Part shown: in pieces, positions 1 to 64,000 of the stretch
Layout: every line of letters starts with the position of its first letter
Numbering within the stretch: the stretch's first letter is position 1
Assembly: GCA_001803165.1 (NCBI GenBank)
Contig: MHAZ01000001.1
Coordinates: 186,001 to 250,000 of the forward strand
Direction of reading: 5' to 3'
DNA length: 64,000 nucleotides
From: Stygiobacter sp. RIFOXYC2_FULL_38_25
Lineage (GTDB): Bacteria; Bacteroidota; Ignavibacteria; Ignavibacteriales; Melioribacteraceae
The notes under the pieces: model-generated
Databases searched by the model: none
What the model was told of the DNA's origin: nothing
Seen by the model: the letters and a program-made list of their open reading frames with translations, nothing else
Translations under genes and position numbers: made by a program

Positions 1-312
1 ATAGCTACTGCATTAGTTGATACCGGAAGTAGAATGGACGAAGTTATTTTTGAAGAGTTCAAAGGAACCGGTAACAGCGAATTGCTATTAGACAGAGGTC
101 TTGCTGATAGAAGAATCTTCCCGGCAATTGATGTTCTAAAATCTAGCACAAGAAAAGAGGAATTATTGTTGCGTGATGATGAGTTAAACAAGATTTGGAT
201 TCTCAGAAAAATTTTAGCTGATTTCGATTCGCAAGAGGCTATGGAATTTGTTCTTGATAAAATGAAGGGTACTAAGAACAATAAAGAATTTATGCTTAGT
301 ATGAACAGCTAA
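1..312 (+). CDS. rho: Transcription termination factor Rho, C-terminal part (5' end outside window)
   Basis: The reading frame is open from base 1 and ends at TAA 310-312, giving the last 103 residues. The segments [19 protein letters not shown] and [20 protein letters not shown] are typical of the C-terminal part of the RecA-like ATPase domain of Rho, the hexameric RNA helicase that ends untranslated transcripts. The part seen carries the GTGN loop region and the C-terminal helices; the RNA-binding N-terminal domain and Walker motifs lie upstream of the window. The next gene, pdxA, begins only 11 bases after the stop and is probably co-transcribed. Identity is secure from the motifs; full length cannot be judged. 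Confidence 0.95.
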
Positions 313-323
313 TTGGCTGTTGC

Positions 324-1316
324 ATGAAAACACTAATTTTCACATGCGGAGATATTAACGGAATCGGTCCGGAAATATCAATTAAAGCAATCAGCAAATT
401 GTTCAATCCGGCTAAAAGAAAAATAGTTTTTATTTGCCCGGCTAATGTATTCGAAAAAACCGCTTCAATCGCAAACCCAAAATTTCCATTTAAGATTTTC
501 AAGAGAGAGAATAATGATTCTCTCTCTTCATCATTTGTTTCAATTTATGATTTAGGCAAAACCAAATTAGATTTTGGAAGACCAACAAAAATCTCCGGGA
601 AAGTATCCTCGGAAGCAATTGAACACTCTTATCAGTTAGCTTGTAAAGACAATTCTTCGGCAATCATCACATCGCCGACTTCAAAAAAATCATTTGAACT
701 TGCCGGAATAAAATTTCCGGGACAGACAGAGTATTATGCCAGTCTTTCTAACAGCCATCGTTTTATGATGCTGTTCCTTTCCAAGAAAATGATTTGCGGA
801 CTTGCCACAATTCATATTCCGCATAAAACTGTTTCTGAAATTCTGAGCAAACAGCTTATCAAGCAGAAAATTGATATTCTGGGTGAAGCTCTACAAAATG
901 ATTTAGGTAAAGGAAATCCAAGGATAGCTGTGCTCGGACTGAATCCTCATAGCGGAGAAGAGGGAAGAATAGGAAGGGAAGAAATTGAAGTTATTAATCC
1001 GGCAATTCGAGAACTGAAGAACCGAAATATACTTGGTGCGTTTGTGCCGGATGCATTTTTCGGAACGAAGCAATTCAAGGATTTTGACGCGATATTAGGA
1101 ATGTACCACGATCAAGTTTTGGTTCCCTTTAAGATGTTGAATTTTGAACGAGGTGTTAATTATACAGCTGGTTTAAAAGTTATTCGCACTTCGCCGGACC
1201 ATGGAACAGCTTACGATATTGCCGGTTTCGGCATAGCAAGACCAACGAGTATGCTTGAGGCTGCTGTGTGGGCAGAGAAAATTATCAGCAACAGAAGTAA
1301 GAATCATGTTAGTTAA
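324..1316 (+). CDS. pdxA: 4-hydroxythreonine-4-phosphate dehydrogenase PdxA
   Basis: A 330-residue protein, the usual length for PdxA (E. coli about 329). PdxA oxidises 4-phosphohydroxy-L-threonine with NAD(P)+ in the DXP-dependent branch of pyridoxal phosphate synthesis, in the cytosol, as a metal-dependent dimer. Family motifs are present: GDINGIGPEI at the N-terminus, LGLNPHSGEEGRIGREE in the centre, MYHDQVLVPFK with a metal-binding His, and TSPDHGTAYDIAG near the end. The ATG at 324 follows the rho stop by 11 bases, and the 3' end overlaps the next gene by 11 bases, so rho-pdxA-methyltransferase-ftsE looks like one transcription unit. No pdxJ or other vitamin B6 gene is in the window. Call is firm. 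Confidence 0.96.
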   Translation: MKTLIFTCGDINGIGPEISIKAISKLFNPAKRKIVFICPANVFEKTASIANPKFPFKIFKRENNDSLSSSFVSIYDLGKTKLDFGRPTKISGKVSSEAIEHSYQLACKDNSSAIITSPTSKKSFELAGIKFPGQTEYYASLSNSHRFMMLFLSKKMICGLATIHIPHKTVSEILSKQLIKQKIDILGEALQNDLGKGNPRIAVLGLNPHSGEEGRIGREEIEVINPAIRELKNRNILGAFVPDAFFGTKQFKDFDAILGMYHDQVLVPFKMLNFERGVNYTAGLKVIRTSPDHGTAYDIAGFGIARPTSMLEAAVWAEKIISNRSKNHVS

Positions 1317-2031
1317 GAACTATTCAAACGTAGCCCGGATTTATTCTCACCTCATGCGTTCAATTGATTACAAAATGTGGGCAACGTATATCTTGAAACT
1401 TAGCCGGATCATAAAGAAAAAAAATATTTCAGTCCTCGAGTTAGCTTGTGGTTCCGGGGAAGTTGCCGGCTATCTTCGTAAGAAATTCATTGATTACACT
1501 TTGTGCGATTTATCTTTACAAATGCTTCTTTCATTCGATCATCAGTTTGCAAACAAAATTAATTGCGATATAACGGCGCTTCCATTCAAACAAAAATTTG
1601 ATTTTGTGTTTTCAACTTTCGACAGCGTGAATTATCTTTTGACCAAGGCTGCTTTTATTAAAATGCTGAACAGCGTGGAATCTTGTCTTGAGCAAAATGG
1701 TATTTTCACTTTTGATGTCAGTCTTGTAGAGAATAGTCTGCGTAATCTTAAGCACTTGAACCGTAAAGGAGAATTTCGAGGCATAAAGTATCAGCAAATA
1801 AGTTCTTTCAACAGGGTAAAGCAGATTCATCAGAATAAATTTGTAATAACATGCGAAGACGGCAGTGCTGTAACAGAGAATCACCGTCAGCGTGTTTTTT
1901 CGTTCGAAGATTATTTTGATATGATTTCGAAAACAAAATTTTACGTTTACGGATGTTACGAAGCATTCTCATTTAGTAATGCTTCACCCAAATGTGAAAG
2001 AGCTCAGTTCGTCCTAAAAAAGAGAAATTAA
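1306..2031 (+). CDS. Class I SAM-dependent methyltransferase, substrate unknown
   Basis: The 241-residue protein shows the Rossmann-fold SAM site VLELACGSGEVAGYL (about residues 43-57), an acidic residue at the end of strand 2 (LCDLS, about 67-71), and the motif FDFVFSTFDSVNYL, as in class I methyltransferases of the YcgJ/UbiE-like kind. The frame is open further upstream, but ATG 1306 removes most of the overlap with pdxA and begins MLVKNYSNVARIYSHLM, a sensible N-terminus. The gene overlaps pdxA by 11 bases and is followed after 1 base by ftsE. Its substrate cannot be read from sequence; the neighbours (vitamin B6, cell division) do not suggest one. Confidence 0.85.
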   Translation: MLVKNYSNVARIYSHLMRSIDYKMWATYILKLSRIIKKKNISVLELACGSGEVAGYLRKKFIDYTLCDLSLQMLLSFDHQFANKINCDITALPFKQKFDFVFSTFDSVNYLLTKAAFIKMLNSVESCLEQNGIFTFDVSLVENSLRNLKHLNRKGEFRGIKYQQISSFNRVKQIHQNKFVITCEDGSAVTENHRQRVFSFEDYFDMISKTKFYVYGCYEAFSFSNASPKCERAQFVLKKRN

Positions 2032-2032
2032 T

Positions 2033-2716
2033 ATGCTTACGTTTAATCATGTAGAATTCAAATACTCTAATCAGCCTGTGTTCAGCGATCTAAATCTTCA
2101 AATAGATAAAGGAGATTTCGTTTTCTTGATTGGGAAAAGCGGTGTTGGAAAAACTACTTTAATGCGTATGGTTTATATGGATATTCTTCCTGAAGCCGGA
2201 TATGTTGAAGTTGCCGGTTTTAATTCCGATGCTATCAGAGTTAAGGAATTAACAACTCTCAGAAGAAAGCTTGGTATTGTGTTTCAAGATTTTCAACTTC
2301 TGGATGATAGAAATGTTTACGATAATCTGGCTTTTGTTCTTCATGCAACCGGTACACCCAAGAAAATGATTAAGCGAAAAGTTCTTCATGCTTTATCTGA
2401 TGTAGGTCTTGCACATAAGCAAAATAATATGCCCCAGCAGCTTTCAGGCGGAGAAAAGCAGCGTGTTGCAATTGCCCGCGCTATTATTAATGATCCGGAT
2501 TTAGTTTTAGCAGATGAGCCAACCGGAAATCTGGATTTGGAAACTTCGGATGAAATTATTGAGATTTTGAAAAAAATTAATCAGCGGGGGACATCAATTC
2601 TACTAGCAACGCACAATTATGAAATTGTACGGAAAGTTGATGCAAAAATTATCCGTTTGGAAAACGGGAAAGCCGTAAAAGTAATGATCAAAAAGAAAGA
2701 TGATAATCAGAGCTAA
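2033..2716 (+). CDS. ftsE: Cell-division ABC transporter ATP-binding protein FtsE
   Basis: A 227-residue ABC ATPase with Walker [10 protein letters not shown] (residues 34-42), Q-loop VFQDFQLL, signature QLSGGEKQR, Walker [12 protein letters not shown] and H-loop ATHNYE. The [18 protein letters not shown] stretch and overall length are characteristic of FtsE, which with the membrane protein FtsX controls peptidoglycan hydrolases at the division site. The usual partner ftsX is not next door: the following gene is the convergent adk, whose stop codon overlaps this one by four bases (2713-2716). A LolD-type lipoprotein exporter ATPase is the main alternative, but the motif pattern favours FtsE. 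Confidence 0.88.
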
Positions 2717-3354
2717 ACGAGTTTAGCAAATATATCTTGAGAGATTTCATCTATATTTTTCGTACCGTCAATTTCAATCACATGTGCTTTATCTGCATAG
2801 TAATGAAAAACCGGTGCGGTTTGCTCATGATAAACTTTTAAGCGGCGTTTAATCACTTCCTCATCATCGTCTTTACGTTTGTAGTAACTCTCTTCGGCTT
2901 TGCAATTTGGACATACAAAATGTTCGGTAACCAAATTCTTTGCTAAAATATTTCCACAGACTCCACAAACTAAACGGTTGCTTATTCTGTCTATAATGAT
3001 TTCGTCTTTAGCTCTAAGCTTTACAAGATGAATTGTTTCTGTATTGAGTTCTCTAAAAATGTTAGACAGTATTTCAGCTTGGGCGATTGTTCTCGGGTAA
3101 CCATCCAAAATGAAACCGTTTTTGCATCTTACTTCTTGCAGCGTGTCTTTAATAATAGCACCTACTATAGTATCGGGAACAAGTTCGCCTCTTTCAACTA
3201 TTGCTTTGGCTTGCAAACCAAGTTCGGTTTCATTTTTAATTGCCGCGCGTAAAATATCTCCGGTAGAGATATGTGCAATATTCAATTTCGCAGCGATAAT
3301 TTTTGCTTGTGTTCCTTTACCAACTCCCGGTGCGCCAAAAATAATTATTCTCAT
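2713..3354 (-). CDS. adk: Adenylate kinase (zinc-LID type)
   Basis: A 213-residue adenylate kinase, which interconverts ATP + AMP and 2 ADP. The P-loop FGAPGVGKGTQ lies at the N-terminus, followed by the NMP-binding region ISTGDILRAA, the DGYPRTIAQAE motif and a long LID domain. The LID holds four cysteines as CGVCG...CPNC, the structural zinc site of the Gram-positive/thermophile type, instead of the hydrogen-bond network of enteric enzymes. The frame could start nine bases earlier at a TTG, but ATG 3354 gives the canonical MRIIIFGAPGVGKGT start. It is convergent with ftsE; tadA lies upstream on the same strand about 80 bases away. Confidence 0.97.
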   Translation of the reverse strand: MRIIIFGAPGVGKGTQAKIIAAKLNIAHISTGDILRAAIKNETELGLQAKAIVERGELVPDTIVGAIIKDTLQEVRCKNGFILDGYPRTIAQAEILSNIFRELNTETIHLVKLRAKDEIIIDRISNRLVCGVCGNILAKNLVTEHFVCPNCKAEESYYKRKDDDEEVIKRRLKVYHEQTAPVFHYYADKAHVIEIDGTKNIDEISQDIFAKLV

Positions 3355-3434
3355 GTTTAGCAAAATTTGGTGAGCAATTTTTCAATTAATAGTGTTCGAA
3401 ACATAAGTAGTTTCGGAACATTATCCAACGCTAC

Positions 3435-3911
3435 TTATTTCCCGTTGTTGTTTTTTCTTTTCGATTTGAAGAAAGTTTCTAATAACATTTTTGATTCGTC
3501 AGCGTAAATTCCGGAGAAAAGTTCCGGTTTATGATTGTATCTACCGGTGTTTATTAGATCGAATAATGAGCCGCAAGCGCCAAATTTAGGTTCAAATGTT
3601 CCAAAGTAAATTCGTTTAATTCTGGAAAGCAGAATCGCGCCGGTACACATAACACAAGGTTCGACTGTAACGTAGAGTTCACATTCATCAAGAAATTTTG
3701 ATTTAAGATGATTTGCTGCTGCCGTTATTGCAATCATTTCTGCGTGTGCTGTCGCATCGTTTAGAGTTTCAGTCTGATTATAACCGCGCCCAATAATTCT
3801 GTTCTTGTAAACAATAACAGCGCCAATGGGGACTTCATCTTTCTCGGCGGCTATTTCAGCTTGCTGCAAAGCCGCGTACATAAACCGGTAAACATCTTCC
3901 TTGAAAAGCAA
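3435..3911 (-). CDS. tadA: tRNA-specific adenosine deaminase TadA
   Basis: A 158-residue member of the cytidine/deoxycytidylate deaminase fold. The zinc and catalytic signature is complete: HAEM (His and catalytic Glu) and PCVMC (two Cys ligands), followed by GAILLSRIKRIYFG. TadA converts A34 to inosine in tRNA-Arg(ACG), which lets one tRNA read CGU, CGC and CGA. The start used is TTG 3911; the sequence after it (FKEDVYRFMYAALQQAE) aligns with the N-terminal helix of known TadA proteins, while an internal ATG at 3881 would cut this helix. The only plausible substrate gene, tRNA-Arg with anticodon ACG, lies 120 bases away on the opposite strand. Guanine deaminase is an unlikely alternative. 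Confidence 0.93.
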   Translation of the reverse strand: MLFKEDVYRFMYAALQQAEIAAEKDEVPIGAVIVYKNRIIGRGYNQTETLNDATAHAEMIAITAAANHLKSKFLDECELYVTVEPCVMCTGAILLSRIKRIYFGTFEPKFGACGSLFDLINTGRYNHKPELFSGIYADESKMLLETFFKSKRKNNNGK

Positions 3912-4031
3912 TTGTAACCAAAAAATTTATCGGAAACTTAATTCAAAAATTCTAAGAAAAGAAAATCTAATTTTGAAGACATTGGAAGTAAAATCAGTTA
4001 TTGCTATATTTCGCACGTAAAAAATTGAAAT

Positions 4032-4105
4032 GCACCCGTAGCTTAATTGGATAGAGCATCTGACTACGGATCAGAAGGTTCGGGGTTCGAATCCCTGCGG
4101 GTGTA
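4032..4105 (+). tRNA. tRNA-Arg, anticodon ACG
   Basis: A 74-base cloverleaf: acceptor GCACCCG pairing with CGGGTGT (the first pair is G-U), D-arm with GGATAGAGC, anticodon stem TCTGA/TCAGA around the loop CTACGGA (anticodon ACG), and T-arm GGTTCGAATCC. The discriminator is A and CCA is not encoded. ACG is read as ICG after deamination by TadA, whose gene is the divergent neighbour. A rho-independent terminator follows at once. Confidence 0.97.
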
Positions 4106-4108
4106 CTT

Positions 4109-4143
4109 AAAAAGCCTTGAAATAATTTATTCCAAGGCTTTTT
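4109..4143 (+). terminator. Rho-independent terminator after tRNA-Arg
   Basis: Perfect inverted repeat AAAAAGCCTTG / CAAGGCTTTTT with a 13-base loop, 4 bases after the tRNA, the right arm ending in a run of T. Confidence 0.9.
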
Positions 4144-4213
4144 GTTTTAAATTCGCTCACCCCTTCTTAATGTAAGAATTCACTTGATATTTTTTACAAT
4201 CCGAATTAATTTG

Positions 4214-4229
4214 CCATACAAATGTATGG
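4214..4229. promoter_or_regulatory. Palindromic operator upstream of lexA (candidate SOS box)
   Basis: CCATACAAATGTATGG consists of two perfect 7-base inverted arms around a 2-base spacer and ends 11 bases before the lexA GTG. LexA normally represses its own gene through a palindrome in this position, so this is the likely LexA box of this organism; its sequence differs from both the E. coli (CTGT-N8-ACAG) and B. subtilis (GAAC-N4-GTTC) boxes. A TACAAT hexamer at 4195-4200 may be the -10 element. Confidence 0.65.
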
Positions 4230-4240
4230 TATAACTTTAA

Positions 4241-4855
4241 GTGGCAAAAGAATTAACAAAAACACAGCGAAGAATTCTGGATTATTTGGTTGAGAGAAAA
4301 GCGCTTAATCAGCTGCCGCCAACTCTAGCTGATATTGCCCGGCATTTTGGATATAAGAACAGGGCCACAGTCCAGCAGCACTTACAGGCATTAGCGAAAA
4401 AAAACTATATTAATAAAAGTCCTAAATTATCACGCGGTATCGAGCTCACTATTGAGGACAAGTTTTTTATTACCCGTCCAATTTTAGGAGAAGTTGCAGC
4501 CGGAAACCCACTAACAATTTATCCCGGTGCCATTGATTCAATCGAACTACCAACAGTAGCCAGAATGCCGAAAGATTCGTTTCTGCTGCGAGTTAAGGGG
4601 GATAGTTTGATAGATGCGAATATTTTTAACGGTGATATTGTAATTGTAAATCCTAATATTGAACCGCGTAACGGACAAGTAGTTGCTTCTGTACTAGATG
4701 ATGCGGCTGTAGTTAAGAAGTTTTTCCGTACAAATGAAGCTATTGAACTTCATTCTGAAAACAAACAGTATGAGCCAATAATTGTCAATCCTAATTCCGA
4801 TAGATTTAAGTTAGTTGGAGTAGTTGTTGGAATTTATAGAAGTATGGTACAGTAG
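4241..4855 (+). CDS. lexA: SOS repressor LexA
   Basis: A 204-residue protein with the LexA layout. The N-terminal winged helix (about 1-65) includes LADIARHFGYKNRATVQQHL, and the C-terminal S24 peptidase domain has the self-cleavage site EVAAGNPL (Ala87-Gly88), catalytic Ser122 in KGDSLIDA and Lys159 in AAVVKKFF. LexA represses DNA-damage genes and cleaves itself when stimulated by RecA filaments. KGDSL replaces the more usual KGDSM, a conservative change. The start is GTG 4241; no strong ribosome binding site is visible. The palindrome just upstream suggests autoregulation. dinB, a usual LexA target, lies 4 kb downstream but has no obvious copy of this palindrome. Confidence 0.95.
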   Translation: MAKELTKTQRRILDYLVERKALNQLPPTLADIARHFGYKNRATVQQHLQALAKKNYINKSPKLSRGIELTIEDKFFITRPILGEVAAGNPLTIYPGAIDSIELPTVARMPKDSFLLRVKGDSLIDANIFNGDIVIVNPNIEPRNGQVVASVLDDAAVVKKFFRTNEAIELHSENKQYEPIIVNPNSDRFKLVGVVVGIYRSMVQ

Positions 4856-4894
4856 TAGTTTTTTTACTTATGTAAATTGTAAAAAGGTATTGCT

Positions 4895-5407
4895 ATGAAG
4901 AAGAATCCGGAAAACAAAGTTTATAAAGCTTACTTGAATTCTCCGATTGGCTTAATAGAAATAACCGGCATCAAAGATGCAATTCTTAAAGTTTCTTTTG
5001 TAGAAGATAAGTTTGAGACCGAATTCAAAACCAATAATTATGTGAATGAGTGCGCTCTTCAGCTAGAACAATATTTTAATGGAGGAAGAAAAGAATTTGA
5101 GCTAAACCTTGAACCGGAAGGAACTGAGTTCCAGCGAAAAGTTTGGGATGAACTGCTTAAAATTCCATTCGGATATACAAAGAGCTATCTCTTCATTTCG
5201 AAAATGATCGGAGATACTTTGGCAATACGTGCAGCAGCCAAGGCTAACGGGCAAAACCCAATTGCAATAATTATTCCTTGTCATAGAGTAATCGGAAGTG
5301 ATGGAAGTCTGACCGGTTATGCAGGAGGTCTATGGCGGAAAAAATGGCTTCTTGAACATGAACAAAAATTTAGTGATGGGGAAAAACAGATGGAATTATT
5401 GTTGTAA
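4895..5407 (+). CDS. ogt: Methylated-DNA--protein-cysteine methyltransferase
   Basis: A 170-residue suicide repair protein that transfers the methyl group of O6-methylguanine (or O4-methylthymine) to its own cysteine. The active-site motif IIIPCHRVIG puts the acceptor at Cys129. The helix-turn-helix region before it (EFQRKVWDELLKIPFGYTKSY) and the GYAGGLWRKKWLL segment after it are typical of the ATase domain. The N-terminal domain is the short Ogt form, without the Ada regulatory part. It lies 40 bases after lexA in the same direction, in a DNA-repair neighbourhood (lexA, ogt, dinB). The following gene belongs to a repeat-bracketed cassette rather than to this operon. Confidence 0.95.
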   Translation: MKKNPENKVYKAYLNSPIGLIEITGIKDAILKVSFVEDKFETEFKTNNYVNECALQLEQYFNGGRKEFELNLEPEGTEFQRKVWDELLKIPFGYTKSYLFISKMIGDTLAIRAAAKANGQNPIAIIIPCHRVIGSDGSLTGYAGGLWRKKWLLEHEQKFSDGEKQMELLL

Positions 5408-5410
5408 AAA

Positions 5411-5437
5411 GTCATTAGGTAATTGGTTATTCAATTG
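5411..5437. repeat. Left inverted flank of four-helix-bundle cassette 1
   Basis: Starts GTCATTA (5411-5417) and ends ATTCAATTG (5429-5437). The same two blocks occur in inverted orientation after the gene, at 5839-5847 and 5865-5871. The arms are imperfect in the middle. They would bring the two ends of the cassette together as a stem. Confidence 0.5.
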
Positions 5438-5452
5438 TCTCAAGAGGTACAT

Positions 5453-5827
5453 ATGAAGTTGGAGGAATTGACTGTATATAACTTATCTATGGATTTAGGT
5501 GAACAAGTGTGGAAAATTGTTTTGGAATGGGAAAAACTCTCAAAAGAAACTATAGGAAAACAACTAATCCGTTCTGTGGATTCAGTTGCCGCAAATATCA
5601 GCGAAGGCTTTGGAAGGTATCACTATAGCGAGTCTAACCATTTTAATTATTATGCGAGAGGTTCTTTATATGAAACAAAGACATGGTTAACAAAAGCTTA
5701 TAACCGAAACCTCATCGATGACAATCAGTTCAACATGTTTATAAATGAAATAAATAATTTAGGCGTTAAGCTCAATAATTATATCAAATCCATTGGAAAG
5801 CAAAAACAATTGAAAACAACTGAATGA
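5453..5827 (+). CDS. Four-helix bundle protein (S23 / 23S rRNA intervening-sequence family)
   Basis: The 124-residue protein carries the family core LIRSVDSVAANISEGFGR followed by an aromatic-rich helix FNYYARGSLYETKTWLTKA. This matches the small four-helix-bundle proteins first seen as ORFs in 23S rRNA intervening sequences and related to the Avd accessory proteins of diversity-generating retroelements. They form pentamers; no enzymatic role is known. The frame is open further upstream, but ATG 5453 is preceded by AGAGGT (5443-5448), an adequate ribosome binding site. The gene is enclosed by imperfect inverted repeats (5411-5437 and 5839-5871) between ogt and yjbQ. A second, broken member lies at 15851-16252. 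Confidence 0.85.
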   Translation: MKLEELTVYNLSMDLGEQVWKIVLEWEKLSKETIGKQLIRSVDSVAANISEGFGRYHYSESNHFNYYARGSLYETKTWLTKAYNRNLIDDNQFNMFINEINNLGVKLNNYIKSIGKQKQLKTTE

Positions 5828-5838
5828 CAAATCACAAT

Positions 5839-5871
5839 CAATTGAATTACTACTTAATAACAATTAATGAC
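5839..5871. repeat. Right inverted flank of four-helix-bundle cassette 1
   Basis: Contains CAATTGAAT (5839-5847) and TAATGAC (5865-5871), reverse complements of blocks in the left flank at 5411-5437. Confidence 0.5.
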
Positions 5872-5876
5872 TTTAT

Positions 5877-6299
5877 ATGACTTTTCAAAAAGAAATTACT
5901 CTTAAGTCTAAGCCGCGCGGGTTTCATCTTATCTCAAATGAAATTCTTTCTCAGTTACCCGAACTGAAAAGCATTTCTGTTGGTATTGCGCACATCTTTA
6001 TCAAACATACTTCTGCATCCTTAACGATAAATGAGAATGCTGATCCTTCTGTTAGAACTGATATGGAAACATATTTCAACAGTGCTGTTTCTGAAAGCAA
6101 CGCAAGATTCTACGAGCATACACTTGAAGGAACTGATGATATGACTTCTCACATCAAAGCTTCAATTATTGGTTCATCCGTAACTATGCCGGTTTCAAAT
6201 GGAAAGTTTAATCTTGGTACATGGCAAGGAATTTATTTATGTGAGCACCGCAACCACGGCGGCTCTAGAAAAATTGTTGTTACTGTAATAGGAGAGTAG
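5877..6299 (+). CDS. YjbQ / UPF0047 family protein
   Basis: A 140-residue protein of the YjbQ (UPF0047) family. Conserved family blocks are visible: HIFIKHTSASLTINENADP near residue 40, the EGTDDMTSHIKASI block near residue 85, and LGTWQGIYLCEHRNHGG close to the C-terminus, with the His and Cys residues thought to bind a metal. Family members can show weak thiamine-phosphate synthase activity, and some annotation calls them secondary thiamine-phosphate synthase; the true role is unclear. The start ATG 5877 lies just outside the repeat that closes the preceding cassette. The gene is 4 bases from the WYL regulator that follows and is probably transcribed with it. Confidence 0.9.
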   Translation: MTFQKEITLKSKPRGFHLISNEILSQLPELKSISVGIAHIFIKHTSASLTINENADPSVRTDMETYFNSAVSESNARFYEHTLEGTDDMTSHIKASIIGSSVTMPVSNGKFNLGTWQGIYLCEHRNHGGSRKIVVTVIGE

Positions 6300-6303
6300 T
6301 TTA

Positions 6304-7248
6304 ATGAGAATTGATAGAATGCTCGGAATTGTCGTCCTACTTCTTAATAGAGAAAGAGTTAGTGCAAAGTATTTAGCTGATAGATTTGAAATTTCAGTAA
6401 GAACTGTTTATCGCGATATAGAAGCAATCAATATGGCTGGAATTCCTATTGTAGCTTATGCCGGTAACAACGGCGGTTTTAGCATTATGGAAAACTACCG
6501 CTTGGATAGGCAAGTATTAACACTGCAAGATATGACTTCAATTCTTACTGCTCTGAAAGGTGTTAGTCCAACATTAGATGACAGCGATATTGATAATGTC
6601 ACAGAAAAAATTCTAAGCCTTGTTCCTGATGATAAAATGGAACTGCTGAAGCAGCGGTTTGAAGAATTTTGTATTGATATCATGCCGTGGGGCCAAAAGC
6701 AACAGCCAAAAGAATATTTGAAAGAACTTCAGATCGCAGTCTCTCAGAAGAAACTTGTTTGTTTTGATTACAGAAATTCAAAAGGAGAGTTTGCAAAACG
6801 CACAGTAGAGCCAATGACTTTAGTTTACAAGGGTTTCGGTTGGTACTTGTTCGCTTTTTGTAAAGTGAAAAATGATTACAGAATTTTTAAACTGGTTAGA
6901 ATGAGTAATCTTGTTACAGAAGAAGAATATTTCAAGCGTAAGAATAAAAGCTATCATGATTTCATGAAACTCTCGAGCGATAAAAGCCAGTTTATAAATA
7001 TTGTGCTGCGTTATTCGGCAGAAATCAAAGCACAAGTAGAAGAGTATTTTGATGAAGGTACAATCGAGTATCAAGATGATGGAAGCATGATTGTAAGGAT
7101 AGCAATGCCGAATGATAATTGGCTTCACTCAATTATACTTGGCTCCGGCGAGCATGTTGAGGTTCTTGAACCTGAGTATTTAAGAAACATAATAAAGGAA
7201 AAAGCCGAAAAGATTTGCATGAATTACAAACGCGAAGTTGAAGCTTGA
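6304..7248 (+). CDS. WYL-domain transcriptional regulator (YafY type)
   Basis: A 314-residue regulator. Residues 1-60 form a DeoR-like winged helix with LADRFEISVRTVYRDIEAIN as the recognition region. About 140-220 is a WYL domain (LVCFDYRNSKGEFAKRTVEPMTLVYKG, then the F-x-L-x-R type segment), and the C-terminal WCX extension follows. WYL domains bind nucleic acid or nucleotide ligands and control DNA-damage, defence or stress genes. The target is not evident; the four small genes downstream (7276-8796) in the same direction are candidates. It lies 4 bases after yjbQ. Confidence 0.92.
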   Translation: MRIDRMLGIVVLLLNRERVSAKYLADRFEISVRTVYRDIEAINMAGIPIVAYAGNNGGFSIMENYRLDRQVLTLQDMTSILTALKGVSPTLDDSDIDNVTEKILSLVPDDKMELLKQRFEEFCIDIMPWGQKQQPKEYLKELQIAVSQKKLVCFDYRNSKGEFAKRTVEPMTLVYKGFGWYLFAFCKVKNDYRIFKLVRMSNLVTEEEYFKRKNKSYHDFMKLSSDKSQFINIVLRYSAEIKAQVEEYFDEGTIEYQDDGSMIVRIAMPNDNWLHSIILGSGEHVEVLEPEYLRNIIKEKAEKICMNYKREVEA

Positions 7249-7275
7249 TTAAAACATTTTTTTGAGGAACAATAA

Positions 7276-7443
7276 ATGGGAAAGATTAATGCCGAATGGC
7301 ATTTGAAAAACAAGATGCCGGATAAAGCTACTGTTGAACAAAGAATCAAATGGCATTTGGAACATGCTAAGAATTGTAAGTGCAGACCAATTCCAGAAAA
7401 ACTATTAATTGAGATGAAGAAAAGAAAAATTTCACTTCAATAA
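7276..7443 (+). CDS. Small conserved-looking protein, 55 residues, function unknown
   Basis: ATG 7276 is preceded by GAGGAAC and opens a 55-residue frame: MGKINAEWHLKNKMPDKATV at the start, WHLEHAKNCKCRPIPEKLL in the second half. The internal echo of AEWHLKN and IKWHLEH, the CKC pair and the charged C-terminus give it a protein-like composition, and the gene fits the gap between the WYL regulator and the zinc-ribbon gene with a proper ribosome binding site. I believe similar short proteins occur in other bacteria, but I cannot name a function. Confidence 0.7.
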   Translation: MGKINAEWHLKNKMPDKATVEQRIKWHLEHAKNCKCRPIPEKLLIEMKKRKISLQ

Positions 7444-7518
7444 CAAACATGACATACTGGTGTCACAAGCCTAAGATAAGTTTGGTTTATCAATCACAAA
7501 CAACTTAGGAGATGTAAA

Positions 7519-7758
7519 ATGGAAATGAAATTTTGTCACTCGTGTGGAATAGTTCTTGACGGAAACTTTGCAAAAGAAGTCGCTCCAAACTTATGCGGCT
7601 ATTGTGCAGATGAAAAGGGCAAGCTAAAAGCTAAAGAGATTGTTCAAGTAGGAGTAGCTGAATGGCTGAAATCGTTTTCACCAAAAGAGGGTAATCCCGA
7701 TTTTATGAAACGCGCTGAAAGCTACATGAATGCAATGCCTGCATGGGCTAAAGAATAG
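7519..7758 (+). CDS. Zinc-ribbon protein, 79 residues
   Basis: A short protein with two CxxC knuckles (FCHSCG near residue 5 and LCGYCA near residue 29) that should bind one zinc, followed by a helical tail ending NAMPAWAKE. Such zinc-ribbon proteins are often encoded next to or fused with effector-binding-domain proteins, and here the next gene is one (7772-8230). ATG 7519 is preceded by TTAGGAG, a good ribosome binding site. The role may be regulatory or as a small accessory protein; no catalytic residues are seen. Confidence 0.75.
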   Translation: MEMKFCHSCGIVLDGNFAKEVAPNLCGYCADEKGKLKAKEIVQVGVAEWLKSFSPKEGNPDFMKRAESYMNAMPAWAKE

Positions 7759-7771
7759 GAATGAGGCAAAT

Positions 7772-8230
7772 ATGTCATTCAAATATGAAATTAAAGAACA
7801 GAGAATTCAGCCTACAGCTTCAATTAGAACAAGAACTTCCTTAAGTCATTTGCCGGATACTATTAGAAAATCTTATCAAGATATTTCAGCACATCTTGAA
7901 AAAACGGGCGTCATTTGCAGCGGAGCTCCATTTGCAATTTACTACAACATGGATATCAACGATATTGATGTTGAGCTTGGTTTTCCGGTAGGGAAAGATA
8001 TTCGTGAAAAAAATGAAATCAAGAATAGCATGATTCCTGCCGGCAAAGTATTGCAGTTCACTCATATTGGACCTTACAGCGAACTTGAAAAAACATACGG
8101 CGACGCTATGAAGTGGATTAAGGAAAATAATATTTCCACCACAGGAACGATTTGCGAGTTCTATCTCAACGATCCGGCTACAACGCCGCCGAGTGATTTG
8201 GAAACTGAAATTAGATTCTATATCAAGTGA
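7772..8230 (+). CDS. GyrI-like / AraC effector-binding-domain protein
   Basis: A 152-residue stand-alone small-molecule-binding domain of the SOUL/GyrI-like fold, as found at the C-terminus of BmrR and Rob regulators. It begins SFKYEIKEQRIQPTASIRTR and shows the repeated half-domain pattern (VELGFPVGKDI and AGKVLQFTHIGPYSELEKTY, the second being a typical ligand-loop segment). There is no DNA-binding domain. The open frame extends 14 codons upstream into the zinc-ribbon gene, but ATG 7772 has GAGG 7 bases upstream and fits the family start. It probably senses or sequesters a hydrophobic or cationic compound. Confidence 0.85.
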   Translation: MSFKYEIKEQRIQPTASIRTRTSLSHLPDTIRKSYQDISAHLEKTGVICSGAPFAIYYNMDINDIDVELGFPVGKDIREKNEIKNSMIPAGKVLQFTHIGPYSELEKTYGDAMKWIKENNISTTGTICEFYLNDPATTPPSDLETEIRFYIK

Positions 8231-8281
8231 ATGTTTTGAAAACTGAATTATTCTAAAAAAGTAGCTAGGTATTAATTATTT

Positions 8282-8352
8282 AGCACGCGGATTGACATGA
8301 TCTCTAAGGTAAATTATAAAGTATCTTAATCATCATAATAAATCCGCGTGCT
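8282..8352. repeat. 12-bp perfect inverted repeat bracketing a promoter
   Basis: AGCACGCGGATT (8282-8293) is matched by its exact reverse complement AATCCGCGTGCT (8341-8352), with 47 bases between. The left arm overlaps the -35 box of the promoter at 8292-8320 and the right arm lies in the 5' leader of the SnoaL-like gene. An imperfect inner pairing (GAT-N3-TAAG against CTTA-N3-ATC) is also possible. Confidence 0.8.
8292..8320 (+). promoter_or_regulatory. Sigma-70-type promoter for the SnoaL-like gene
   Basis: TTGACA (8292-8297) and TATAAA (8315-8320) are separated by exactly 17 bases, an almost consensus housekeeping promoter pointing at the gene that starts at 8416. Transcription would start near 8327 and give a leader of about 90 bases. 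Confidence 0.7.
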
Positions 8353-8415
8353 GCTTTTATGTTAAAACAGTTACAACCAATTCTAAAATATTATTTAAAA
8401 CTTAGAGGTGACCAA

Positions 8416-8796
8416 ATGAGTTTAGCAATTGCAGAAAAAATTATTGCTATGGAGAAAAACGCATTGGATAGATGGAATCATGGCGATCCTTCCGGCTACT
8501 TGGAAATATGCGCAGAAGATGTTTGTTACTTTGATTCTATGACTGAAGTCAGATTAGATGGAAAAGAAAACCTAAGCAAGTATTATGAAACCTTACGTGG
8601 CAAAGTCCATGTTGATAAGGATGAAATGCTGAATCCAAAAGTTCAAGCAGTAGAAAACATGGCGGTGCTTACTTTTAATTTAATTTCGCATGTTGGCGAA
8701 GTAAAGAGGAAATGGAACTGCACGGAAGTTTACCGTAAAGAAGCAAATGGTGATTGGAAAATTATTCAATCGCACTGGTCGTTAACCAAACAATAA
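8416..8796 (+). CDS. SnoaL-like / DUF4440 nuclear-transport-factor-2 fold protein
   Basis: A 126-residue protein of the NTF2-like fold: an N-terminal helix AIAEKIIAMEKNALDRWNHG, the turn DPSGYLEICAEDVCYFD, and the C-terminal strand segment GDWKIIQSHWSLT with the usual W-K-I-x-x-x-H/W-S ending of DUF4440/SnoaL-like proteins. Members include ketosteroid-isomerase-like enzymes and many proteins without known substrate, so no reaction is assigned. The frame is open from 8359, but AGAGGTGA at 8404-8411 is a strong ribosome binding site for ATG 8416. A near-consensus promoter bracketed by inverted repeats lies upstream. Confidence 0.8.
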   Translation: MSLAIAEKIIAMEKNALDRWNHGDPSGYLEICAEDVCYFDSMTEVRLDGKENLSKYYETLRGKVHVDKDEMLNPKVQAVENMAVLTFNLISHVGEVKRKWNCTEVYRKEANGDWKIIQSHWSLTKQ

Positions 8797-8822
8797 ATCA
8801 CATTCGGGTAATAGCGAAATAG

Positions 8823-9968
8823 ATGAAAACCATTTTTCATTTGGATTTAGATGCATTCTTTGTCTCGGTAGAGAGATTATTTGATCCATCGCTAATTGGT
8901 AAGCCGGTAATCTTAGGCGGCGATCCGGTAAAGGGAAGAGGAATTGTTACAACTTGTTCTTACGAAGCTCGTGCTTACGGGCTTCATTCTTCTATGCCGA
9001 TTAAAACAGCTTACCGGCTTTGTCCAAACGGAATTTACATACGCGGACATCACAAAGAGTATTCAAAATATTCAAGAGCTGTAAGGGTAATTTTAGAAGC
9101 CTATGCGCCTATAATTCAGCAATGCTCCATAGATGAATTTTCGATGGATTTTACCGGATGTGAAAAAATCTATGGCTCACTTTTCATGTTCGCTTCAAAA
9201 ATACAGAAGGAGATTAGCGACAAACTCGGGCTACCAAGTTCAATTGGTATTGGTTCAAATAGAACAATAGCAAAAATTGCTTCCGATTATAACAAGCCGT
9301 GCGGTATCACTTATGTTTTGCCCGGTATGGAAAAAGAATTTTTAGCGCCTATGCCGGTTGAAACAATTCCGGGTATTGGCAAGGTTGCTAAAAAAATGCT
9401 CAACGCAAAAGGATTCTATAAACTTGAGCAGCTTTCAAATTTATCGCCTGAAACTTTACAGAGAATCTTTGGCAAGTATGGCGAATACCTTTGGCGCAAA
9501 TCCAACGGACTCGGTTCCGATGAGTTCCATTTTGATCATATTAGAAAAAGCATTTCTCACGAAACCACTTTTCATCATGATGGAAGTAACACCGAAGTTC
9601 TGGAGAAAATACTTTTTGAATTAACCGAATCTGTTTGCCAGAATCTTAGAAACAAAAATTGGTTAGCTTCAACAGTTTGTGTTAAAGTACGCTACTCAAA
9701 TTTTAAGACTATCACACGAGATAAAACCATAATTGCAACTGATGACGATAAGGAAGTTTATCAGACAGTTCTTCAGCTATTTAGAAAGTGCTACACACCA
9801 AGAGCAGAGGTCAGACTGCTCGGTGTACGCCTTAATAACTTCACTTACTTTGCCGAACAGACAGATTTATTCGAAAATGAGAATAAAATCCGTAAGGAAA
9901 TGTTTGTAGCAGTTAAAAAAATTCGTGATAAATATGGCTATAAAACAATCCATGTAGGATTTTGTTAA
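8823..9968 (+). CDS. dinB: DNA polymerase IV (Y-family translesion polymerase)
   Basis: A 381-residue Y-family polymerase. The N-terminal catalytic block IFHLDLDAFFVSVE carries the first catalytic Asp residues, and CSIDEFSMDFTG (about residues 101-112) the second Asp-Glu pair. YEARAYGLHSSMP, the helix-hairpin-helix IPGIGKVAKKML in the thumb, and a little-finger domain ending in RLLGVRLNNF follow. It lacks a clear C-terminal clamp-binding QLxLF motif, although ending TDLFENENK comes close. DinB copies past lesions, is error-prone, and is usually LexA-controlled; no clear LexA palindrome precedes it here. It follows the SnoaL-like gene by 26 bases. Confidence 0.96.
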   Translation: MKTIFHLDLDAFFVSVERLFDPSLIGKPVILGGDPVKGRGIVTTCSYEARAYGLHSSMPIKTAYRLCPNGIYIRGHHKEYSKYSRAVRVILEAYAPIIQQCSIDEFSMDFTGCEKIYGSLFMFASKIQKEISDKLGLPSSIGIGSNRTIAKIASDYNKPCGITYVLPGMEKEFLAPMPVETIPGIGKVAKKMLNAKGFYKLEQLSNLSPETLQRIFGKYGEYLWRKSNGLGSDEFHFDHIRKSISHETTFHHDGSNTEVLEKILFELTESVCQNLRNKNWLASTVCVKVRYSNFKTITRDKTIIATDDDKEVYQTVLQLFRKCYTPRAEVRLLGVRLNNFTYFAEQTDLFENENKIRKEMFVAVKKIRDKYGYKTIHVGFC

Positions 9969-10155
9969 AAATATAGATACCGAAGTCTTTATTTTATCCC
10001 ACCCAATTTCTATTTTTGAGCCCGTCTTTTAAGGTATATTCTTAAAAATAAGATTCGAACACCGTTGAATCCCAAATTTTGAAAGAATTTTTGAGTGCAG
10101 AATTACTTACTGCCCAAAAATGCGCTAAAAAACAAGATAGCTTACTCTTCTAAGT

Positions 10156-10171
10156 GGCAAGATTCTTGCAC
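10156..10171 (+). promoter_or_regulatory. Sigma-54 (RpoN) type -24/-12 promoter for PFOR
   Basis: TGGCAAGATTCTTGCA matches the sigma-54 consensus TGGCACG-N4-TTGCA at every defined position except one (A for C at position 6), with the required GG-N10-GC spacing. The expected start, near 10183, is about 40 bases before the ATG of the PFOR gene. The whole 9969-10224 intergenic stretch has no ORF and would leave room for an enhancer. Confidence 0.7.
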
Positions 10172-10224
10172 AGAAAAAGCGTTTTAGTGAACGATTGATT
10201 TATCAATATAAATAAGAGGAATAA

Positions 10225-13200
10225 ATGGACAGAAGAAAAATTACGATTGATGGCAACGAAGCCGCCGCACACGTGGCTTACCGCGTTAGTGAGGTTATTG
10301 CCATCTATCCAATTACACCATCATCAACAATGGGCGAGCTATCGGATGCTTGGGCAGCTAAGCAACTGAAAAATATTTGGGGAACGGTACCAACAGTTTC
10401 TGAATTACAAAGTGAGGGCGGGGCTTCCGGAGCTGTTCACGGTGCATTACAAACCGGTGCTTTAACTACAACCTTCACAGCTTCTCAAGGTTTATTCTTG
10501 ATGATTCCTAACATGTATAAAATTGCCGGCGAATTAACTCCAGCAGTTTTCCATGTTAGCGCACGCTCTATAGCTGCTGCAGCTCTTTCTATCTTTGGCG
10601 ATCATAGCGATGTTATGTCAACACGCCAAACCGGTTTTGGTTTGATCTGCTCTAACTCTGTTCAAGAAGTAATGGATACAGCTGCAATCGTTCACCGTGC
10701 AACTTTAGAATCAAGAATTCCTTTTGTTCATTTCTTTGATGGCTTTAGAACATCAGCCGAAGTTATGAAAATGGAAGAATTGAGCGATGATGATATACGC
10801 GCTATGGTTGACGATGAAAAAGTAAAAGAATTTAAGAAGAGAGCATTAAATCCGGAAAATCCTTTCATTCGAGGAACCGCTCAGAATCCGGATGTTTATT
10901 TCCAGGGAAGAGAAACAGTAAATAAGTTTTATAATGCTTGTCCGGAAATTGTACAAAACGCAATGGATAAGTTTGCTTCAATCACAGGCCGCCAATATCA
11001 TTTATTTGATTATTACGGCGCTGCAGATGCAACAAGAATTATTGTTATGATGGGTTCCGGCGCTGAGGCTGCTCAAGAAACCGTAGATTATCTAACCAAA
11101 ACTACCGGCGAAAAAGTTGGCGTTCTAAAAGTTAGATTATATAGACCATTCTCTGTAAAACATTTACTCGCTGCTATTCCAAAAACAGTTGAAAAGATTG
11201 CTGTTCTTGATAGAACTAAAGAACCGGGTTCACTTGGTGAGCCATTATATCTTGATATGGTTACTGCAATTTCTGAATCTATGGCTGATGGAACCGCCCC
11301 ATTTACGAAAATGCCAAAGATTGTTGGCGGACGTTATGGTTTGTCATCAAAAGAATTTACACCGGCAATGGTAAAAGCTGTACTCGATAACTTGAAGAAC
11401 GATTCTCCAAAGAATCACTTTACAGTTGGTATTAATGATGACGTTACATTTACAAGCTTAGATTACGATCCGGCATTTATGGTTGAAGGTGATGAAGTTG
11501 TTCGTTGCTTGTTCTATGGTTTAGGTGCGGATGGTACTGTTGGCGCTAACAAAAACTCAATCAAGATTATTGGTGAAGAAACACCAAACTATGCTCAAGG
11601 TTACTTTGTTTACGATTCTAAAAAATCGGGCTCTACAACAATTTCTCACTTAAGATTTGGACCAAACCCAATTCACTCTACTTACTTGGTTCAGACAGCA
11701 AAATTTGTAGGCTGCCACACATTTGGATTGTTAGAGAAATTTGATGTACTCGACAATATTGTTAATGGTGGAACGTTCCTACTTAACTCGCCATTCAGCA
11801 AAGATGAAACATGGGATAAACTTCCAAATAGAGTTCAGCAGCAAATCATTGACAAGAAATTAAACTTCTATGTTATTGATGGTTACGCAGTTGCCGGTAA
11901 AACCGGAATGGGCGGACGTGTTAACACAATTATGCAGACTTGCTTCTTTGCAATTTCCGGCATCTTGCCAAAAGATGAAGCTATCGAACAAATCAAAAAA
12001 TCAATTAAGAAAACTTACGGTTCTAAAGGTGAAGAAATTGTTAAGAAAAACTTCTTGGCTGTTGATCAAACTTTAGAGAATCTACATCAAATTGATTACT
12101 CAAGCTTGAAAGTTGGCGCAATCCAAATTCCGCCAATCGTTTCTGCTAAAGCTCCGGAATATGTTAAGAACGTACTAAGCCAAATGATGGAAGGTAAAGG
12201 CGATTTTGTTAAAGTAAGTGAAATGCCGATTGACGGAACATTTCCATCAGCTACAACACAATGGGAAAAGAGAAATATCGCTCTCGAAGTCCCGGCATGG
12301 GATTCTGAAGTATGTATCCAATGCGGTAAGTGCGCAATGGTTTGTCCTCATGCTTCTATCAGAATTAAAGCTTACGATAAATCTTTAGTGTCTGGCGCTC
12401 CGGCTACATTCAAACACATGGATGCAAAGGGCAAAGAGTTCCCGGAAAATTCTGCATACACAATTCAAGTTGCAGTAGAAGATTGTACCGGCTGCGAACT
12501 TTGCGTTGAAGTTTGTCCGGCTAAGAACAAGAAAGAAACTCGCCTCAAAGCACTAAACATGGTTCCGCAAATTCCTATTCGCGAACAAGAAAGAGCAAAT
12601 TGGGACTTCTTCTTATCGCTTCCGGAAATGGATAGAAGATTAATAAATACAAGTGTTATTAAAGCACAGCAATTGCAACAGCCTTTGTTTGAATTCTCCG
12701 GCGCTTGTTCTGGCTGCGGCGAAACACCATATGTAAAATTAGTTTCTCAATTGTTTGGCGATAGATTAATTGTTGCTAACGCAACCGGTTGCTCATCAAT
12801 CTACGGTGGAAACTTGCCAACAACTCCATGGTCAAAAAATAATGAAGGTCGCGGACCAGCATGGTCAAATTCATTATTCGAAGACAACGCTGAGTTTGGT
12901 TTTGGTATGCGCTTATCGGTTGATAAACAAAATCAATTTGCTAAAGAATTGGTTGTGAAGTTACAGGACCAAATTGGACAGGATTTAGTTGATGCTATCC
13001 TGAATGCAAATCAAAAAGATGAAGCCGGCATTTACGAACAGAGAGAAAGAGTTGCTACAATGAAACAAAAACTCGAAGGCGTTAAATCAATTGATGCTGA
13101 AAAGTTGTTGGAAGTTGCAGATTACTTAGTTAAAAAATCTGTTTGGATTATGGGTGGCGACGGCTGGGCTTACGATATTGGTTACGGTGGATTAGATCAC

Positions 13201-13809
13201 GTTATTGCTCAAGGTAAGAATGTAAACATTTTGGTGCTTGATACAGAAGTTTACTCAAACACCGGCGGACAGATGTCTAAATCAACATCTTTTGGTGCAG
13301 TTGCAAAATTTGCTGCCGGCGGAAAAGCTACTGCGAAAAAAGATTTAGCAATGATGGCTATGAGTTACGGTAATGTTTATGTGGCTAAGGTTGCAATGGG
13401 TGCAAATGATGTTCAAACATTGCGCGCTTTCTTAGAAGCCGAAGCTTATGATGGACCATCCTTGATAATCGCTTACAGCCATTGTATTGCTCACGGTATC
13501 AATATGGGCAAAGGAATGGAAAACCAGAAAGCCGCTGTTGATTCCGGACACTGGCCTTTATTTAGATACAACCCGGATAACTTTGCGAAAGGCGAAAATC
13601 CGTTGAAGTTAGATTCAAAACCTCCGAAAATTAAATTGGAAGATTATATTTATAAAGAGACACGCTATAACATGCTTACAAAATCTCATCCGAAGGAAGC
13701 GAAAGAGTTGCTCGCGTTAGGACAAGCTGAAGTACTTAAGAAATGGAAATTCTATGAGCAGATGGCTGGGATGAAGGTTGGCGCTAACGATGAAGAAGTG
13801 AAGAGCTAA
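10225..13809 (+). CDS. nifJ: Pyruvate:ferredoxin (flavodoxin) oxidoreductase, single-chain
   Basis: An 1194-residue homodimeric-type PFOR, the usual length. It oxidatively decarboxylates pyruvate with CoA to acetyl-CoA and CO2, reducing ferredoxin. Domain order: N-terminal pyruvate/TPP-interacting domain (YPITPSSTMGELSDAW; GGASGAVHGALQTGA), CoA-binding domain II, gamma-type domain, and a two-cluster ferredoxin domain at about 695-775 (CIQCGKCAMVCP and CTGCELCVEVCP). The C-terminal TPP domain holds the third-cluster cysteines (SGACSGCGETPY) and the TPP/Mg motif GGDGWAYDIGYGG near residue 975 with NTGGQ. It sits behind a sigma-54-type promoter. A terminator separates it from the DHOD-like gene. 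It probably feeds ferredoxin to the hydrogenases at 51.8-63.9 kb. Confidence 0.97.
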   Translation: MDRRKITIDGNEAAAHVAYRVSEVIAIYPITPSSTMGELSDAWAAKQLKNIWGTVPTVSELQSEGGASGAVHGALQTGALTTTFTASQGLFLMIPNMYKIAGELTPAVFHVSARSIAAAALSIFGDHSDVMSTRQTGFGLICSNSVQEVMDTAAIVHRATLESRIPFVHFFDGFRTSAEVMKMEELSDDDIRAMVDDEKVKEFKKRALNPENPFIRGTAQNPDVYFQGRETVNKFYNACPEIVQNAMDKFASITGRQYHLFDYYGAADATRIIVMMGSGAEAAQETVDYLTKTTGEKVGVLKVRLYRPFSVKHLLAAIPKTVEKIAVLDRTKEPGSLGEPLYLDMVTAISESMADGTAPFTKMPKIVGGRYGLSSKEFTPAMVKAVLDNLKNDSPKNHFTVGINDDVTFTSLDYDPAFMVEGDEVVRCLFYGLGADGTVGANKNSIKIIGEETPNYAQGYFVYDSKKSGSTTISHLRFGPNPIHSTYLVQTAKFVGCHTFGLLEKFDVLDNIVNGGTFLLNSPFSKDETWDKLPNRVQQQIIDKKLNFYVIDGYAVAGKTGMGGRVNTIMQTCFFAISGILPKDEAIEQIKKSIKKTYGSKGEEIVKKNFLAVDQTLENLHQIDYSSLKVGAIQIPPIVSAKAPEYVKNVLSQMMEGKGDFVKVSEMPIDGTFPSATTQWEKRNIALEVPAWDSEVCIQCGKCAMVCPHASIRIKAYDKSLVSGAPATFKHMDAKGKEFPENSAYTIQVAVEDCTGCELCVEVCPAKNKKETRLKALNMVPQIPIREQERANWDFFLSLPEMDRRLINTSVIKAQQLQQPLFEFSGACSGCGETPYVKLVSQLFGDRLIVANATGCSSIYGGNLPTTPWSKNNEGRGPAWSNSLFEDNAEFGFGMRLSVDKQNQFAKELVVKLQDQIGQDLVDAILNANQKDEAGIYEQRERVATMKQKLEGVKSIDAEKLLEVADYLVKKSVWIMGGDGWAYDIGYGGLDHVIAQGKNVNILVLDTEVYSNTGGQMSKSTSFGAVAKFAAGGKATAKKDLAMMAMSYGNVYVAKVAMGANDVQTLRAFLEAEAYDGPSLIIAYSHCIAHGINMGKGMENQKAAVDSGHWPLFRYNPDNFAKGENPLKLDSKPPKIKLEDYIYKETRYNMLTKSHPKEAKELLALGQAEVLKKWKFYEQMAGMKVGANDEEVKS

Positions 13810-13815
13810 TTCGAA

Positions 13816-13850
13816 ATCCGGTTGCACTAAAATGCAGCCGGATATTTTTT
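13816..13850 (+). terminator. Rho-independent terminator after PFOR
   Basis: ATCCGGTTGCA pairs fully (one G-U) with TGCAGCCGGAT around a 6-base loop, followed by ATTTTTT. It lies between the PFOR gene and the DHOD-like gene and could attenuate read-through. Confidence 0.88.
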
Positions 13851-13886
13851 GGGAAATGAAAATTGAAAAATAATTAGGAGTGAAAA

Positions 13887-14885
13887 ATGGATCTATCAAC
13901 AACCTACATGGGATTGAAGCTGAAGAATCCAATCGTTCCATCAGCATCTCCGCTATCTCAAAGTGTTGATACAGTAAAAGCTTTGGAAGATGCCGGCGCT
14001 GCTGCGATTGTCTGCTATTCCTTGTTTGAAGAACAAATTAATCACGAATCCGGCGAACTAGATCATTACTTAACATATCATGCAGATAGTTATGCCGAGG
14101 CTTTGAATTATTTCCCTGAACCGGAAGAATTTAGACTTACACCAATTCAATATTTGGATCATATTGCTAATTTGAAAAAATCAGTTAGCATTCCGGTTAT
14201 AGGAAGTTTAAACGGTGTTAGTACCGGCGGTTGGGTAAAATATGCTCAGAATATTGAACAAGCCGGCGCTGACGCTCTTGAATTAAATGTTTACTATATT
14301 CCAGCTGATCCAAAAGTTAGCGGAACAGAAATTGAAAATATGTACGTTGATGTGGTGAAGGAAATCAAAAAGACTGTTAAGATACCGGTTGCAGTTAAGC
14401 TTAGTCCATTCTTTACATCCATGAGCAATATGGCAGAAAGATTAGATGAGGCTGGTGCTGACGCCTTGGTTCTTTTCAACCGTTTCTATCAACCGGATTT
14501 TGATTTAGAGAAATTGGAAGTTGTTCCGAATTTAGTTCTTAGCACAAACTGGGAAATGCGTTTACCGCTTCGCTGGATTGCAATTCTTTATGGTCAGTTG
14601 AAAGCTAACCTCGCTTTAACAAGCGGCGTTCATAATCATACCGATGTTATTAAAGCTACAATGGCTGGCGCCGATGTTTCTATGATGTGTTCAGAATTGC
14701 TTACCGGCGGTGTTAAAAGAGTTAGCGAAATTTTGAAGAGCTTAGAGCAATGGATGACTGAAAACGAATATGATTCGATTAAAATGATGAAGGGAAGCAT
14801 GAGTCAAAAAGCGGTTGCAGAACCAGCTGCTTTTGAGCGCGCAAATTATATGAAGATGTTGAACAGCTACAAAATGCTCTGGTAA
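13887..14885 (+). CDS. Dihydroorotate-dehydrogenase-like flavoprotein
   Basis: A 332-residue TIM-barrel protein of the DHOD family ([63 protein letters not shown]). The FMN-site barrel is recognisable, but the sequence belongs to the DHOD-like group often found next to pyruvate:ferredoxin oxidoreductase genes rather than to classical PyrD, so a role in pyrimidine synthesis is uncertain. A good ribosome binding site (TTAGGAG) precedes ATG 13887. pyrE is far away (30.8 kb). The gene follows PFOR in the same direction after a terminator. Confidence 0.85.
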
Positions 14886-14921
14886 AAAATCAATCATAAT
14901 CCCTCAAGGATGCTCAAAATT

Positions 14922-14956
14922 AGCCGTCAAATTCATCTGAGTTTGACGGCTTTTTA
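14922..14956 (+). terminator. Rho-independent terminator after DHOD-like gene
   Basis: AGCCGTCAAA / TTTGACGGCT, perfect 10-bp stem with a 10-base loop, followed by TTTTTATTTT. Confidence 0.92.
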
Positions 14957-15031
14957 TTTTTCACCGTGCAAGTTTTAACTTCCTTACCTATATTGTAACC
15001 AAAATTCACATTTCACAAAATCTTGATGCTC

Positions 15032-15751
15032 ATGCAAGAACAATATCATAAATGGTACACACAATATCTCAGCCGCGATTTTGAGATGCTGGTCTTCGGT
15101 CATTCCGGCTATCCGGTAATTTTATTTCCTACATCAAAAGGGAAGTACTACGAGAACAAAGATTTTGGTTTAGTTGAATCTGCTGCACATTTACTTGATT
15201 CCGGCAAAATAAAAATTTATTGCCCCGATGGAATTGATGCGATGAGCTGGTACAACTACATTATTCACCCGGCTGATAGAGTTAAGACTCATATGGCTTA
15301 TGAGAGAGTAATCTTAAACGATGTAGTTGAGTTTGCAAAGTTTGAAACCGGCGCAAAAAAAGTTGGCGTAGCCGGATGCAGCTTTGGCGGCTATCATGCT
15401 GCTAATTTAGCTTTTCGTCATCCCGATAAAGTTGGATATTTGTTTTCTATGGGCGGAGCTTTCGATATTAAACAGTTTATTCATGGTTACTATGATGATG
15501 ATTGCTATTTCAACAATCCAGCCGATTATTTGCCGAACTTAAACGATGCTTGGTATTTAGAACACATAAATAAAATGGGAATAGTCCTTGGTACAGGTGA
15601 ATGGGACATCTGTTTGGATGAAAACAAAAGATTGAGTCAAATACTATCAGCCAAAGGTATTAATCATTGGCTTGATGTTCGTCCCGGAACCGGGCATGAC
15701 TGGAATTGGTGGAGGGAAATGTTCCCGGAATATTTAAGGAAGATCGGTTAA
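15032..15751 (+). CDS. Esterase-like alpha/beta hydrolase
   Basis: A 239-residue alpha/beta hydrolase with nucleophile elbow GCSFGGYHA (Ser near residue 117) and a likely catalytic His in TGHDWNWW at the C-terminus. The stretch FPTSKGKYYENKDFGLVE and the sequence around the elbow place it with the COG4947-like esterases. The frame also contains TTG 15023 and ATG 15026; ATG 15032 gives MQEQYHKWYTQYL, which fits the start of similar proteins. No signal peptide. It is followed by a repeat-bracketed broken gene and then the ATP-grasp/GCS2 ligase cluster, in the same direction, and may belong functionally to that cluster, for example as a hydrolase for an ester or amide product. Confidence 0.85.
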   Translation: MQEQYHKWYTQYLSRDFEMLVFGHSGYPVILFPTSKGKYYENKDFGLVESAAHLLDSGKIKIYCPDGIDAMSWYNYIIHPADRVKTHMAYERVILNDVVEFAKFETGAKKVGVAGCSFGGYHAANLAFRHPDKVGYLFSMGGAFDIKQFIHGYYDDDCYFNNPADYLPNLNDAWYLEHINKMGIVLGTGEWDICLDENKRLSQILSAKGINHWLDVRPGTGHDWNWWREMFPEYLRKIG

Positions 15752-15786
15752 AAGTTTTTCTTAAATCGTGCCCTTTGCTTCAATTG

Positions 15787-15830
15787 GAATATTAAAGACG
15801 AACACGATCAAGATTAAGATCACGAAAAAG
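15787..15830. repeat. 44-bp direct repeat, copy 1, before broken four-helix-bundle gene
   Basis: This segment recurs at 16304-16347 with 40 of 44 identical positions (differences at two dinucleotides). Its AAGATCACGAA (15816-15826) also has an exact inverted copy at 16258-16268, directly after the gene. The repeat is rich in GATC/AAGA words, unlike the coding DNA around it. Confidence 0.85.
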
Positions 15831-15850
15831 AAAATGGGACTGAAATTATA

Positions 15851-16252
15851 ATGGAAGAAAAAGTATCGTATTATTTTGATCACGAAAAACTTAGAGTTTA
15901 TCAAAAGTCTATTGAGTTCATTGGTTGGATTGATAATCTTTTAAGTACGAATTTAGTCAAGGGTTCAACTGCTGATCAAATTCTTAGAGCCTCAGAATCA
16001 ATTGTTCTTAATATTGCGGAAGGAAACGGGAAATTTACTTCAAAAGATCGTTGTAGATATTTTGATATTTCGCGAGGCTCTGCTATGGAATGCGCTGGTT
16101 GTCTCGATGTATTTTTCGCTAAGAAAAAAATAAATTCTGTTGAATTATGTGAAGGTTAAGTTATCTTGAAGGATATTGTTAATATGCTGATGGGATTGAT
16201 AAAGAGCAATTCGGATAGAGCATATGAACCTGAAGTTGGATACGATAACTAA
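15851..16252 (+). pseudogene. Four-helix bundle (S23 family) gene with in-frame stop
   Basis: The first 102 residues show the family core ADQILRASESIVLNIAEGNG and RYFDISRGSAMECAGCLD. A TAA at 16157-16159 ends the frame early, but the same frame continues as ILKDIVNMLMGLIKSNSDRA and stops at TAA 16250-16252. This would restore a normal 133-residue protein with the last helix. A single nonsense change is the simplest explanation; a sequencing error is possible. The gene lies between two 44-bp direct repeats (15787-15830, 16304-16347) and an inverted pair. It separates the esterase from the ATP-grasp gene, as an insertion would. Confidence 0.75.
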
Positions 16253-16257
16253 TACCA

Positions 16258-16347
16258 TTCGTGATCTTGCTCGTAATCATAATCGTGCTCTTTTCTTCTA
16301 TTAGAATATTAAAGACGAATTCGATCAAGATTAAGATCACGAGCAAG
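16258..16347. repeat. Inverted flank plus 44-bp direct repeat copy 2
   Basis: TTCGTGATCTT (16258-16268) is the exact reverse complement of 15816-15826. 16304-16347 is the second copy of the 44-bp repeat of 15787-15830 (40/44). Further GATCAAGA-like words continue to about 16360. Confidence 0.8.
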
Positions 16348-16404
16348 AATAAGATCAAGAAAAAATATTTCTTTGAAAATATATCAATCACAAAAAGGTA
16401 GTGG

Positions 16405-17382
16405 ATGAAAAAAATAGGAATACTGTTTGGGCAAGAGAACACATTTCCTCCGGCGTTTGTCGAGAGAGTCAATTCAAAAAAAGAATCGGGAATTATTGCT
16501 GAATTAGCTAATGTCAATAAAGTTATACAAGGAGAGCCAACAGAATATGCGGTAATGATTGACCGCATTTCGCAAGATGTTCCTTTCTACCGTGCTTACT
16601 TAAAGAATGCCGCAATAAGTGGAACAGCTGTAATTAATAATCCCTTTTGGTGGAGTGCTGACGAGAAGTTTTTTAACAACGCGCTCGCAGTTAAACTTGG
16701 TGTTCCGGTTCCCAAGACAGTCATTCTTCCTTCTAAGTTACATCCAGATGATACAAACGAAAAATCATTTCGCAATTTGGAATTCCCGCTCGATTGGGAT
16801 GGAATATTTAAGCACATCGGTTTCCCGGCTTTCTTCAAACCACACGCCGGCGGCGGATGGAAAAATGTTTACAAGTTGGAAAGTATAGATGATTTTTTCC
16901 GCGCGTATGCAGAAACCGGAAGGCTTGTTATGATGCTGCAAGAAGCCATTGAGTTTAAAGAGTATTTCCGCTGCTACTGCATTGATAGACGTGATGTTCG
17001 CATAATGCAGTATGATCCAAAACAGCCGCATCATGCACGTTATGTTAAGAACCCTTTGCCAATTGAGGCTAAACTGCTGAAGAAAATTGAAGAATATGTT
17101 CTTATTCTCAACAATGCTCTTGGTTATGATTTTAACACAGTTGAGTTTGCCGTACGAGATGGTGTACCGCTTGCGATAGATTTTTGCAATCCGGCACCGG
17201 ATGCAGATGTAAATTCTGTTGGTGTTGAAAATTTTGAGTGGGTGGTTGAAGCTGCTGCAAACATGGCAATTAGAAGAGCAAAGGAGCATAAGGATGGTGT
17301 TAATAATTTAACTTGGGGAAGTTTTGTTCAAGATTTTGTTTCCCGGAAAAAACTAAAAGCCGACAAAACTAGAAACGAATAA
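16405..17382 (+). CDS. ATP-grasp ligase of unknown substrate
   Basis: A 325-residue protein with the ATP-grasp pattern. The central segment IGFPAFFKPHAGGGWKNVYK is the Lys-Pro/glycine-rich ATP-binding strand and loop, LQEAIEFKEYFRCYCID the next strand pair, and FNTVEFAVRDGVPLAIDFCNP the C-terminal metal-ligand segment (Glu, Asp-x-x-Asn). These enzymes join a carboxylate to an amine through an acyl-phosphate. It is followed after 3 bases by a GCS2/YbdK-like ligase, then another ATP-grasp-like gene and an amino-acid symporter, so it probably works in synthesis of a small peptide or amidated metabolite. Start ATG 16405 is preceded by AAAGGTAG. Confidence 0.85.
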   Translation: MKKIGILFGQENTFPPAFVERVNSKKESGIIAELANVNKVIQGEPTEYAVMIDRISQDVPFYRAYLKNAAISGTAVINNPFWWSADEKFFNNALAVKLGVPVPKTVILPSKLHPDDTNEKSFRNLEFPLDWDGIFKHIGFPAFFKPHAGGGWKNVYKLESIDDFFRAYAETGRLVMMLQEAIEFKEYFRCYCIDRRDVRIMQYDPKQPHHARYVKNPLPIEAKLLKKIEEYVLILNNALGYDFNTVEFAVRDGVPLAIDFCNPAPDADVNSVGVENFEWVVEAAANMAIRRAKEHKDGVNNLTWGSFVQDFVSRKKLKADKTRNE

Positions 17383-17385
17383 GCC

Positions 17386-18498
17386 ATGAGCGAAGACAAA
17401 TTATTTTCTATAGGGATAGAAGAAGAATTTCAAATCGTTGATCCTAAGACGAGAGAGTTGAAATCTCACATCGAGCAGATACTTGATGAAGGAAAAATGA
17501 TTTTGAAAGAGCAAGTCAAAGCAGAAATGCACCAATCTGTTGTTGAAGTAGGCTCTGAGATTTGCTACAATATAAAAGAGGCGCGTGCTGAAGTAATCAA
17601 ACTCAGATCGAGCATTGCTAAGGTTGCTAAAGCTCATGGACTTGAAATTGCGGCAGCCGGTACTCATCCATTTTCCAGATGGGAAGAACAAAAAATTACA
17701 GATCATCCCCGCTATCACGGTGTGGTAGAAGATATGCAAGATGTAGCGCGCGCAAATTTAATCTTTGGCTTGCATGTTCATGTTGGATTGAATGACCGTG
17801 AGGAAACAATTCATGTAATGAATGCGCTCCGTTATTTTCTTCCCCACATTTTTGCTCTTACAACAACTTCTCCTTTTTGGAAGGGAAGAAATACCGGCTT
17901 CAAATCTTACCGTACGAAAATATTCGACCGCTTCCCAAGAACTGGAATTCCGGATCATTTCGGCAGTTGGGGCGAGTTCAATTCTTATGTTGATCTTCTT
18001 GTGAAAACCGGATGCATTGATAACGCAAAGAGAATTTGGTGGGACGTTCGTCCGCACCCATTCTTTAACACTCTCGAAGTTCGTATTTGCGATATACCAA
18101 TGAGGATTGATGAAACCATCGCTGTAGCCGCGTTAATACAAGCCGTCGTTGCTAAACTTCATAAGCTGCTTAGACAAAATCTTGGTTTCCGTTTATACCG
18201 TAGAATTTTGATCAACGAAAACAAATGGCGCGCGGCGCGTTACGGTTTGGAAGGAAAGATGATTGACTTTGGCAAGCAAGAGGAAGTTGCAACAGTTGTC
18301 TTGATTAATGAGCTTCTGGAATTTGTTGATGATGTTGTTGATGAACTTGACAGTCGGGATGAAATTGAATTCGTAAAAGAAATATTAAAAATGAAAACCG
18401 GCGCTTATCGGCAATTGCAAGTATTCAAGAATACAAACGATCTCAGAAAAGTTGTTGATTTTATTATTGAAGAAACAAATCTTGGATTGAATATTTAA
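17386..18498 (+). CDS. Carboxylate-amine ligase, YbdK / glutamate-cysteine ligase type 2 family
   Basis: A 370-residue GCS2-family enzyme. Signature blocks are the N-terminal SIGIEEEFQIVD (catalytic Glu residues), EMHQSVVEVGSEICYN, GTHPFSRWEEQ, GLHVHVGLNDREE (metal His) and WWDVRPHPFFNTLEVRICD. The family makes an amide bond between glutamate (or another carboxylate) and an amine with ATP; E. coli YbdK has only weak glutamate-cysteine ligase activity, so the natural substrate is open. It begins 3 bases after the ATP-grasp gene and its stop overlaps the next start by one base (TAATG), so translational coupling is likely. Confidence 0.93.
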   Translation: MSEDKLFSIGIEEEFQIVDPKTRELKSHIEQILDEGKMILKEQVKAEMHQSVVEVGSEICYNIKEARAEVIKLRSSIAKVAKAHGLEIAAAGTHPFSRWEEQKITDHPRYHGVVEDMQDVARANLIFGLHVHVGLNDREETIHVMNALRYFLPHIFALTTTSPFWKGRNTGFKSYRTKIFDRFPRTGIPDHFGSWGEFNSYVDLLVKTGCIDNAKRIWWDVRPHPFFNTLEVRICDIPMRIDETIAVAALIQAVVAKLHKLLRQNLGFRLYRRILINENKWRAARYGLEGKMIDFGKQEEVATVVLINELLEFVDDVVDELDSRDEIEFVKEILKMKTGAYRQLQVFKNTNDLRKVVDFIIEETNLGLNI

Positions 18499-19676
18499 TG
18501 ATAGCTTCGGTACGTGAAAGTTTTAACAAGAATTATTCCGATGAACGTTACCAGAAATATCTGAGTGAGATTTGGAATTATACTAATGGTGAGTTTGATT
18601 TTCGGATCTGCGAAACACCGCTTTTCATTGATGAAGAACTTTCGCAGAAACTTCAACTTGCTGCTAACGAGATTGCAAGTTACCTTTTGACTGATGAGTT
18701 CAAGATAAAAAGCCAAGATGCCATTCCGGCTAACTTGTCAGTTCCAAACGAAGATTCTCATCCTCTCTTTCTTCAAATTGATTTTGCTATTTGTGCAGAT
18801 GAAAATGGAAAACCAATCCCAAAATTGATTGAGCTGCAAGGGTTTCCTTCGCTATATGCTTTCCAAGTTTTGCTTGATGATATCAATCGGCAGTTTTACG
18901 AAATACCAAATGGATTCACCACTTACTTTAATGGGTTTACAAAAGATTCTTATTTGGATTTATTCAAAACTGCTGTAGTTGGAAAACATTCCTTGGAAAA
19001 TGTTGTGCTACTTGAAATTGAACCTTGGAAACAGAAAACAAGAATTGATTTTACTCTGACAAAAGAGTACCTGGGAATTGAAGCAGTTTGTATCTCGGAA
19101 GTAATCCAAAGAGGAAGAAAATTATTCTACAAAAAGAAGGGAATTGAAATTCCTATCCACCGGATTTATAACCGAGTGATTTTTGATGAATTGCTGCGCA
19201 AAGAAGTTAAGCCAGGCTTCGATTTCCATTCCGAGCTTGATGTTGAATGGGCCGGACACCCAAATTGGTTTTTCAAAATTAGCAAACATACTTTACCTAT
19301 AATTAAAAGTAGGTTTGCACCAAAGTGTTTTTATCTAAATGAGCTGAAAGAATATCCTGCTGAGTTGAATAAATTTGTTCTTAAGCCGCTTTACTCATTT
19401 GCCGGTTCCGGTGTTAAGGTTGAAGTAAGCAAAGAATTGCTCGATTCTATAACAGACCGGGATAATTACATTCTCCAGGAAAAGGTTGAGTATATGCCTC
19501 TCATAAAGACGCCGGATGAATTCTCCCGTGCTGAAGTTAGAATGATGTTTATATGGTTAGATGAAAAACCGCTTCTCGTCAATAATCTTCTAAGAACAAG
19601 TAAAGGCAAGATGATGGGGGTAGATTTCAATAAAGGTAAAACTTGGGTAGGTTCAAACATTGTTTATCATCCATAA
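18498..19676 (+). CDS. Conserved-type protein with ATP-grasp-like C-terminus
   Basis: The 392-residue protein has no clear family name for me. The C-terminal 110 residues look like an ATP-grasp fold: FVLKPLYSFAGSGVKVEVSK (Lys-Pro and glycine-rich loop), then YILQEKVEYMPL, then AEVRMMFIW. The layout resembles glutathionylspermidine-synthase-like ligases. The N-terminal half includes LFLQIDFAICADENGKPIPK and LIELQGFPSLYAFQ. It is tied to the GCS2 gene by a TAATG overlap and precedes an amino-acid symporter by 13 bases. In this operon it is most likely a third ligase or a partner that positions the substrate. Confidence 0.7.
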   Translation: MIASVRESFNKNYSDERYQKYLSEIWNYTNGEFDFRICETPLFIDEELSQKLQLAANEIASYLLTDEFKIKSQDAIPANLSVPNEDSHPLFLQIDFAICADENGKPIPKLIELQGFPSLYAFQVLLDDINRQFYEIPNGFTTYFNGFTKDSYLDLFKTAVVGKHSLENVVLLEIEPWKQKTRIDFTLTKEYLGIEAVCISEVIQRGRKLFYKKKGIEIPIHRIYNRVIFDELLRKEVKPGFDFHSELDVEWAGHPNWFFKISKHTLPIIKSRFAPKCFYLNELKEYPAELNKFVLKPLYSFAGSGVKVEVSKELLDSITDRDNYILQEKVEYMPLIKTPDEFSRAEVRMMFIWLDEKPLLVNNLLRTSKGKMMGVDFNKGKTWVGSNIVYHP

Positions 19677-19689
19677 ATAGGAGAACTGA

Positions 19690-21024
19690 ATGCAAACATT
19701 TGAAAACCTTTTAACACAAATCAGTGATTTTATATGGGGCTATCCTTTACTGATTTTGCTTTTTGGGACACATCTTTACTTAACATTCAGACTAAAATTC
19801 ATTCAAAGGTTTATCGGCAAAGCGATTAAGATTTCCCTTAAGAGAGACAAAGAAGGGGAAGGAGATATTTCTCAATTTGGAGCGCTTACAACAGCTCTGG
19901 CAGCAACTATTGGCACCGGAAATATTGTTGGTGTTTCAACTGCCATTGTTGCTGGCGGTCCCGGCGCAGTTTTATGGATGTGGTTAACCGGAGTATTCGG
20001 TATTGCAACAAAATATTCCGAAGCTCTGCTTTCAGTTAAATACCGTGTAACATTAGCCGACGGTTCATTTGCCGGTGGTCCTATGTATGTTCTTGAAAAA
20101 GGACTAAACAAAAAGTGGCTTGGAATTCTGTTCGCAGCATTCACTTCCGTAACTGCATTTGGAATCGGCAACATGGTTCAAGCTAATTCAATTTCAGTTC
20201 TTATTCATGATTCATTTGGTATTTCCAATTGGATTACGGGAGTAGTTCTTGCAGCGCTAACTGCATTTGTAATTATTGGTGGAATTAAGTCTATAGCGAG
20301 AGTATGTGAAAACCTTGTTCCATTCATGGCTATATTTTACATAGTCGGCTGTACTGTTTTGTTAATAATTAATTTTGATACTGTACCTCAATCAATTTCT
20401 TTAATCTTTCAATCAGCGTTTACCGGACATGCAGCTATTGGTGGTTTTCTTGGTGCCGGAATGAAGGAAGCCGTTCGTTTTGGTATTGCTCGAGGTCTAT
20501 TCTCGAATGAATCCGGTTTAGGTAGCGCGCCAATAGTTGCTGCTGCTGCTCAAACTAAAAATCCAGTTAGACAAGCACTAGTTTCTTCCACCGGAACATT
20601 TTGGGATACTGTTGTAGTTTGTGCATTTACAGGAGTGGTTATTGTTAATTCTTACGAATGGCAGAACGGTTTGAACGGTGCAATCTTGACGAAGACAGCG
20701 TTTAGCGATATTCCCGTCATTGGTCCCTTAATTTTAACAGTAGGGCTCTTAACGTTCGTATTCTCGACAATTCTAGGCTGGTCTTATTATGGCGAAAAGG
20801 CTATAGAATACCTTATAGGTACAAAAGCAGTTCTTCCTTACAGATGGCTTTGGGTTGTAATGGTTTTTATAGGCTGTGTTGCAACACTTAACATAGTTTG
20901 GGCATTTGCAGATATAACGAACGCGTTAATGGCGCTGCCAAACCTCGTTTCTTTGATATTTTTGAACAAAATAATTGTAGCTGAGACAAAAAAATATTTA
21001 TGGGATGGCAACATAGACAACTAA
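19690..21024 (+). CDS. Alanine/glycine:cation symporter (AGCS family)
   Basis: A 444-residue, about 11-helix membrane protein. Family marks include the N-terminal helix WGYPLLILLFGTHLYLTFRL, FGALTTALAATIGTGNIVG, GPGAVLWMWLTGVFGIATKYSE, and SNESGLGSAPIVAAAA, the AGCS signature. It imports alanine, glycine or a similar amino acid with Na+ or H+. The ribosome binding site AGGAG precedes ATG 19690, 13 bases after the ATP-grasp-like gene, so uptake of an amino-acid substrate for the ligases is a plausible link. A terminator hairpin follows at 21035. Confidence 0.95.
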   Translation: MQTFENLLTQISDFIWGYPLLILLFGTHLYLTFRLKFIQRFIGKAIKISLKRDKEGEGDISQFGALTTALAATIGTGNIVGVSTAIVAGGPGAVLWMWLTGVFGIATKYSEALLSVKYRVTLADGSFAGGPMYVLEKGLNKKWLGILFAAFTSVTAFGIGNMVQANSISVLIHDSFGISNWITGVVLAALTAFVIIGGIKSIARVCENLVPFMAIFYIVGCTVLLIINFDTVPQSISLIFQSAFTGHAAIGGFLGAGMKEAVRFGIARGLFSNESGLGSAPIVAAAAQTKNPVRQALVSSTGTFWDTVVVCAFTGVVIVNSYEWQNGLNGAILTKTAFSDIPVIGPLILTVGLLTFVFSTILGWSYYGEKAIEYLIGTKAVLPYRWLWVVMVFIGCVATLNIVWAFADITNALMALPNLVSLIFLNKIIVAETKKYLWDGNIDN

Positions 21025-21034
21025 AGTATTTTTG

Positions 21035-21080
21035 GGGATTCCGCGAAAACGCTATGATATTAAGCGGAATCCCATTATTT
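21035..21080 (+). terminator. Hairpin terminator after symporter gene
   Basis: GGGATTCCGC (21035-21044) and GCGGAATCCC (21064-21073) are perfect inverted arms with a 19-base loop, followed by ATTATTTTT. Confidence 0.7.
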
Positions 21081-21184
21081 TTGATATGTAATTTAGTTGC
21101 GTGGTTGTTGAAGTAATGATCCATATCTCTGTTGTTACCTTTCATCGAGTACCGCACATATTTTTAAGTTAAAAAAGGATACAA

Positions 21185-23032
21185 ATGAACAAAATTAATT
21201 TTGAAAGCTTGGGGCTTTCAGAAGAGATGTTAAATTCTATCAAAATGAAAGGTTTTGAAGAACCAACCGAGATTCAAAGCAAAATCATACCACTAATTTT
21301 AGCTAACAAAACAGATTTAATAGGGCAGGCACAAACCGGAACCGGCAAAACTGCTGCTTTCGGATTGCCGATATTAGATCAGTTAACCAGTAATTCAAAA
21401 AAGATTCAAGCCTTAGTGCTTGTTCCTACGAGAGAATTAGCTATTCAAGTTTCGGATGAGATTAATTCCTTAAGAGGAAATAAAAATATTCATGTTGCGC
21501 CGATCTATGGCGGGCAATCATACGAAACTCAATTCCGCCGATTGAACAAAGGCGTGGATATAATTGTCGGGACGCCGGGAAGAATGATAGACCACTTAAA
21601 CCGCAAGAGCCTTAATGTAGATGGAGTTAGTTTTGTTGTTTTGGATGAAGCAGATGAAATGCTGAACATGGGTTTTATTGATGATATTGAAGATATTCTT
21701 AGTAGGACTAACAAAAACAGAAGAACACTGCTTTTCTCAGCTACTATGCCTCCACGAATCATGGAATTGGCAAAGAAGTATATGGGCAAGCATGAAATTA
21801 TACGTACAATAAAATCCGGACAGACAACCGAACTAACCGAACAAAAGTATTTTGAAGTAAAGGAAGCCGATAAATTTGATGCACTGTGCAGAATAATTGA
21901 TACAACTTCAGAATTCTATGGATTGGTTTTTTGCCGTACTAAAACTGATGTTGATAACGTTTCCTCAAAATTATTAGATAGAGGTTACGATGCAGAAGGT
22001 TTGCACGGAGATATTTCTCAAAATATCAGAGAGAAAATATTAGGTAAGTTCAGGAAGAAACAAGTAAACATTCTTGCCGCAACAGATGTTGCCGCTCGCG
22101 GATTAGATATTGATGAACTGACACATGTAATCAACTACTCCTTGCCGCAAGATCCGGAAGCATATTTACATAGAATAGGAAGAACCGGACGTGCAGGCAA
22201 AGAAGGAACCGCCATCACTTTTGTTACACCGGATGAGTTTAGAAAACTTCGATTCATCAAAACAATTACGCAGACAGAAATCCGCAAAGAAAGAATTCCG
22301 CAAATTCATGAAGTTATTGATTTCAAGAAAACGAAAATTCTAACTGAAGTTAACAGTCTTATTGAGTATGGAACCGGCGCCAATTATATCATGCTCGCTC
22401 AAGAACTTCTTATGAATAACAGTGCAGAAGAAGTAGTTGCAGCATTGTTAAAGTTTAATTTCCAAAATGAGTTAGAAGAAGGAAGTTACGCTCGAATCCA
22501 TGATTTGTTTGATAAATCGCGGGAAACTTCTTCCGATAGAGATCGTGGCGATAGACGCGGACGCGGAGATAGAAAAGATAGAGGCGATAGGCGTGATCGT
22601 GGAGACCGTTCGGAAAGACCAAGAAAGTTTGAAAGTTCCGACCGATTTGATAGAAGAGATAGAAAAGAACGAGATGATAAAGGCGATAGACGTGACCGTA
22701 AAAGTCGAGACGAGAGAAGTGAGCGTGGTAGTGACAGAAAAGAAAGAAAAGACCGTGGTGAACGCCGTGAAAGGTCTGGAGGTTTTGAAGAAAAAGGAAA
22801 AGCCAGAATGTTTCTTGCGATGGGAAGAAAAGATGAACTTGATGAAAAAGGCTTATTGAAGATGCTTAAGAAAAAAACCGGGTTAGATCATGAAAAATTC
22901 ACCGGTGTTCGTTTATCTGACGCATTCTCATTTTTTAATGTTTCGAGCAAAGATGCAGAAATAGTGTTGAGCAGCCTTAATAAGGATAAAAGTAAACGTC
23001 CTTTAGTGGAAAGAGCTAAGTCTCCGAAGTAA
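21185..23032 (+). CDS. DEAD-box RNA helicase with DbpA-type RNA-binding domain
   Basis: A 615-residue DeaD/CshA-like helicase. All core motifs are present: Q motif (GFEEPTEIQSKIIP), Walker A AQTGTGKTA, PTRELAIQ, DEAD in VLDEADEML, SAT, and HRIGRTGRAG. About residues 450-530 form a low-complexity tail of Arg/Asp/Gly repeats (RDRGDRR types), which usually binds RNA and promotes condensation. The final 75 residues (ARMFLAMGRKDELDEKGLLK onward, with a DAFSFFNV strand) match the DbpA RNA-binding domain that targets 23S rRNA or structured RNA. It probably acts in ribosome assembly or RNA turnover in the cold. Ribosome binding site AAGGA precedes ATG 21185; monocistronic. Confidence 0.95.
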   Translation: MNKINFESLGLSEEMLNSIKMKGFEEPTEIQSKIIPLILANKTDLIGQAQTGTGKTAAFGLPILDQLTSNSKKIQALVLVPTRELAIQVSDEINSLRGNKNIHVAPIYGGQSYETQFRRLNKGVDIIVGTPGRMIDHLNRKSLNVDGVSFVVLDEADEMLNMGFIDDIEDILSRTNKNRRTLLFSATMPPRIMELAKKYMGKHEIIRTIKSGQTTELTEQKYFEVKEADKFDALCRIIDTTSEFYGLVFCRTKTDVDNVSSKLLDRGYDAEGLHGDISQNIREKILGKFRKKQVNILAATDVAARGLDIDELTHVINYSLPQDPEAYLHRIGRTGRAGKEGTAITFVTPDEFRKLRFIKTITQTEIRKERIPQIHEVIDFKKTKILTEVNSLIEYGTGANYIMLAQELLMNNSAEEVVAALLKFNFQNELEEGSYARIHDLFDKSRETSSDRDRGDRRGRGDRKDRGDRRDRGDRSERPRKFESSDRFDRRDRKERDDKGDRRDRKSRDERSERGSDRKERKDRGERRERSGGFEEKGKARMFLAMGRKDELDEKGLLKMLKKKTGLDHEKFTGVRLSDAFSFFNVSSKDAEIVLSSLNKDKSKRPLVERAKSPK

Positions 23033-23107
23033 AATTTGAATTTGTCGCTCAAATTCTTGCGTATGTGAACGATTAAAATTAATTTAGCGACGCAAATTTT
23101 GATAGAC

Positions 23108-23193
23108 GCCGAAGTGGCGGAATTGGTAGACGCGCTGGACTCAAAATCCAGTGAGGCTTAAACCTCGTGCCGGTTCGAGTCCGGCCTCCGGTA
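23108..23193 (+). tRNA. tRNA-Leu, anticodon CAA
   Basis: An 86-base class II tRNA: anticodon stem CTGGA/TCCAG around loop CTCAAAA (anticodon CAA), long variable arm GTGAGGCTTAAACCTCGT, and T-arm GCCGGTTCGAGTCCGGC. Acceptor GCCGAAG faces CTCCGGT, giving a terminal G-U and one A-C mismatch. Discriminator A; CCA not encoded. A terminator follows. Confidence 0.93.
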
Positions 23194-23197
23194 CTCT

Positions 23198-23233
23198 AAA
23201 GGCTGATTTCATTTCGATTTCAGCCTTTTTTTA
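23198..23233 (+). terminator. Rho-independent terminator after tRNA-Leu
   Basis: AAAGGCTGA / TCAGCCTTT stem with a 13-base loop, followed by a run of T. Confidence 0.9.
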
Positions 23234-23305
23234 TGCTCTTTGCCTTTAAGTTTTAGATAACTATATAAAAACAAAATAGCCAACTTTGGCAATAAGGATT
23301 AACAA

Positions 23306-23854
23306 ATGAAGACACTTTCAGAAATATACTTACCGGCAGAGCTGCAGTTAATTAATCATTTATTCGACCGGATTAAAAACGAGATAAGAGAGAAAAAGAA
23401 AATTGCCTATGTTGAGTCGGAGAAAAATCCAACAGAAGAATTTCTAGAATACTTCATGATAACAGATGAATTGATTTCTTTTAACAAGCGAAGCGGCAAC
23501 AAGAACAAATGTGCAGTGAAGGCTAAAGAATTGAGAGACGCTCTTAAATACTCTTTACGTACGGATGAAGAACTGACAAGACAGAAATTTAACAAATTGT
23601 TTGGTACTGCTAATTTTGTCGGCACTGCGTTGTACTTATTTATAGATATGATTAAGGAAGAAATTGCTAATCGTAGAATAGTAGGTCACGAGTTAACTCA
23701 TCAAGTATTTGGAGTGGGAACTATAACTAAGATTGAGATCCAAAACGAATTTGTTTGGTTTAAGTATGGTGAAGAAAGCAAAAGACTCTCAATGGGGCAT
23801 TTCAATATTGCCAAAGATGATCAAGAAAAAATGGTTAGCTTGCTGATAGGTTAG
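23306..23854 (+). CDS. Hypothetical protein, helical with C-terminal tudor/SH3-like segment
   Basis: The 182-residue protein is not recognised. Residues 1-130 are charged and helical (LQLINHLFDRIKNEIREKKK, then KAKELRDALKYSLRTDEEL). The C-terminal 50 residues, HQVFGVGTITKIEIQNEFVW and following KYGEESKRLSM, resemble the small beta-barrel at the end of UvrD/PcrA helicases (pattern H-x-x-F-G-x-G-x-I), which binds protein or nucleic acid. ATG 23306 has AAGGA upstream. It stands alone between the tRNA-Leu terminator and a bidirectional terminator. A nucleic-acid-associated role is only a guess. Confidence 0.65.
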   Translation: MKTLSEIYLPAELQLINHLFDRIKNEIREKKKIAYVESEKNPTEEFLEYFMITDELISFNKRSGNKNKCAVKAKELRDALKYSLRTDEELTRQKFNKLFGTANFVGTALYLFIDMIKEEIANRRIVGHELTHQVFGVGTITKIEIQNEFVWFKYGEESKRLSMGHFNIAKDDQEKMVSLLIG

Positions 23855-23881
23855 TTTCGGTAAAGTAGAACTATGTTTTGG

Positions 23882-23912
23882 AAAGCTCAATCAGAACCGA
23901 TTGAGCTTTTTT
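23882..23912 (+). terminator. Terminator between convergent genes
   Basis: AAAGCTCAATC / GATTGAGCTTTT with a 6-base loop and following T run; lies between the stop at 23854 and the minus-strand HDOD gene ending at 23915, so it may also work for the other strand. Confidence 0.9.
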
Positions 23913-23914
23913 CG

Positions 23915-24781
23915 TTAGAATACGATTGATTCAGCAGTATCCTTAAATATTTCTTGATATTCACTAACAAAGTGAACCATTTCTTCGGCGGATTTAAAAT
24001 TTAATATCTCAACAACATTACCATCGAAAGAAAGAGTTTTATCCCAGAAGCAGTTTCCAATTAAAAACTCTTGCGTCATTGAATCCGCAAGATGAACAAG
24101 TGCAGATAGCTCTTTACCGTTTGGTGCTTGAGAGGGTATGTGATGAAATTCGATTGTTTCCGAAATAACTTCGGGGAGTTTCCATTTTTGCACAAGGAGT
24201 TTGCCAATGTAATCGTGAGAGACTCCGAGTATTTCTTTTTCGCAATCAAAAAATTTCTTATTGTTTTTGGAAGCAGCAATAATTTCCTCAAATTCTTTTG
24301 GCAAGTACTGAGCAAAAACTTGGATGCTCACATCATGCAGCATTCCGGCTAAAAATGCTTCGCCAAATAAATCTGAAAATCCTAAGCGGATTGACATATC
24401 GCGCGCAGCCATTCCAACCAGCATAGAATGTTTCCAGTATTCCATGTATTCGAAATTCTTTGTGGATTTAATTTTAAGAGATTCTGAAAGTGAAATTGCC
24501 GTTACTATTCTTAGAGTCTCTTCGGTTCCCATAAGCATGAGAGCAAACTCGAGAGAAGAAACTTTTTTCTGCAGTCCGTAAAGAGGAGAGTTGGCAACTG
24601 CTAAAACCTTTGTAGTCAAGCCTTGATCCTTCTCAATCATTCGCGCAAGTTTCTTAACATTTCCCGGTTCAGCTTTTATAGCTTGCGAAACTTCAAAAAT
24701 AATCTTCGGGATTGAGATTAAGTTCTTCAATCCTTCTATCTTTTTTAAAGTAATTTGGGCTTTATCGGATAGTGGTTCCAT
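23915..24781 (-). CDS. HDOD-domain signalling protein
   Basis: A 288-residue stand-alone HDOD protein. The N-terminal part reads SIPKIIFEVSQAIK then IEKDQGLTTKVLAVANSPLYG, the standard HDOD opening. The centre has FLAGMLHDVSIQVFAQYLP, and the C-terminal third IGKLLVQKWKLPEVISETIEFHH. HDOD domains are relatives of HD phosphohydrolases that usually lack activity and act in regulation, such as chemotaxis, motility or stress signalling. Here the HD pair is present (LHD) but other metal ligands are not obvious. Start ATG 24781. The gene is divergent from the LIM/DA1-like gene, with 194 bases between them that hold no ORF. Confidence 0.9.
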   Translation of the reverse strand: MEPLSDKAQITLKKIEGLKNLISIPKIIFEVSQAIKAEPGNVKKLARMIEKDQGLTTKVLAVANSPLYGLQKKVSSLEFALMLMGTEETLRIVTAISLSESLKIKSTKNFEYMEYWKHSMLVGMAARDMSIRLGFSDLFGEAFLAGMLHDVSIQVFAQYLPKEFEEIIAASKNNKKFFDCEKEILGVSHDYIGKLLVQKWKLPEVISETIEFHHIPSQAPNGKELSALVHLADSMTQEFLIGNCFWDKTLSFDGNVVEILNFKSAEEMVHFVSEYQEIFKDTAESIVF

Positions 24782-24975
24782 TTCTATTCTAATTTTAGGT
24801 TAATTAAAAGTAAAGAAAGTTTTTGAGAATCGAAAACAAGAATTCTTTACGCAATACCAGATTGATTATTGGCACAAAATTGAATTTCTGTACGGTGTGG
24901 TAATTATTTTGGTCAAGAGGTCATAGAAAGCTAAACGCGAAAACCTTATTTTATTATCCAAAACAAAAAGAGATT

Positions 24976-26043
24976 ATGGCTATCGGCAGCAACTACGTTA
25001 GGATTCTTCAACTACTTTTATTGTTAAACGCTTCAATAGCTTTTGGGCAAAGTATTATTTGCTCATCATGCAATAAAGAAGTTGAAGGTGATTATCTGAA
25101 AATAGGGAATAAGTACTTCCACCCGGACCACTTTGTTTGCGATTACTGTAAGAAGCTTCTTCCGGATAGGTTCATGTCAGACAATTCAAAATATTATCAT
25201 TCCGAGTGCTATGCCGAAGTTAAAGGTTTGAAATGTGAATATTGCAAAAAAATCATTGCCGACGAATACATGATTAGCCAGAACAAGAAGTATCACAAAA
25301 GATGCTACGAACAAATATCGCCTAAGTGCAGAATTTGTGATAAAACACTTGTAGGCACTTTCTCTGTTGATTACTATGGAAACAAATATCATTCGTATCA
25401 TGAAAATGAATTTCCCCGCTGCACTTGTTGTCACAGGCTGATAAGTAAATCAATAACAAACGGCGGGAGAAATTATTCTGATGGAAGAAGCATTTGCAAT
25501 ATTTGTTTTTCAGATGCAATCTTTGATCAAGGTAGAATAAGTGGCTTACTTGAAAAGGTAAGAAGTAAATTATCTTCAATGGGGATTCCAATTCCTTCAT
25601 CGCAAATATCAATAAGTGGAGTTTCGGTAACTGAATTGAAAAGAGTTGCCGGAGATTATTTCTCAGATGATGTAAAAGGATTTTGCGAAACCAGCATTTT
25701 AACAACGAACAAAAACCAAACGAAGTATTCTCATAAAATTTACATCTTAAATGGATTGCCGGCTATTAATTTGGAATCTATAATCGCACATGAGTTACTG
25801 CATGTTTGGATTGCTCAGAATACAAAGCGCGTGCTATCAAAATCAGTTACGGAAGGAAGCTGCAACTATGTTTCATACCTCTATTTGGTAAGCCAGAATT
25901 CAACTTTGCTTGTTAAGCAATTAATAGACAAGATTGAAAAAGATCCAAGTCCGGTTTACGGCGGTGGATTTAGAACTATAAGAAATAAATTTGCTAATAA
26001 AAGTATTAGCCTATTTTTGAGCTATCTAAGGAATGGTGAATAA
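24976..26043 (+). CDS. Secreted LIM-domain protein with DA1-like zinc-peptidase domain
   Basis: A 355-residue protein with an N-terminal signal peptide (RILQLLLLLNASIAFGQS, about 1-26). Then come LIM-type zinc fingers: CSSCNKEV...FHPDHFVCDYCKK, CEYCKKIIADEYM...YHKRCYE and CRICDKTLVG...YHSYHENEFPRC, each with CxxC and H-x2-C style ligands, roughly residues 28-190. The C-terminal part carries AHELLHVWI (about residue 268), an HExxH zinc-protease motif, with a possible third ligand in VTEGSCNYVSYLY. The LIM plus HExxH layout is that of plant DA1 ubiquitin-activated peptidases, and bacterial homologues are annotated as DA1-like. Here it should act outside the cytoplasm. Monocistronic, with a bidirectional terminator after it. 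Confidence 0.85.
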   Translation: MAIGSNYVRILQLLLLLNASIAFGQSIICSSCNKEVEGDYLKIGNKYFHPDHFVCDYCKKLLPDRFMSDNSKYYHSECYAEVKGLKCEYCKKIIADEYMISQNKKYHKRCYEQISPKCRICDKTLVGTFSVDYYGNKYHSYHENEFPRCTCCHRLISKSITNGGRNYSDGRSICNICFSDAIFDQGRISGLLEKVRSKLSSMGIPIPSSQISISGVSVTELKRVAGDYFSDDVKGFCETSILTTNKNQTKYSHKIYILNGLPAINLESIIAHELLHVWIAQNTKRVLSKSVTEGSCNYVSYLYLVSQNSTLLVKQLIDKIEKDPSPVYGGGFRTIRNKFANKSISLFLSYLRNGE

Positions 26044-26066
26044 CTGTTTTTGTAATTGCCTTAAGA

Positions 26067-26095
26067 AAACAAGCCACATAAGTGGCTTGTTTAGT
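26067..26095. terminator. Bidirectional terminator
   Basis: Perfect 11-bp stem AAACAAGCCAC / GTGGCTTGTTT with ATAA loop, between convergent genes ending at 26043 (+) and 26127 (-). Confidence 0.88.
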
Positions 26096-26126
26096 ATGAA
26101 ATCATTTTAAGGTAGAAGCCAACGAA

Positions 26127-26660
26127 CTAATGACGCAGCGATTTTGGTTTGCCTAGAATTTCTGAAAAGATTATCGCATCTCGAATTGTTGTCTTGTTCT
26201 TGAAATTTAATTTCATCTGAGAAGTCTTTGAATATGTGGTGTACTTCTGAGAATAAGCATCGGTTTTTTCAGCTTTGACTTGCTCTTGTACTAGGGGCAT
26301 TTGTTCTAGAGAGCCAAGCTTATCATAGTCAATATCCTCAATCGCTTTTTCATATTTATTGCGGGCTGAAACTTCTTCTGTATTCTTTTCCAAATCACGA
26401 GATGATATTTCTAAATCTTCAGCCTCATAATTTATTCTTGTCGGGTACTCATCTTCAGTCTTAGGAATTTTAAAACCAAGAATATCTTCCAAAACATCTT
26501 GAGAAGTCTGCCGATAGTTCGGAGAAGGACCGGATGATCCTCCTCGCGGAATCTTTCGCGGCAATGGCTGTTTATTCTGAGTTTTCTTCTTTCCCAAAGC
26601 AGAGCCGATGATACTCCAAATAACAAAAATGAAAATGATTATTTGAAATATATTATCCAT
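26127..26660 (-). CDS. Small membrane-anchored protein of unknown function
   Basis: The 177-residue protein has a single N-terminal membrane helix ([20 protein letters not shown]), then a long charged, probably disordered middle ([13 protein letters not shown] and many Glu/Lys), and a C-terminal motif [19 protein letters not shown]. The last motif is a recurrent tail in Bacteroidota and Ignavibacteria, where the upstream gene is often an SPFH protein. Its start overlaps the end of floA by 8 bases, so the two are translationally coupled and probably act together at the membrane. No enzyme motif is seen. Confidence 0.8.
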
Positions 26661-27642
26661 TCTGATCTTTCTTATCGTCTGGTTTAGAAATTGAAGTTCT
26701 CATATCTGTATCAGCTTGAATATTTCTCATGTTATAGTAATCCATTACACCTAACTTTCCACTGCGGAATGCCTCGGAAATTGCTTTAGGAACCTCGCTT
26801 TCTGCTTCAACAACTTTTGCCTTCATTCTAGCAACTTCAGCGCTCATTTCTTGCTCAAGAGCAACTGCTGCAGCGCGTCTTTCTTCAGCTTTAGCTCGCG
26901 CGACTTTAAGATCAGCTTCAGCTTGGTTAGTTTGCAAAATAGCTCCGATGTTAGAACCTACATCCACATCAGCAATATCAATCGAGAGAATTTCGAACGC
27001 CGAACCGGCATCTAATCCTTTTGCAAGAACTACTTTAGAAATCTTATCTGGGTTTTCTAAAACTTCTTTATGAGAATCACTGGAACCAATTGTGGAAACA
27101 ATTCCTTCACCAACGCGGGCAAGAATTGTAGCTTCGCCGGCGCCGCCGACTAACCTTTCCAAATTAGTTCTTACTGTAACTCTCGCCATAGCTTTTAGCT
27201 GAATACCATCTTTTGCAACACCGGAAACGAGTGGTGTTTCAATAACTTTTGGATTAACCGACATCTTTACAGCTTCAAGTACATCGCGTCCGGCAAGATC
27301 AATTGCGGAAGCTTTTTCGAATTGTAAATCTAAATTGGCTTTGTTAGCAGAGATTAGCGCATTAACAACGTTCGATACGTTTCCGCCGGCTAGGTAGTGA
27401 GCCTCTAATTGTGAAGTGTTTAACATGATTCCAGCTTTTGTAGCGCTGATTAGATTTCTTACAATCACTTGCGGCGAAACTTTGCGCAAACGCATTCCAA
27501 TTAAATCTCTGAAAATTTTAACTTTAACGCCGGAAAAGTAAGCTGTGATGAATAATCCAATCGGTACAAAGTAGAGGATTAGGAATAAGAAGAATATCGC
27601 TGCAAAAATTACAACGACAGATAAACCGGTAAGTGCTTCCAT
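26653..27642 (-). CDS. floA: Flotillin-like protein FloA
   Basis: A 329-residue SPFH protein of the FloA/YqfA (UPF0365) type. The N-terminal membrane hairpin [20 protein letters not shown] is followed by the SPFH core ([40 protein letters not shown]) and an Ala/Glu-rich coiled coil ([17 protein letters not shown]). The C-terminus is [19 protein letters not shown]. FloA organises membrane microdomains and affects membrane fluidity and protein complexes. It begins an operon with the anchored protein that overlaps it. Ribosome binding site CAGGAG lies before ATG 27642. Confidence 0.96.
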
Positions 27643-27719
27643 TATTTCTCCTGAAATGTTTCGTTTTAATCTAAACTCAAAATATCAATAAGAAAAACTA
27701 TTACAAAGGATAAAGAATA

Positions 27720-28004
27720 TTACTTTTGAGCAGCAATGTATTCATCAATCTTAACACATATTTTTTGAACAGCCGAATTAAGCGAAAATGATTTAATTAC
27801 TTCATCTTCGGAGTACTTTTCGCCATTACCAACAATGAAACATGAGAATGTGAAAGCTTCGTTATGTAAGTCGGCATAATTGACGATTCTGCCGCCTACA
27901 ACTTCCTTTGGAGCGGCGTTTGCATGAGAGCAGCGAGCTAGAACTTGGTTAGCTTCAAAAACCAAAATTAAATCAACAAGGTATTTGTTATGGATGAACT
28001 TCAT
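27720..28004 (-). CDS. Hypothetical protein, 94 residues
   Basis: Short cytoplasmic-looking protein, MKFIHNKYLVDLILVFEANQ at the start, with a possible alpha/beta pattern (VNYADLHNEAFTFSCFIVGN, VQKICVKIDEYIAAQ) and three Cys without a metal-site spacing. TTAGGAGATT gives a good ribosome binding site for ATG 28004. I do not recognise a family. It lies 77 bases upstream of floA on the same strand and divergent from clpC, so it may share a promoter with floA. Confidence 0.65.
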   Translation of the reverse strand: MKFIHNKYLVDLILVFEANQVLARCSHANAAPKEVVGGRIVNYADLHNEAFTFSCFIVGNGEKYSEDEVIKSFSLNSAVQKICVKIDEYIAAQK

Positions 28005-28114
28005 TTTAATCTCCTAATTTTGCTTATATCCAATGGAAGGAATCATCACTATAAAAATTAAATCAAAAAACACATGAATTTCACCAAAAAAGAATGAGCT
28101 AAAATTTAAGTTCC

Positions 28115-28143
28115 TTGATATGCGAAGGCTCAATAGATATATT
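28115..28143 (+). promoter_or_regulatory. Sigma-70-type promoter of clpC
   Basis: TTGATA (28115-28120), 17-base spacer, TATATT (28138-28143). The predicted start near 28150 falls beside the palindrome at 28152-28165. Confidence 0.6.
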
Positions 28144-28151
28144 TATGAAAC

Positions 28152-28165
28152 AATTTGTACAAATT
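28152..28165. promoter_or_regulatory. Palindrome at the clpC transcription start (candidate operator)
   Basis: AATTTGTACAAATT is a perfect 14-base palindrome located immediately after the predicted -10 box of clpC. It does not resemble CIRCE (HrcA) or the CtsR heptad repeat. Its position at the start of transcription suits a repressor site. Confidence 0.5.
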
Positions 28166-28195
28166 TGCTGTTAGGTAAAGAAAACAGAGGTATTT

Positions 28196-30700
28196 ATGGA
28201 AGGTAATTTCTCGGAACGTGTGCAAGAGGTGATTAGGTTGAGCAGGGAAGAAGCTCTTCGTCTCGGTCATGATTACATTGGAACAGAGCATCTGCTACTC
28301 GGGATTATTCGCGAAGGACAAGGTGTTGCTGTTAGAATTTTGCGCAATCTTGAGGTTGATCTCGTTAAGCTGAAAAAGGCTATTGAAGATACGGTTAGAA
28401 CTTCGGGCGGAACTTTAACTATCGGGAACATTCCTCTTACGAAGCAAGCTGAAAAAGTTCTTAAGATTACTCAGATAGAATCAAAAATATATAAATCGGA
28501 TGTTATTGGTACAGAGCACATTCTGCTATCTCTCTTACGTGATGAAGATAATATTGCAACGCAGATTCTACATCAATTTATGGTTACGTATGATAACGCA
28601 CGTGCAGAGTTGAATAACATTCTTGCAAGCAAAGATCCTAGCAAAGCGTCTGCTGCTTCGCCACAGTTTCAATCTTCAAAGAAACCGGACAAAACAAAAA
28701 CTCCTGTGTTAGATAACTTCGGGCGCGATTTAACTAGACTGGCTATTGAAGATAAACTCGATCCGGTTATTGGCAGAGAAAAAGAGATTGAACGTGTTGC
28801 GCAAGTATTAAGCAGAAGAAAGAAGAACAATCCGGTACTAATAGGAGAACCTGGTGTTGGTAAAACTGCAATTGCAGAAGGTTTAGCGTTGCGTATTGTT
28901 CAAAAGAAAGTACCGCGCATTCTGCAAGAAAAAAGAATTGTTACTTTGGATTTAGCCGGTCTTGTAGCCGGTACTAAATACCGCGGACAGTTTGAAGAAA
29001 GAATGAAAGCTCTAATGACAGAGCTTGAAAAAGCAGACGATGTAATTTTATTTATAGATGAACTTCACACGATAGTTGGTGCCGGCGGAGCTTCCGGTTC
29101 TCTGGATGCTTCAAACATGTTCAAACCGGCATTGGCTCGTGGCGATATTCAGTGCATAGGGGCAACTACATTGGATGAATACCGTAAGTTCATTGAGACG
29201 GATGGTGCGCTGGATCGCCGTTTCCAAAAGGTAATGGTGGATCCGCCAACACCCGATCAAACAATTCAAATTCTCGAGAGCATTAAATTTAAGTATGAAC
29301 AACATCATCACGTTAGATATTCTACAGCTGCAATAGAAAACGCTGTGAGAATGAGTGAACGCTATATTACAGACCGTTACTTGCCGGACAAAGCTATAGA
29401 TGTTATTGATGAAGCCGGTGCCCGTGTTCATATGGGTAATTTCACTGTGCCGGAAGATATTCTGAAACTTGAAGAAAGCATTGAGAAGGTTAAACAAGAA
29501 AAAATTCAAGTTGTAAAGCAGCAAGATTATGAAGAAGCTGCAAGGCTGCGTGATAAGGAAAGAACTTTGCAATCCGATCTTGAAGTTGCTAAGCGGGAAT
29601 GGGATGCTAAGACAAAGGACCTCGTTCATGATGTAAGCGAAGATGACATTGCTATAGTTGTTTCTATGATAACCGGAATTCCTGTAACCAGAGTTGTTCA
29701 AGCTGAATCCGAAAAACTGATGAAGATGGAACAAGCTCTTAAAGGAAGAATTGTTGGTCAAGATGAAGCTGTTCTTAAACTAACAAAGGCAATCAGAAGA
29801 ACACGTGCCGGATTAAAAAGTCCAACCAAGCCGATTGGAACGTTCATTTTCTTAGGTCCAACTGGTGTTGGCAAAACAGAATTAACAAAAGAACTTGCTC
29901 GTTATCTTTTTGATAGCGAAGACGCTCTAATTAGAATTGATATGAGCGAGTACATGGAAAAATTTGCTGTTTCCAGACTTGTAGGAGCGCCTCCCGGATA
30001 CGTGGGCTATGATGAAGGTGGGCAATTAACTGAGCGCGTCCGCAGAAAACCATATTCGGTCGTTTTGTTTGATGAGATTGAGAAAGCTCATCCCGACGTT
30101 TTTAATTTACTATTGCAAGTACTTGATGATGGCATTTTGACTGATAGTTTAGGCAGAAGAGTAGATTTCAAGAATACGATTATAATTATGACTTCAAATG
30201 TTGGTACTAAAGAAATTAAATCGGGTGGCGGATTTGGCTTTGGTGGTTCAACAGCCGAAGACCAATATACTCAGCTCAAAAATACAGTTGAAGATGCAAT
30301 GAAGCGTCTTTTCAATCCGGAATTCTTGAACCGTATTGATGAAGCAATAGTCTTTAGAAGTCTGGATAAGGAAGACATCAAAAAGATAATTATGATTGAG
30401 ATGAAGGATTTGATTAAGAATTTGAACGCAAACAAGATGGAAATAGTGCTCGATCAATCTGCTCAAGACTTTCTCGCAGAAAAAGGATTTGATCCTAAAT
30501 TTGGAGCAAGACCGTTAAAACGTGCCATTCAAAAATATGTTGAAGATCCACTTGCTGAAGAACTTCTTATGAATACAATACGTGAGGGAGACAAGATAGT
30601 TGTTTCTCACAATGTTGGTAAAGAAGAATTAATCTTTGTCCCTTCCAAACCGGAAGTTCACGAAGAAAAAGATAGTGAAGCTAAGCAAGCTGTTGAGTAA
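28196..30700 (+). CDS. clpC: ATP-dependent Clp protease ATP-binding subunit ClpC
   Basis: An 834-residue Hsp100 unfoldase. Order: Clp_N repeats (1-150, [19 protein letters not shown] and [16 protein letters not shown]), AAA-1 with Walker [10 protein letters not shown] and [12 protein letters not shown], a UVR-type middle segment ([15 protein letters not shown]), AAA-2 with GPTGVGKTE and arginine finger [10 protein letters not shown], and a D2-small domain. The UVR motif and length mark ClpC rather than ClpB or ClpA. It unfolds substrates for ClpP and is a stress protein. A promoter with a palindrome lies upstream; no mcsA/mcsB/ctsR genes are adjacent. Monocistronic in appearance. Confidence 0.96.
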
Positions 30701-30807
30701 TATTTTTAAGATGCTAAGAATCAATTAGTTACAGAAAATCATTAATTGGTACTTAACATTTCTTGAAGTGTAAATCTGTTCAATTAAGAATAAAATAGAG
30801 ATAGTTG

Positions 30808-31386
30808 ATGAGCACTCAAAACCTTTTGGAAATTTTCATTGAAACAAATGCCCTTTTAAATGGGCATTTTTTATTGACATCCGGACGCCACAGCAACCAA
30901 TATTTTCAGTGTGCAAAGGTATTGCAACATCCGCAGCATAACGAATTAATTTGTTCAAGGATTGCTGAGCATTTTAAGGATCACGAAATTGATTTCGTTA
31001 TTTCTCCAGCAATAGGTGGAATTGTTGTAGGACAGGAAGTTGCACGCCAGCTTAAGAAACAATCCATCTTTGCTGAGAGGGAAGATAAAATTTTAGCACT
31101 CCGACGTGGTTTCCAAATTGAAGAAGGGAAAAAATATTTGGTTTGTGAGGATGTGGTAACTACCGGCGGTTCAGTATTCGAAGTGATTGACATTGTACGT
31201 GCTAACGGAGGAATTATTGCCGGCGTTGGTTTTATTGTTGATAGAAGTAATAATAAAGTCCAATTTGGAGTTCCTCAATTTAGTACTCTACAATTAGAGG
31301 TGGTTTCATATCAGCTGGATGATTGCCCATTATGCAAGCAAAACATACCTTTTGTTAAACCAGGCTCTCGTAAAGTAAATCCATAA
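30808..31386 (+). CDS. pyrE: Orotate phosphoribosyltransferase
   Basis: A 192-residue PRTase. Marks: [20 protein letters not shown] near the N-terminus, [17 protein letters not shown] in the flexible-loop region, and the PRPP motif [16 protein letters not shown] near residue 115. It makes OMP from orotate and PRPP in pyrimidine synthesis. The frame begins with TTG 30805, but ATG 30808 is the natural start. The C-terminal [19 protein letters not shown] with a CxxC pair is common in the bacterial PyrE group of about 190 residues. It precedes the M64-type peptidase gene by 10 bases. Confidence 0.95.
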
Positions 31387-31396
31387 AGGTGAATAG

Positions 31397-32665
31397 ATGA
31401 AAAAGTTACTTCTACTTTTAGTTATCTCTTTCTCTGTAATTTCAGCTCAAATTAATTTTGATGACTATTTTGTTGATAAGACGATGCGCTTAGATTTCTT
31501 TCACACCGGCGATAAGACTTCCGAGACTATTTCTTTTGATAAACTGATCGAAGAGGGAATCTGGAGTGGTTCGAAAAAGAATTTGTTGGACAAGCTTCAG
31601 TTTGGGCATTACATGCTCAAAGTTTTGAATCCTACAGATAAGCAAGAAATTTATTCTCGTGGATTTTCCACACTTTACCAGGAGTGGCAAACTACAGAAG
31701 AATCGAAGACTACAATCCGTTCTATGCAAGGCTCAGTTTGTTTTCCTTTTCCTAAGAGCAAAATCTTGGTTGAACTATACCGAAGAGATAAGAAAAATGT
31801 TTTTCAAAAGCTGTTCGAAAAGGAAGTTGACCCATCAAGCTATTTCATTATAAAAGAAAAGATTAAGCCGTTTACTTCTTTTAAGGTTCACTATTCCGGG
31901 GAGTCTTCTAACAAGCTTGATATTGTTTTCATTCCTGAAGGTTACAACAAAGATGAAATGACAAAGTTTAAGGATGATTGTACCCGCTTTTCCGGATATT
32001 TATTTGATTACTCGCCCTTCAAGGAAAATAAATCTAAAATAAATATTTGGGGAGTTGAAGCTCCTTCTTCTGAAAGTGAGACTGATATTCCTGGCAAAGG
32101 GATTTGGAAGCAGACTATTCTTAATTCCCGCTTCTACACGTTTGATAGTGAACGTTATTTAATGACAAGTGATTATCACACTGTTAAGGATGTAGCTGCG
32201 AATGCTCCGTACGATCAAATTTTTATTCTTGTTAATACTACAAAGTATGGCGGCGGTGCGATATATAACTTTTATTCGATGACAAGCGCGTATGATAAAC
32301 GAGCTAACCAAATTTTTGTTCATGAGTTTGCACACGGTTTAGCTGGTTTAGCAGATGAATATGGCAACGACAACACTTATCAGGATATGTACCCAACTGA
32401 TGTTGAACCTTGGGAGCCAAACTTAACAACAATGGTAAACTTTGAAAGTAAGTGGAAACATTTAATCGAAGCTGGAACTCCAATTCCTACTCCTTCTGAA
32501 GAAATGTACAAAAACAAAATTGGAGTATTTGAGGGAGGTGGCTACGTTGCAAAAGGTGTGTATAGACCTACCTTTAACAGCATTATGAATTCATTTTCAT
32601 CGAACGAGTTTAATTTAGTTTGCAAAGAAGCACTAGAAAAAGTTATCAACTTTTACGCGGAATAA
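31397..32665 (+). CDS. Secreted metallopeptidase, M64 (IgA-peptidase-like) family
   Basis: A 422-residue protein with a signal peptide (KKLLLLLVISFSVISAQ). The catalytic motif is HEFAHGLAGLADEY, an HExxHxxGxxD zinc site as in M64 peptidases, preceded by SYFI/VHYSGESSNKLDIVFIPEGY, the N-terminal block of the family, and by FILVNTTKYGGGAIYN. Members of this family are widespread exported proteases; cleavage of IgA is proven for only a few, so the substrate is open. Its stop TAATG overlaps the PP2C gene by one base, tying a secreted peptidase to a cytosolic signalling gene. Confidence 0.9.
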   Translation: MKKLLLLLVISFSVISAQINFDDYFVDKTMRLDFFHTGDKTSETISFDKLIEEGIWSGSKKNLLDKLQFGHYMLKVLNPTDKQEIYSRGFSTLYQEWQTTEESKTTIRSMQGSVCFPFPKSKILVELYRRDKKNVFQKLFEKEVDPSSYFIIKEKIKPFTSFKVHYSGESSNKLDIVFIPEGYNKDEMTKFKDDCTRFSGYLFDYSPFKENKSKINIWGVEAPSSESETDIPGKGIWKQTILNSRFYTFDSERYLMTSDYHTVKDVAANAPYDQIFILVNTTKYGGGAIYNFYSMTSAYDKRANQIFVHEFAHGLAGLADEYGNDNTYQDMYPTDVEPWEPNLTTMVNFESKWKHLIEAGTPIPTPSEEMYKNKIGVFEGGGYVAKGVYRPTFNSIMNSFSSNEFNLVCKEALEKVINFYAE

Positions 32666-33927
32666 TGGAACAGAGAAAACTCTACAAAACAATAGAATCG
32701 GTTGCTTCGAAGGATTTTACTTCCGATACAGATCTGCTTGCAGATGTATTAAAACAAATTATTAGTAACGAAGCTATCCAGCTTAAGGGCGGAAGAATTT
32801 GGAAGTTTGAACCCAGAAGAAAAGCATACAGGCTTATTTTCCAAACCGGCAAAGTCCAAAAGATTCAAGAAGATTTTCTTCTCTATCTAAAAGACTACCC
32901 ATTCTATGAACGAATTGCTCAGGAAAGAACAATCCTTGCCGATGAAACAAATAAGACTCTTATTAGCAAAGGAATTCTCAAATATTCTGCATCCGGAATT
33001 GGCAGAAAAATTAAAGTCGGAGAGAGGCGCTACTACGAATATTTGCTAGCTGTAAATAGCACTATGCTCAAAGAAAACCTTAGGGACACACTTAATATTG
33101 TTGCTACAGTTTTAACCAGCAAGTTGAATGAAAGATATCTCAGCCAATCTAGGAAGACTTTGATTGCTGACATTGATAAAGCAAAAGAAATTCAGCGCAG
33201 CATTTTACCCGAGCATGAATACCGCTTTCATAATTACGATGTTTTCGGGGTAACGCTTCCTGCACAGATTGTTGGGGGCGATTTCTACGATTACTTAAAA
33301 GTTGGTGAAGGTGAAGACCGTTTAGGAATTGTTGTTGGCGATGCAGCTTCAAAAGGTTTTGGCGCAGCAGCCGAAGCAATGTATATTTCCGGCGCAATTA
33401 GAATGGCAAGCAGTTTTCAAATTAAGATTTCTCTTATGTTCACGCGCTTGAATCAGCTCGTAAACAAAATTTTTAGCGATGATAAATTTGCATCTCTTTT
33501 TTATGGTGAGATTTCTGATGACAAAAAAGGATTGTTCCTTTTCGCAAATGCCGGACACAATCCGCCAATGTTCTATAGGAAAAAGTTTAACGAAATCACA
33601 ATGCTTCATTCAACCGGTCCATTACTTGGTCCGGCGCCAAACGCCAAGTTCGAAACAGACCATGTGAATTTTAGGAATGGAGACATTTTAGTTATCTACT
33701 CCGATGGTGTAGTAGAAGCTGCAAATGACAAATTTGAATTTTATGGTGAAGAAAAATTAGCTAATCTTATCTTGGACAATGTTCATAGAACTCCGAAAGA
33801 AATTTGCGCACTAATTCTTGAGGATGTTCAAAAATTCAGTACAAGCGACAGCCAATATCAAGATGATAAAACAATTGTGGTAATCAAGAGAAACGACAAG
33901 AATGAATCTAGTACAAAAAATATTTGA
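32665..33927 (+). CDS. PP2C-type (SpoIIE/RsbU) serine phosphatase with GAF-like domain
   Basis: A 420-residue phosphatase. The N-terminal 160 residues resemble a GAF-type sensor (LLADVLKQIISNEAIQLKGG, YYEYLLAVNSTMLKENLRDT). A short linker helix ends in AKEIQRSILPEH, the standard lead-in to the RsbU/SpoIIE catalytic domain, which shows GGDFYDYLKVG, GDAASKGFGAAAEAMYI, FANAGHNPP and YSDGVVEAAN with the metal-binding Asp residues. Such enzymes dephosphorylate anti-anti-sigma factors or other regulators. ATG 32665 overlaps the previous stop (TAATG). The 3' end overlaps the PduS-like gene by 26 bases. Confidence 0.93.
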   Translation: MEQRKLYKTIESVASKDFTSDTDLLADVLKQIISNEAIQLKGGRIWKFEPRRKAYRLIFQTGKVQKIQEDFLLYLKDYPFYERIAQERTILADETNKTLISKGILKYSASGIGRKIKVGERRYYEYLLAVNSTMLKENLRDTLNIVATVLTSKLNERYLSQSRKTLIADIDKAKEIQRSILPEHEYRFHNYDVFGVTLPAQIVGGDFYDYLKVGEGEDRLGIVVGDAASKGFGAAAEAMYISGAIRMASSFQIKISLMFTRLNQLVNKIFSDDKFASLFYGEISDDKKGLFLFANAGHNPPMFYRKKFNEITMLHSTGPLLGPAPNAKFETDHVNFRNGDILVIYSDGVVEAANDKFEFYGEEKLANLILDNVHRTPKEICALILEDVQKFSTSDSQYQDDKTIVVIKRNDKNESSTKNI

Positions 33928-35215
33928 TGCCGGTGTTGTAGGCGCCGGCGGCGCCGGGTTTCCAACTCATGTGAAAGCAAAATCGAGCGTGGAGTTTGTG
34001 CTGGCGAACGGCGCTGAATGCGAGCCGCTCATTCATAAAGATTTTGAATTGATGTGCAATTTTCCCGATGAGATTGTAAATGGTGTTGAGTTAATGACTA
34101 AGCAAACATCGGCAAAGAAGGCTTATTTTGGAATTAAAGCTAAGAATGTTGAAGCTGTAGATGAAATTGAAAAAAGAATAAAGGAAACCAAAACGGAAAT
34201 GTGCTTGCTTGGAGATTTCTACCCAAGCGGTGATGAATATGAATTAGTTTACGCTGCAACAAAAAGATTAATCCCACCGCACGGCTTACCTTTGGATGTT
34301 GGCTGTGTTGTGAACAATGTTGAAACATTCTACAACATTTCTCGGGCAATAGATGACAAACCCGTTACACAAAAATTTATTTCTGTTGCCGGGTGTGTTA
34401 AAAAGCCATCCTCTTTTTTTGTACCAATTGGAACAAGTTTTCAAGAATTGCTAAATCATGCCGGCGGTTCAACGGTTTCCGATTATGGAATTTTTGTGAG
34501 CGGAATTCTGATGGGAAAACTTACTTTCGATCTAACCGAAGTTGTTACTAAAACTACTAGCGGAATAATCATTCTTCCAAAAGAACATTATTTGATTAAC
34601 AGAATGGAAAGACCGAAAGCAAGCATGAACCGAATTGGTAAATCCGCTTGCGACCAATGTAGTTATTGCACGGAATTTTGTCCGCGCTACTTACTTGGCT
34701 ACGATGTTCAGCCTCATAAAGTTATGCGCTCGCTGGTATTTTCAACCAGCGGAGAAGCAGTTTGGAATCAGTATGCCGACCTTTGTTGCTCTTGCGGATT
34801 GTGTTCGCTCTATTCTTGTCCGGAGGATTTGTATCCGCGCGAAGCTTGCGATCAAGGGAAAGCTGAGCTAAAGAAACAAGGAATGATATATGAACAACTG
34901 AAGCCGGTAAAAGTTCATCCAATAAAAGAGGGAAGAAGAGTTCCACTGAAGCAGTTGATGAAGAGAATTGATGTACTTAAGTATGATAACCATACTCCAT
35001 ATGTAAAGGAGAGTCCTAAGCCGACTCAAGTTAAAATTCTTTTGAAACAGCATGTAGGCGTTGCTGCGAAGCCGGTAATTAAACTTGGTGCAATTGTAAA
35101 TGAAGGGACACTGATTGCGGACATAGAAGAAGGAAAACTCGGCTCCAGAATTCATGCGTCAATTAGCGGCAAAGTTACTCATGTCTCTGAAGAGTTTATT
35201 AGAATCACAGGATAA
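33902..35215 (+). CDS. PduS-like / RnfC-like flavo-iron-sulfur electron carrier
   Basis: A 437-residue protein. Residues 1-120 hold the Rossmann/FMN segment GAGGAGFPTHVKAK and NGAECEPLIHKDFELM. A SLBB-like stretch follows (SVAGCVKKPSSFFVPIGTSF), then two [4Fe-4S] motifs: CDQCSYCTEFCPRYLLGYDV at about 243-262 and CCSCGLCSLYSCP at about 297-309. The C-terminal lipoyl-like hammerhead ends with the GSRIHASISGKV turn. This is the PduS layout (about 450 residues), a cobalamin or electron-transfer reductase of bacterial microcompartments. A PduT-like shell protein follows, which supports that reading over RnfC of an Rnf complex. Start overlaps the PP2C gene by 26 bases. Confidence 0.85.
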   Translation: MNLVQKIFDAGVVGAGGAGFPTHVKAKSSVEFVLANGAECEPLIHKDFELMCNFPDEIVNGVELMTKQTSAKKAYFGIKAKNVEAVDEIEKRIKETKTEMCLLGDFYPSGDEYELVYAATKRLIPPHGLPLDVGCVVNNVETFYNISRAIDDKPVTQKFISVAGCVKKPSSFFVPIGTSFQELLNHAGGSTVSDYGIFVSGILMGKLTFDLTEVVTKTTSGIIILPKEHYLINRMERPKASMNRIGKSACDQCSYCTEFCPRYLLGYDVQPHKVMRSLVFSTSGEAVWNQYADLCCSCGLCSLYSCPEDLYPREACDQGKAELKKQGMIYEQLKPVKVHPIKEGRRVPLKQLMKRIDVLKYDNHTPYVKESPKPTQVKILLKQHVGVAAKPVIKLGAIVNEGTLIADIEEGKLGSRIHASISGKVTHVSEEFIRITG

Positions 35216-35220
35216 GAAGT

Positions 35221-35260
35221 ACCTCGCAAGGCACGCAAAGTCTCGCGAAGAACGCAAGGG
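35221..35260. repeat. Left flank of GxxExxY cassette (CGCAAAG-type repeat)
   Basis: Rich in ACGCAAAG and TCGCGAAG words. ACGCAAAG (35233-35240) has an exact inverted copy CTTTGCGT at 35671-35678, and further similarity runs through both flanks. Base composition differs from the surrounding coding DNA. Confidence 0.75.
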
Positions 35261-35265
35261 AAAAT

Positions 35266-35643
35266 ATGAGTGAAAACGAGATTTCAAAAATCGTCGTTAT
35301 AACTGCAATCGAGCTGCATAAATCACTTGGACCTGGTTTGCTGGAATCTGTTTACGAAAATTCTTTGGCATTTGATCTTAGAACAGAAGGTTTATCAGTA
35401 GAGCAACAAGTGCCAATGCCGCTTGTTTATAAAAATAATAAGTTCGAAGTAGGTTATAGACTTGATCTTTTAATAAACAAAAAAGTAATTATCGAATTGA
35501 AGTCGGTTGAGACATTATTGCCAGTACATTATGCTCAACTTTTAACATATCTAAAACTTTCTGAATTAAAATTGGGCTTGTTGATAAATTTTAATCAGAA
35601 ATTACTTAAAGACGGAATTCACAGAATAGTAAATAATTTATAG
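35266..35643 (+). CDS. GxxExxY protein
   Basis: A 125-residue protein with the family name motif GLLESVYENSL (residues 25-35) and the C-terminal nuclease-like pattern YRLDLLINKKVIIELKSVE (Asp, then Glu-x-Lys) of the PD-(D/E)xK fold. Its biochemical role is unknown. It lies between a PduS-like and a PduT-like gene, a pair usually adjacent in microcompartment operons, and is bracketed by CGCAAAG-type imperfect inverted repeats (35221-35260 and 35644-35681). It therefore looks inserted. ATG 35266 is preceded by AAGGGAAA. Confidence 0.9.
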   Translation: MSENEISKIVVITAIELHKSLGPGLLESVYENSLAFDLRTEGLSVEQQVPMPLVYKNNKFEVGYRLDLLINKKVIIELKSVETLLPVHYAQLLTYLKLSELKLGLLINFNQKLLKDGIHRIVNNL

Positions 35644-35681
35644 CCTCGCGATCTTAGCGTATCATTGCGTCTTTGCGTGAG
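35644..35681. repeat. Right flank of GxxExxY cassette
   Basis: Contains CCTCGCGATC, ATTGCGT and CTTTGCGT words that are reverse-complement matches to the left flank at 35221-35260; arms are imperfect. Confidence 0.75.
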
Positions 35682-35695
35682 AAAAGAGAGTAGTT

Positions 35696-36247
35696 ATGGA
35701 AATGAATTCAATAGGTTTGATTGAAATGACGAGCATTGCAGCGGGAATGCAAGCTGCAGATATTATGTTAAAGACTTCTCAAGTTCAGTTAATTCTTTCA
35801 CGAACAATTTGTTCCGGAAAGTATATTGTATTAATTGGCGGAGATGTTGCCGAAGTACAAGCAGCAGTTGATGCAGCAACTAAGCAAATAGATTTTGCCG
35901 TGATTGATACTTTTGTTATCCCAAGTGTTCACAAAGATATTTTCCCGGCGTTGTCCGGTCATTCGGAAATTAAAGCACTAGAAGCTCTTGGAATTATTGA
36001 ATCATTCTCAGTTGCATCATTAATTGAAGGAGCTGATGCGGCAGTAAAAGCTGCTAACGTTAAATTAATTGAAATACGGCTTGCTATGGCTCTTGGTGGA
36101 AAGGCTTTCTGCACATTAACCGGCGAAGTTGCTGCGGTACAAAGTGCTGTTGATTCCGGCGCAAAAGTTATTGCCGATAGAGGACTGCTTGTTAACAAGA
36201 TTGTCATTCCTCAGCCCCGTCCGGAATTACTTAGTGAAATGATATAA
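35696..36247 (+). CDS. PduT-like tandem-BMC shell protein
   Basis: A 183-residue protein made of two BMC domains: residues 1-90 (SIGLIEMTSIAAGMQAADIM, YIVLIGGDVAEVQAAVDAA) and 95-180 (ALGIIESFSVASLIEGADAA, KAFCTLTGEVAAVQSAVDSG). Such proteins form trimers that act as hexagonal tiles of microcompartment shells. In PduT the central pore holds a [4Fe-4S] cluster bound by one Cys per subunit; the stretch ILSRTICSGKYIVL places Cys39 at that position. Together with the PduS-like gene upstream this points to electron transfer across a shell, but no other shell or core enzyme gene is in the window. Confidence 0.93.
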   Translation: MEMNSIGLIEMTSIAAGMQAADIMLKTSQVQLILSRTICSGKYIVLIGGDVAEVQAAVDAATKQIDFAVIDTFVIPSVHKDIFPALSGHSEIKALEALGIIESFSVASLIEGADAAVKAANVKLIEIRLAMALGGKAFCTLTGEVAAVQSAVDSGAKVIADRGLLVNKIVIPQPRPELLSEMI

Positions 36248-36288
36248 AGTTTAGATTTCACTTCTATTAACCTTTCAAGTTGTCTAAA

Positions 36289-37077
36289 ATGAAATCATTA
36301 AGAGATAAGTATGGAAATTGGGCGCTGATAACCGGCGCTTCTTCCGGTATTGGTGAAGAATTTGCGCGCAGATTAGCCGTAGAAGGTTTTAATCTTGTAA
36401 TTGTTGCCAGGCGAAAGGAACGGTTAGAAAATCTAAAACAAGAGCTTGAAGCAAAATACAACATTGAAATTTTGATTGCTGCTGTTGATTTGCTCTCTGA
36501 GAATTATTTGCAAGAATTGATTGAGATTGTAGGCGAAAGAGAAATTGGATTGTTAGTTAACAATGCCGGATTTGGTTACCGCGGTCGGTTTATTGATGCG
36601 GATGCCGAAAATGATGAGAACATGATTAAACTGAACTGCATCGTTCCAACTGTTCTAACTCATCACTTTGTTAAGACAATGGTTCCAAATAATAAGGGTG
36701 GGATTATATTTCTGGCGAGTGTTGTAGCATTTCAAGCAACGCCGACCACAACAACTTATGCCGCTACAAAAGTTTTCAATGCATTTCTTTCGGAAGGACT
36801 CTGGTACGAACTGAAAAAGTACAACATAGATGTCCTTTCCTTGAATCCCGGCGGAACAAAAACTGAATTCCAGAAAGTAGCAAATTCAACTACTGGTCCA
36901 ATTCCAAGAACAACCAAGCAAGTAGTTGATACAGCTTTGAAAGCACTCGGCAAAAAACCAAGTGTTGTTGATGGATTGTACAATAAGGTTCTTGCTGTTT
37001 CTTCAAGATTGGTGCCGCGGAGACTAGCAGTTACTGTTGCCGGAAAAATCTCAGAAATGTTTTATAAGAAAGATTAA
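36289..37077 (+). CDS. Short-chain dehydrogenase/reductase (SDR)
   Basis: A 262-residue classical SDR: cofactor loop ITGASSGIGEEFARRL, LVNNAGFGYRGRF, catalytic Ser in IIFLASVVAFQATP, YAATK (Tyr-x-x-x-Lys), and a C-terminal NPGGTKTEF block. The RRK after the second strand (VIVARRKERL) favours NADP(H). The open frame reaches TTG 36280, but ATG 36289 is the likely start. It comes 41 bases after the BMC gene and may oxidise or reduce an aldehyde/alcohol linked to it, though this is unproven. It ends overlapping by four bases the convergent ABC permease gene. Confidence 0.93.
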   Translation: MKSLRDKYGNWALITGASSGIGEEFARRLAVEGFNLVIVARRKERLENLKQELEAKYNIEILIAAVDLLSENYLQELIEIVGEREIGLLVNNAGFGYRGRFIDADAENDENMIKLNCIVPTVLTHHFVKTMVPNNKGGIIFLASVVAFQATPTTTTYAATKVFNAFLSEGLWYELKKYNIDVLSLNPGGTKTEFQKVANSTTGPIPRTTKQVVDTALKALGKKPSVVDGLYNKVLAVSSRLVPRRLAVTVAGKISEMFYKKD

Positions 37078-38762
37078 AAATCCCTTCTAAGCGCGCTAAC
37101 CGCAGCTTTGTAAAATGCTGCAACAACCAATCCGGAAATCAAAACCATCGGCAAAGTGAAGTAGAATAACCGAAGCAAATTAAAATCTCTCTTAATCATA
37201 ATTGAAAGAAACAGTTCGCTAAAAGGCTTAAATAGCAGAACTACCAAGAAAAGCATGTAAAGAATGCTGATGAGGAACGTAAGTGATGCACCTTGAGATG
37301 AAGAAACCCGGATTGGATTTTTCTCTTTATAGTTTGCAAACAAACCTCCCATTCCAAAATTTATAATGACAATTGTAATTGTAGCTATCACAGTCACTAT
37401 TAAGGAAAAAGTTATTAGAATTAATCCGAACTTATGGTTAGAGAAGAAACTAAGCACAAGACTTATGAATAGCACTATAAGAGCTGTAGCGTATAGTTTA
37501 CTGAATATATATTTTGTTAAGGAAACCGGCGCAGATTTCAATTTCCAAAAAGAATGTCCTTCCAGCGAAATCAAAGGGAAGATGAAACGCAACGAAAGTG
37601 TGGTAATTAGTAACAAGTTGAAGATGAATATCGCGAGATAAATCATTGTCTGAAGATAGAAATTGCCAAGCCCAACGAATTTAATTCCAGCCACGCTTAC
37701 AACGAATACCATCATCAGAAATAAAAGAATAAGGGAGTGTATAACTTGACTTGGCTCGCGTATGAATACAAGTAAATCCTTTCTAAGAATTGATTTTACC
37801 TGACTAGCAATATCAGTTGATGAGTTTGGATTGAAGAACCGGGAAATCTTTTTTCTGTCTGAATTTAACTCGGCAGTTAATTTGTGATTAACAAGCCAGG
37901 TTTTGAAATAATATTTCTTGCCTAGATAATAAGCTAAACCGAAAAGTAAGGTGGCTAAAGCAATTTGAAGTATTGTAAAGAGAACTACTTTGTAAGTATC
38001 ACCATGTAAAGTCCAATAGGCGGTTTGTGAGAGCCAATTATTCGGTAATACTTTAATTACTGAAGGAATAAGATCGTCCAGATAAACATCTTTGTTAACA
38101 AAAGGATAATGGCGGAGAACGGTTCTTACCAAATGCCTTGGCGAGTTAATTCTGAAAAAGAAAAAGATTACAGCAAAATATCCTCCGGTTATAATGTAAG
38201 CGACTCTCTTAACGCCATAGCGGTTTGCAAGCAGTATTACAGCCAGTAAAATCATTACGCCGAGGCTTCCTGCGCTAACCATAAAGGGGATGAAATTCAA
38301 AACCAAAACTAAAAATTGGCTTATGCCCAGATGAAAATAAAATGTATAACCGAGAAGTAATGCGAAGAGAATCATCAGCAAAGTTGAGGAACTGTAGAAA
38401 AAATTATCTAGAAACTTGATTGTGAAAATCTTCGCCGGTTCAACTGGTTTTGTAATCAGATAATTGACCTCGGCTGATTTATAGAGCGTTGAATAAGAAA
38501 CGACAATGTTGCCGATGTTAATTGACATAAAGAAAATGAAAAGAATCATTGAGATAAACTCGTGCAGAAGGAATTGACCAACTGTAACTTCAACAAGTAA
38601 AAAATTTATGAGCGTCTTAGCGAAGTAAAATGCACCTACGGCAAACGCAGTGTAAATAATTCCACTGCCAAAATTTTTAATTATGCTTACAACCGATAAC
38701 TTGGAATCGAGTCTTATAAAAGAGAGAATTTTGTACTTGAGTATGTGAAGAATCTGTTTCAT
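37074..38762 (-). CDS. ABC exporter permease, multi-span
   Basis: A 562-residue integral membrane protein with at least eleven hydrophobic segments (e.g. IIYTAFAVGAFYFAKTLINF, FISMILFIFFMSINIGNIVV, LTFLISILYMLFLVVLLF). A cytosolic segment around residues 300-340 (KKISRFFNPNSSTDIASQVK, ILRKDLLVFIREPSQ) is typical of ABC-2-type exporter permeases. Its start overlaps the stop of the ATPase gene by four bases, so the two form a transporter. The substrate is unknown. It is convergent with the SDR gene. Confidence 0.85.
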   Translation of the reverse strand: MKQILHILKYKILSFIRLDSKLSVVSIIKNFGSGIIYTAFAVGAFYFAKTLINFLLVEVTVGQFLLHEFISMILFIFFMSINIGNIVVSYSTLYKSAEVNYLITKPVEPAKIFTIKFLDNFFYSSSTLLMILFALLLGYTFYFHLGISQFLVLVLNFIPFMVSAGSLGVMILLAVILLANRYGVKRVAYIITGGYFAVIFFFFRINSPRHLVRTVLRHYPFVNKDVYLDDLIPSVIKVLPNNWLSQTAYWTLHGDTYKVVLFTILQIALATLLFGLAYYLGKKYYFKTWLVNHKLTAELNSDRKKISRFFNPNSSTDIASQVKSILRKDLLVFIREPSQVIHSLILLFLMMVFVVSVAGIKFVGLGNFYLQTMIYLAIFIFNLLLITTLSLRFIFPLISLEGHSFWKLKSAPVSLTKYIFSKLYATALIVLFISLVLSFFSNHKFGLILITFSLIVTVIATITIVIINFGMGGLFANYKEKNPIRVSSSQGASLTFLISILYMLFLVVLLFKPFSELFLSIMIKRDFNLLRLFYFTLPMVLISGLVVAAFYKAAVSALRRDF

Positions 38763-39484
38763 TCATCATCTGTTAATTCTATGAACAATTCTTCTATGCT
38801 GCTGTCGTGTTTCTGTTTCAGTTTGTGGAGTTCGGTAATTTTATCTCTAAAAATAATTTTACCTCTGTTAATGATGCCAACATCGGTACAAATTTCTTCC
38901 ACCACATTTAAGGAGTGGGTTGACATGAAAACCGTGGTTCCTTTTTTTACTGAATCAACAAAAAGCTTTTTAACAAGAAATGCGCTTTGCGGGTCGAGTC
39001 CTATCATCGGTTCATCAACTACAATTAAATCCGGCTGATGAATGAATGCAGACGCGATGGCAATTCTTTGCCTCATTCCTTGAGAATATTCTTCAGTACG
39101 CTTATCAATCCAACTCCCGATTTTTAACTGTTCAATCATCTCATCAACATTGCTCTTTAGTTTATTATGCGGCAGTTCATAAAGCCCTCCACTAAAAAAA
39201 AGGAATTCTCTGCCTGTAAGTTTATCATAAAGGAAAGGCTGGTCAGGTATGTATCCAATTTTCATTTTGGATTCTATTGGCTTCTTCCAGACATCAATCC
39301 CGTTAAGCAAAATATTTCCGTATGTCGGCGAAAGGAGACCGGTAATCATCTTAATCGTTGTAGTTTTACCGGCACCGTTTGGTCCTAAAAAACCAAACAG
39401 TTCACCCCTGGTAACTGTAAGATTAATTTTATCAACGGCTTCAAAAGAACCGTATTTTTTTTCTAGTTCATTTAGCTGCAGCAT
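38759..39484 (-). CDS. ABC transporter ATP-binding protein
   Basis: A 241-residue ATPase of the ABC-2/DrrA-like exporter kind: Walker A GPNGAGKTTTI, Q-loop IGYIPDQPFLYDKLTG, signature YSQGMRQRIAIA, Walker B LIVVDEPMIGLDPQ and H-loop MSTHSLN. It is the partner of the permease encoded directly downstream (four-base overlap). The 1295-residue AAA+ protein gene is directly upstream on the same strand, with 12 bases between, so all three may be one operon. A drug, lipid or polysaccharide exporter role is possible; none is indicated. Confidence 0.95.
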   Translation of the reverse strand: MLQLNELEKKYGSFEAVDKINLTVTRGELFGFLGPNGAGKTTTIKMITGLLSPTYGNILLNGIDVWKKPIESKMKIGYIPDQPFLYDKLTGREFLFFSGGLYELPHNKLKSNVDEMIEQLKIGSWIDKRTEEYSQGMRQRIAIASAFIHQPDLIVVDEPMIGLDPQSAFLVKKLFVDSVKKGTTVFMSTHSLNVVEEICTDVGIINRGKIIFRDKITELHKLKQKHDSSIEELFIELTDDE

Positions 39485-39496
39485 GTTATGGTAAGT

Positions 39497-42400
39497 TTAG
39501 ATGGAAATTTTTTCTATGTCTTCAAGGATAATCGTTTTCAAATCAACATCAGCTTTTTCGTAGATACTGAAAATCCTTTCTTCTTGATTTGTGATAGCAG
39601 AGTAAAGCATGTTTCGTGCAATGATACCGTTTTGGAAAATCTCAGTCCTTGCATGATAAAGTTTATCGAAGCGGTCAAGCAGTTCTTGCAAAGCACCTTC
39701 ATCCAAATTATAACCGTTCTTTTCGGCTATACTGGACGCAATGGCAAGCAACTGACGCGGGTTGTAATCATCAAATGTAAAAATATTAGGGAAGTAAGAA
39801 ATAATTCCGGGATGCGAGTCAATCATTTTACGCATTTCGCCCGGTGTTCCCGAAAGAATTAAAACAAATTTTCCTTTGGAATCATCCATCCGCTTGATAA
39901 TTGTTTCAACAGCTTCAGCACCAAACGGATCATCATCGCGGAAAAGGGAAGATGCCTCTCTAATAAATAGAGTTCCGCCGAGCGCTTGCTGCAAGAGTTT
40001 CTCTGTTTTTATAGTTGTTTGATCTTGATAACTTGCTATAAAATCAGAGCGGTCAACTTCAAGTATATGTCCTTTTTGTAAAACGCCAAGTTCCTTAAAA
40101 ATCTTGTTCATTAACTTGGAAACTGTCCTTTTACCGGTGCCGGGATTTCCAATGAAAATTGAATGAAGATTCCTTTCAAGCGATTGAAGTCCCTTTTCTT
40201 TTTTAAGCTGGGAGATTTTTGCAAAACTGATTAGTTTAAATACTTCTTGCTTTACATTCTCTAGTCCAACAAGATTATTTAGCTCATTAATTTCATTTTG
40301 CAGAACAAGCGGATCACCTTTTACTTCATAAGTTCTGGCTTCAACTTCACGGATTAAAACTTCGTTTATATCGCTTAGTTCTATTGTGTTTAATTTTTCA
40401 TCAGTGCGTTCACTAACCGGAATATCCGCAATACGAAGAAGAGTTTTCTGCTTTACCGAATCAAGAATATTTCTTACAATTCTTGCATTCCCAAACTTTT
40501 TGTCTCTTGTCTTGTAAACGTACTCAAAATGTTTTTTTAATTTGTCTTCAGCTTCTTTCGATAATTTTTTGTTCTCTCTATGTGTAGAGCGGCGAACAAT
40601 TTCGATTAACTCGTTTGGGGCATAATCTTCGAACGAGAAAGATTTACTAAAACGCGATTGAATTCCCGGATTGCTTGAAACAAACTTCTGCATCTCTTCT
40701 GTGTAACCGGCTGCAATAACGATAAATTTACCACGATCATCTTCCATTCGTTTCAACAAAATATCAATTGCTTCTTTGCCAAAGTCGCTGCCGGAATCTC
40801 CTTGTTTAGCAAGGGCGTAAGCTTCATCAATGAATAACATTCCACCTATTGCGCTATCAACCATGCTTTTAGTTTTCTCGGCGGTTTGACCAACAAAACC
40901 GGCTACCAAACCTTGGCGGTCGGTTTCAACCAAATGTCCCTTAGGTAAAATTCCTAGTGAGGAATAAATTTTGCCGATAATTCTAGCGACTGTTGTTTTT
41001 CCCGTGCCGGGGTTTCCGAGGAATAGAATATGCTCGCTAAAAACTTTCTTTATGTCTTCACCCTGTTCATTAAAGAAGCGGGCTAGTTTAACCATGTCTT
41101 CAACTTCTTTTTTGAGAGAAGTTAATCCAACTAGGCTGTTAAGTTCTTCCAACGCTTCTGTAAGCTGCTCTTCATTTATTGGAATGTAAACTTCTTTGCC
41201 GGAGCTTTTTGCAAAGCTCTTATTAATGACCTCCTCTGTAAAAGTAGTCATCGCTTCTTTGGTGCGTTTATCTTCCGGAAGTACTACACAAATTTTGCTC
41301 AGGTTTACTTTCGCGTTTTCAAAAAGCTTTCGGATAAGTCTCGCATTGCCGAAAGATTTATCTCTTGCCCGGTAAAGACTCATAAATTCTTTTTTTAGAA
41401 TTTCTTTTGCGCTCTTATCAAGAATGTAATCCTCTTTTTTGAGCAAGTCTTCGAAGATTAAAATCAGTTCATCCGGTGTGTAATCTTCAAAAACAAAAGT
41501 ATGGGTGAAGCGGGATTTCAAACCCGGATTCGAATTCATAAATGAATTCATTTCGTCAGTATATCCGGCAACTATAACAACGAATTCACCTTTGCGGTCT
41601 TCCATTCGTTTAAGAAGTATATCAATCGCTTCTTGCCCAAAATCATTTGTAGCGCCTTTCTTAACGAGTGTGTAAGCCTCATCAATAAACAGCACCCCGC
41701 CGATTGCATCGTTAATCAGTTTTTCAGTTTTCTGTGCAGTTTGACCGACATACTCTCCAACAAGAGCAGAGCGGTCAACTTCTACAACGTGACCATTCTG
41801 AAGAATTCCCATTGCGTAAAAAATATCGCCAAGCATTCTTGCGATAGTTGTTTTGCCTGTGCCCGGATTACCTAGAAAAACTGCGTTGATAGAAATATTG
41901 TCTTCCGCTTTCAAGCCAAGCCGCTTTCTCTCTTTCAAAAATTCTAGGTAAGAGACAAAGTTTTTAACCGCTTCTTTAATGTTAGAAAGTCCGGTGAATG
42001 AATTCAGCTCTGCCAAGAGCTCATTTAACGGGCGGACTTTTCTCGGCTCTCTGGTTCTCTCGGTAGTTTCATCGAAAGTTTTTTTACCAGGGGGCGCGGA
42101 AATTTCCTTTTGACGTTCCGGTTCTTCTGCAACTACAGTTGTGTTTATAACAAAATATCTTTCAGCAACTTTAAAGTTGCTAAGGTAAATCTCAACTTTC
42201 GCTTGCCCGTTCTTTGCTAGTTTACTTTTTCCCCAGGTCTGAACGTAAATCACGGAATCCCAATCTTTCTTTACATTTATCTGAAAGTTGTTGCGGTAAG
42301 TTTCAAAATCGTTAAAATACCAAACAGCAAAACCATCCAAACGTTTTTCATCCTTTTGGTAGAAATGATTGTTGAAGATTATTTCAGCCCCAAACTTTAT

Positions 42401-43384
42401 TGTGCCATGATCAAACTGTCTTGAGTAATTTCTGTTGCCGGTCTTAGCTTCATAATCAACATCAAATATTTTTATTGAGAACACATCCGCGTAATCGTTT
42501 GGATAGAAAAGGGAATCGTAGCGGTACTCAACCGGTTCGGAAACGATTGAGCGTGTTAATCTCTCTTTTAACTTTGTAATTCTTTTCGATGTAATCGAGT
42601 CTTGTTCTTTTTCAAGCTCGTTATACCTTTTTAGGTTGGAATAAACATTTATGAAACGATCATTGTCCTTAAACTTTGCTTGTAACTGCTGGGCTTTTTT
42701 AAGTGCAGGGCGAATCTGGAAAAGATGAAGCATAGATTCAAGCTCGATCAGTTCCGCTTCATTATCTTGCTGCTCTTCAAGAATCTTTCTTGCTAGAAGA
42801 AGAGAGAACCAAAACTCTTTGGCTTTTATTGCTTCGTAAGCTTGCTGGTGTGCAAATACCAAACCTTGTTCGGAAACAAGTTTTTTGATTTGAGAAATTG
42901 TTTTTGCTTTCTCAATCCAAGTGTGTAAATCTTTCCAATTTTTGTGTCTGCCTTCGTCTATAATTACAGCTAAATCAAGTGTTTGGCTTGCATCATCATA
43001 TTTATGGATTCCGGCGAGCGACCTTGCTTTGTTGAGATAAGACCAGGCTAAAGTTTCCTTCTGTTTATCTATGGATTGTTCAAGGTCGGCAATAGCGCCT
43101 TCAAAAATGCTCATGCGTGAAAGAAGATAAGCGCGGTAAACACGGGCTTTTACAGAATCACCTTTGAGCTCTACGGCAAGATTAGCAAACTCCATAGCTT
43201 TAACCGGATTACCATTCTCTAACTGAGCCCACGCCAAACAAATTGCTGCGTCGCTATCGTCCGGTCTTATTTGAAACACTTTTTCGGCTATTGGAAGTGC
43301 CAGCCTAAAGCGCCCATTCCAAAGGTGATCAAACGCCTCGGCTTGTAATCGGTTCAAATCCTCATCACTAGTAAAAAAGCTCAT
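39497..43384 (-). CDS. TPR protein with three CbbX/SpoVK-type AAA+ modules
   Basis: A 1295-residue protein. Residues 1-200 are TPR-like (ALPIAEKVFQIRPDDSDAAI, AWSYLNKARSLAGIHKYDDA), 200-440 a coiled-coil and beta region, then three AAA+ modules of the CbbX/EccA/SpoVK kind. Walker A GNPGTGKTT occurs near residues 503 and 788, and GNPGTGKRT near 1078. Modules 1 and 2 have the Walker B LFIDEAY and SRF arginine fingers. Module 3 has LFIREAS and PGIISYF, so its Asp and Arg finger are lost and it may be inactive. A TPR plus CbbX-like AAA layout recalls EccA of type VII secretion. It heads an operon with an ABC exporter. Client unknown. Confidence 0.9.
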   Translation of the reverse strand: MSFFTSDEDLNRLQAEAFDHLWNGRFRLALPIAEKVFQIRPDDSDAAICLAWAQLENGNPVKAMEFANLAVELKGDSVKARVYRAYLLSRMSIFEGAIADLEQSIDKQKETLAWSYLNKARSLAGIHKYDDASQTLDLAVIIDEGRHKNWKDLHTWIEKAKTISQIKKLVSEQGLVFAHQQAYEAIKAKEFWFSLLLARKILEEQQDNEAELIELESMLHLFQIRPALKKAQQLQAKFKDNDRFINVYSNLKRYNELEKEQDSITSKRITKLKERLTRSIVSEPVEYRYDSLFYPNDYADVFSIKIFDVDYEAKTGNRNYSRQFDHGTIKFGAEIIFNNHFYQKDEKRLDGFAVWYFNDFETYRNNFQINVKKDWDSVIYVQTWGKSKLAKNGQAKVEIYLSNFKVAERYFVINTTVVAEEPERQKEISAPPGKKTFDETTERTREPRKVRPLNELLAELNSFTGLSNIKEAVKNFVSYLEFLKERKRLGLKAEDNISINAVFLGNPGTGKTTIARMLGDIFYAMGILQNGHVVEVDRSALVGEYVGQTAQKTEKLINDAIGGVLFIDEAYTLVKKGATNDFGQEAIDILLKRMEDRKGEFVVIVAGYTDEMNSFMNSNPGLKSRFTHTFVFEDYTPDELILIFEDLLKKEDYILDKSAKEILKKEFMSLYRARDKSFGNARLIRKLFENAKVNLSKICVVLPEDKRTKEAMTTFTEEVINKSFAKSSGKEVYIPINEEQLTEALEELNSLVGLTSLKKEVEDMVKLARFFNEQGEDIKKVFSEHILFLGNPGTGKTTVARIIGKIYSSLGILPKGHLVETDRQGLVAGFVGQTAEKTKSMVDSAIGGMLFIDEAYALAKQGDSGSDFGKEAIDILLKRMEDDRGKFIVIAAGYTEEMQKFVSSNPGIQSRFSKSFSFEDYAPNELIEIVRRSTHRENKKLSKEAEDKLKKHFEYVYKTRDKKFGNARIVRNILDSVKQKTLLRIADIPVSERTDEKLNTIELSDINEVLIREVEARTYEVKGDPLVLQNEINELNNLVGLENVKQEVFKLISFAKISQLKKEKGLQSLERNLHSIFIGNPGTGKRTVSKLMNKIFKELGVLQKGHILEVDRSDFIASYQDQTTIKTEKLLQQALGGTLFIREASSLFRDDDPFGAEAVETIIKRMDDSKGKFVLILSGTPGEMRKMIDSHPGIISYFPNIFTFDDYNPRQLLAIASSIAEKNGYNLDEGALQELLDRFDKLYHARTEIFQNGIIARNMLYSAITNQEERIFSIYEKADVDLKTIILEDIEKISI

Positions 43385-43522
43385 TTCAATAGGGATTCAT
43401 TCATAATTTATTTTCGGGATTTAATATAAGAAGTTAAGTGCATTATCTAAATAACTTATAATATATCTGCCAGAACTTTTCTATAATTTATCCGTCTAAA
43501 ACTTCAAAAGGTGGAGAAAATT

Positions 43523-44170
43523 ATGAAAAATAGAATGTTGTTGGCTGCGCTTCTGGCTTTAGTTACATTTAGCGCATGCACAGTTTGGGGGATACGCGGA
43601 AACGGCAGAATGAAAGAGCAAAACCGAAACGTTGAAGAGTTTACTAGAATAGATGCCGGCGGAGCTTTTAGTATAAATGTATATGTTGGCAAGGCACCAT
43701 CGCTTCGTATCTCTGCTGAAGAAAACCTTCTTCAGTACATTAAAACATCCGTAAAAGGTGGAACGCTCTACATAGATACCAAAAAGAATCTAAATCCTAA
43801 AAAGGAAATTACAATTGATATAACTACACCAAGCTTAAGCGCTTTGGAAGCATCCGGCGCCAATAACGTTGATGTAGTTGGCATAAATGAAAAAGAGTTT
43901 ACGGTTAATTTGAGTGGTGCCGGTAATGTTGATTTGAAAGGGATTGCCGAAAAAGTTAGAGCGGAGTTATCCGGTGCCGGCAACATAGATGCGAAAGAAC
44001 TTAAAGCTAAAGAGTGCTACATCTGTGTAAGCGGTGCGGCTAGTGCTGATGTCTTCGCAAAAGAATATCTGGATGCTTCAGTTTCCGGAGTTGGTTCTAT
44101 TGATTATTACGGCAATCCGGAAAAGACCAGAACAAATGTTTCCGGTGTTGGTTCTATTACAAGAAAATAA
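43523..44170 (+). CDS. Head GIN domain (DUF2807) lipoprotein
   Basis: A 215-residue exported lipoprotein: signal MKNRMLLAALLALVTFSAC with lipobox Cys at residue 19. A DUF2807 head-GIN repeat structure follows: GGAFSINVYVGKAPSLRISA, LSALEASGANNVDV, LSGAGNVDLKGIAE, LSGAGNIDAKELKA, VSGVGSIDYYGNP. It forms a beta-helix-like adhesin or cell-envelope domain common in Bacteroidota and relatives. The frame is open from GTG 43511, but GGTGGAG at 43510-43516 serves as ribosome binding site for ATG 43523. A TATAAT hexamer at 43482-43487 may be its -10. It is divergent from the AAA+ gene and followed by a terminator. Confidence 0.9.
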   Translation: MKNRMLLAALLALVTFSACTVWGIRGNGRMKEQNRNVEEFTRIDAGGAFSINVYVGKAPSLRISAEENLLQYIKTSVKGGTLYIDTKKNLNPKKEITIDITTPSLSALEASGANNVDVVGINEKEFTVNLSGAGNVDLKGIAEKVRAELSGAGNIDAKELKAKECYICVSGAASADVFAKEYLDASVSGVGSIDYYGNPEKTRTNVSGVGSITRK

Positions 44171-44188
44171 ATTTGTGTTACTTCCTTG

Positions 44189-44226
44189 TAAAGCGGAGTT
44201 GGCTTTTGCCGGTTCCGCTTTTTTAT
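44189..44226 (+). terminator. Rho-independent terminator
   Basis: AAAGCGGAGTTGGC / GCCGGTTCCGCTTT pairs over 14 positions (three G-U) with a TTTT loop and a following T run. Confidence 0.85.
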
Positions 44227-44321
44227 TAGTAACTACTGTTTTTGGTTTTTATCTTACCTAAAACTATTTTACATCAACAAAATTAAATACTCAAAAGAAA
44301 TCATATTTGTTAGGAGAAATA

Positions 44322-44831
44322 ATGGCTGCTAAACCGGTTGTAGGAATTATAATGGGGAGCGATTCCGATTTACCAGTAATGGAAAAAGCGTTTGATGTTT
44401 GCAAAGAGTTTTCAGTCCCGTTTGAAGTAAGAATCATTTCCGCTCACAGAACACCATTAGTAATGAAAGAATACGCGGAAACAGCTATTAAGCGTGGGCT
44501 AAAAGTTATTATTGCCGGTGCCGGAGGTGCAGCACATTTAGCCGGTGTTGCTGCCTCATTTACAATTCTTCCTATTATCGGTGTGCCGGTACAAAGTAAG
44601 TCCTTAAATGGACTTGATTCACTTCTCTCGATGGTGCAGATGCCTCCAGGTGTGCCGGTTGCAACTGTAGCAATTGATGGCGCGAAGAATGCCGCGTTGT
44701 TGGCTGTTCAAATTCTTGCGCTTTCAGATAAAGTGCTGGCTAAGAAGTTTTCCGATTACAAAGTGAAGATGGAAAAGGAAGTAATTGCGAAGGACAAAGC
44801 TGCTACGAATAAGTATAAAGTGGAGTTGTAG
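44322..44831 (+). CDS. purE: N5-carboxyaminoimidazole ribonucleotide mutase, class I
   Basis: A 169-residue Pur[21 protein letters not shown] at the start with the SDSD phosphate loop, [18 protein letters not shown] with the catalytic His, and [15 protein letters not shown]. It interconverts N5-CAIR and CAIR in purine synthesis. ATG 44322 has TTAGGAGAAA 5 bases upstream; the TTG further upstream is not needed. The 3' third (from about 44650) has a decayed second copy at 49271-49443, which brackets about 4.6 kb of DNA. purK is not adjacent. Confidence 0.96.
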
Positions 44832-45136
44832 GGTGTCAGTAACGAGAAATGGTCTTATATAGTGTATTTGTAGCGTAGTTGAGATTTGATTTATAGGATT
44901 GTTTGTAGTTTTAGAACGATTTAACATCTTTAAAAACACATATCAAGTAGTAGAATCAGAACTCGGATTAATTAAGACAGTTATGATTCTGATGATCTTA
45001 ATTAATAACTCACCTTACGCGATTACATTGTCAATTGTTATTCGAATGTTATGACAAACGCTTAACTTCACTTATCTATAAAAGAAATTCATAGGACAAA
45101 TTCGCTATTAAAAGGATTTCATAAAGGTTAGATCAA
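44832..45136. other. Intergenic region between purE and the HD-domain gene (305 bases)
   Basis: No ORF with coding character. It contains a 10-bp inverted repeat ATTAATTAAG (44967-44976) / CTTAATTAAT (44997-45006) and an interleaved ATCAGAA / TTCTGAT pair (44955-44961, 44987-44993); these could be a regulatory hairpin. It is very AT-rich. I see no second copy of any repeat in it that would suggest CRISPR. Confidence 0.5.
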
Positions 45137-45706
45137 ATGGAAGAAGAAATTATTAAAAGATCACTTGATTTTATTCGCCAAACAGAACGGCTAAAGAATG
45201 TTTTACGAAGTGCACACACTTCCAACGGTAGGAAGGAGAGCACAGCAGAACATACTTGGCGGCTATGTCTTATGGCAATGGTTTTTGAAAAAGAGTTTAA
45301 GGATATAGATTTTTCCAGACTTTTAAAGATTTGTGTTATTCACGATCTTGGCGAAGCAATTAATGGTGATATACCGGCAGTTGAGCAATCGGGAAAAGTT
45401 AATAAATCCAATCAAGAACGTGCAGACTTAATAACACTGTTAAAATCATTGCCAAATGAACAAAGAGAATATTTTTTGTCTCTTTGGGATGAATATGAAA
45501 ATGCAAGTTCACAAGAAGCAAGACTTGTAAAAGGGCTTGATAAGCTTGAAACAATAATTCAGCATAATCAAGGACTAAACCCGGAGGATTTTAATTACGA
45601 GTTCAATTTAACTTATGGACAAAAGCACACCGAAACTTTCCCTTTATTAAATTCTATTCGGAAAATTATAGATGAGGAAACAAAACTGAGAGCAAATAAA
45701 AGCTAG
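45137..45706 (+). CDS. HD-domain phosphohydrolase (YfbR/HDDC2-like nucleotidase)
   Basis: A 189-residue HD hydrolase. RKESTAEHTWRLCLMA gives the first His, CVIHDLGEAINGDIP the HD pair and following acidic residues, and LVKGLDKLETIIQHNQG the final Asp. This matches the HDDC2/YfbR group, 5'-deoxynucleotidases acting on dAMP and other dNMPs. The next gene is an adenosine deaminase, 45 bases downstream in the same direction, giving a likely two-step dAMP to deoxyinosine salvage or disposal route. It lies in the segment bracketed by the purE 3' duplication. Confidence 0.88.
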   Translation: MEEEIIKRSLDFIRQTERLKNVLRSAHTSNGRKESTAEHTWRLCLMAMVFEKEFKDIDFSRLLKICVIHDLGEAINGDIPAVEQSGKVNKSNQERADLITLLKSLPNEQREYFLSLWDEYENASSQEARLVKGLDKLETIIQHNQGLNPEDFNYEFNLTYGQKHTETFPLLNSIRKIIDEETKLRANKS

Positions 45707-45751
45707 AACTATTTTCTTATTATGAACTACTACTGTCATTAGGAACTAAAC

Positions 45752-46774
45752 ATGGACAAATCAATTCTTCAATTATTACCTAAGATTGAACTTCATCTTC
45801 ATTTAGATTGCTCATTAAGCTATGACGTGGTAAAAAAACTTAATCCCCAGATAAATTATACTCACTATAAAAACAATTTTATTGCCCCCGAAAAATGTTT
45901 AAATCTTGGAGATTTTCTTAGATGCACTAATGGGGGTATTGATCTAATGCAAACTGAGGTTGGCTTAAAAGAAGTTGTTAAAGATTTATTTGTTCAGCTT
46001 AAAAAAGAAAATGTCATCTATTCAGAAATTCGTTTTGCACCACTACAGCATATAAACGGTGGTATAGCTGCGGAAGAGGTTGTGCAGATTGTTGCTGACA
46101 CTGCTAAAGAATGTATTAGTTCTACCGGTATAAAGGCTGGAATTATTTTGTGTACACTAAGGCATTACAATGAAGAGCAGAGTCTTCAGACTGTGAAACT
46201 TGTTGAAAAATTTATTAAGAACTCCGTAATTGTCGGATTTGACATTGCAGCAAATGAGGCCGGTTTCCCAATTGACTCACATAAAAAAGCATTTGAGTAT
46301 GCTGTAAAAAAAGATATCCCAAGAACTGCTCATGCCGGTGAAGCTAAAGGTGCTGAAAGTGTTTGGGAAACAATAAAATATTTTTCTCCTCAAAGAATTG
46401 GTCACGGCGTAAGAAGTATTGAAGATGATACACTAATAGAATATTTAATCAAAAAGAACATTCATTTAGAAGTTTGCCCATCATGTAACGTTCAAATTAA
46501 TGTTTTTGATAATTTTTCTGATCATCCTATAAATAATTTATATAACTCAGGTGTTTCGGTTGGAATTAATACCGATGCTAGGTCGCTGGTAAATGTTTCT
46601 TTATCCGATGAATATTTAAAACTAATTGAAACATTTGGTTGGGGCTATAAACATTTTTATTCTTGCAATAAAAATGCATTATCAGCTTCATTTCTTGAGG
46701 ATAGTGACAAAACAATACTAAGAGAAAAGCTTGATACTTTTTTTGTGCAAAATTCAATTCTTTGGCAAGAGTAA
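45752..46774 (+). CDS. add: Adenosine deaminase
   Basis: A 340-residue TIM-barrel zinc deaminase. Ligands and catalytic residues are in IELHLHLDCSLSY (two His), FDIAANEAGFP, RTAHAGEAKG (His and catalytic Glu), RIGHGVRS, and INTDARS (Asp-Asp replaced by Asp-Ala at the second site, seen also in some adenosine-deaminase-like proteins). LDCS replaces the usual LDGS. It removes the amino group from adenosine or deoxyadenosine. Length is normal. Coupled with the HD nucleotidase upstream. Adenine deaminase-like or modified-nucleoside deaminases are alternatives because of the Asp to Ala change. Confidence 0.88.
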   Translation: MDKSILQLLPKIELHLHLDCSLSYDVVKKLNPQINYTHYKNNFIAPEKCLNLGDFLRCTNGGIDLMQTEVGLKEVVKDLFVQLKKENVIYSEIRFAPLQHINGGIAAEEVVQIVADTAKECISSTGIKAGIILCTLRHYNEEQSLQTVKLVEKFIKNSVIVGFDIAANEAGFPIDSHKKAFEYAVKKDIPRTAHAGEAKGAESVWETIKYFSPQRIGHGVRSIEDDTLIEYLIKKNIHLEVCPSCNVQINVFDNFSDHPINNLYNSGVSVGINTDARSLVNVSLSDEYLKLIETFGWGYKHFYSCNKNALSASFLEDSDKTILREKLDTFFVQNSILWQE

Positions 46775-46887
46775 ATTATAGTTAAAGTGATAACTCAATG
46801 AAGCATGAACTTTTGAGATGTGGACTTAGGATTTGATATTTTGGTGACGTAACGCTATGTTGCAAAAAGTAATAAGAGTATTAAAAG

Positions 46888-47127
46888 ATGCAAGCCATAA
46901 GACAACGGGAAAGTGTGGTTGATAAAAAAAACACAGTGGAAATTCCGGATAGCTTTGGAAATGAAGTTGAAATAATTGTCCTATCCGGTGCAGACGAGAA
47001 ATCGAATATTTATGCTGATAGTGAGTTGCAAAACAAAGAGAACAAAATTTGGTCTGAACTCACGGCAAAAGAATTTCTTCCCGGTTATTCAGATGATGAT
47101 TCAATTTATGATAAAAGTGAATCCTAA
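46888..47127 (+). CDS. Antitoxin-like small protein without a toxin
   Basis: A 79-residue protein: VVDKKNTVEIPDSFGNEVEI resembles the swapped-hairpin or short N-terminal segment of type II antitoxins, and the C-terminus WSELTAKEFLPGYSDDDSIY is the recurrent acidic tail ending in DDxIYD seen in antitoxins placed before MazF/PemK-type or PIN toxins. The usual overlapping toxin gene is missing: the frame beginning at ATG 47108 inside its 3' end stops after 12 codons (47108-47146). It is thus an orphan antitoxin or a remnant. It lies in the purE-bracketed segment. Confidence 0.6.
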   Translation: MQAIRQRESVVDKKNTVEIPDSFGNEVEIIVLSGADEKSNIYADSELQNKENKIWSELTAKEFLPGYSDDDSIYDKSES

Positions 47128-47206
47128 CAATTCAGTATTATTGTGATAGAACTATTCAATCAAATTTTTGGTAAAAATAACTATTCGACAAAATTTGGAT
47201 TTGAAA

Positions 47207-49186
47207 ATGAATGAAAAGAGTCAATCAACTATTTCACTTCTTAATGCGATAATTGAATCAACAGCAGATGGTATTTTAGTAGTCTCAAACGATGGTCGTG
47301 TTCTAAGAGCAAATAAGAAATTCCAAAAGCTGTGGAATATTCCAGATTCCTTGTTGCAATTGAAAGACGATAATAAATTATTGGATTTCATTTTAGATCA
47401 GCTGATCCAGCCGGAATTATTTATTAAAAAAGTTCAAGAGTTATATAGTAATCCTGACGAAGAAAGTTATGATGAAATCACGTTCAAGGATGGAAGGATA
47501 TATGAAAGATATTCGACTTCATACAAAATGGAAAATAATACTCTTGGACGGGTTTGGAGTTTTAGAGATGTAACTGAACAAAAGAGAACGGAAGAAACAC
47601 TAAGGAAGGAAAGGATATTATTCAGAACGATCATTGATAATCTTCCCGATGCTATTTATGCAAAAGATTCTGAATTTAAAAAGACTTTGGCTAATACTGC
47701 CGATATTCGAAACATGGGTGCTGCTTGTGAAGCCGAAGTACTAGGTAAAACAGATTTTGAATTTTTCGATCCAGAATCAGCACATGCATTTTACAATGAT
47801 GATAAAACGATTGTTGATACCGGTAAGCCGGTTCTTAACCGCGAAGAAAGTTTTACTGATAAGGAAGGACATAGAAATTGGTTGTTAACCACAAAGCTTC
47901 CTTTGATTGATTCCACTGGAAAAATTACGGGGATAATAGGAGTAGGAAGGGATATCACTTTAAGAAAAAAGAATGAACTGATCCGCGAAGCCCTTTATGA
48001 TATTTCTGAAGCGGTGTTAATTACAACCGACATGAACACACTTTATAAAAAAATTCACGAAGCCGTTACTATTCTTATGCCGGCAAAAAATTTCTTTATT
48101 GCTTTGTACGACGATCAAAAGAATGTTCTATCGTTCCCATATATGGTGGATGAGTACGACCCGCCATTTGCCTCAAAACCTCTTGGAAACGGCTTGACCG
48201 AATATGTTTTACGAAAAGGTGAATCTGTATTAATTGATGCACAAAAGGATTTAGAGCTTCGCGCAACTGGAGAAGCCCAAGTAGTCGGAACACCAGCTGC
48301 AATTTGGTTAGGCGTACCTCTAAAAGATGAGAAAAAAATCTTGGGAGTGATAGTTGTTCAAGACTATGATAATCCAAAAGCTTACGGTTTTGATGAAATG
48401 CAATTGCTAGGCTTTATTTCCGGGCAAATAGCACATGCGATATCAAGGAAGAGGGATGCTGAGGCAATAGAAAAATATGTTGCTGAATTAAATGATCTTA
48501 ATAAAACAAAGGATAAATTCTTCTCAATCATTGCTCACGATTTAAAGAATCCATTTGTTACACTGCTCGGTTTCTCCGAAATCTTACTAAGCGATTTTAA
48601 GGAATTGCAAAGTGAAGAAGTTCTTTATTATATCAGTGAAATGAAGAAATCGGCAGATCTATCGCATAGTCTTCTCCAAAACTTATTGCAGTGGTCGCGC
48701 TCGCAAACGGGGAAAATAGAATATCATCCCCAGCAATTGGAATTAAAAAATGTTATTCGGCAAAATATTTTACTTGTGAATAAATCGGCAGAGAAAAAAA
48801 GCATTAACATAATGAATAATATTCAAGCAGAGTTAAAAGTAAAAGCCGATGAAGATATGTTGAATACAATTGTTCGGAATCTTCTTACCAATGCAATAAA
48901 ATTTACTTCAAAAGAAGGAATCATTTCTGTTGATGCGAGCTCTCAATATGGGTGTGCAGAAATACGGATAAAAGATAGCGGCATTGGAATGAATGAAGAA
49001 ACTGTTAATAAATTATTTCGAATAGATGTAACTCACTCAACATCAGGAACAGAAAACGAAACTGGTACCGGGTTAGGATTATTGCTTTGTAAGGAGTTTA
49101 TTGAAAAGCACGGCGGTAAAATTTGGGTTGAGAGTAAGGAGAATGTTGGATCCACATTTCACTTTACATTGCCACAGAAGGAATAG
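47207..49186 (+). CDS. PAS-PAS-GAF sensor histidine kinase
   Basis: A 659-residue cytosolic kinase. PAS 1 at about 10-115 (LLNAIIESTADGILVVSNDG), PAS 2 at about 140-255 (ILFRTIIDNLPDAIYAKDSE, PLIDSTGKITGIIGVGRDIT), GAF at about 275-420 (PAKNFFIALYDDQKNVLSFP), HisKA with phospho-acceptor His in FFSIIAHDLKNPFVTLLGFS, and the HATPase domain (RNLLTNAIKFT, IKDSGIGM, TGTGLGLLLCKEFI). No membrane segment. The frame is open from TTG 47168; ATG 47207 is preferred, but no clear ribosome binding site supports either. No response regulator is adjacent. Last intact gene before the purE remnant. Confidence 0.9.
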   Translation: MNEKSQSTISLLNAIIESTADGILVVSNDGRVLRANKKFQKLWNIPDSLLQLKDDNKLLDFILDQLIQPELFIKKVQELYSNPDEESYDEITFKDGRIYERYSTSYKMENNTLGRVWSFRDVTEQKRTEETLRKERILFRTIIDNLPDAIYAKDSEFKKTLANTADIRNMGAACEAEVLGKTDFEFFDPESAHAFYNDDKTIVDTGKPVLNREESFTDKEGHRNWLLTTKLPLIDSTGKITGIIGVGRDITLRKKNELIREALYDISEAVLITTDMNTLYKKIHEAVTILMPAKNFFIALYDDQKNVLSFPYMVDEYDPPFASKPLGNGLTEYVLRKGESVLIDAQKDLELRATGEAQVVGTPAAIWLGVPLKDEKKILGVIVVQDYDNPKAYGFDEMQLLGFISGQIAHAISRKRDAEAIEKYVAELNDLNKTKDKFFSIIAHDLKNPFVTLLGFSEILLSDFKELQSEEVLYYISEMKKSADLSHSLLQNLLQWSRSQTGKIEYHPQQLELKNVIRQNILLVNKSAEKKSINIMNNIQAELKVKADEDMLNTIVRNLLTNAIKFTSKEGIISVDASSQYGCAEIRIKDSGIGMNEETVNKLFRIDVTHSTSGTENETGTGLGLLLCKEFIEKHGGKIWVESKENVGSTFHFTLPQKE

Positions 49187-49270
49187 ACGGTAGTATATAA
49201 TCAAGTAATTATTAAATCCACATGCTGCCAATACAGCATTAATATGATCGCCATCTTTTAGTATTAATGG

Positions 49271-49443
49271 TCGGAGTTCCGGTTGAAACTGTAGCAATTA
49301 ATTGATGGCGCTAAGAACGCCGCGTTGTTTGCTGTTCAAATTCTTGTGCTTTCAGATAAAATGCTGGTTAAGAAGTTCTCCGATTACAAAGTGAAGATGG
49401 AAAAGGAAGTTATAGCGAAGGACAAAGCGGCTACTAAGAGATA
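49271..49443 (+). pseudogene. Decayed duplicate of the purE 3' end
   Basis: This stretch is closely similar to purE bases from about 44651 to 44821 (shared words such as GACAAAGC, TTCAGATAAA, GATTACAAAGTGAAGATGG). A 4-base insertion (ATTA, near 49300) breaks the frame, and several substitutions and a shortened tail (CTACTAAGAGATAG) follow. No start codon or upstream part of purE is present. It is therefore a non-functional direct copy located 4.6 kb from the intact gene. Confidence 0.9.
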
Positions 49444-49559
49444 GCAGTTATGAAGTAAGAAGTACGGATTATGATTTACGATTTAAGCTAAAGCCAGCTA
49501 GCTGATACATGCTTACCTTAAAGGTTATTAAATAACAGATAAAGTTGTGGAGGAGGAAA

Positions 49560-49910
49560 ATGGAAAAAGTAGGAAACAAAGACACGGTTTACACCAAACA
49601 ATTTTTAGTCCCGGAAAACGAAAGGGTCTATTTTGACACACATGTTGAAGGGTGGTTAGTAAAAATTAGTGTCCATTTTGAAATAGCTTCAAATAAGAAC
49701 AATGAACTCCGTGTCGAGACTGACAAGGATATCGCAAAAATAATTTTGACCAATTGGAATAATTCATTAGGTACAGCAACAATTTCGCCTATACCAATTG
49801 GGAAACACGCAAACGGTAAAACATTGTTTTTCATGCTTGCTAATTATGGAATCGGCAAAACAAATTATTTATCAATTCAACTTCTTTTGGGAGGACTAGA
49901 TGCCAAATGA
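49560..49910 (+). CDS. Hypothetical protein, 116 residues
   Basis: ATG 49560 is preceded by a very strong site, GGAGGAGG. The protein (KDTVYTKQFLVPENERVYFD, LVKISVHFEIASNKNNELRV, KTNYLSIQLLLGGLDAK) is probably all-beta, with no signal peptide or membrane helix. It overlaps the next gene by 11 bases, so the two are likely a functional pair. I do not recognise a family. It lies just beyond the purE remnant. Confidence 0.65.
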   Translation: MEKVGNKDTVYTKQFLVPENERVYFDTHVEGWLVKISVHFEIASNKNNELRVETDKDIAKIILTNWNNSLGTATISPIPIGKHANGKTLFFMLANYGIGKTNYLSIQLLLGGLDAK

Positions 49911-50271
49911 AACCGCGCAAGGTGAATTGATCAAGGAAACAATTCAAGTTGGTGCTGTACATTCAAATCTGACAGCAGAGGTTGTGAAAATTACTACCGA
50001 TAAATTGAAACTAATTTTAACCCAACATTTATCAAATATTGAAAAGAGAAAAGAATGGTTGACCCCACTGAGTTTGCTTATTGCTCTGTTAATCATTTTC
50101 CCCACAACTGAATTCAAAGATTCTTTATCAATAAAAGCTGCGACTTGGCAAGCATTTTTCTTGATGATTTCGGTACTAACAATAATATGGCTAATATTTT
50201 CATCTATTAAAGCTATGAAAGCCAAAAGTGTTGATGACCTTATTAAGTTAATTAAATCAGATAATAACTAA
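49900..50271 (+). CDS. Hypothetical two-helix membrane protein, 123 residues
   Basis: A soluble amphipathic N-terminal half (residues 1-55, including VKITTDKLKLILTQHLSNIE) is followed by two membrane helices, LTPLSLLIALLIIFPTT and AFFLMISVLTIIWLIFSSI, and a short charged tail. ATG 49900 lies inside the end of the preceding gene (11-base overlap). Family and function are unknown. A small beta protein paired with a two-helix membrane protein is the architecture of some toxin or defence effector pairs, but there is no motif to prove this. Confidence 0.65.
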   Translation: MPNETAQGELIKETIQVGAVHSNLTAEVVKITTDKLKLILTQHLSNIEKRKEWLTPLSLLIALLIIFPTTEFKDSLSIKAATWQAFFLMISVLTIIWLIFSSIKAMKAKSVDDLIKLIKSDNN

Positions 50272-50276
50272 GACTT

Positions 50277-50313
50277 TGGCAAAGTAACGTGATGTTTTTT
50301 TGCCATTCTTTTT
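50277..50313 (+). terminator. Weak terminator-like hairpin
   Basis: TGGCAAA (50277-50283) / TTTGCCA (50299-50305) with a 15-base loop and following TTCTTTTT, six bases after the two-helix membrane protein gene. Confidence 0.45.
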
Positions 50314-50460
50314 AATTAGCCACATTTGTCTATAGTATATATTTGATCATTACAAGTATTTCGGTATTGAGAAGGCTTTTTCTACAGTTCCAATTTACAT
50401 ACGGAATCTAATTGGTGGAACTAATATGTGAATAATTTTAACAGAGCTCATTAATTAAAA

Positions 50461-51477
50461 TTACACGCTCAGCGTTTCCACCGGAACAGTATAAACCGGG
50501 TCGCCGAGCATTCTGTGTGTATCCCACTTAAAATTAATACTGCGTTGTTCAAGTCTTTCTTTGCATTCAGCATAGCCGCAATACTTACAAACGTTTTCTT
50601 TGCAGTAATCCATATGTATTCTAACGCTGCAATTTGTGAGTATGCTGTGCAAATGATGCTCTAGGTATTCTTCTTCCATGTGGGATTGTTTTACAGAAAA
50701 ATAGTGGGGAAGTATAAGATGAAAATCCATGTAAACTCTGTCGCTGGATTTCCAGAAGCGCAGATGATGTAAATCTATCCAGTATTCTTTCTTTATTTCA
50801 TTAATCTTGTTCACAATTAAAGCTAAAGTTTCTTTATCGGTTTCGTGCATCAACCCGCCGATAGATTCTCGTATCAGCTTATAGCCGGTAAATAAAATGT
50901 TCAGCGCAACAAGAATTGCTATTATTGGATCGAGCAGAGTAAATCCGGTAATCAGAACGAGAATCAATCCAACAACTACTCCAATGCTTGTGTAAGAATC
51001 CGTTAATACGTGTTTGCCGTCTGCTACAAGAGTAAGCGAGTTGGTTTGTTTTCCTTTCTTAACTAAATATAAACCAAGTACAAGATTAACAAGTCCCGCA
51101 GCGCCAATAATTGTAGTACCAATACCAAGCTGCTGAGTTTGAACGCCAAAAATTAAATCGTGTCCGGATGTATAAATAATTGTTATTGCCGCAATTATAA
51201 TCAGCAAACCTTCTACTCCGGCAGAAAAGTATTCAACATTTCCATGACCGTAAAGGTGGTTTTCATCAGCCGGTTGAGAGCTGAGATAGATGCTGTATAG
51301 TGCCATAGAAGTTGCCGCAACGTGAACAACTGATTCAGCAGCATCAGAAAAGATAGCTGAGGAACCGGTGAGTAAGTAAGCGGAGATTTTAGAAACGAAC
51401 ATAAATCCGCCGACAATTAAAGAAATCCAAGCGGCTTTTTTCTTATCTAAAGTATTTTTCTCATGATCGGCAGACAT
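50461..51477 (-). CDS. Cation diffusion facilitator (CDF) transporter with Cys-rich tail
   Basis: A 338-residue CDF antiporter. Six membrane helices, the metal-site segment SAIFSDAAESVVHVAATSMA in helix 2 and LVADGKHVLTDSYTSIGVVV in helix 5 (His-x3-Asp), and a C-terminal cytosolic domain with WIDLHHLRFWKSSDRVYMDF and the conserved His residues. It exports Zn2+, Fe2+, Co2+ or Mn2+ with H+. Unusual is the extension after residue 285: MDYCKENVCKYCGYAECKER has four Cys in a tight pattern and may bind metal as a sensor. Monocistronic, divergent from the hydrogenase operon. Confidence 0.93.
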   Translation of the reverse strand: MSADHEKNTLDKKKAAWISLIVGGFMFVSKISAYLLTGSSAIFSDAAESVVHVAATSMALYSIYLSSQPADENHLYGHGNVEYFSAGVEGLLIIIAAITIIYTSGHDLIFGVQTQQLGIGTTIIGAAGLVNLVLGLYLVKKGKQTNSLTLVADGKHVLTDSYTSIGVVVGLILVLITGFTLLDPIIAILVALNILFTGYKLIRESIGGLMHETDKETLALIVNKINEIKKEYWIDLHHLRFWKSSDRVYMDFHLILPHYFSVKQSHMEEEYLEHHLHSILTNCSVRIHMDYCKENVCKYCGYAECKERLEQRSINFKWDTHRMLGDPVYTVPVETLSV

Positions 51478-51764
51478 ACAGCACCAAATTTTTTGTTGTT
51501 CAAAAGTAAAACAAAGATGTTAAGAAGCCAAGAAGAGGGTAATGTAAGATTATCTATCAAGAAATATTTCTGCGAGTGTAGAGGCAAGAACATCACCGCT
51601 AAGGCGCAAAGGCAAACAAAGTAATTCCCAAATGAAATGGTTTTACTCTTAGTCCGGCTTTCCAAATTTCATTCAAGAATGAGGAATCGTTTCTCACGAA
51701 TAGGAATAGTTATAACTGAGGCGCAAAAAAGATTCGAAAATGAAACGCTAATGAGGTTTTCCAC
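51478..51764. other. Intergenic region upstream of the hydrogenase operon
   Basis: The 340-base gap between the CDF gene and the first hydrogenase gene holds no ORF. At 51595-51621 it has ACCGCTAAGGCGCAAAGGC and following ACAAAG, a solo copy of the CGCAAAG-type words that bracket the GxxExxY gene at 35.2-35.7 kb. A sigma-54-like element follows at 51765-51780. The rest looks like plain regulatory DNA. Confidence 0.5.
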
Positions 51765-51780
51765 TGGCATATTATATGCG
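51765..51780 (+). promoter_or_regulatory. Sigma-54 type -24/-12 promoter of the hydrogenase operon
   Basis: TGGCATATTATATGCG has TGGCA at -24, GG-N10-GC spacing and TGC at -12. It is a weaker match than the element before PFOR, but the position (expected start near 51792, 26 bases before the first start codon) is right. Confidence 0.55.
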
Positions 51781-51817
51781 AATTAGATGGAAACAATTGA
51801 CAAATAAAGAGAAAAAG

Positions 51818-52306
51818 ATGGAGAATCGAATTTTTGAGCATTACACACCGAAAGACAGAAGCAATCTAATTGCGTTGCTTCAAGATGTGCAAGAAGCTTA
51901 TGGCTATCTGCCGGAAGGTCAATTAAAAGCAATAGCTGAGTACGTTGGCATTCCACTAAGCACAGTTTATGGCGTCGCTACATTTTATAATCAGTTCAGA
52001 TTAACACCACTCGGCAAAAATGTAATCCGTGTTTGCAGAGGAACAGCTTGTCATGTAAAAAACTCGGCAAATATTCTAACCGCACTTGAAACAGAACTTG
52101 GCGTTAAAGCCGGGCAGACCACTCGCGATAAACTTTTCACGTTGGAAACAGTTGCTTGTATTGGTGCTTGCAGTATCGCTCCGGTAGTAAACATAAACGA
52201 AGAATATTATGGAAGAATTACCGTTAAAGAGATTCCAAAAATCTTGAATAAGTATAAGAAAGAAGAAGCCAAACCTAAGGTTGAACAAGAGGTGAGTGCG
52301 GAATGA
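51818..52306 (+). CDS. NuoE-like [2Fe-2S] subunit of [FeFe]-hydrogenase, set 1
   Basis: A 162-residue thioredoxin-like [2Fe-2S] protein (NuoE / HydC / HndA). Cluster ligands are in CRGTACHVKNS and CIGACSIAPVVNINE, and the N-terminal helical part has LLQDVQEAYGYLPEGQLK. It carries electrons between the NADH-reacting subunit and the hydrogenase in electron-bifurcating HydABC/HndABCD enzymes. The frame is open from about 51776, but ATG 51818 gives MENRIFEHYTPKDRSN, a normal start. The stop overlaps the next start by four bases. A sigma-54-like promoter lies 38 bases upstream. Confidence 0.92.
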   Translation: MENRIFEHYTPKDRSNLIALLQDVQEAYGYLPEGQLKAIAEYVGIPLSTVYGVATFYNQFRLTPLGKNVIRVCRGTACHVKNSANILTALETELGVKAGQTTRDKLFTLETVACIGACSIAPVVNINEEYYGRITVKEIPKILNKYKKEEAKPKVEQEVSAE

Positions 52307-54291
52307 AAAGTTATATTGATAAATGTTGCGATCAATGCTGGCATACGCTTGAAAATCCATGCGACCTATTTGTTACGTGCTGTACAGAAGGACCTTTGTG
52401 CCATCAGAACGAAGTTTGCAAAGCAAAATACCAGAGCTTGCATAAAACATTAACTTACGCAACTCATGATCTTCCGATCATCTTTATTGGAATGGGAACT
52501 TGCGGTCTTGCAAGCGGGTCTGACAAAGTAAAAACCGCTATCGAAAATGAATTAGCAGCTAAGAACATAAAAGCTCAGATTGTTCCAACCGGATGTATCG
52601 GCTACTGCGCAAAAGAACCAATCGTGGATATTAAACTTCCCGGCAAAGACAGAATCTCTTACTGCGAAGTAACTCCAAAAGATATTCCGGCAATGCTTGA
52701 GACAAACATAGTTAAGGGCGGAATGTATGAAAAGAAGTTGCTTGGAACATTTGGGAAGAGCAGCGAGAAAGTTACGAACATAAACGAAGTTCCATTCTTC
52801 AAGCGCCAGATGAAACTTGTTTTAGAAAACTGCGGCGTTATCAATCCAAATTCAATTGATGAGTACATTGCTTCCGGTGGCTTTAAGGCAATGGATAAAG
52901 CGCTTCGTTTGATGAGTTCCGAAGAGTTAGTAAAAGAGATTAAAGACAGCGGCTTGCGTGGACGAGGCGGCGGTGGTTTTACCACCGGAATGAAATGGGA
53001 AATGGCTCAGAAGAAAGAAGCCGAAAACAAATACATTATTTGTAACGCTGATGAAGGAGATCCGGGCGCGTTTATGGACCGTTCTGTTTTGGAAAGCGAT
53101 CCTTACAGAGTAATTGAAGGAATGATTTTAGGCGCTTATGCAATCGGCGCTACATTCGGTTACATCTACTGCCGGGCAGAATATCCTCTTGCGATTGCAA
53201 GATTAAATTTAGCAATTGAAGCTTGTCGTAAATATGGTTTACTCGGGAAAAATATTCTCAACAGCGATTTCGATTTTGACTTGAAAATTAAAAAAGGTGC
53301 CGGCGCTTTTGTTTGCGGTGAAGAAACCGCTCTAATTGCATCTATAGAAGGTAAACGTGGAATGCCGAAACCGCGTCCACCATATCCAAGTGATGCCGGA
53401 CTTTGGCAGAAACCTACAATTATTAACAACGTAGAAACATTTGCTAATGTAGCTAATATTGTTAACCGTGGCGCAAATTGGTTTGCTTCTATCGGAACAA
53501 ACTCCAGCAAAGGAACAAAAGTATTTGCGCTAAGCGGAAAGATTGCAAACAGCGGTCTTGTAGAAATCCCAATGGGAATTACGTTACGTGAAATCGTTTT
53601 CGATATTGGCGGCGGAATTCCGGATGGAAAGAAATTTAAAGCTGTGCAGATTGGTGGACCATCCGGCGGATGTTTACCGGATGAAGTTTTAGACACACCA
53701 ATTGATTATGAATCGTTGAAAACTGTTGGCGCTATGATGGGATCCGGCGGTTTCGTTGTAATGGATGAAGATACTTGCATGGTTGATGTCGCTAAATATT
53801 TCCTCACATTCATTCAGAATGAATCTTGCGGTAAATGTGTCCCTTGCCGTGAAGGTACAAAGCGGATGCTGGAAATTATCGAACGCATTCCGGTTAGCTA
53901 CAATCATGCTTCTGGAATTAAGTATGAACCGCTTCAGCGATTCAAGGGTATTATTCACTTGCAAAGATTAGCCGATGTAATCCGCGATACTTCTTTATGC
54001 GGATTAGGACAAAGCGCGCCAAATCCGGTGCTATCCGGCTTGCGTTACTTTAGAGAAGAGTATGAAGAACATTTGTTCGAAAGGAAATGTGAAGCTAAAG
54101 TTTGTAAAGACATTTTAACGTTCAGTATTGATCCGGAATTGTGCAGTGGCTGCGGACTGTGTGCAAAGAAATGTTCTGCAGAAGCAATCATTGGCGAAAA
54201 GAAACAGCCGCATCAAATCATAGAAGTTAAATGCTCGAAGTGCGGAATGTGTTACGAGACTTGCCGCTTAGACGCTATTATGGTTAATTAG
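52303..54291 (+). CDS. NuoF-like NAD(P)H/flavin subunit of [FeFe]-hydrogenase, set 1 (full form)
   Basis: A 662-residue HydB/HndC-type subunit. Domains: Cys-rich extension 1-40 (CCDQCWHTLENPC, CCTEGPLCHQNEVC), thioredoxin-like [2Fe-2S] domain to about 130 (GMGTCG; PTGCIGYC), then the NuoF core with LRGRGGGGFTTGMKW, NADEGDPGAFMDRSVLE (FMN/NADH) and VCGEETALIASIEG. A SLBB domain follows, then the [4Fe-4S] site ESCGKCVPCREGTKR, and finally two ferredoxin clusters (CSGCGLCAKKC and CSKCGMCYETC). It oxidises NADH and is the likely site of bifurcation in the trimer. The Cys-rich N-terminus is an addition to the usual layout. Confidence 0.94.
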   Translation: MKSYIDKCCDQCWHTLENPCDLFVTCCTEGPLCHQNEVCKAKYQSLHKTLTYATHDLPIIFIGMGTCGLASGSDKVKTAIENELAAKNIKAQIVPTGCIGYCAKEPIVDIKLPGKDRISYCEVTPKDIPAMLETNIVKGGMYEKKLLGTFGKSSEKVTNINEVPFFKRQMKLVLENCGVINPNSIDEYIASGGFKAMDKALRLMSSEELVKEIKDSGLRGRGGGGFTTGMKWEMAQKKEAENKYIICNADEGDPGAFMDRSVLESDPYRVIEGMILGAYAIGATFGYIYCRAEYPLAIARLNLAIEACRKYGLLGKNILNSDFDFDLKIKKGAGAFVCGEETALIASIEGKRGMPKPRPPYPSDAGLWQKPTIINNVETFANVANIVNRGANWFASIGTNSSKGTKVFALSGKIANSGLVEIPMGITLREIVFDIGGGIPDGKKFKAVQIGGPSGGCLPDEVLDTPIDYESLKTVGAMMGSGGFVVMDEDTCMVDVAKYFLTFIQNESCGKCVPCREGTKRMLEIIERIPVSYNHASGIKYEPLQRFKGIIHLQRLADVIRDTSLCGLGQSAPNPVLSGLRYFREEYEEHLFERKCEAKVCKDILTFSIDPELCSGCGLCAKKCSAEAIIGEKKQPHQIIEVKCSKCGMCYETCRLDAIMVN

Positions 54292-54304
54292 GAGAGAAAA
54301 GAAA

Positions 54305-56035
54305 ATGATTGAAATGACGATAAATAATATAAAAGTAAAAGCTGAAGAGGGAATGACAATTCTTGATGCGGCTAAGTCGGTTGGTATTCACATTCCCACT
54401 TTATGCCACATGAAAGATTTATTCCCAACCGGCGCTTGTAGAATTTGTGTTGTAGAAGTTGAAGGCATGCGCGGATTAACACCAAGCTGCGCTTATCCGG
54501 TTATGGAAGGAATGAAGGTTGATACAAATTCTGTACGTGTTAGAACAGCAAGAAAAACTATTGTTGAACTTCTGGTAGAAAATCATCCGCAAGATTGTTT
54601 GGTTTGTGTTAGAAATAAGAATTGCGAGCTACAGGATTTAGCCGAAAGATATAATTTACGCGAGCATAGATTCGTTGGTGAAAAGAAAGATCATGCGATT
54701 GATGTTTCCAGCGCCTCGATGGAACGTGACCCGGCTAAATGTATTTTGTGCGGAAGATGTGTTAGAACTTGTGGCGATATTCAGAAAATTGGCGCTATTG
54801 ATTTTACAAACCGCGGATTTAAGAGCAACGTTACAACACCATTCAATAAAGGACTAAACGTTAGCGATTGCATTCTCTGCGGTCAGTGTATTTTAGTTTG
54901 TCCTACTGCGGCGTTAAGAGAAAAAAGTCATTCTAAAGATGTAATGAATGCAATACGCGATAAGAAAAAATATGTTGTTGCTCAAATAGCACCGGCTGTT
55001 CGCGCTAGTATCGGAGAGGAGTACAATTTGCCTCTAGGTACGAATGCAACCGGGCAATTAGTAACCGGACTGCGCCGTTTGGGATTTAAGAAAGTGTTTG
55101 ATACAAACTTTGCGGCTGATTTAACAATTATTGAAGAGGCAACAGAGTTAATTAATAGAGTTACAAAAGCTGGCGATCTCCCGATGTTTACAAGCTGCTG
55201 TCCGGGTTGGGTAAAGTATATCGAGCAAAACCGTCCGCAATTACTAAAGCATGTTTCGTCGTGCAAATCACCACACGAAATGGAAGGCGCGGTACTAAAA
55301 ACTTACTATGCAAAGAAGATGGGCATCAACCCAAAAGATATTTATGTGGTTTCTGTAATGCCTTGCACAGTAAAGAAGTTTGAATCTTCCAGACCGGAAT
55401 TATCAGAAGAGCACATGGCAGATGTTGATGCAGTACTTACTACAAGAGAATTAGTTAGAATGTTTAAGATGGCTGGAATTGATTTTAATGATTTACCAGA
55501 AGATGAATTTGATAATCCGCTTGGTGAATCAACCGGAGCGGCTGCAATATTTGGAACAAGCGGCGGCGTTATGGAAGCTGCTTTGCGTACCGCTTACGCA
55601 AAGATTTCCGGCAAAGAGTTAGAGAATGTAGAATTTCAAGAAGTACGAGGAATGGATGGAATCAAATCTGCTACTATTCCTATTAATGGATTAGATGTGA
55701 ACATAGCAGTAGTAAATGGTATTGGAAATATCGGCAGCATCTTAGATGAGATTGAAAGAGGTGAATCTAAATATCATTTCATAGAAGTAATGGCTTGTCC
55801 CGGCGGCTGTATAAACGGCGGCGGTCAGCCAATTCATTCTAAACCGGAAAAACTTAAGAAACGTGTTCAGACTTTATACGATATTGATTCTAAGATGAAG
55901 ACACGTAAGTCGCACGAAAATGAATCAGTACAAAAATTATACAGAGAATTTTTTGGCGAACCAAATGGTCACGTCGCTCATGAAATTCTTCATACACATT
56001 ATTGTGATAGAAAAAAGATTTTAGAGCACAGCTAA
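54305..56035 (+). CDS. [FeFe]-hydrogenase catalytic subunit HydA, set 1
   Basis: A 576-residue multi-cluster (M3-type) hydrogenase. N-terminal [2Fe-2S] domain (TLCHMKDLFPTGACRICVVE), His/Cys [4Fe-4S] site (ENHPQDCLVCVRNKNCELQ), two ferredoxin clusters (CILCGRCVRTC; CILCGQCILVCP), then the H-cluster domain with L1 TSCCPGWVKY, L2 MPCTVKKFE and L3 MACPGGCINGGGQP, all canonical. The C-terminal small-subunit helix has KLYREFFGEPNGHVAHEI and ends LHTHYCDRKK. It reduces protons or oxidises H2. It starts 13 bases after the NuoF-like gene and ends one base before the sensor kinase. Maturation genes hydEFG are not in the window. Confidence 0.96.
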   Translation: MIEMTINNIKVKAEEGMTILDAAKSVGIHIPTLCHMKDLFPTGACRICVVEVEGMRGLTPSCAYPVMEGMKVDTNSVRVRTARKTIVELLVENHPQDCLVCVRNKNCELQDLAERYNLREHRFVGEKKDHAIDVSSASMERDPAKCILCGRCVRTCGDIQKIGAIDFTNRGFKSNVTTPFNKGLNVSDCILCGQCILVCPTAALREKSHSKDVMNAIRDKKKYVVAQIAPAVRASIGEEYNLPLGTNATGQLVTGLRRLGFKKVFDTNFAADLTIIEEATELINRVTKAGDLPMFTSCCPGWVKYIEQNRPQLLKHVSSCKSPHEMEGAVLKTYYAKKMGINPKDIYVVSVMPCTVKKFESSRPELSEEHMADVDAVLTTRELVRMFKMAGIDFNDLPEDEFDNPLGESTGAAAIFGTSGGVMEAALRTAYAKISGKELENVEFQEVRGMDGIKSATIPINGLDVNIAVVNGIGNIGSILDEIERGESKYHFIEVMACPGGCINGGGQPIHSKPEKLKKRVQTLYDIDSKMKTRKSHENESVQKLYREFFGEPNGHVAHEILHTHYCDRKKILEHS

Positions 56036-56036
56036 A

Positions 56037-58028
56037 ATGTCAAACGGACTCATAACAACAATCGGACAGCGATGCAAACGATGCTACTCTTGCATTAGAG
56101 AGTGTCCGGCAATTGCCATTCGTGTTTTGAACGGGCAAGCTGTTGTTATGGAAGAGCGATGCATTAGTTGCGGACATTGCGTGAAGGTATGCTCGCAAAA
56201 TGCCAAAGCAATTCAGAGTGATTTTTATTTTGTATTGGATGAGTTACTACCCGAGGGTGGAACAATTGCAATGGTTGCGCCATCATTTCCGGCGAGCTTT
56301 CCCAACGATTATTCTAAGTTACCATCTGCTCTGCGTGCTGCTGGCTTTAGCATGGTTACCGAAGCTGCTTTTGGTGCAGATCTGGTTAGTAATCTTTATT
56401 CGGAATGCTTTGAAAAGAATGATCAGGCAACGGTTATTAGTTCACCATGTCCGGCTGTTTATAATTTCATTGAAAAATATCATGAAAATTTAGTGCCGAA
56501 TTTAGCGCAAGTGGTTTCGCCTATGATAGCAATGGGGCGCTATTTGAAAGATACTTATGGTAAGAATAGAAAAGTCGTCTTTATCGGTCCCTGTCTTGCT
56601 AAGAAAAGCGAACATTCTGATCCGGAAGTTGCAGATGCTGTTGATGCCGTTCTTACATTCAAAGAAATCAAGTTGATGCTGCAATACAAGAAAGTGAATT
56701 ATGATGAACTGGCTGAATCTGATTTTGATGCGCCTCATGCTTACTTGGGAAAATCTTATCCGTTAGTAGGCGGCTTACTTAAAACTGCAAACATCAACGA
56801 AGATATTTTACACAAAGATATAATTGTAGTTGAAGGAAAAACAAAGGTTACAGAAATCATTCAAGAAATCGCAGATGGAAATCTAAAATCTAAGTTTGTG
56901 GATATTCTTTTCTGTGAAGGTTGTATTAACGGACCGGCAATAGATTCTCAGATGAATTATTACTCGCGAAGAGAAAAAGTTGTTGGCTATATTAACGATA
57001 CAATCAACTTATTCGATAAGAGGGAATGGCAGAGTAATATTTTCAACGCAAGAGATATTAAACTAAGTAGAACTTTTACCGCAAAGCCGCAGAGAAGACC
57101 AATGCCTACGGAAGAAGAGATTGCAGAAATTTTAATTCGTACGAACAAGACGAGTAAAAGCGATGAATTAAACTGCGGCTCTTGCGGTTACCCAACTTGC
57201 AGAGAATATGCTATTGCAATTGCAAAAGATTTGGCTGAAGAAGATATGTGTCTGCCTTACTTGATTGATAAACTTGAAGCAGCAAATCTTGAGATAAAAG
57301 AAACGCAAGAACAGCTTCATAGTGCGGAGAAGTTAGCATCTATAGGTCAATTAGCAGCCGGGGTTGCTCACGAAATAAACAATCCGCTTGGCTCTATAAT
57401 GCTTTATGCTTCGATGCTGAAGCGTAAGCTCGAAAAAGCCGGCTGCGAAAATCAGAATAGCGAAGATTTAGCATTGATAATGGAAGAGGCTAACAGATGC
57501 AAAAACATTGTGGCTAATCTTCTAAACTTTGCCAGACAAGGTAAATTGCGAATCTCTTCTATTGAAATTGCTGAAATTGTTAAAGGCATCATCACGACGT
57601 TTAGCGTTAATCCGGACCATGCAAGTGTTTCTTTTAGTGTTAACGAGTTAACGGAAGATTCAAATATTTATGGCGATGGCGACCAGATTAAGCAAGTATT
57701 TATTAATCTTCTTGCGAACGCTCTGGAAGCAGTTGAATCTTGCGAAAAAAAGGAAATCTCTGTTAATATTAAACGCGATGATGAATTTTTAATTACCGAG
57801 ATTAGTGACAGCGGATGCGGAATTCCGGCTGATAATGTTGGTAAAATCTTCACACCTTTTTTTACTACAAAGAAAATGGGCAAAGGAACCGGATTAGGAC
57901 TCGCAATTACTTATGGAATTGTGAAGATGCACAAAGGTGATATCCGTGTTAAAAGCACAGAAGGCAAAGGAACTACATTCACAATAAAATTTCCCGTAAA
58001 ATTAAATACAAATGTTTTAGTGAATTAA
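56037..58028 (+). CDS. Hydrogenase-like sensor fused to histidine kinase
   Basis: A 663-residue fusion. Two ferredoxin clusters (CKRCYSCIRECP, CISCGHCVKVC), then a Fe-hydrogenase large-subunit-like domain (about 60-350) whose H-cluster loops are reduced: SSPCPAV for L1, GPCLAKKSE for L2, FCEGCINGP for L3. Next is a [4Fe-4S] domain CGSCGYPTCREYAIAIAKD (about 380-400), a coiled coil, HisKA with ASIGQLAAGVAHEINNPLG, and HATPase (NLLANALEAVES, ISDSGCGI, GTGLGLAITYGIV). It keeps four candidate cubane Cys but lacks the proton-relay Cys, as in HydS-type sensory hydrogenases. It probably senses H2 or redox state and signals to the receivers downstream. Confidence 0.9.
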   Translation: MSNGLITTIGQRCKRCYSCIRECPAIAIRVLNGQAVVMEERCISCGHCVKVCSQNAKAIQSDFYFVLDELLPEGGTIAMVAPSFPASFPNDYSKLPSALRAAGFSMVTEAAFGADLVSNLYSECFEKNDQATVISSPCPAVYNFIEKYHENLVPNLAQVVSPMIAMGRYLKDTYGKNRKVVFIGPCLAKKSEHSDPEVADAVDAVLTFKEIKLMLQYKKVNYDELAESDFDAPHAYLGKSYPLVGGLLKTANINEDILHKDIIVVEGKTKVTEIIQEIADGNLKSKFVDILFCEGCINGPAIDSQMNYYSRREKVVGYINDTINLFDKREWQSNIFNARDIKLSRTFTAKPQRRPMPTEEEIAEILIRTNKTSKSDELNCGSCGYPTCREYAIAIAKDLAEEDMCLPYLIDKLEAANLEIKETQEQLHSAEKLASIGQLAAGVAHEINNPLGSIMLYASMLKRKLEKAGCENQNSEDLALIMEEANRCKNIVANLLNFARQGKLRISSIEIAEIVKGIITTFSVNPDHASVSFSVNELTEDSNIYGDGDQIKQVFINLLANALEAVESCEKKEISVNIKRDDEFLITEISDSGCGIPADNVGKIFTPFFTTKKMGKGTGLGLAITYGIVKMHKGDIRVKSTEGKGTTFTIKFPVKLNTNVLVN

Positions 58029-58039
58029 AGGAAAACGAA

Positions 58040-58456
58040 ATGAACTTATCCGATGTAAAAAAAATATTGCTTGTTGACGACGATATTGATTTGCTTGAAC
58101 AGAACAAAATGCTTTTGGAAGCAAAAGGTTTTCAAGTTGTCACTGCTGAGAGCGCAGAAGATGGATTTAAAATCTTTCAGAAAGAAAAACCGGATGCGGC
58201 AATACTGGATTTAATAATGGAACAGATGGATTCCGGATTTATTCTTGCTTACAAAATTAAGAAAACTGCACATGGTAAGCGGATTCCGGTATTCATACTT
58301 ACATCTGCTACGTACGAAACCGGTTTCAAGTTTAGTGCTTCTACTGCTGAAGAGAAAGAATGGATTAAGTGTGACGGTATTTTGAACAAACCGGTTGTTG
58401 TTGAAGAGTTGCTATCTAAGTTGGAAGCTTACGAGGTTGCTGCAAAAAACAATTAA
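58040..58456 (+). CDS. Single-domain response regulator
   Basis: A 138-residue CheY-like receiver: acidic pocket LVDDDIDLLEQ, phospho-acceptor Asp in AAILDLIMEQMDSGF, conserved Thr in FILTSATYE and Lys in NKPVVVEEL. No output domain. It follows the hydrogenase-like histidine kinase by 11 bases and is its likely partner; without an effector domain it must act through protein contact or as a relay. The MDSGF-type loop is shared with the other stand-alone receiver at 59971, which suggests duplication. Confidence 0.9.
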   Translation: MNLSDVKKILLVDDDIDLLEQNKMLLEAKGFQVVTAESAEDGFKIFQKEKPDAAILDLIMEQMDSGFILAYKIKKTAHGKRIPVFILTSATYETGFKFSASTAEEKEWIKCDGILNKPVVVEELLSKLEAYEVAAKNN

Positions 58457-58470
58457 CATTGTGTGGAATA

Positions 58471-59958
58471 ATGTCTGACGAAGTTAAGAAAGATTGTATC
58501 CTAATTGTTGATGATGAAAAAGGCTTACGCATTGGTACGCAAAGATTGCTAGAAGATGAAGGATACGAAGTAGAAACAGCCGATTGCGGCGAAGAGGGAA
58601 TTCGCTTAGGCAAATCAAAGGAATTTGATATTGCCGTTATTGACCTCAGGATGCCGGATATTGACGGTTTAGAAGTTCTTAAGGAAATCAAAAATACTTT
58701 TCCGAATACAATTTGTTTTATAGCTACAGCTTATGCCAGCTACGAAACAGCAATACAGTCAACTCGCTTAGGTGCGTTTAGTTATATCCCAAAACCATTT
58801 ACTCCTGAAGAATTAATTTACCAGGTAGAGCTGGGAATTAAACAGCGCAAACTGATTCTTGAAGCTCTTAAACTCAAACAAGAACGTGAGGAACAACTTC
58901 TTGAACTCGCGTCGGAAAAATCCCGGCTTAATACTATTATCAAAGCAATCAGTGATGGAGTTCTTGTAATCAACAAGAATATAGAGCTGGTTTATTTTAA
59001 CTATGCCGCACTTCGGTTTTTGAATATTCAAGATGTAAAAATTGGTCAAAGTGTTGTAGAAAAACTTCCACCCGAGATTTCTGAAATTATTGATAAGATC
59101 ATCGCGAAAGAAAAAATTCTCTTAAAGACATATACCACTCAAATTGAAATACTTCCTAACAATGAATTAATTATTGAGGCTGCTTGCACTCCGGTTCCAA
59201 ATCCGGATGGAAGCCTTGCCGGCGTAGTTATTATCCTTAGCAACATAACTCAATTCAAAAAAATAGAGCAGATTAAATCTCAGTTTGTTTCCATGGTTGC
59301 TCATGAGCTAAAAACTCCTCTCGCTGCCGTACAAGGATTTATCAACATTATCTTAAATGATTCTCTTGGCGTTGATAGAGAGAAACAAAAAGAATATTTG
59401 AGCAGATCAACAGTTAGATTAAAAAGTTTAACAGATTTGGTTAATGATCTGCTCGATATTTCCCGCATGGAATTAAAAACTAAGCAGCGTGAAATTGAAG
59501 ATGTTGATATTACCGAAGCGTTGAAGAGTACATTACAGTTCCTTGAATTTGAGATAAAGAAAAAAGAAATATTAATTGATACTCATATAGAAGAAAATCT
59601 CCCTACGATAAAAGCTGATGTAAGTGAAATAACCCGGCTGTTCACAAATCTGATTAGCAATGCTATCAAATACAATAAAGAAAGCGGTTCCATATACATT
59701 ATAGCGCATCAAGAGAATAATTATGTCTGCATCAAAATCCGCGATACCGGAATCGGTATGAAACCGGAAGAGAAGGACAGATTGTTCAGCGAGTTTTACC
59801 GTGCAAAAAATGAAAAGACCCGTGGAATAAGTGGTACAGGTTTAGGATTATCAATAGTTAAAAAAATTGTCGAGTCGTATTACGGAAAAATCGAAGTTGA
59901 ATCTGTTTTCGGTTACGGAACTACGTTCACAATTCACTTACCAATAAATCAGAACTAA
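58471..59958 (+). CDS. Receiver-PAS-histidine kinase hybrid
   Basis: A 495-residue protein: an N-terminal receiver (VDDEKGLRIGTQRLLEDEGY, Asp in IAVIDLRMPDIDGLE), a coiled coil (LKLKQEREEQLLELASEKSR), PAS at about 155-260 (AISDGVLVINKNIELVYFNY, VIILSNITQFKKIEQIKSQF), HisKA with FVSMVAHELKTPLAAVQGFI, and HATPase (NLISNAIKYN, IRDTGIGMKP, GISGTGLGLSIVKK). The receiver before the kinase suggests it is itself controlled by an upstream kinase, probably the hydrogenase-like one. ATG 58471 is used; a TTG 12 bases earlier is in frame. Start is 14 bases after the receiver gene. Confidence 0.93.
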   Translation: MSDEVKKDCILIVDDEKGLRIGTQRLLEDEGYEVETADCGEEGIRLGKSKEFDIAVIDLRMPDIDGLEVLKEIKNTFPNTICFIATAYASYETAIQSTRLGAFSYIPKPFTPEELIYQVELGIKQRKLILEALKLKQEREEQLLELASEKSRLNTIIKAISDGVLVINKNIELVYFNYAALRFLNIQDVKIGQSVVEKLPPEISEIIDKIIAKEKILLKTYTTQIEILPNNELIIEAACTPVPNPDGSLAGVVIILSNITQFKKIEQIKSQFVSMVAHELKTPLAAVQGFINIILNDSLGVDREKQKEYLSRSTVRLKSLTDLVNDLLDISRMELKTKQREIEDVDITEALKSTLQFLEFEIKKKEILIDTHIEENLPTIKADVSEITRLFTNLISNAIKYNKESGSIYIIAHQENNYVCIKIRDTGIGMKPEEKDRLFSEFYRAKNEKTRGISGTGLGLSIVKKIVESYYGKIEVESVFGYGTTFTIHLPINQN

Positions 59959-59970
59959 AAGGAGAAAGCT

Positions 59971-60354
59971 ATGGCGCTAATAGCAATTATCGACGACGAT
60001 CCGGACATTCTGGACGCCAGCTCGCTTGTGCTCAAGTCTAAAGGACACGATGTTGTTACAGCCACAAATCCTAAGGACGGCTTGAAGATTATTACGGAAA
60101 GAAAACCAAACTTGATTATTCTCGATGTTATGATGGATGAACCTGATGATGGTTTCTTTCTAGCTCAAAAATTAAGAAGGGAAAACATTCAAACCCCGAT
60201 CTTAATGTACACCTCTGTTTCAAAAGCAATCGGAATGGATTTCAACAAAAGTGAAATGGTTCCGGTTGACGACTTTGTTGAAAAACCAATTTCACCGGAT
60301 GAGCTAGTAGCAAAAGTAGAAGCTTTACTTAACAAAGTAGAGGAGAAACGATAA
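59971..60354 (+). CDS. Single-domain response regulator
   Basis: A 127-residue receiver: IIDDDPDILDAS, phospho-acceptor Asp in LIILDVMMDEPDDGF, Thr/Ser in MYTSVSKA and Lys in EKPISPDEL. No output domain. Located 12 bases after the hybrid kinase with AAAGGAGAAAG as ribosome binding site. Its stop overlaps the next start (TAATG), which couples translation of this regulator to hydrogenase set 2. Confidence 0.9.
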   Translation: MALIAIIDDDPDILDASSLVLKSKGHDVVTATNPKDGLKIITERKPNLIILDVMMDEPDDGFFLAQKLRRENIQTPILMYTSVSKAIGMDFNKSEMVPVDDFVEKPISPDELVAKVEALLNKVEEKR

Positions 60355-60827
60355 TGCTTTTACTAGAAAAAAATGCAATGACCGAAGAAATTGAACTGCT
60401 TGTAAAAAAGCATGGCAATTCTCGTTCTGCACTACTTCCTATTCTTCAAGACATTCAAAGGAAGCACAAATACATTCCGGATTTTGCACAGCAAGAAATT
60501 GCACGCTTGCTCGATATTCATCCGGTTGAAATTTACAGCGTTATTTCTTTTTACGCGTTTCTAAATACCCATCCAAAAGGAAGAAACATTGTTCGTTTGT
60601 GCCAGACAATCACTTGCGATCTCGCCGGAAAAGAAAATGTTGCAAAAGCAATCGAAAGAGAGCTCGGAATTAAGTTCGGAGAAACAACTAAGGATAACAG
60701 AATAACTCTTGAATATGTTAACTGCCTCGGAATGTGTGATCAAGGTCCGGCGCTTTTAGTTAATGAAAGAGTTTATCCAAAAGTCTCTCCCGAAAAAGCT
60801 ATTCAAATCTTGAACGAGATTAAGTGA
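60354..60827 (+). CDS. NuoE-like [2Fe-2S] subunit of [FeFe]-hydrogenase, set 2
   Basis: A 157-residue thioredoxin-like protein with cluster ligands in CQTITCDLAGKEN and CLGMCDQGPALLVN. The N-terminal segment LLPILQDIQRKHKYIPDFAQ is typical of NuoE/HydC. It is the counterpart of the 51818 gene but quite diverged. GAGGAG at 60340-60345 is the ribosome binding site for ATG 60354, which overlaps the stop of the receiver gene. Nine bases separate it from the NuoF-like gene. Confidence 0.92.
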   Translation: MLLLEKNAMTEEIELLVKKHGNSRSALLPILQDIQRKHKYIPDFAQQEIARLLDIHPVEIYSVISFYAFLNTHPKGRNIVRLCQTITCDLAGKENVAKAIERELGIKFGETTKDNRITLEYVNCLGMCDQGPALLVNERVYPKVSPEKAIQILNEIK

Positions 60828-60835
60828 GGTGATGA

Positions 60836-62032
60836 ATGGAAAAGAAAAATAGGAGTGGAGCGGTAATATTCTCACCTTACGTAAAAGGTGAAGCAGTTAA
60901 GAAAGTAGTTTCGATGAAACGTGAAGATGTTTTGTTCGATCTACGCGAATCTAAATTAAAAGGAAGAGGCGGTGCCGGATTTCCAACAGCAACTAAATGG
61001 ACACTTGTAGCAGCAGCCGCTTCCACAGAAAAATATATAGTATGTAACGCTGATGAAGGAGAGCCGGGAACATTCAAAGATAGAGTTCTATTGTTAGAGT
61101 ACCCTGAATTAGTTTTTGACGGAATGGTTATAGCCGGCTATGTAATTGGTGCAAAACTCGGAATTGTTTATCTGCGCGGCGAATATGAATACATGTTGAA
61201 ATCTCTTGAAGATTATTTAGAAACGATGAGAAAAGAAAACTTGTTAGGCAAAGACATTGCCGGCAAAACCGGCTTCGATTTCGATATTATAATTCGTCTT
61301 GGCAGCGGTGCTTATGTTTGCGGTGAAGAAACTGCGCTAATAGAATCATTAGAAGGAAACCGCGGCGAAGCTCGTAACCGTCCACCATACCCGGTTAATA
61401 CCGGATTCATGGGCAAACCAACAACAGTTAACAATGTGGAAACATTCGCAGCGGTTTCACACATTGTAATTAAAGGCGGTGCCTGGTATTGTAATCATGG
61501 TACGGATAAATCAACCGGCTCAAAATTATTTTCTGTCAGCGGTGATTGTGAGAAACCTGGCGTTTACGAATTGCCATGGGGAACAAAAATCTCAGAACTT
61601 CTTGAACTTGTTGGCGCAAAGAACACAAAAGCTGTTCAGGTTGGAGGAGCTTCCGGTTTTTGCATTCCAAAAACACAATTTGATAGAGCCTTAGGTTACG
61701 AAGATGCAGCAACCGGCGGCTCAATAATGATTTTCAACGAGAGCAGAAATATGCTGCACGTGCTTAAGAACTTTATGGAATTCTTTGTGGAAGAATCTTG
61801 CGGGCAATGTACGCCATGCCGCATCGGTAATACAAAACTCCTTGAAGGTGTTGAAATGATAGAGAAAAGTGAATTTACTTTCGGTTATATCAATAAGCTA
61901 AAGGAACTCGGAAAGACAATGCAAGTGGCTTCAAAATGCGGATTGGGACAATCGAGCCCGAATTCATTTATATCAATCTTAGAAAACTTCAAAGAAGAAA
62001 TTTTCAATAGCGGAGGTAGTCATGGAAAATAA
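60836..62032 (+). CDS. NuoF-like subunit of [FeFe]-hydrogenase, set 2 (short form)
   Basis: A 398-residue NuoF core: LKGRGGAGFPTATKW, CNADEGEPGTFKDRVLLLE (FMN/NADH), VCGEETALIESLEG, a SLBB domain (FSVSGDCEKPGVYELPWGT) and the [4Fe-4S] site ESCGQCTPCRIGN. Unlike set 1 it lacks the N-terminal [2Fe-2S] domain and the two C-terminal ferredoxin clusters, so the two trimers differ in electron wiring. It overlaps the following hydrogenase gene by 11 bases. Ribosome binding site GAGGTGATGA precedes ATG 60836. Confidence 0.93.
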   Translation: MEKKNRSGAVIFSPYVKGEAVKKVVSMKREDVLFDLRESKLKGRGGAGFPTATKWTLVAAAASTEKYIVCNADEGEPGTFKDRVLLLEYPELVFDGMVIAGYVIGAKLGIVYLRGEYEYMLKSLEDYLETMRKENLLGKDIAGKTGFDFDIIIRLGSGAYVCGEETALIESLEGNRGEARNRPPYPVNTGFMGKPTTVNNVETFAAVSHIVIKGGAWYCNHGTDKSTGSKLFSVSGDCEKPGVYELPWGTKISELLELVGAKNTKAVQVGGASGFCIPKTQFDRALGYEDAATGGSIMIFNESRNMLHVLKNFMEFFVEESCGQCTPCRIGNTKLLEGVEMIEKSEFTFGYINKLKELGKTMQVASKCGLGQSSPNSFISILENFKEEIFNSGGSHGK

Positions 62033-63938
62033 AGAAAATCGTAGAGCTCCTGTTAGCCAGAAGCCGCTCGTTATTGAGAAGCCGAAAGATCCGTCATACA
62101 TTGGCGGAACTATTTCTATTGAAATAAATGAAAAGAAGGTAACTGTTCCTTTAGGAACAACAATTCTCGAAGCTTGCAAGATGAATGGAATTTCTGTTCC
62201 AACACTTTGCCATCACGAAGACCTTTGCGTAGCCGGAGTTTGCCGTGTTTGCGTTGTTGAAGTTGAAGGAATGAGAACACTCCAGGCTTCTTGCGCGTAT
62301 CCAATAACAGCACCAATCAAAATAAAAACTTCTACGCCAACAGTTCGTAAAGCCCGCCGCAATATTATTGATTTGATGTTGAGTGAACATTACGGCGAAT
62401 GTTATTCTTGTTTTAGAAATGGTAAATGCGAATTGCAAAATCTTGCAAAAGAATATGGTGTAGATAATTATAACTTTGGTCATGTTGAAGCCCCTCGTTA
62501 CGAAGTTGATGAATCATCATACTCTGTAATTCGCGACATGAGCAAATGCGTTCTCTGCAAACGTTGTGTTAGAACTTGTATTGATTTGCAAGAAGTTGGC
62601 GTACTCGAAGCTGTGGAGCGTGGACACAATACCCGCATCAGTACATTTTTAGATAAACCATTGCTCGATGTAATTTGTATTAATTGCGGTCAATGCATTA
62701 ACCGCTGTCCTACCGGCGCGCTTCGTGCAAATGATCCCTCTGATGAAATCTGGGCTGCAATTGATGATCCTAAAAAACATGTTGTGATTCAAACGGCTCC
62801 TTCGCCGCGCGCTGCTATCTGTGAAGAATTCGGAATGGAAGCCGGGCATTCACTCACTAAAGAATTAAATACTGCTTTACACAGAATCGGTTTTGATAAA
62901 GTATTTGATACAAACACAACAGCCGATTTAACAATCTTTGAAGAGGGAACAGAGCTTGTTCTACGACTCTACAAAGCTCTCGTCCAAAAAGAACCGGTAG
63001 CGCTTCCTCAGTTTACTTCTTGCTCGCCGGGATGGGTAAAATTCTTAGAGCATTACTATCCGGAGTATATTGATAATCTCTCAACTGCAAAATCACCTCA
63101 GCAAATGTTTGGCGCGTTGATAAAAACTTTCTATGCAGAAAAAGCCGGAATTAAACCCGAAGACATTGTTTCGGTTGCTGTTATGCCTTGCTCTGCAAAG
63201 AAGTTTGAATGCAACAGACCGGAAATGAATGACAGCGGTTACAAAGATGTTGATTATGGCTTGACTACACGCGAATTAGCTAGAATGATTAAGGAAGCAG
63301 GAATCAATTTACCGGAAATGCCTAAGGGTGATTTCGATTCTCCGTTTGGCGAAGCTTCCGGTGCCGGATTGATATTTGGTGCTACAGGCGGCGTTATGGA
63401 AGCTGCTATTCGCTCCATATATGAGTTTGTTACCGGCAACAAAACCGAAGATGCATTTGCAAACGCAAATATTCTTCCGTTACGCGGATTTGATGGAATC
63501 AAATATGTTGAACTTCCTCTTGGTGAAAAATTCGGTCCGGTTCCCGATGTAATTAAGCACTTAGTTCCTAATTGGGATTGGCTAAAAGGAGTTACGCTCA
63601 AAGTAGCCATTGCACACGGAACAGCAAACGCAAAGAAAATTATGGATGATATTAAAGCAGGTGGAAAATTCTCAGAATGTCATTTCATAGAATTTATGGC
63701 TTGCCCGGGCGGATGTTTAGGCGGCGGCGGTCAACCAATTCCTACAACTCCGGAAATTCGTATGAAACGCGCACAAGCAATTTATGCTGAAGATGAGTCT
63801 CTTGAAATGCGTAAGTCTCACGATAATCCAAACGTAGTTCGTTTGTATGAAGAATTTTTGACCGATGGTCCGTGCGGACATATCTCTCATAAATTGCTGC
63901 ATACTCATTATATAAAACGTGGAAGGTATATTGCTTAA
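62022..63938 (+). CDS. [FeFe]-hydrogenase catalytic subunit HydA, set 2
   Basis: A 638-residue hydrogenase with an N-terminal extension of about 30 residues, [2Fe-2S] domain (TLCHHEDLCVAGVCRVCVVE), His/Cys [4Fe-4S] (SEHYGECYSCFRNGKCELQ), two ferredoxin clusters (CVLCKRCVRTC; CINCGQCINRCP) and the H-cluster domain with L1 TSCSPGWVKF, L2 MPCSAKKFE and L3 MACPGGCLGGGGQP. The L1 loop has Ser in place of the second Cys of TSCCP, unlike set 1. The rest of the L1 region (SAKSPQQ-like TAKSPQQMFG) resembles the Clostridium pasteurianum enzyme. It ends with LLHTHYIKRGRYIA. Last gene of the operon, with a strong terminator. Confidence 0.95.
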   Translation: MENKENRRAPVSQKPLVIEKPKDPSYIGGTISIEINEKKVTVPLGTTILEACKMNGISVPTLCHHEDLCVAGVCRVCVVEVEGMRTLQASCAYPITAPIKIKTSTPTVRKARRNIIDLMLSEHYGECYSCFRNGKCELQNLAKEYGVDNYNFGHVEAPRYEVDESSYSVIRDMSKCVLCKRCVRTCIDLQEVGVLEAVERGHNTRISTFLDKPLLDVICINCGQCINRCPTGALRANDPSDEIWAAIDDPKKHVVIQTAPSPRAAICEEFGMEAGHSLTKELNTALHRIGFDKVFDTNTTADLTIFEEGTELVLRLYKALVQKEPVALPQFTSCSPGWVKFLEHYYPEYIDNLSTAKSPQQMFGALIKTFYAEKAGIKPEDIVSVAVMPCSAKKFECNRPEMNDSGYKDVDYGLTTRELARMIKEAGINLPEMPKGDFDSPFGEASGAGLIFGATGGVMEAAIRSIYEFVTGNKTEDAFANANILPLRGFDGIKYVELPLGEKFGPVPDVIKHLVPNWDWLKGVTLKVAIAHGTANAKKIMDDIKAGGKFSECHFIEFMACPGGCLGGGGQPIPTTPEIRMKRAQAIYAEDESLEMRKSHDNPNVVRLYEEFLTDGPCGHISHKLLHTHYIKRGRYIA

Positions 63939-63944
63939 GTAGTT

Positions 63945-63976
63945 AAAAGGGCTCGGTTAAACGAGCCCTTTTATTT
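63945..63976 (+). terminator. Rho-independent terminator of the hydrogenase operon
   Basis: AAAAGGGCTCG / CGAGCCCTTTT, perfect 11-bp stem with a 6-base loop and T-rich end. Confidence 0.95.
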
Positions 63977-64000
63977 AGGTCAAGTTAATTTACTTTCTTG

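Follow-up and report, generated by a model that had tools for sequence, protein, structure and literature searches.

A GxxExxY gene between pduS-like and pduT-like genes as one copy of a candidate one-gene cassette with degenerate word arrays at its ends

The window analysed here is a 64 000 nt stretch of a Stygiobacter genome (G000:C1:186001-250000, where G000 is the window's own genome). Between a PduS-like and a PduT-like gene, a short GxxExxY gene is enclosed by two inverted arrays of a degenerate 7 nt word, CRCDRAK. The same anatomy is found at many loci of several phyla, the two arms of a copy match each other privately, and the corresponding sites of congeners are empty or differently filled. 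Gene-less hairpins made of the same words are dispersed almost only in genomes that carry a GxxExxY gene. The existence of this cassette class is, in our view, practically certain, and the cassettes are very probably mobile. Our preferred reading, to which we give an even chance, is that the window feature is one copy of a selfish cassette resembling a REPtron, with a Cas4/RecB-like nuclease and not a HuH enzyme.

In this reading, each copy consists of a GxxExxY gene flanked by two inverted arrays of CRCDRAK words with spacers of mostly 1–4 nt, and it has its own word variety and spacers, common to its two arms and rarely to other copies. According to the proposed mechanism, the arrays would fold into a hairpin on single-stranded or extruded DNA. 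The nuclease would recognise the hairpin by its word class and cut it, and the cut would allow cassettes, and with them solo hairpins, to be copied into small gaps between genes, the gene-less hairpins travelling in trans. The chances that the GxxExxY nuclease acts directly on the words are about balanced. Cleavage, the form of the DNA and the route of copying are inferred, and so is the role of the nuclease as the mover of the cassette.

Results and discussion

The GxxExxY gene and its neighbours

The arrangement described in the earlier note, a GxxExxY gene co-oriented with PduS-like and PduT-like neighbours, is real according to the ORF calls and domain models (Table 1). The 125-residue product matches TIGR04256 with 144.2 bits (cut-off 35) and PF13366 (PDDEXK_3), its sole Pfam match, with 139 bits (cut-off 22), and is thus a GxxExxY family member by the curated cut-offs. 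The host genes are assigned less sharply. The best NCBIfam model of the upstream product is RnfC, barely above its cut-off, and the downstream product reaches 128 bits with TIGR02526, below the cut-off of 250. No relative of the window protein was found by a PDB sequence search at E 1, and no defence or phage family was matched with PADLOC and PHROGs at E 0.01. The Rfam search of 35150-35760 at E 1 gave zero matches to a known RNA family.

Table 1. Positions of the cassettes, arms and host genes in the window
Feature	Position	Strand	Details
S23 (23S_rRNA_IVP) cassette (L016)	5405-5874; gene 5453-5827; arms about 5405-5437 and 5839-5874	+	PF05635, 94.7 bits
S23 cassette with degenerate gene	15788-16352; gene about 15851-16192	+	PF05635, 69.1 bits; one in-frame TAA
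PduS/RnfC-like upstream host gene	33902-35215	+	Complex1_51K, Fer4_17 and RnfC_N domains
Upstream arm	35223-35259	+	CGCAAGG, CGCAAAG, CGCGAAG, CGCAAGG within 35225-35259; 2-3 nt spacers
GxxExxY gene, 125 aa, predicted PD-(D/E)xK nuclease	35266-35643	+	ATG 35266, TAG 35643; TIGR04256, PF13366
Downstream arm	35644-35680	-	inverted CGCGAGG, CGCTAAG, CGCAATG, CGCAAAG within 35644-35678
PduT-like downstream host gene	35696-36247	+	two BMC domains, by domain models

Arms of the window copy

The upstream arm is separated from the PduS-like stop codon by 7 nt, and the downstream arm begins directly after the stop codon of the GxxExxY gene. In each arm, two of the four words fit CRCDRAK strictly, and the other two are near-words. 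Perfect inverted matching extends over 9 nt at most, in CACGCAAAG/CTTTGCGTG (35232-35240 / 35671-35679). The inverted repeats claimed earlier for these flanks are therefore present, and stem-forming ends are enriched in the class as a whole (GxxExxY and S23), but the window copy taken alone shows no more matching than chance, as its arm-to-arm score of 11.0 is reached by 25% of swapped arms. Folding of the RNA around 35215-35690, which had been proposed as a check, was performed on 35205-35700 and gave no better fold than shuffles (z -0.95). Three two-word arrays occur in the window versus 1.6 expected, and the two other than the GxxExxY cassette are not convincing hairpins.

The orthologous element of the congener G002 was compared with the window element over both arms, with one spacer indel left uncounted. 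In this single pair of elements, the words keep 52 of 56 bases and the spacers 8 of 13 (p 0.009). The slower change in the words would fit selection on them.

Judged from the window copy only, the feature could be an accessory gene that does not move and has a terminator-like hairpin on either side, similar to other copies by chance or composition. The arm score, which is not significant against swaps, is in agreement with this explanation. It is contradicted by the held-out enrichment, the private arm matching, the reversed-pattern controls and the empty sites given below, and is scarcely credible.

Word arrays around GxxExxY genes

The eight matches in the own genome correspond to seven GxxExxY genes, of which one is split. 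By eye, each gene is surrounded by mirrored arrays, and the word varieties differ: CACAGAG, CGCAGAT (two copies), CGCAAAG (two copies), CACTAAG and CACGGAT. The split seventh copy (L007/L008, G000:C6:473029-473377) is in two frames, and its CGCAAAG-type arms are still there.

The word CRCDRAK was derived from the first 36 loci, namely the own seven and 29 others from the same phylum. Therefore, only the later sets of loci test it. All loci were chosen by protein score, independently of their flanks. The set from named genomes comprises 72 loci (80 minus three duplicates and five short ones), and the further set comprises 58 loci, as two of 60 were unparsed. Two or more words in each of the converging arms were observed at 27 of the 36 training loci (opposite sense, one), 30 of the 40 held-out loci (six), 37 of the 72 loci from named genomes (five) and 28 of the 58 loci of the further set (six). 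Pooling of the three later sets gives 95/170, versus 0/58 for control ORFs of the training and first held-out loci, which have at least two words upstream in one case and downstream in eight. The search for the flank words next to other GxxExxY genes, suggested in the earlier note, was thus successful.

The matching between the two arms gave a similar result. An arm score of at least 14, a cut-off picked after the first sets were seen, is reached by 65% of 147 GxxExxY loci versus 2% of 58 controls; in the further set it is reached by 36/58 loci versus 2.8% of swaps. About one third of the GxxExxY loci are below this score. Outside Bacteroidota, it is reached, among others, in Desulfobacteraceae (L135), a betaproteobacterium (L171), Nostoc (L184), Roseiflexus (L200), Anaerolineales (L202), Acidobacteria (L196), Lentisphaerae (L195) and Planctomycetota (L152), taxon labels that come in many cases from metagenome bins and may be wrong. 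Most spacers that separate one strict word from the next (278 of 314 counted) measure 1–4 nt.

The arms of a locus average 17.6 with each other (39 loci), versus 9.45 in 66 pairs of arms swapped within a genome (p 1.4e-14). When the six intact GxxExxY copies of the own genome are compared in a 6 x 6 table, the diagonal is highest in every row. The arm pairs of L155, L185 and L201 are near-perfect over some 40–80 nt, and others are worn. According to these scores, both arms of one copy would have a recent common origin, distinct from copy to copy, with the word itself retained.

Occupied, empty and refilled sites

The spacer between PduS and PduT was compared at the 30 best PduS loci, own included, after a search of 146 genomes, 132 of which matched. 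At 27 of these 30 loci no gene lies between the two, and the statement that they are normally neighbours is correct. An insert of the length of a GxxExxY gene is present at three loci (own, G002, and G050 of another genus); the spacer is 9–30 nt at 13 and 45–194 nt at 14. Among the spacers of 45–194 nt, gene-less word hairpins were recognised by eye at L027, L031 and, in worn form, L038 and L029. Two further spacers, L032 and L028 (G040 and G078), contain other palindromic repeats (TGTCATGCTGAACTTGATTCAGCATCT...GGAATGAC and TGTCATTGCGATCCCG...), which are apparently separate intergenic repeat families.

In the window's genus, the gene is present in two of six genomes, and the remaining four have spacers of 9, 9, 15 and 18 nt. 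Of the empty site and target duplication that were to be looked for at the pduS-pduT locus, the former is thus found in four of the six genomes, and the latter was not recognised. Neither outcome that the earlier note named as speaking against mobility (the gene kept by all close relatives with no empty site, or flanks not found elsewhere) was observed. Neither a target-site duplication nor a clean boundary was recognised in any comparison with congeners, the genomes compared being different species.

Slots of 17 loci of the own genome were also queried in the congeners G001–G003, some of which were uninterpretable or without a match (e.g. L001 and L003). The slot of L005 is empty in G001 and G002. 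The slots of L002 and L011 are empty in G001, and in G003 they hold an S23-type array and a different S23 gene, respectively. The slot of L019 holds a GxxExxY-type hairpin in G001, and that of the first S23 cassette of the window (L016) is empty in G003. The same gene is kept in the slots of L011, L015, L017 and L020 in G002, and in that of L015 in G003. As to the second S23 cassette of the window, G002 carries the same degenerate cassette, and its slot in G001 (L313) holds repeated palindromes of the type CACTCCGGAGTG instead.

Dispersed gene-less hairpins

The pattern CGCAAAGN{1,4}CGCDRAG was counted in 296 genomes of a single phylum, with the reversed pattern as control; the counts include the arms of the genes themselves. 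In the 151 genomes with a GxxExxY gene, 1,925 matches were obtained (control 97), versus 167 (control 196) in the 145 genomes without. At least six matches occur in 62/151 and 3/145 genomes, respectively. Within 21 mixed families, which comprise 232 of the 296 genomes (115 with and 117 without the gene), the permutation p is 2e-4, the floor value; four small families (f7, f8, f22, f32) have the higher mean in the genomes without the gene. A second pattern, CACAGAGN{1,4}CACDRAG, gave 1,039 matches (control 72) versus 48 (control 22), and at least six matches in 47 genomes with the gene versus one without. As in a REPtron, the dispersed palindromes are nearly confined to genomes with the cognate gene. 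These counts indicate that hairpin dispersal probably depends on GxxExxY. The three negative genomes with at least six word pairs speak against a nuclease-driven model. A Y1 transposase as the driver was rejected: the word pairs number 146 versus 8 for the control in 21 genomes with GxxExxY and no Y1, and 98 versus 127 for the control in 79 genomes with Y1 alone.

In the own genome, the CGC pattern has 47 matches versus two for the control, and two of the seven genes use this variety (by eye). Thirty of the 47 places were read and correspond to 23 distinct sites: two gene cassettes, two sites in long ORFs and 19 outside ORFs, by a simple test with ORFs of at least 90 aa. Plain hairpins of the inside-out type (inverted words, AT-rich loop, words) were found at L259, L269, L278, L280 and L283, and L265 is a right-side-out hairpin without a gene. 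At L085, L105, L115 and L148, a gene lies between two whole hairpins in direct repeat. A search of G091, the genome of L085, with the L085 element, in which 40 of 129 first-look candidates were scored, gave at least nine further matches at no fewer than eight places, of hairpin parts only. The gene-less hairpins behave like non-autonomous partners of the cassettes.

In this respect they resemble MITEs, as short gene-less hairpins (L250:4471-4553 and L265) have ends like those of the gene-bearing element. Unlike MITEs, the conserved terminus is limited to the word type and frequent TTTAAC-like tips (by eye), and no target duplication was recognised.

One such hairpin was found inside a structured RNA. 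In G091, the P2 loop of a Moco riboswitch (RF01055; L250:5570-5828, minus strand) holds a gene-less word hairpin of 114 nt (TTTAACCACAAAG...CTTCGTGGTAAA). The riboswitch was the sole match in an Rfam search of five other loci. The insertion of the hairpin in an RNA loop is reminiscent of the intervening sequences in rRNA helices.

The protein and its link to the words

In the alignment of proteins, from which L007 (the split copy) and L068 (in-frame stop) were excluded, G22, G24, E27, D67, E77, K79, Q91, G104, N108, F109 and R120 are invariant in 56/56 sequences, and Y30 and Y95 are nearly so. The AF2 model of the window protein has a pLDDT of 94.8. The structure search with this model gave SSO0001 first (E 4e-4), which we take to be a Cas4, and lambda exonuclease next (E 4e-3). 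VIA-align gives SSO0001 a Z value of 9.7 and Hjc one of 7.3, which is in a range that may mean a common arrangement only. The PD-(D/E)xK pattern ascribed earlier to the product is therefore confirmed, both by the invariant D67, E77 and K79 (the D...ExK site) and by the fold match.

Cas4/RecB-type nucleases have their motifs in the order GxxE, D, ExK, QxxxY, and the window protein has them in the same order. Judging from the model, its fold appears to be Cas4/RecB-like. The differences from Cas4, lambda exonuclease and RecB nucleases are the size of 125 aa, the one-gene cassette life and the lack of an Fe-S cysteine. Cas4 is characterised by Fe-S cluster cysteines; the translation of the window gene contains zero cysteines, and the protein is therefore no Fe-S Cas4.

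The words change along with the protein. Protein distance and word profile are correlated at 111 loci (Mantel r 0.33, p 0.0005; 0.335 and p 0.001 with GC removed), a correlation to which the linkage of gene and arms contributes a part by itself. On the tree of 147 proteins, the CAC/CGC class changes 20 times, versus a mean of 48 and a minimum of 39 in 100 shuffles. The word class is inherited with the protein lineage. Residue 122, the next but one to R120, is Ile in 41 of 49 proteins with CAC words and Val in 50 of 60 with CGC words. In the held-out set, CAC loci have 12 Ile and three Val, and CGC loci one Ile and 17 Val, so that the rule is right in 29/33 of the loci with either residue; six further loci have other residues or mixed words. 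As the underpowered independent-pairs test has only four supported pairs, this rule perhaps reflects lineage, not specificity. The class of the solo words matches that of the resident protein weakly (p 0.048; 32 and 34 genomes, with part of the genes in each).

PD-(D/E)xK homing enzymes are known, and the cassettes could also be propagated by homing: GxxExxY would cut word-bearing or empty alleles, repair would copy the cassette in, and the solo hairpins would be by-products of repair between arrays. The fold with its intact active site, the sporadic presence and the empty sites in congeners are in agreement with this. Dispersal to many unrelated intergenic sites is contrary to allelic homing, and no nuclease is known from S23 cassettes. 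Homing is thus quite improbable.

S23 cassettes and intervening sequences

Of the 15 S23/IVP genes of the own genome, two lie in the window. The first S23 cassette of the window has a weak arm score of 11.0 and fills its intergenic gap almost from stop codon to start codon. The second has inverted word arrays and, on both sides, a 69 nt direct repeat (AATATTAAAGACGA...) of the hairpin arm. An arm score of at least 14 is reached at 9/15 own S23 loci and at 13/29 held-out loci, versus 1.4% of swaps. In the own 15 x 15 table, an off-diagonal value is the best in four rows (L014, L023, L019 and, as a tie, L022); the L019 arm fits L020 better than its own partner. The words of the S23 arms are of another family than those of the GxxExxY arms and have a strict period of 7 nt; the autocorrelation is 0.47 (lag 7) and 0.46 (lag 14), versus 0.29 in shuffles. 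The GxxExxY arms have a modest peak at lags 8–10 (0.29–0.33 versus 0.27–0.28). The claim that GxxExxY and S23 genes belong to one class of small cassettes, each with a single gene and with ends that can pair, is strongly supported by the arm matching and the held-out enrichment.

The S23 design is also kept at 6/13 loci of 11 genomes in which no GxxExxY gene was detected, one of the 13 being truncated by a contig end. The S23 family is, to our knowledge, not known as a nuclease. The design as such thus does not require a nuclease. For the nuclease-driven model, these cassettes pose the main difficulty, and they suggest that the design can do without a nuclease of its own.

In another explanation, the hairpins owe their spread to a different factor (host repair or replication, or an enzyme not yet recognised), and the genes of both families are cargo with the best chance of survival between two hairpins. 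The S23 cassettes, also those in genomes with no GxxExxY gene detected, are in favour of it, as are the genes between two whole direct-repeat hairpins, as at L085, and the absence of a clean transposition footprint in the congener comparisons. Against a passenger role, word pairs are at chance level in the 145 genomes without GxxExxY and follow the gene within families, Y1 transposases fail to explain them, the word class tracks the protein tree, and the catalytic residues are invariant. We consider such a role unlikely. As to the suggestion in the earlier note that the product acts in the cassette's own movement, the invariant catalytic residues, the near restriction of the hairpins to genomes with the gene and the word class following the tree fit it; the unrecognised target duplication and the S23 cassettes of the same design count against it.

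According to PMC4990558, tandem heptamers (GACAGAT) directly precede the S23 ORF of the Coxiella 23S rRNA intervening sequence; this sequence is removed by RNase III and is discussed as a transposition remnant or as a mobile element with a mobility ORF. The rRNA-gene inserts of CPR bacteria include the S23/IVP domain, as a passage of PMC11270868 describes; GxxExxY is not mentioned in that article by a text search. The Coxiella intervening sequence and the S23 cassettes can be read as sharing their anatomy, and they may have a common descent. Both are one-gene inserts with stem-forming ends, and the heptamers of the former (PMC4990558) correspond to the 7 nt period of the S23 arms. The cassettes differ in that they are intergenic, many per genome (15 S23 and seven GxxExxY in the own genome) and in one family nuclease-coding. 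The window cassette sits between the pduS-like and pduT-like genes, not within an rRNA helix.

The likeness allows an explanation at the RNA level, in which the arms pair in the transcript, RNase III excises the insert, the operon mRNA stays working and the arms are selected as RNA. The period of the S23 arms and the Coxiella case (PMC4990558) are consistent with it, and so is the hairpin in the Moco riboswitch. The neighbours of GxxExxY cassettes are mostly co-oriented with them (109/127 upstream and 109/127 downstream; control adjacent pairs 152/199). On the other hand, no G.U preference is seen, with 68 G.U-type versus 67 A.C-type mismatches at 53 GxxExxY loci and seven versus nine at 11 S23 loci. 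The fold of the window transcript is no better than shuffles, and RNA pairing itself leaves the dispersal and the empty sites unexplained. This explanation is improbable.

To return to the selfish cassette, a wider form of this reading can be proposed. GxxExxY and S23 genes would represent two branches within a single large class of selfish cassettes with one gene each. The ends of these cassettes would be private arrays that match each other, recognised by word grammar and hairpin shape, not by a fixed sequence. The classical 23S intervening sequences would be members landed in rRNA. In Bacteroidota and in several further phyla, a major source of the repeats between genes, so far unrecognised, would be these cassettes and hairpins, and the GxxExxY branch would be driven by a Cas4/RecB-like nuclease co-evolving with the word. 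We hold this wider proposal tentatively, at slightly less than an even chance.

Comparison with known elements

REPs have many gene-less copies in intergenic DNA. In the REP/BIME-RAYT system (REPtron), as here, a small gene is flanked by palindromic repeats with many gene-less intergenic copies, and the gene lineage co-varies with the repeat type (PMC8266576). The enzyme there is a HuH Y1 transposase (PF01797) and the repeat a conserved palindrome, whereas here a PD-(D/E)xK nuclease is encoded and the array of degenerate words is private to each copy. Integron gene cassettes consist of one gene and a variable palindromic attC site, which is more conserved in structure than in sequence. The present cassettes likewise have one gene with a variable palindromic site; unlike integron cassettes, they have arms on both sides of the gene.

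Since the enzyme differs from that of a REPtron, no fixed palindrome is present and the site is not rRNA, the class is set apart as new from both REPtrons and intervening sequences. By analogy, it would work like the former and look like the latter. The GxxExxY family is scarcely named in the PMC literature searched; a passage of PMC8934634 names it in another context. No description of these cassettes was found in the open-licence PMC literature, which excludes most subscription journals, and the class is apparently undescribed.

If the preferred reading is true, the GxxExxY family would obtain a function and a life cycle, and many small intergenic hairpins would be explained. The 23S rRNA intervening sequences, long without an explanation, would be tied to a far larger intergenic population. 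The ends of the mobile element would be set by the repetition of a degenerate word and by the private match of the two arms, not by a fixed terminus. The co-inheritance of gene and word makes this reading directly testable in vitro with short oligonucleotides.

Elsewhere in the window, an ORF of 1295 aa at 39497-43384 (minus strand), presumably AAA-like, has three similar stretches that each bear a Walker A motif (GNPGTGK).
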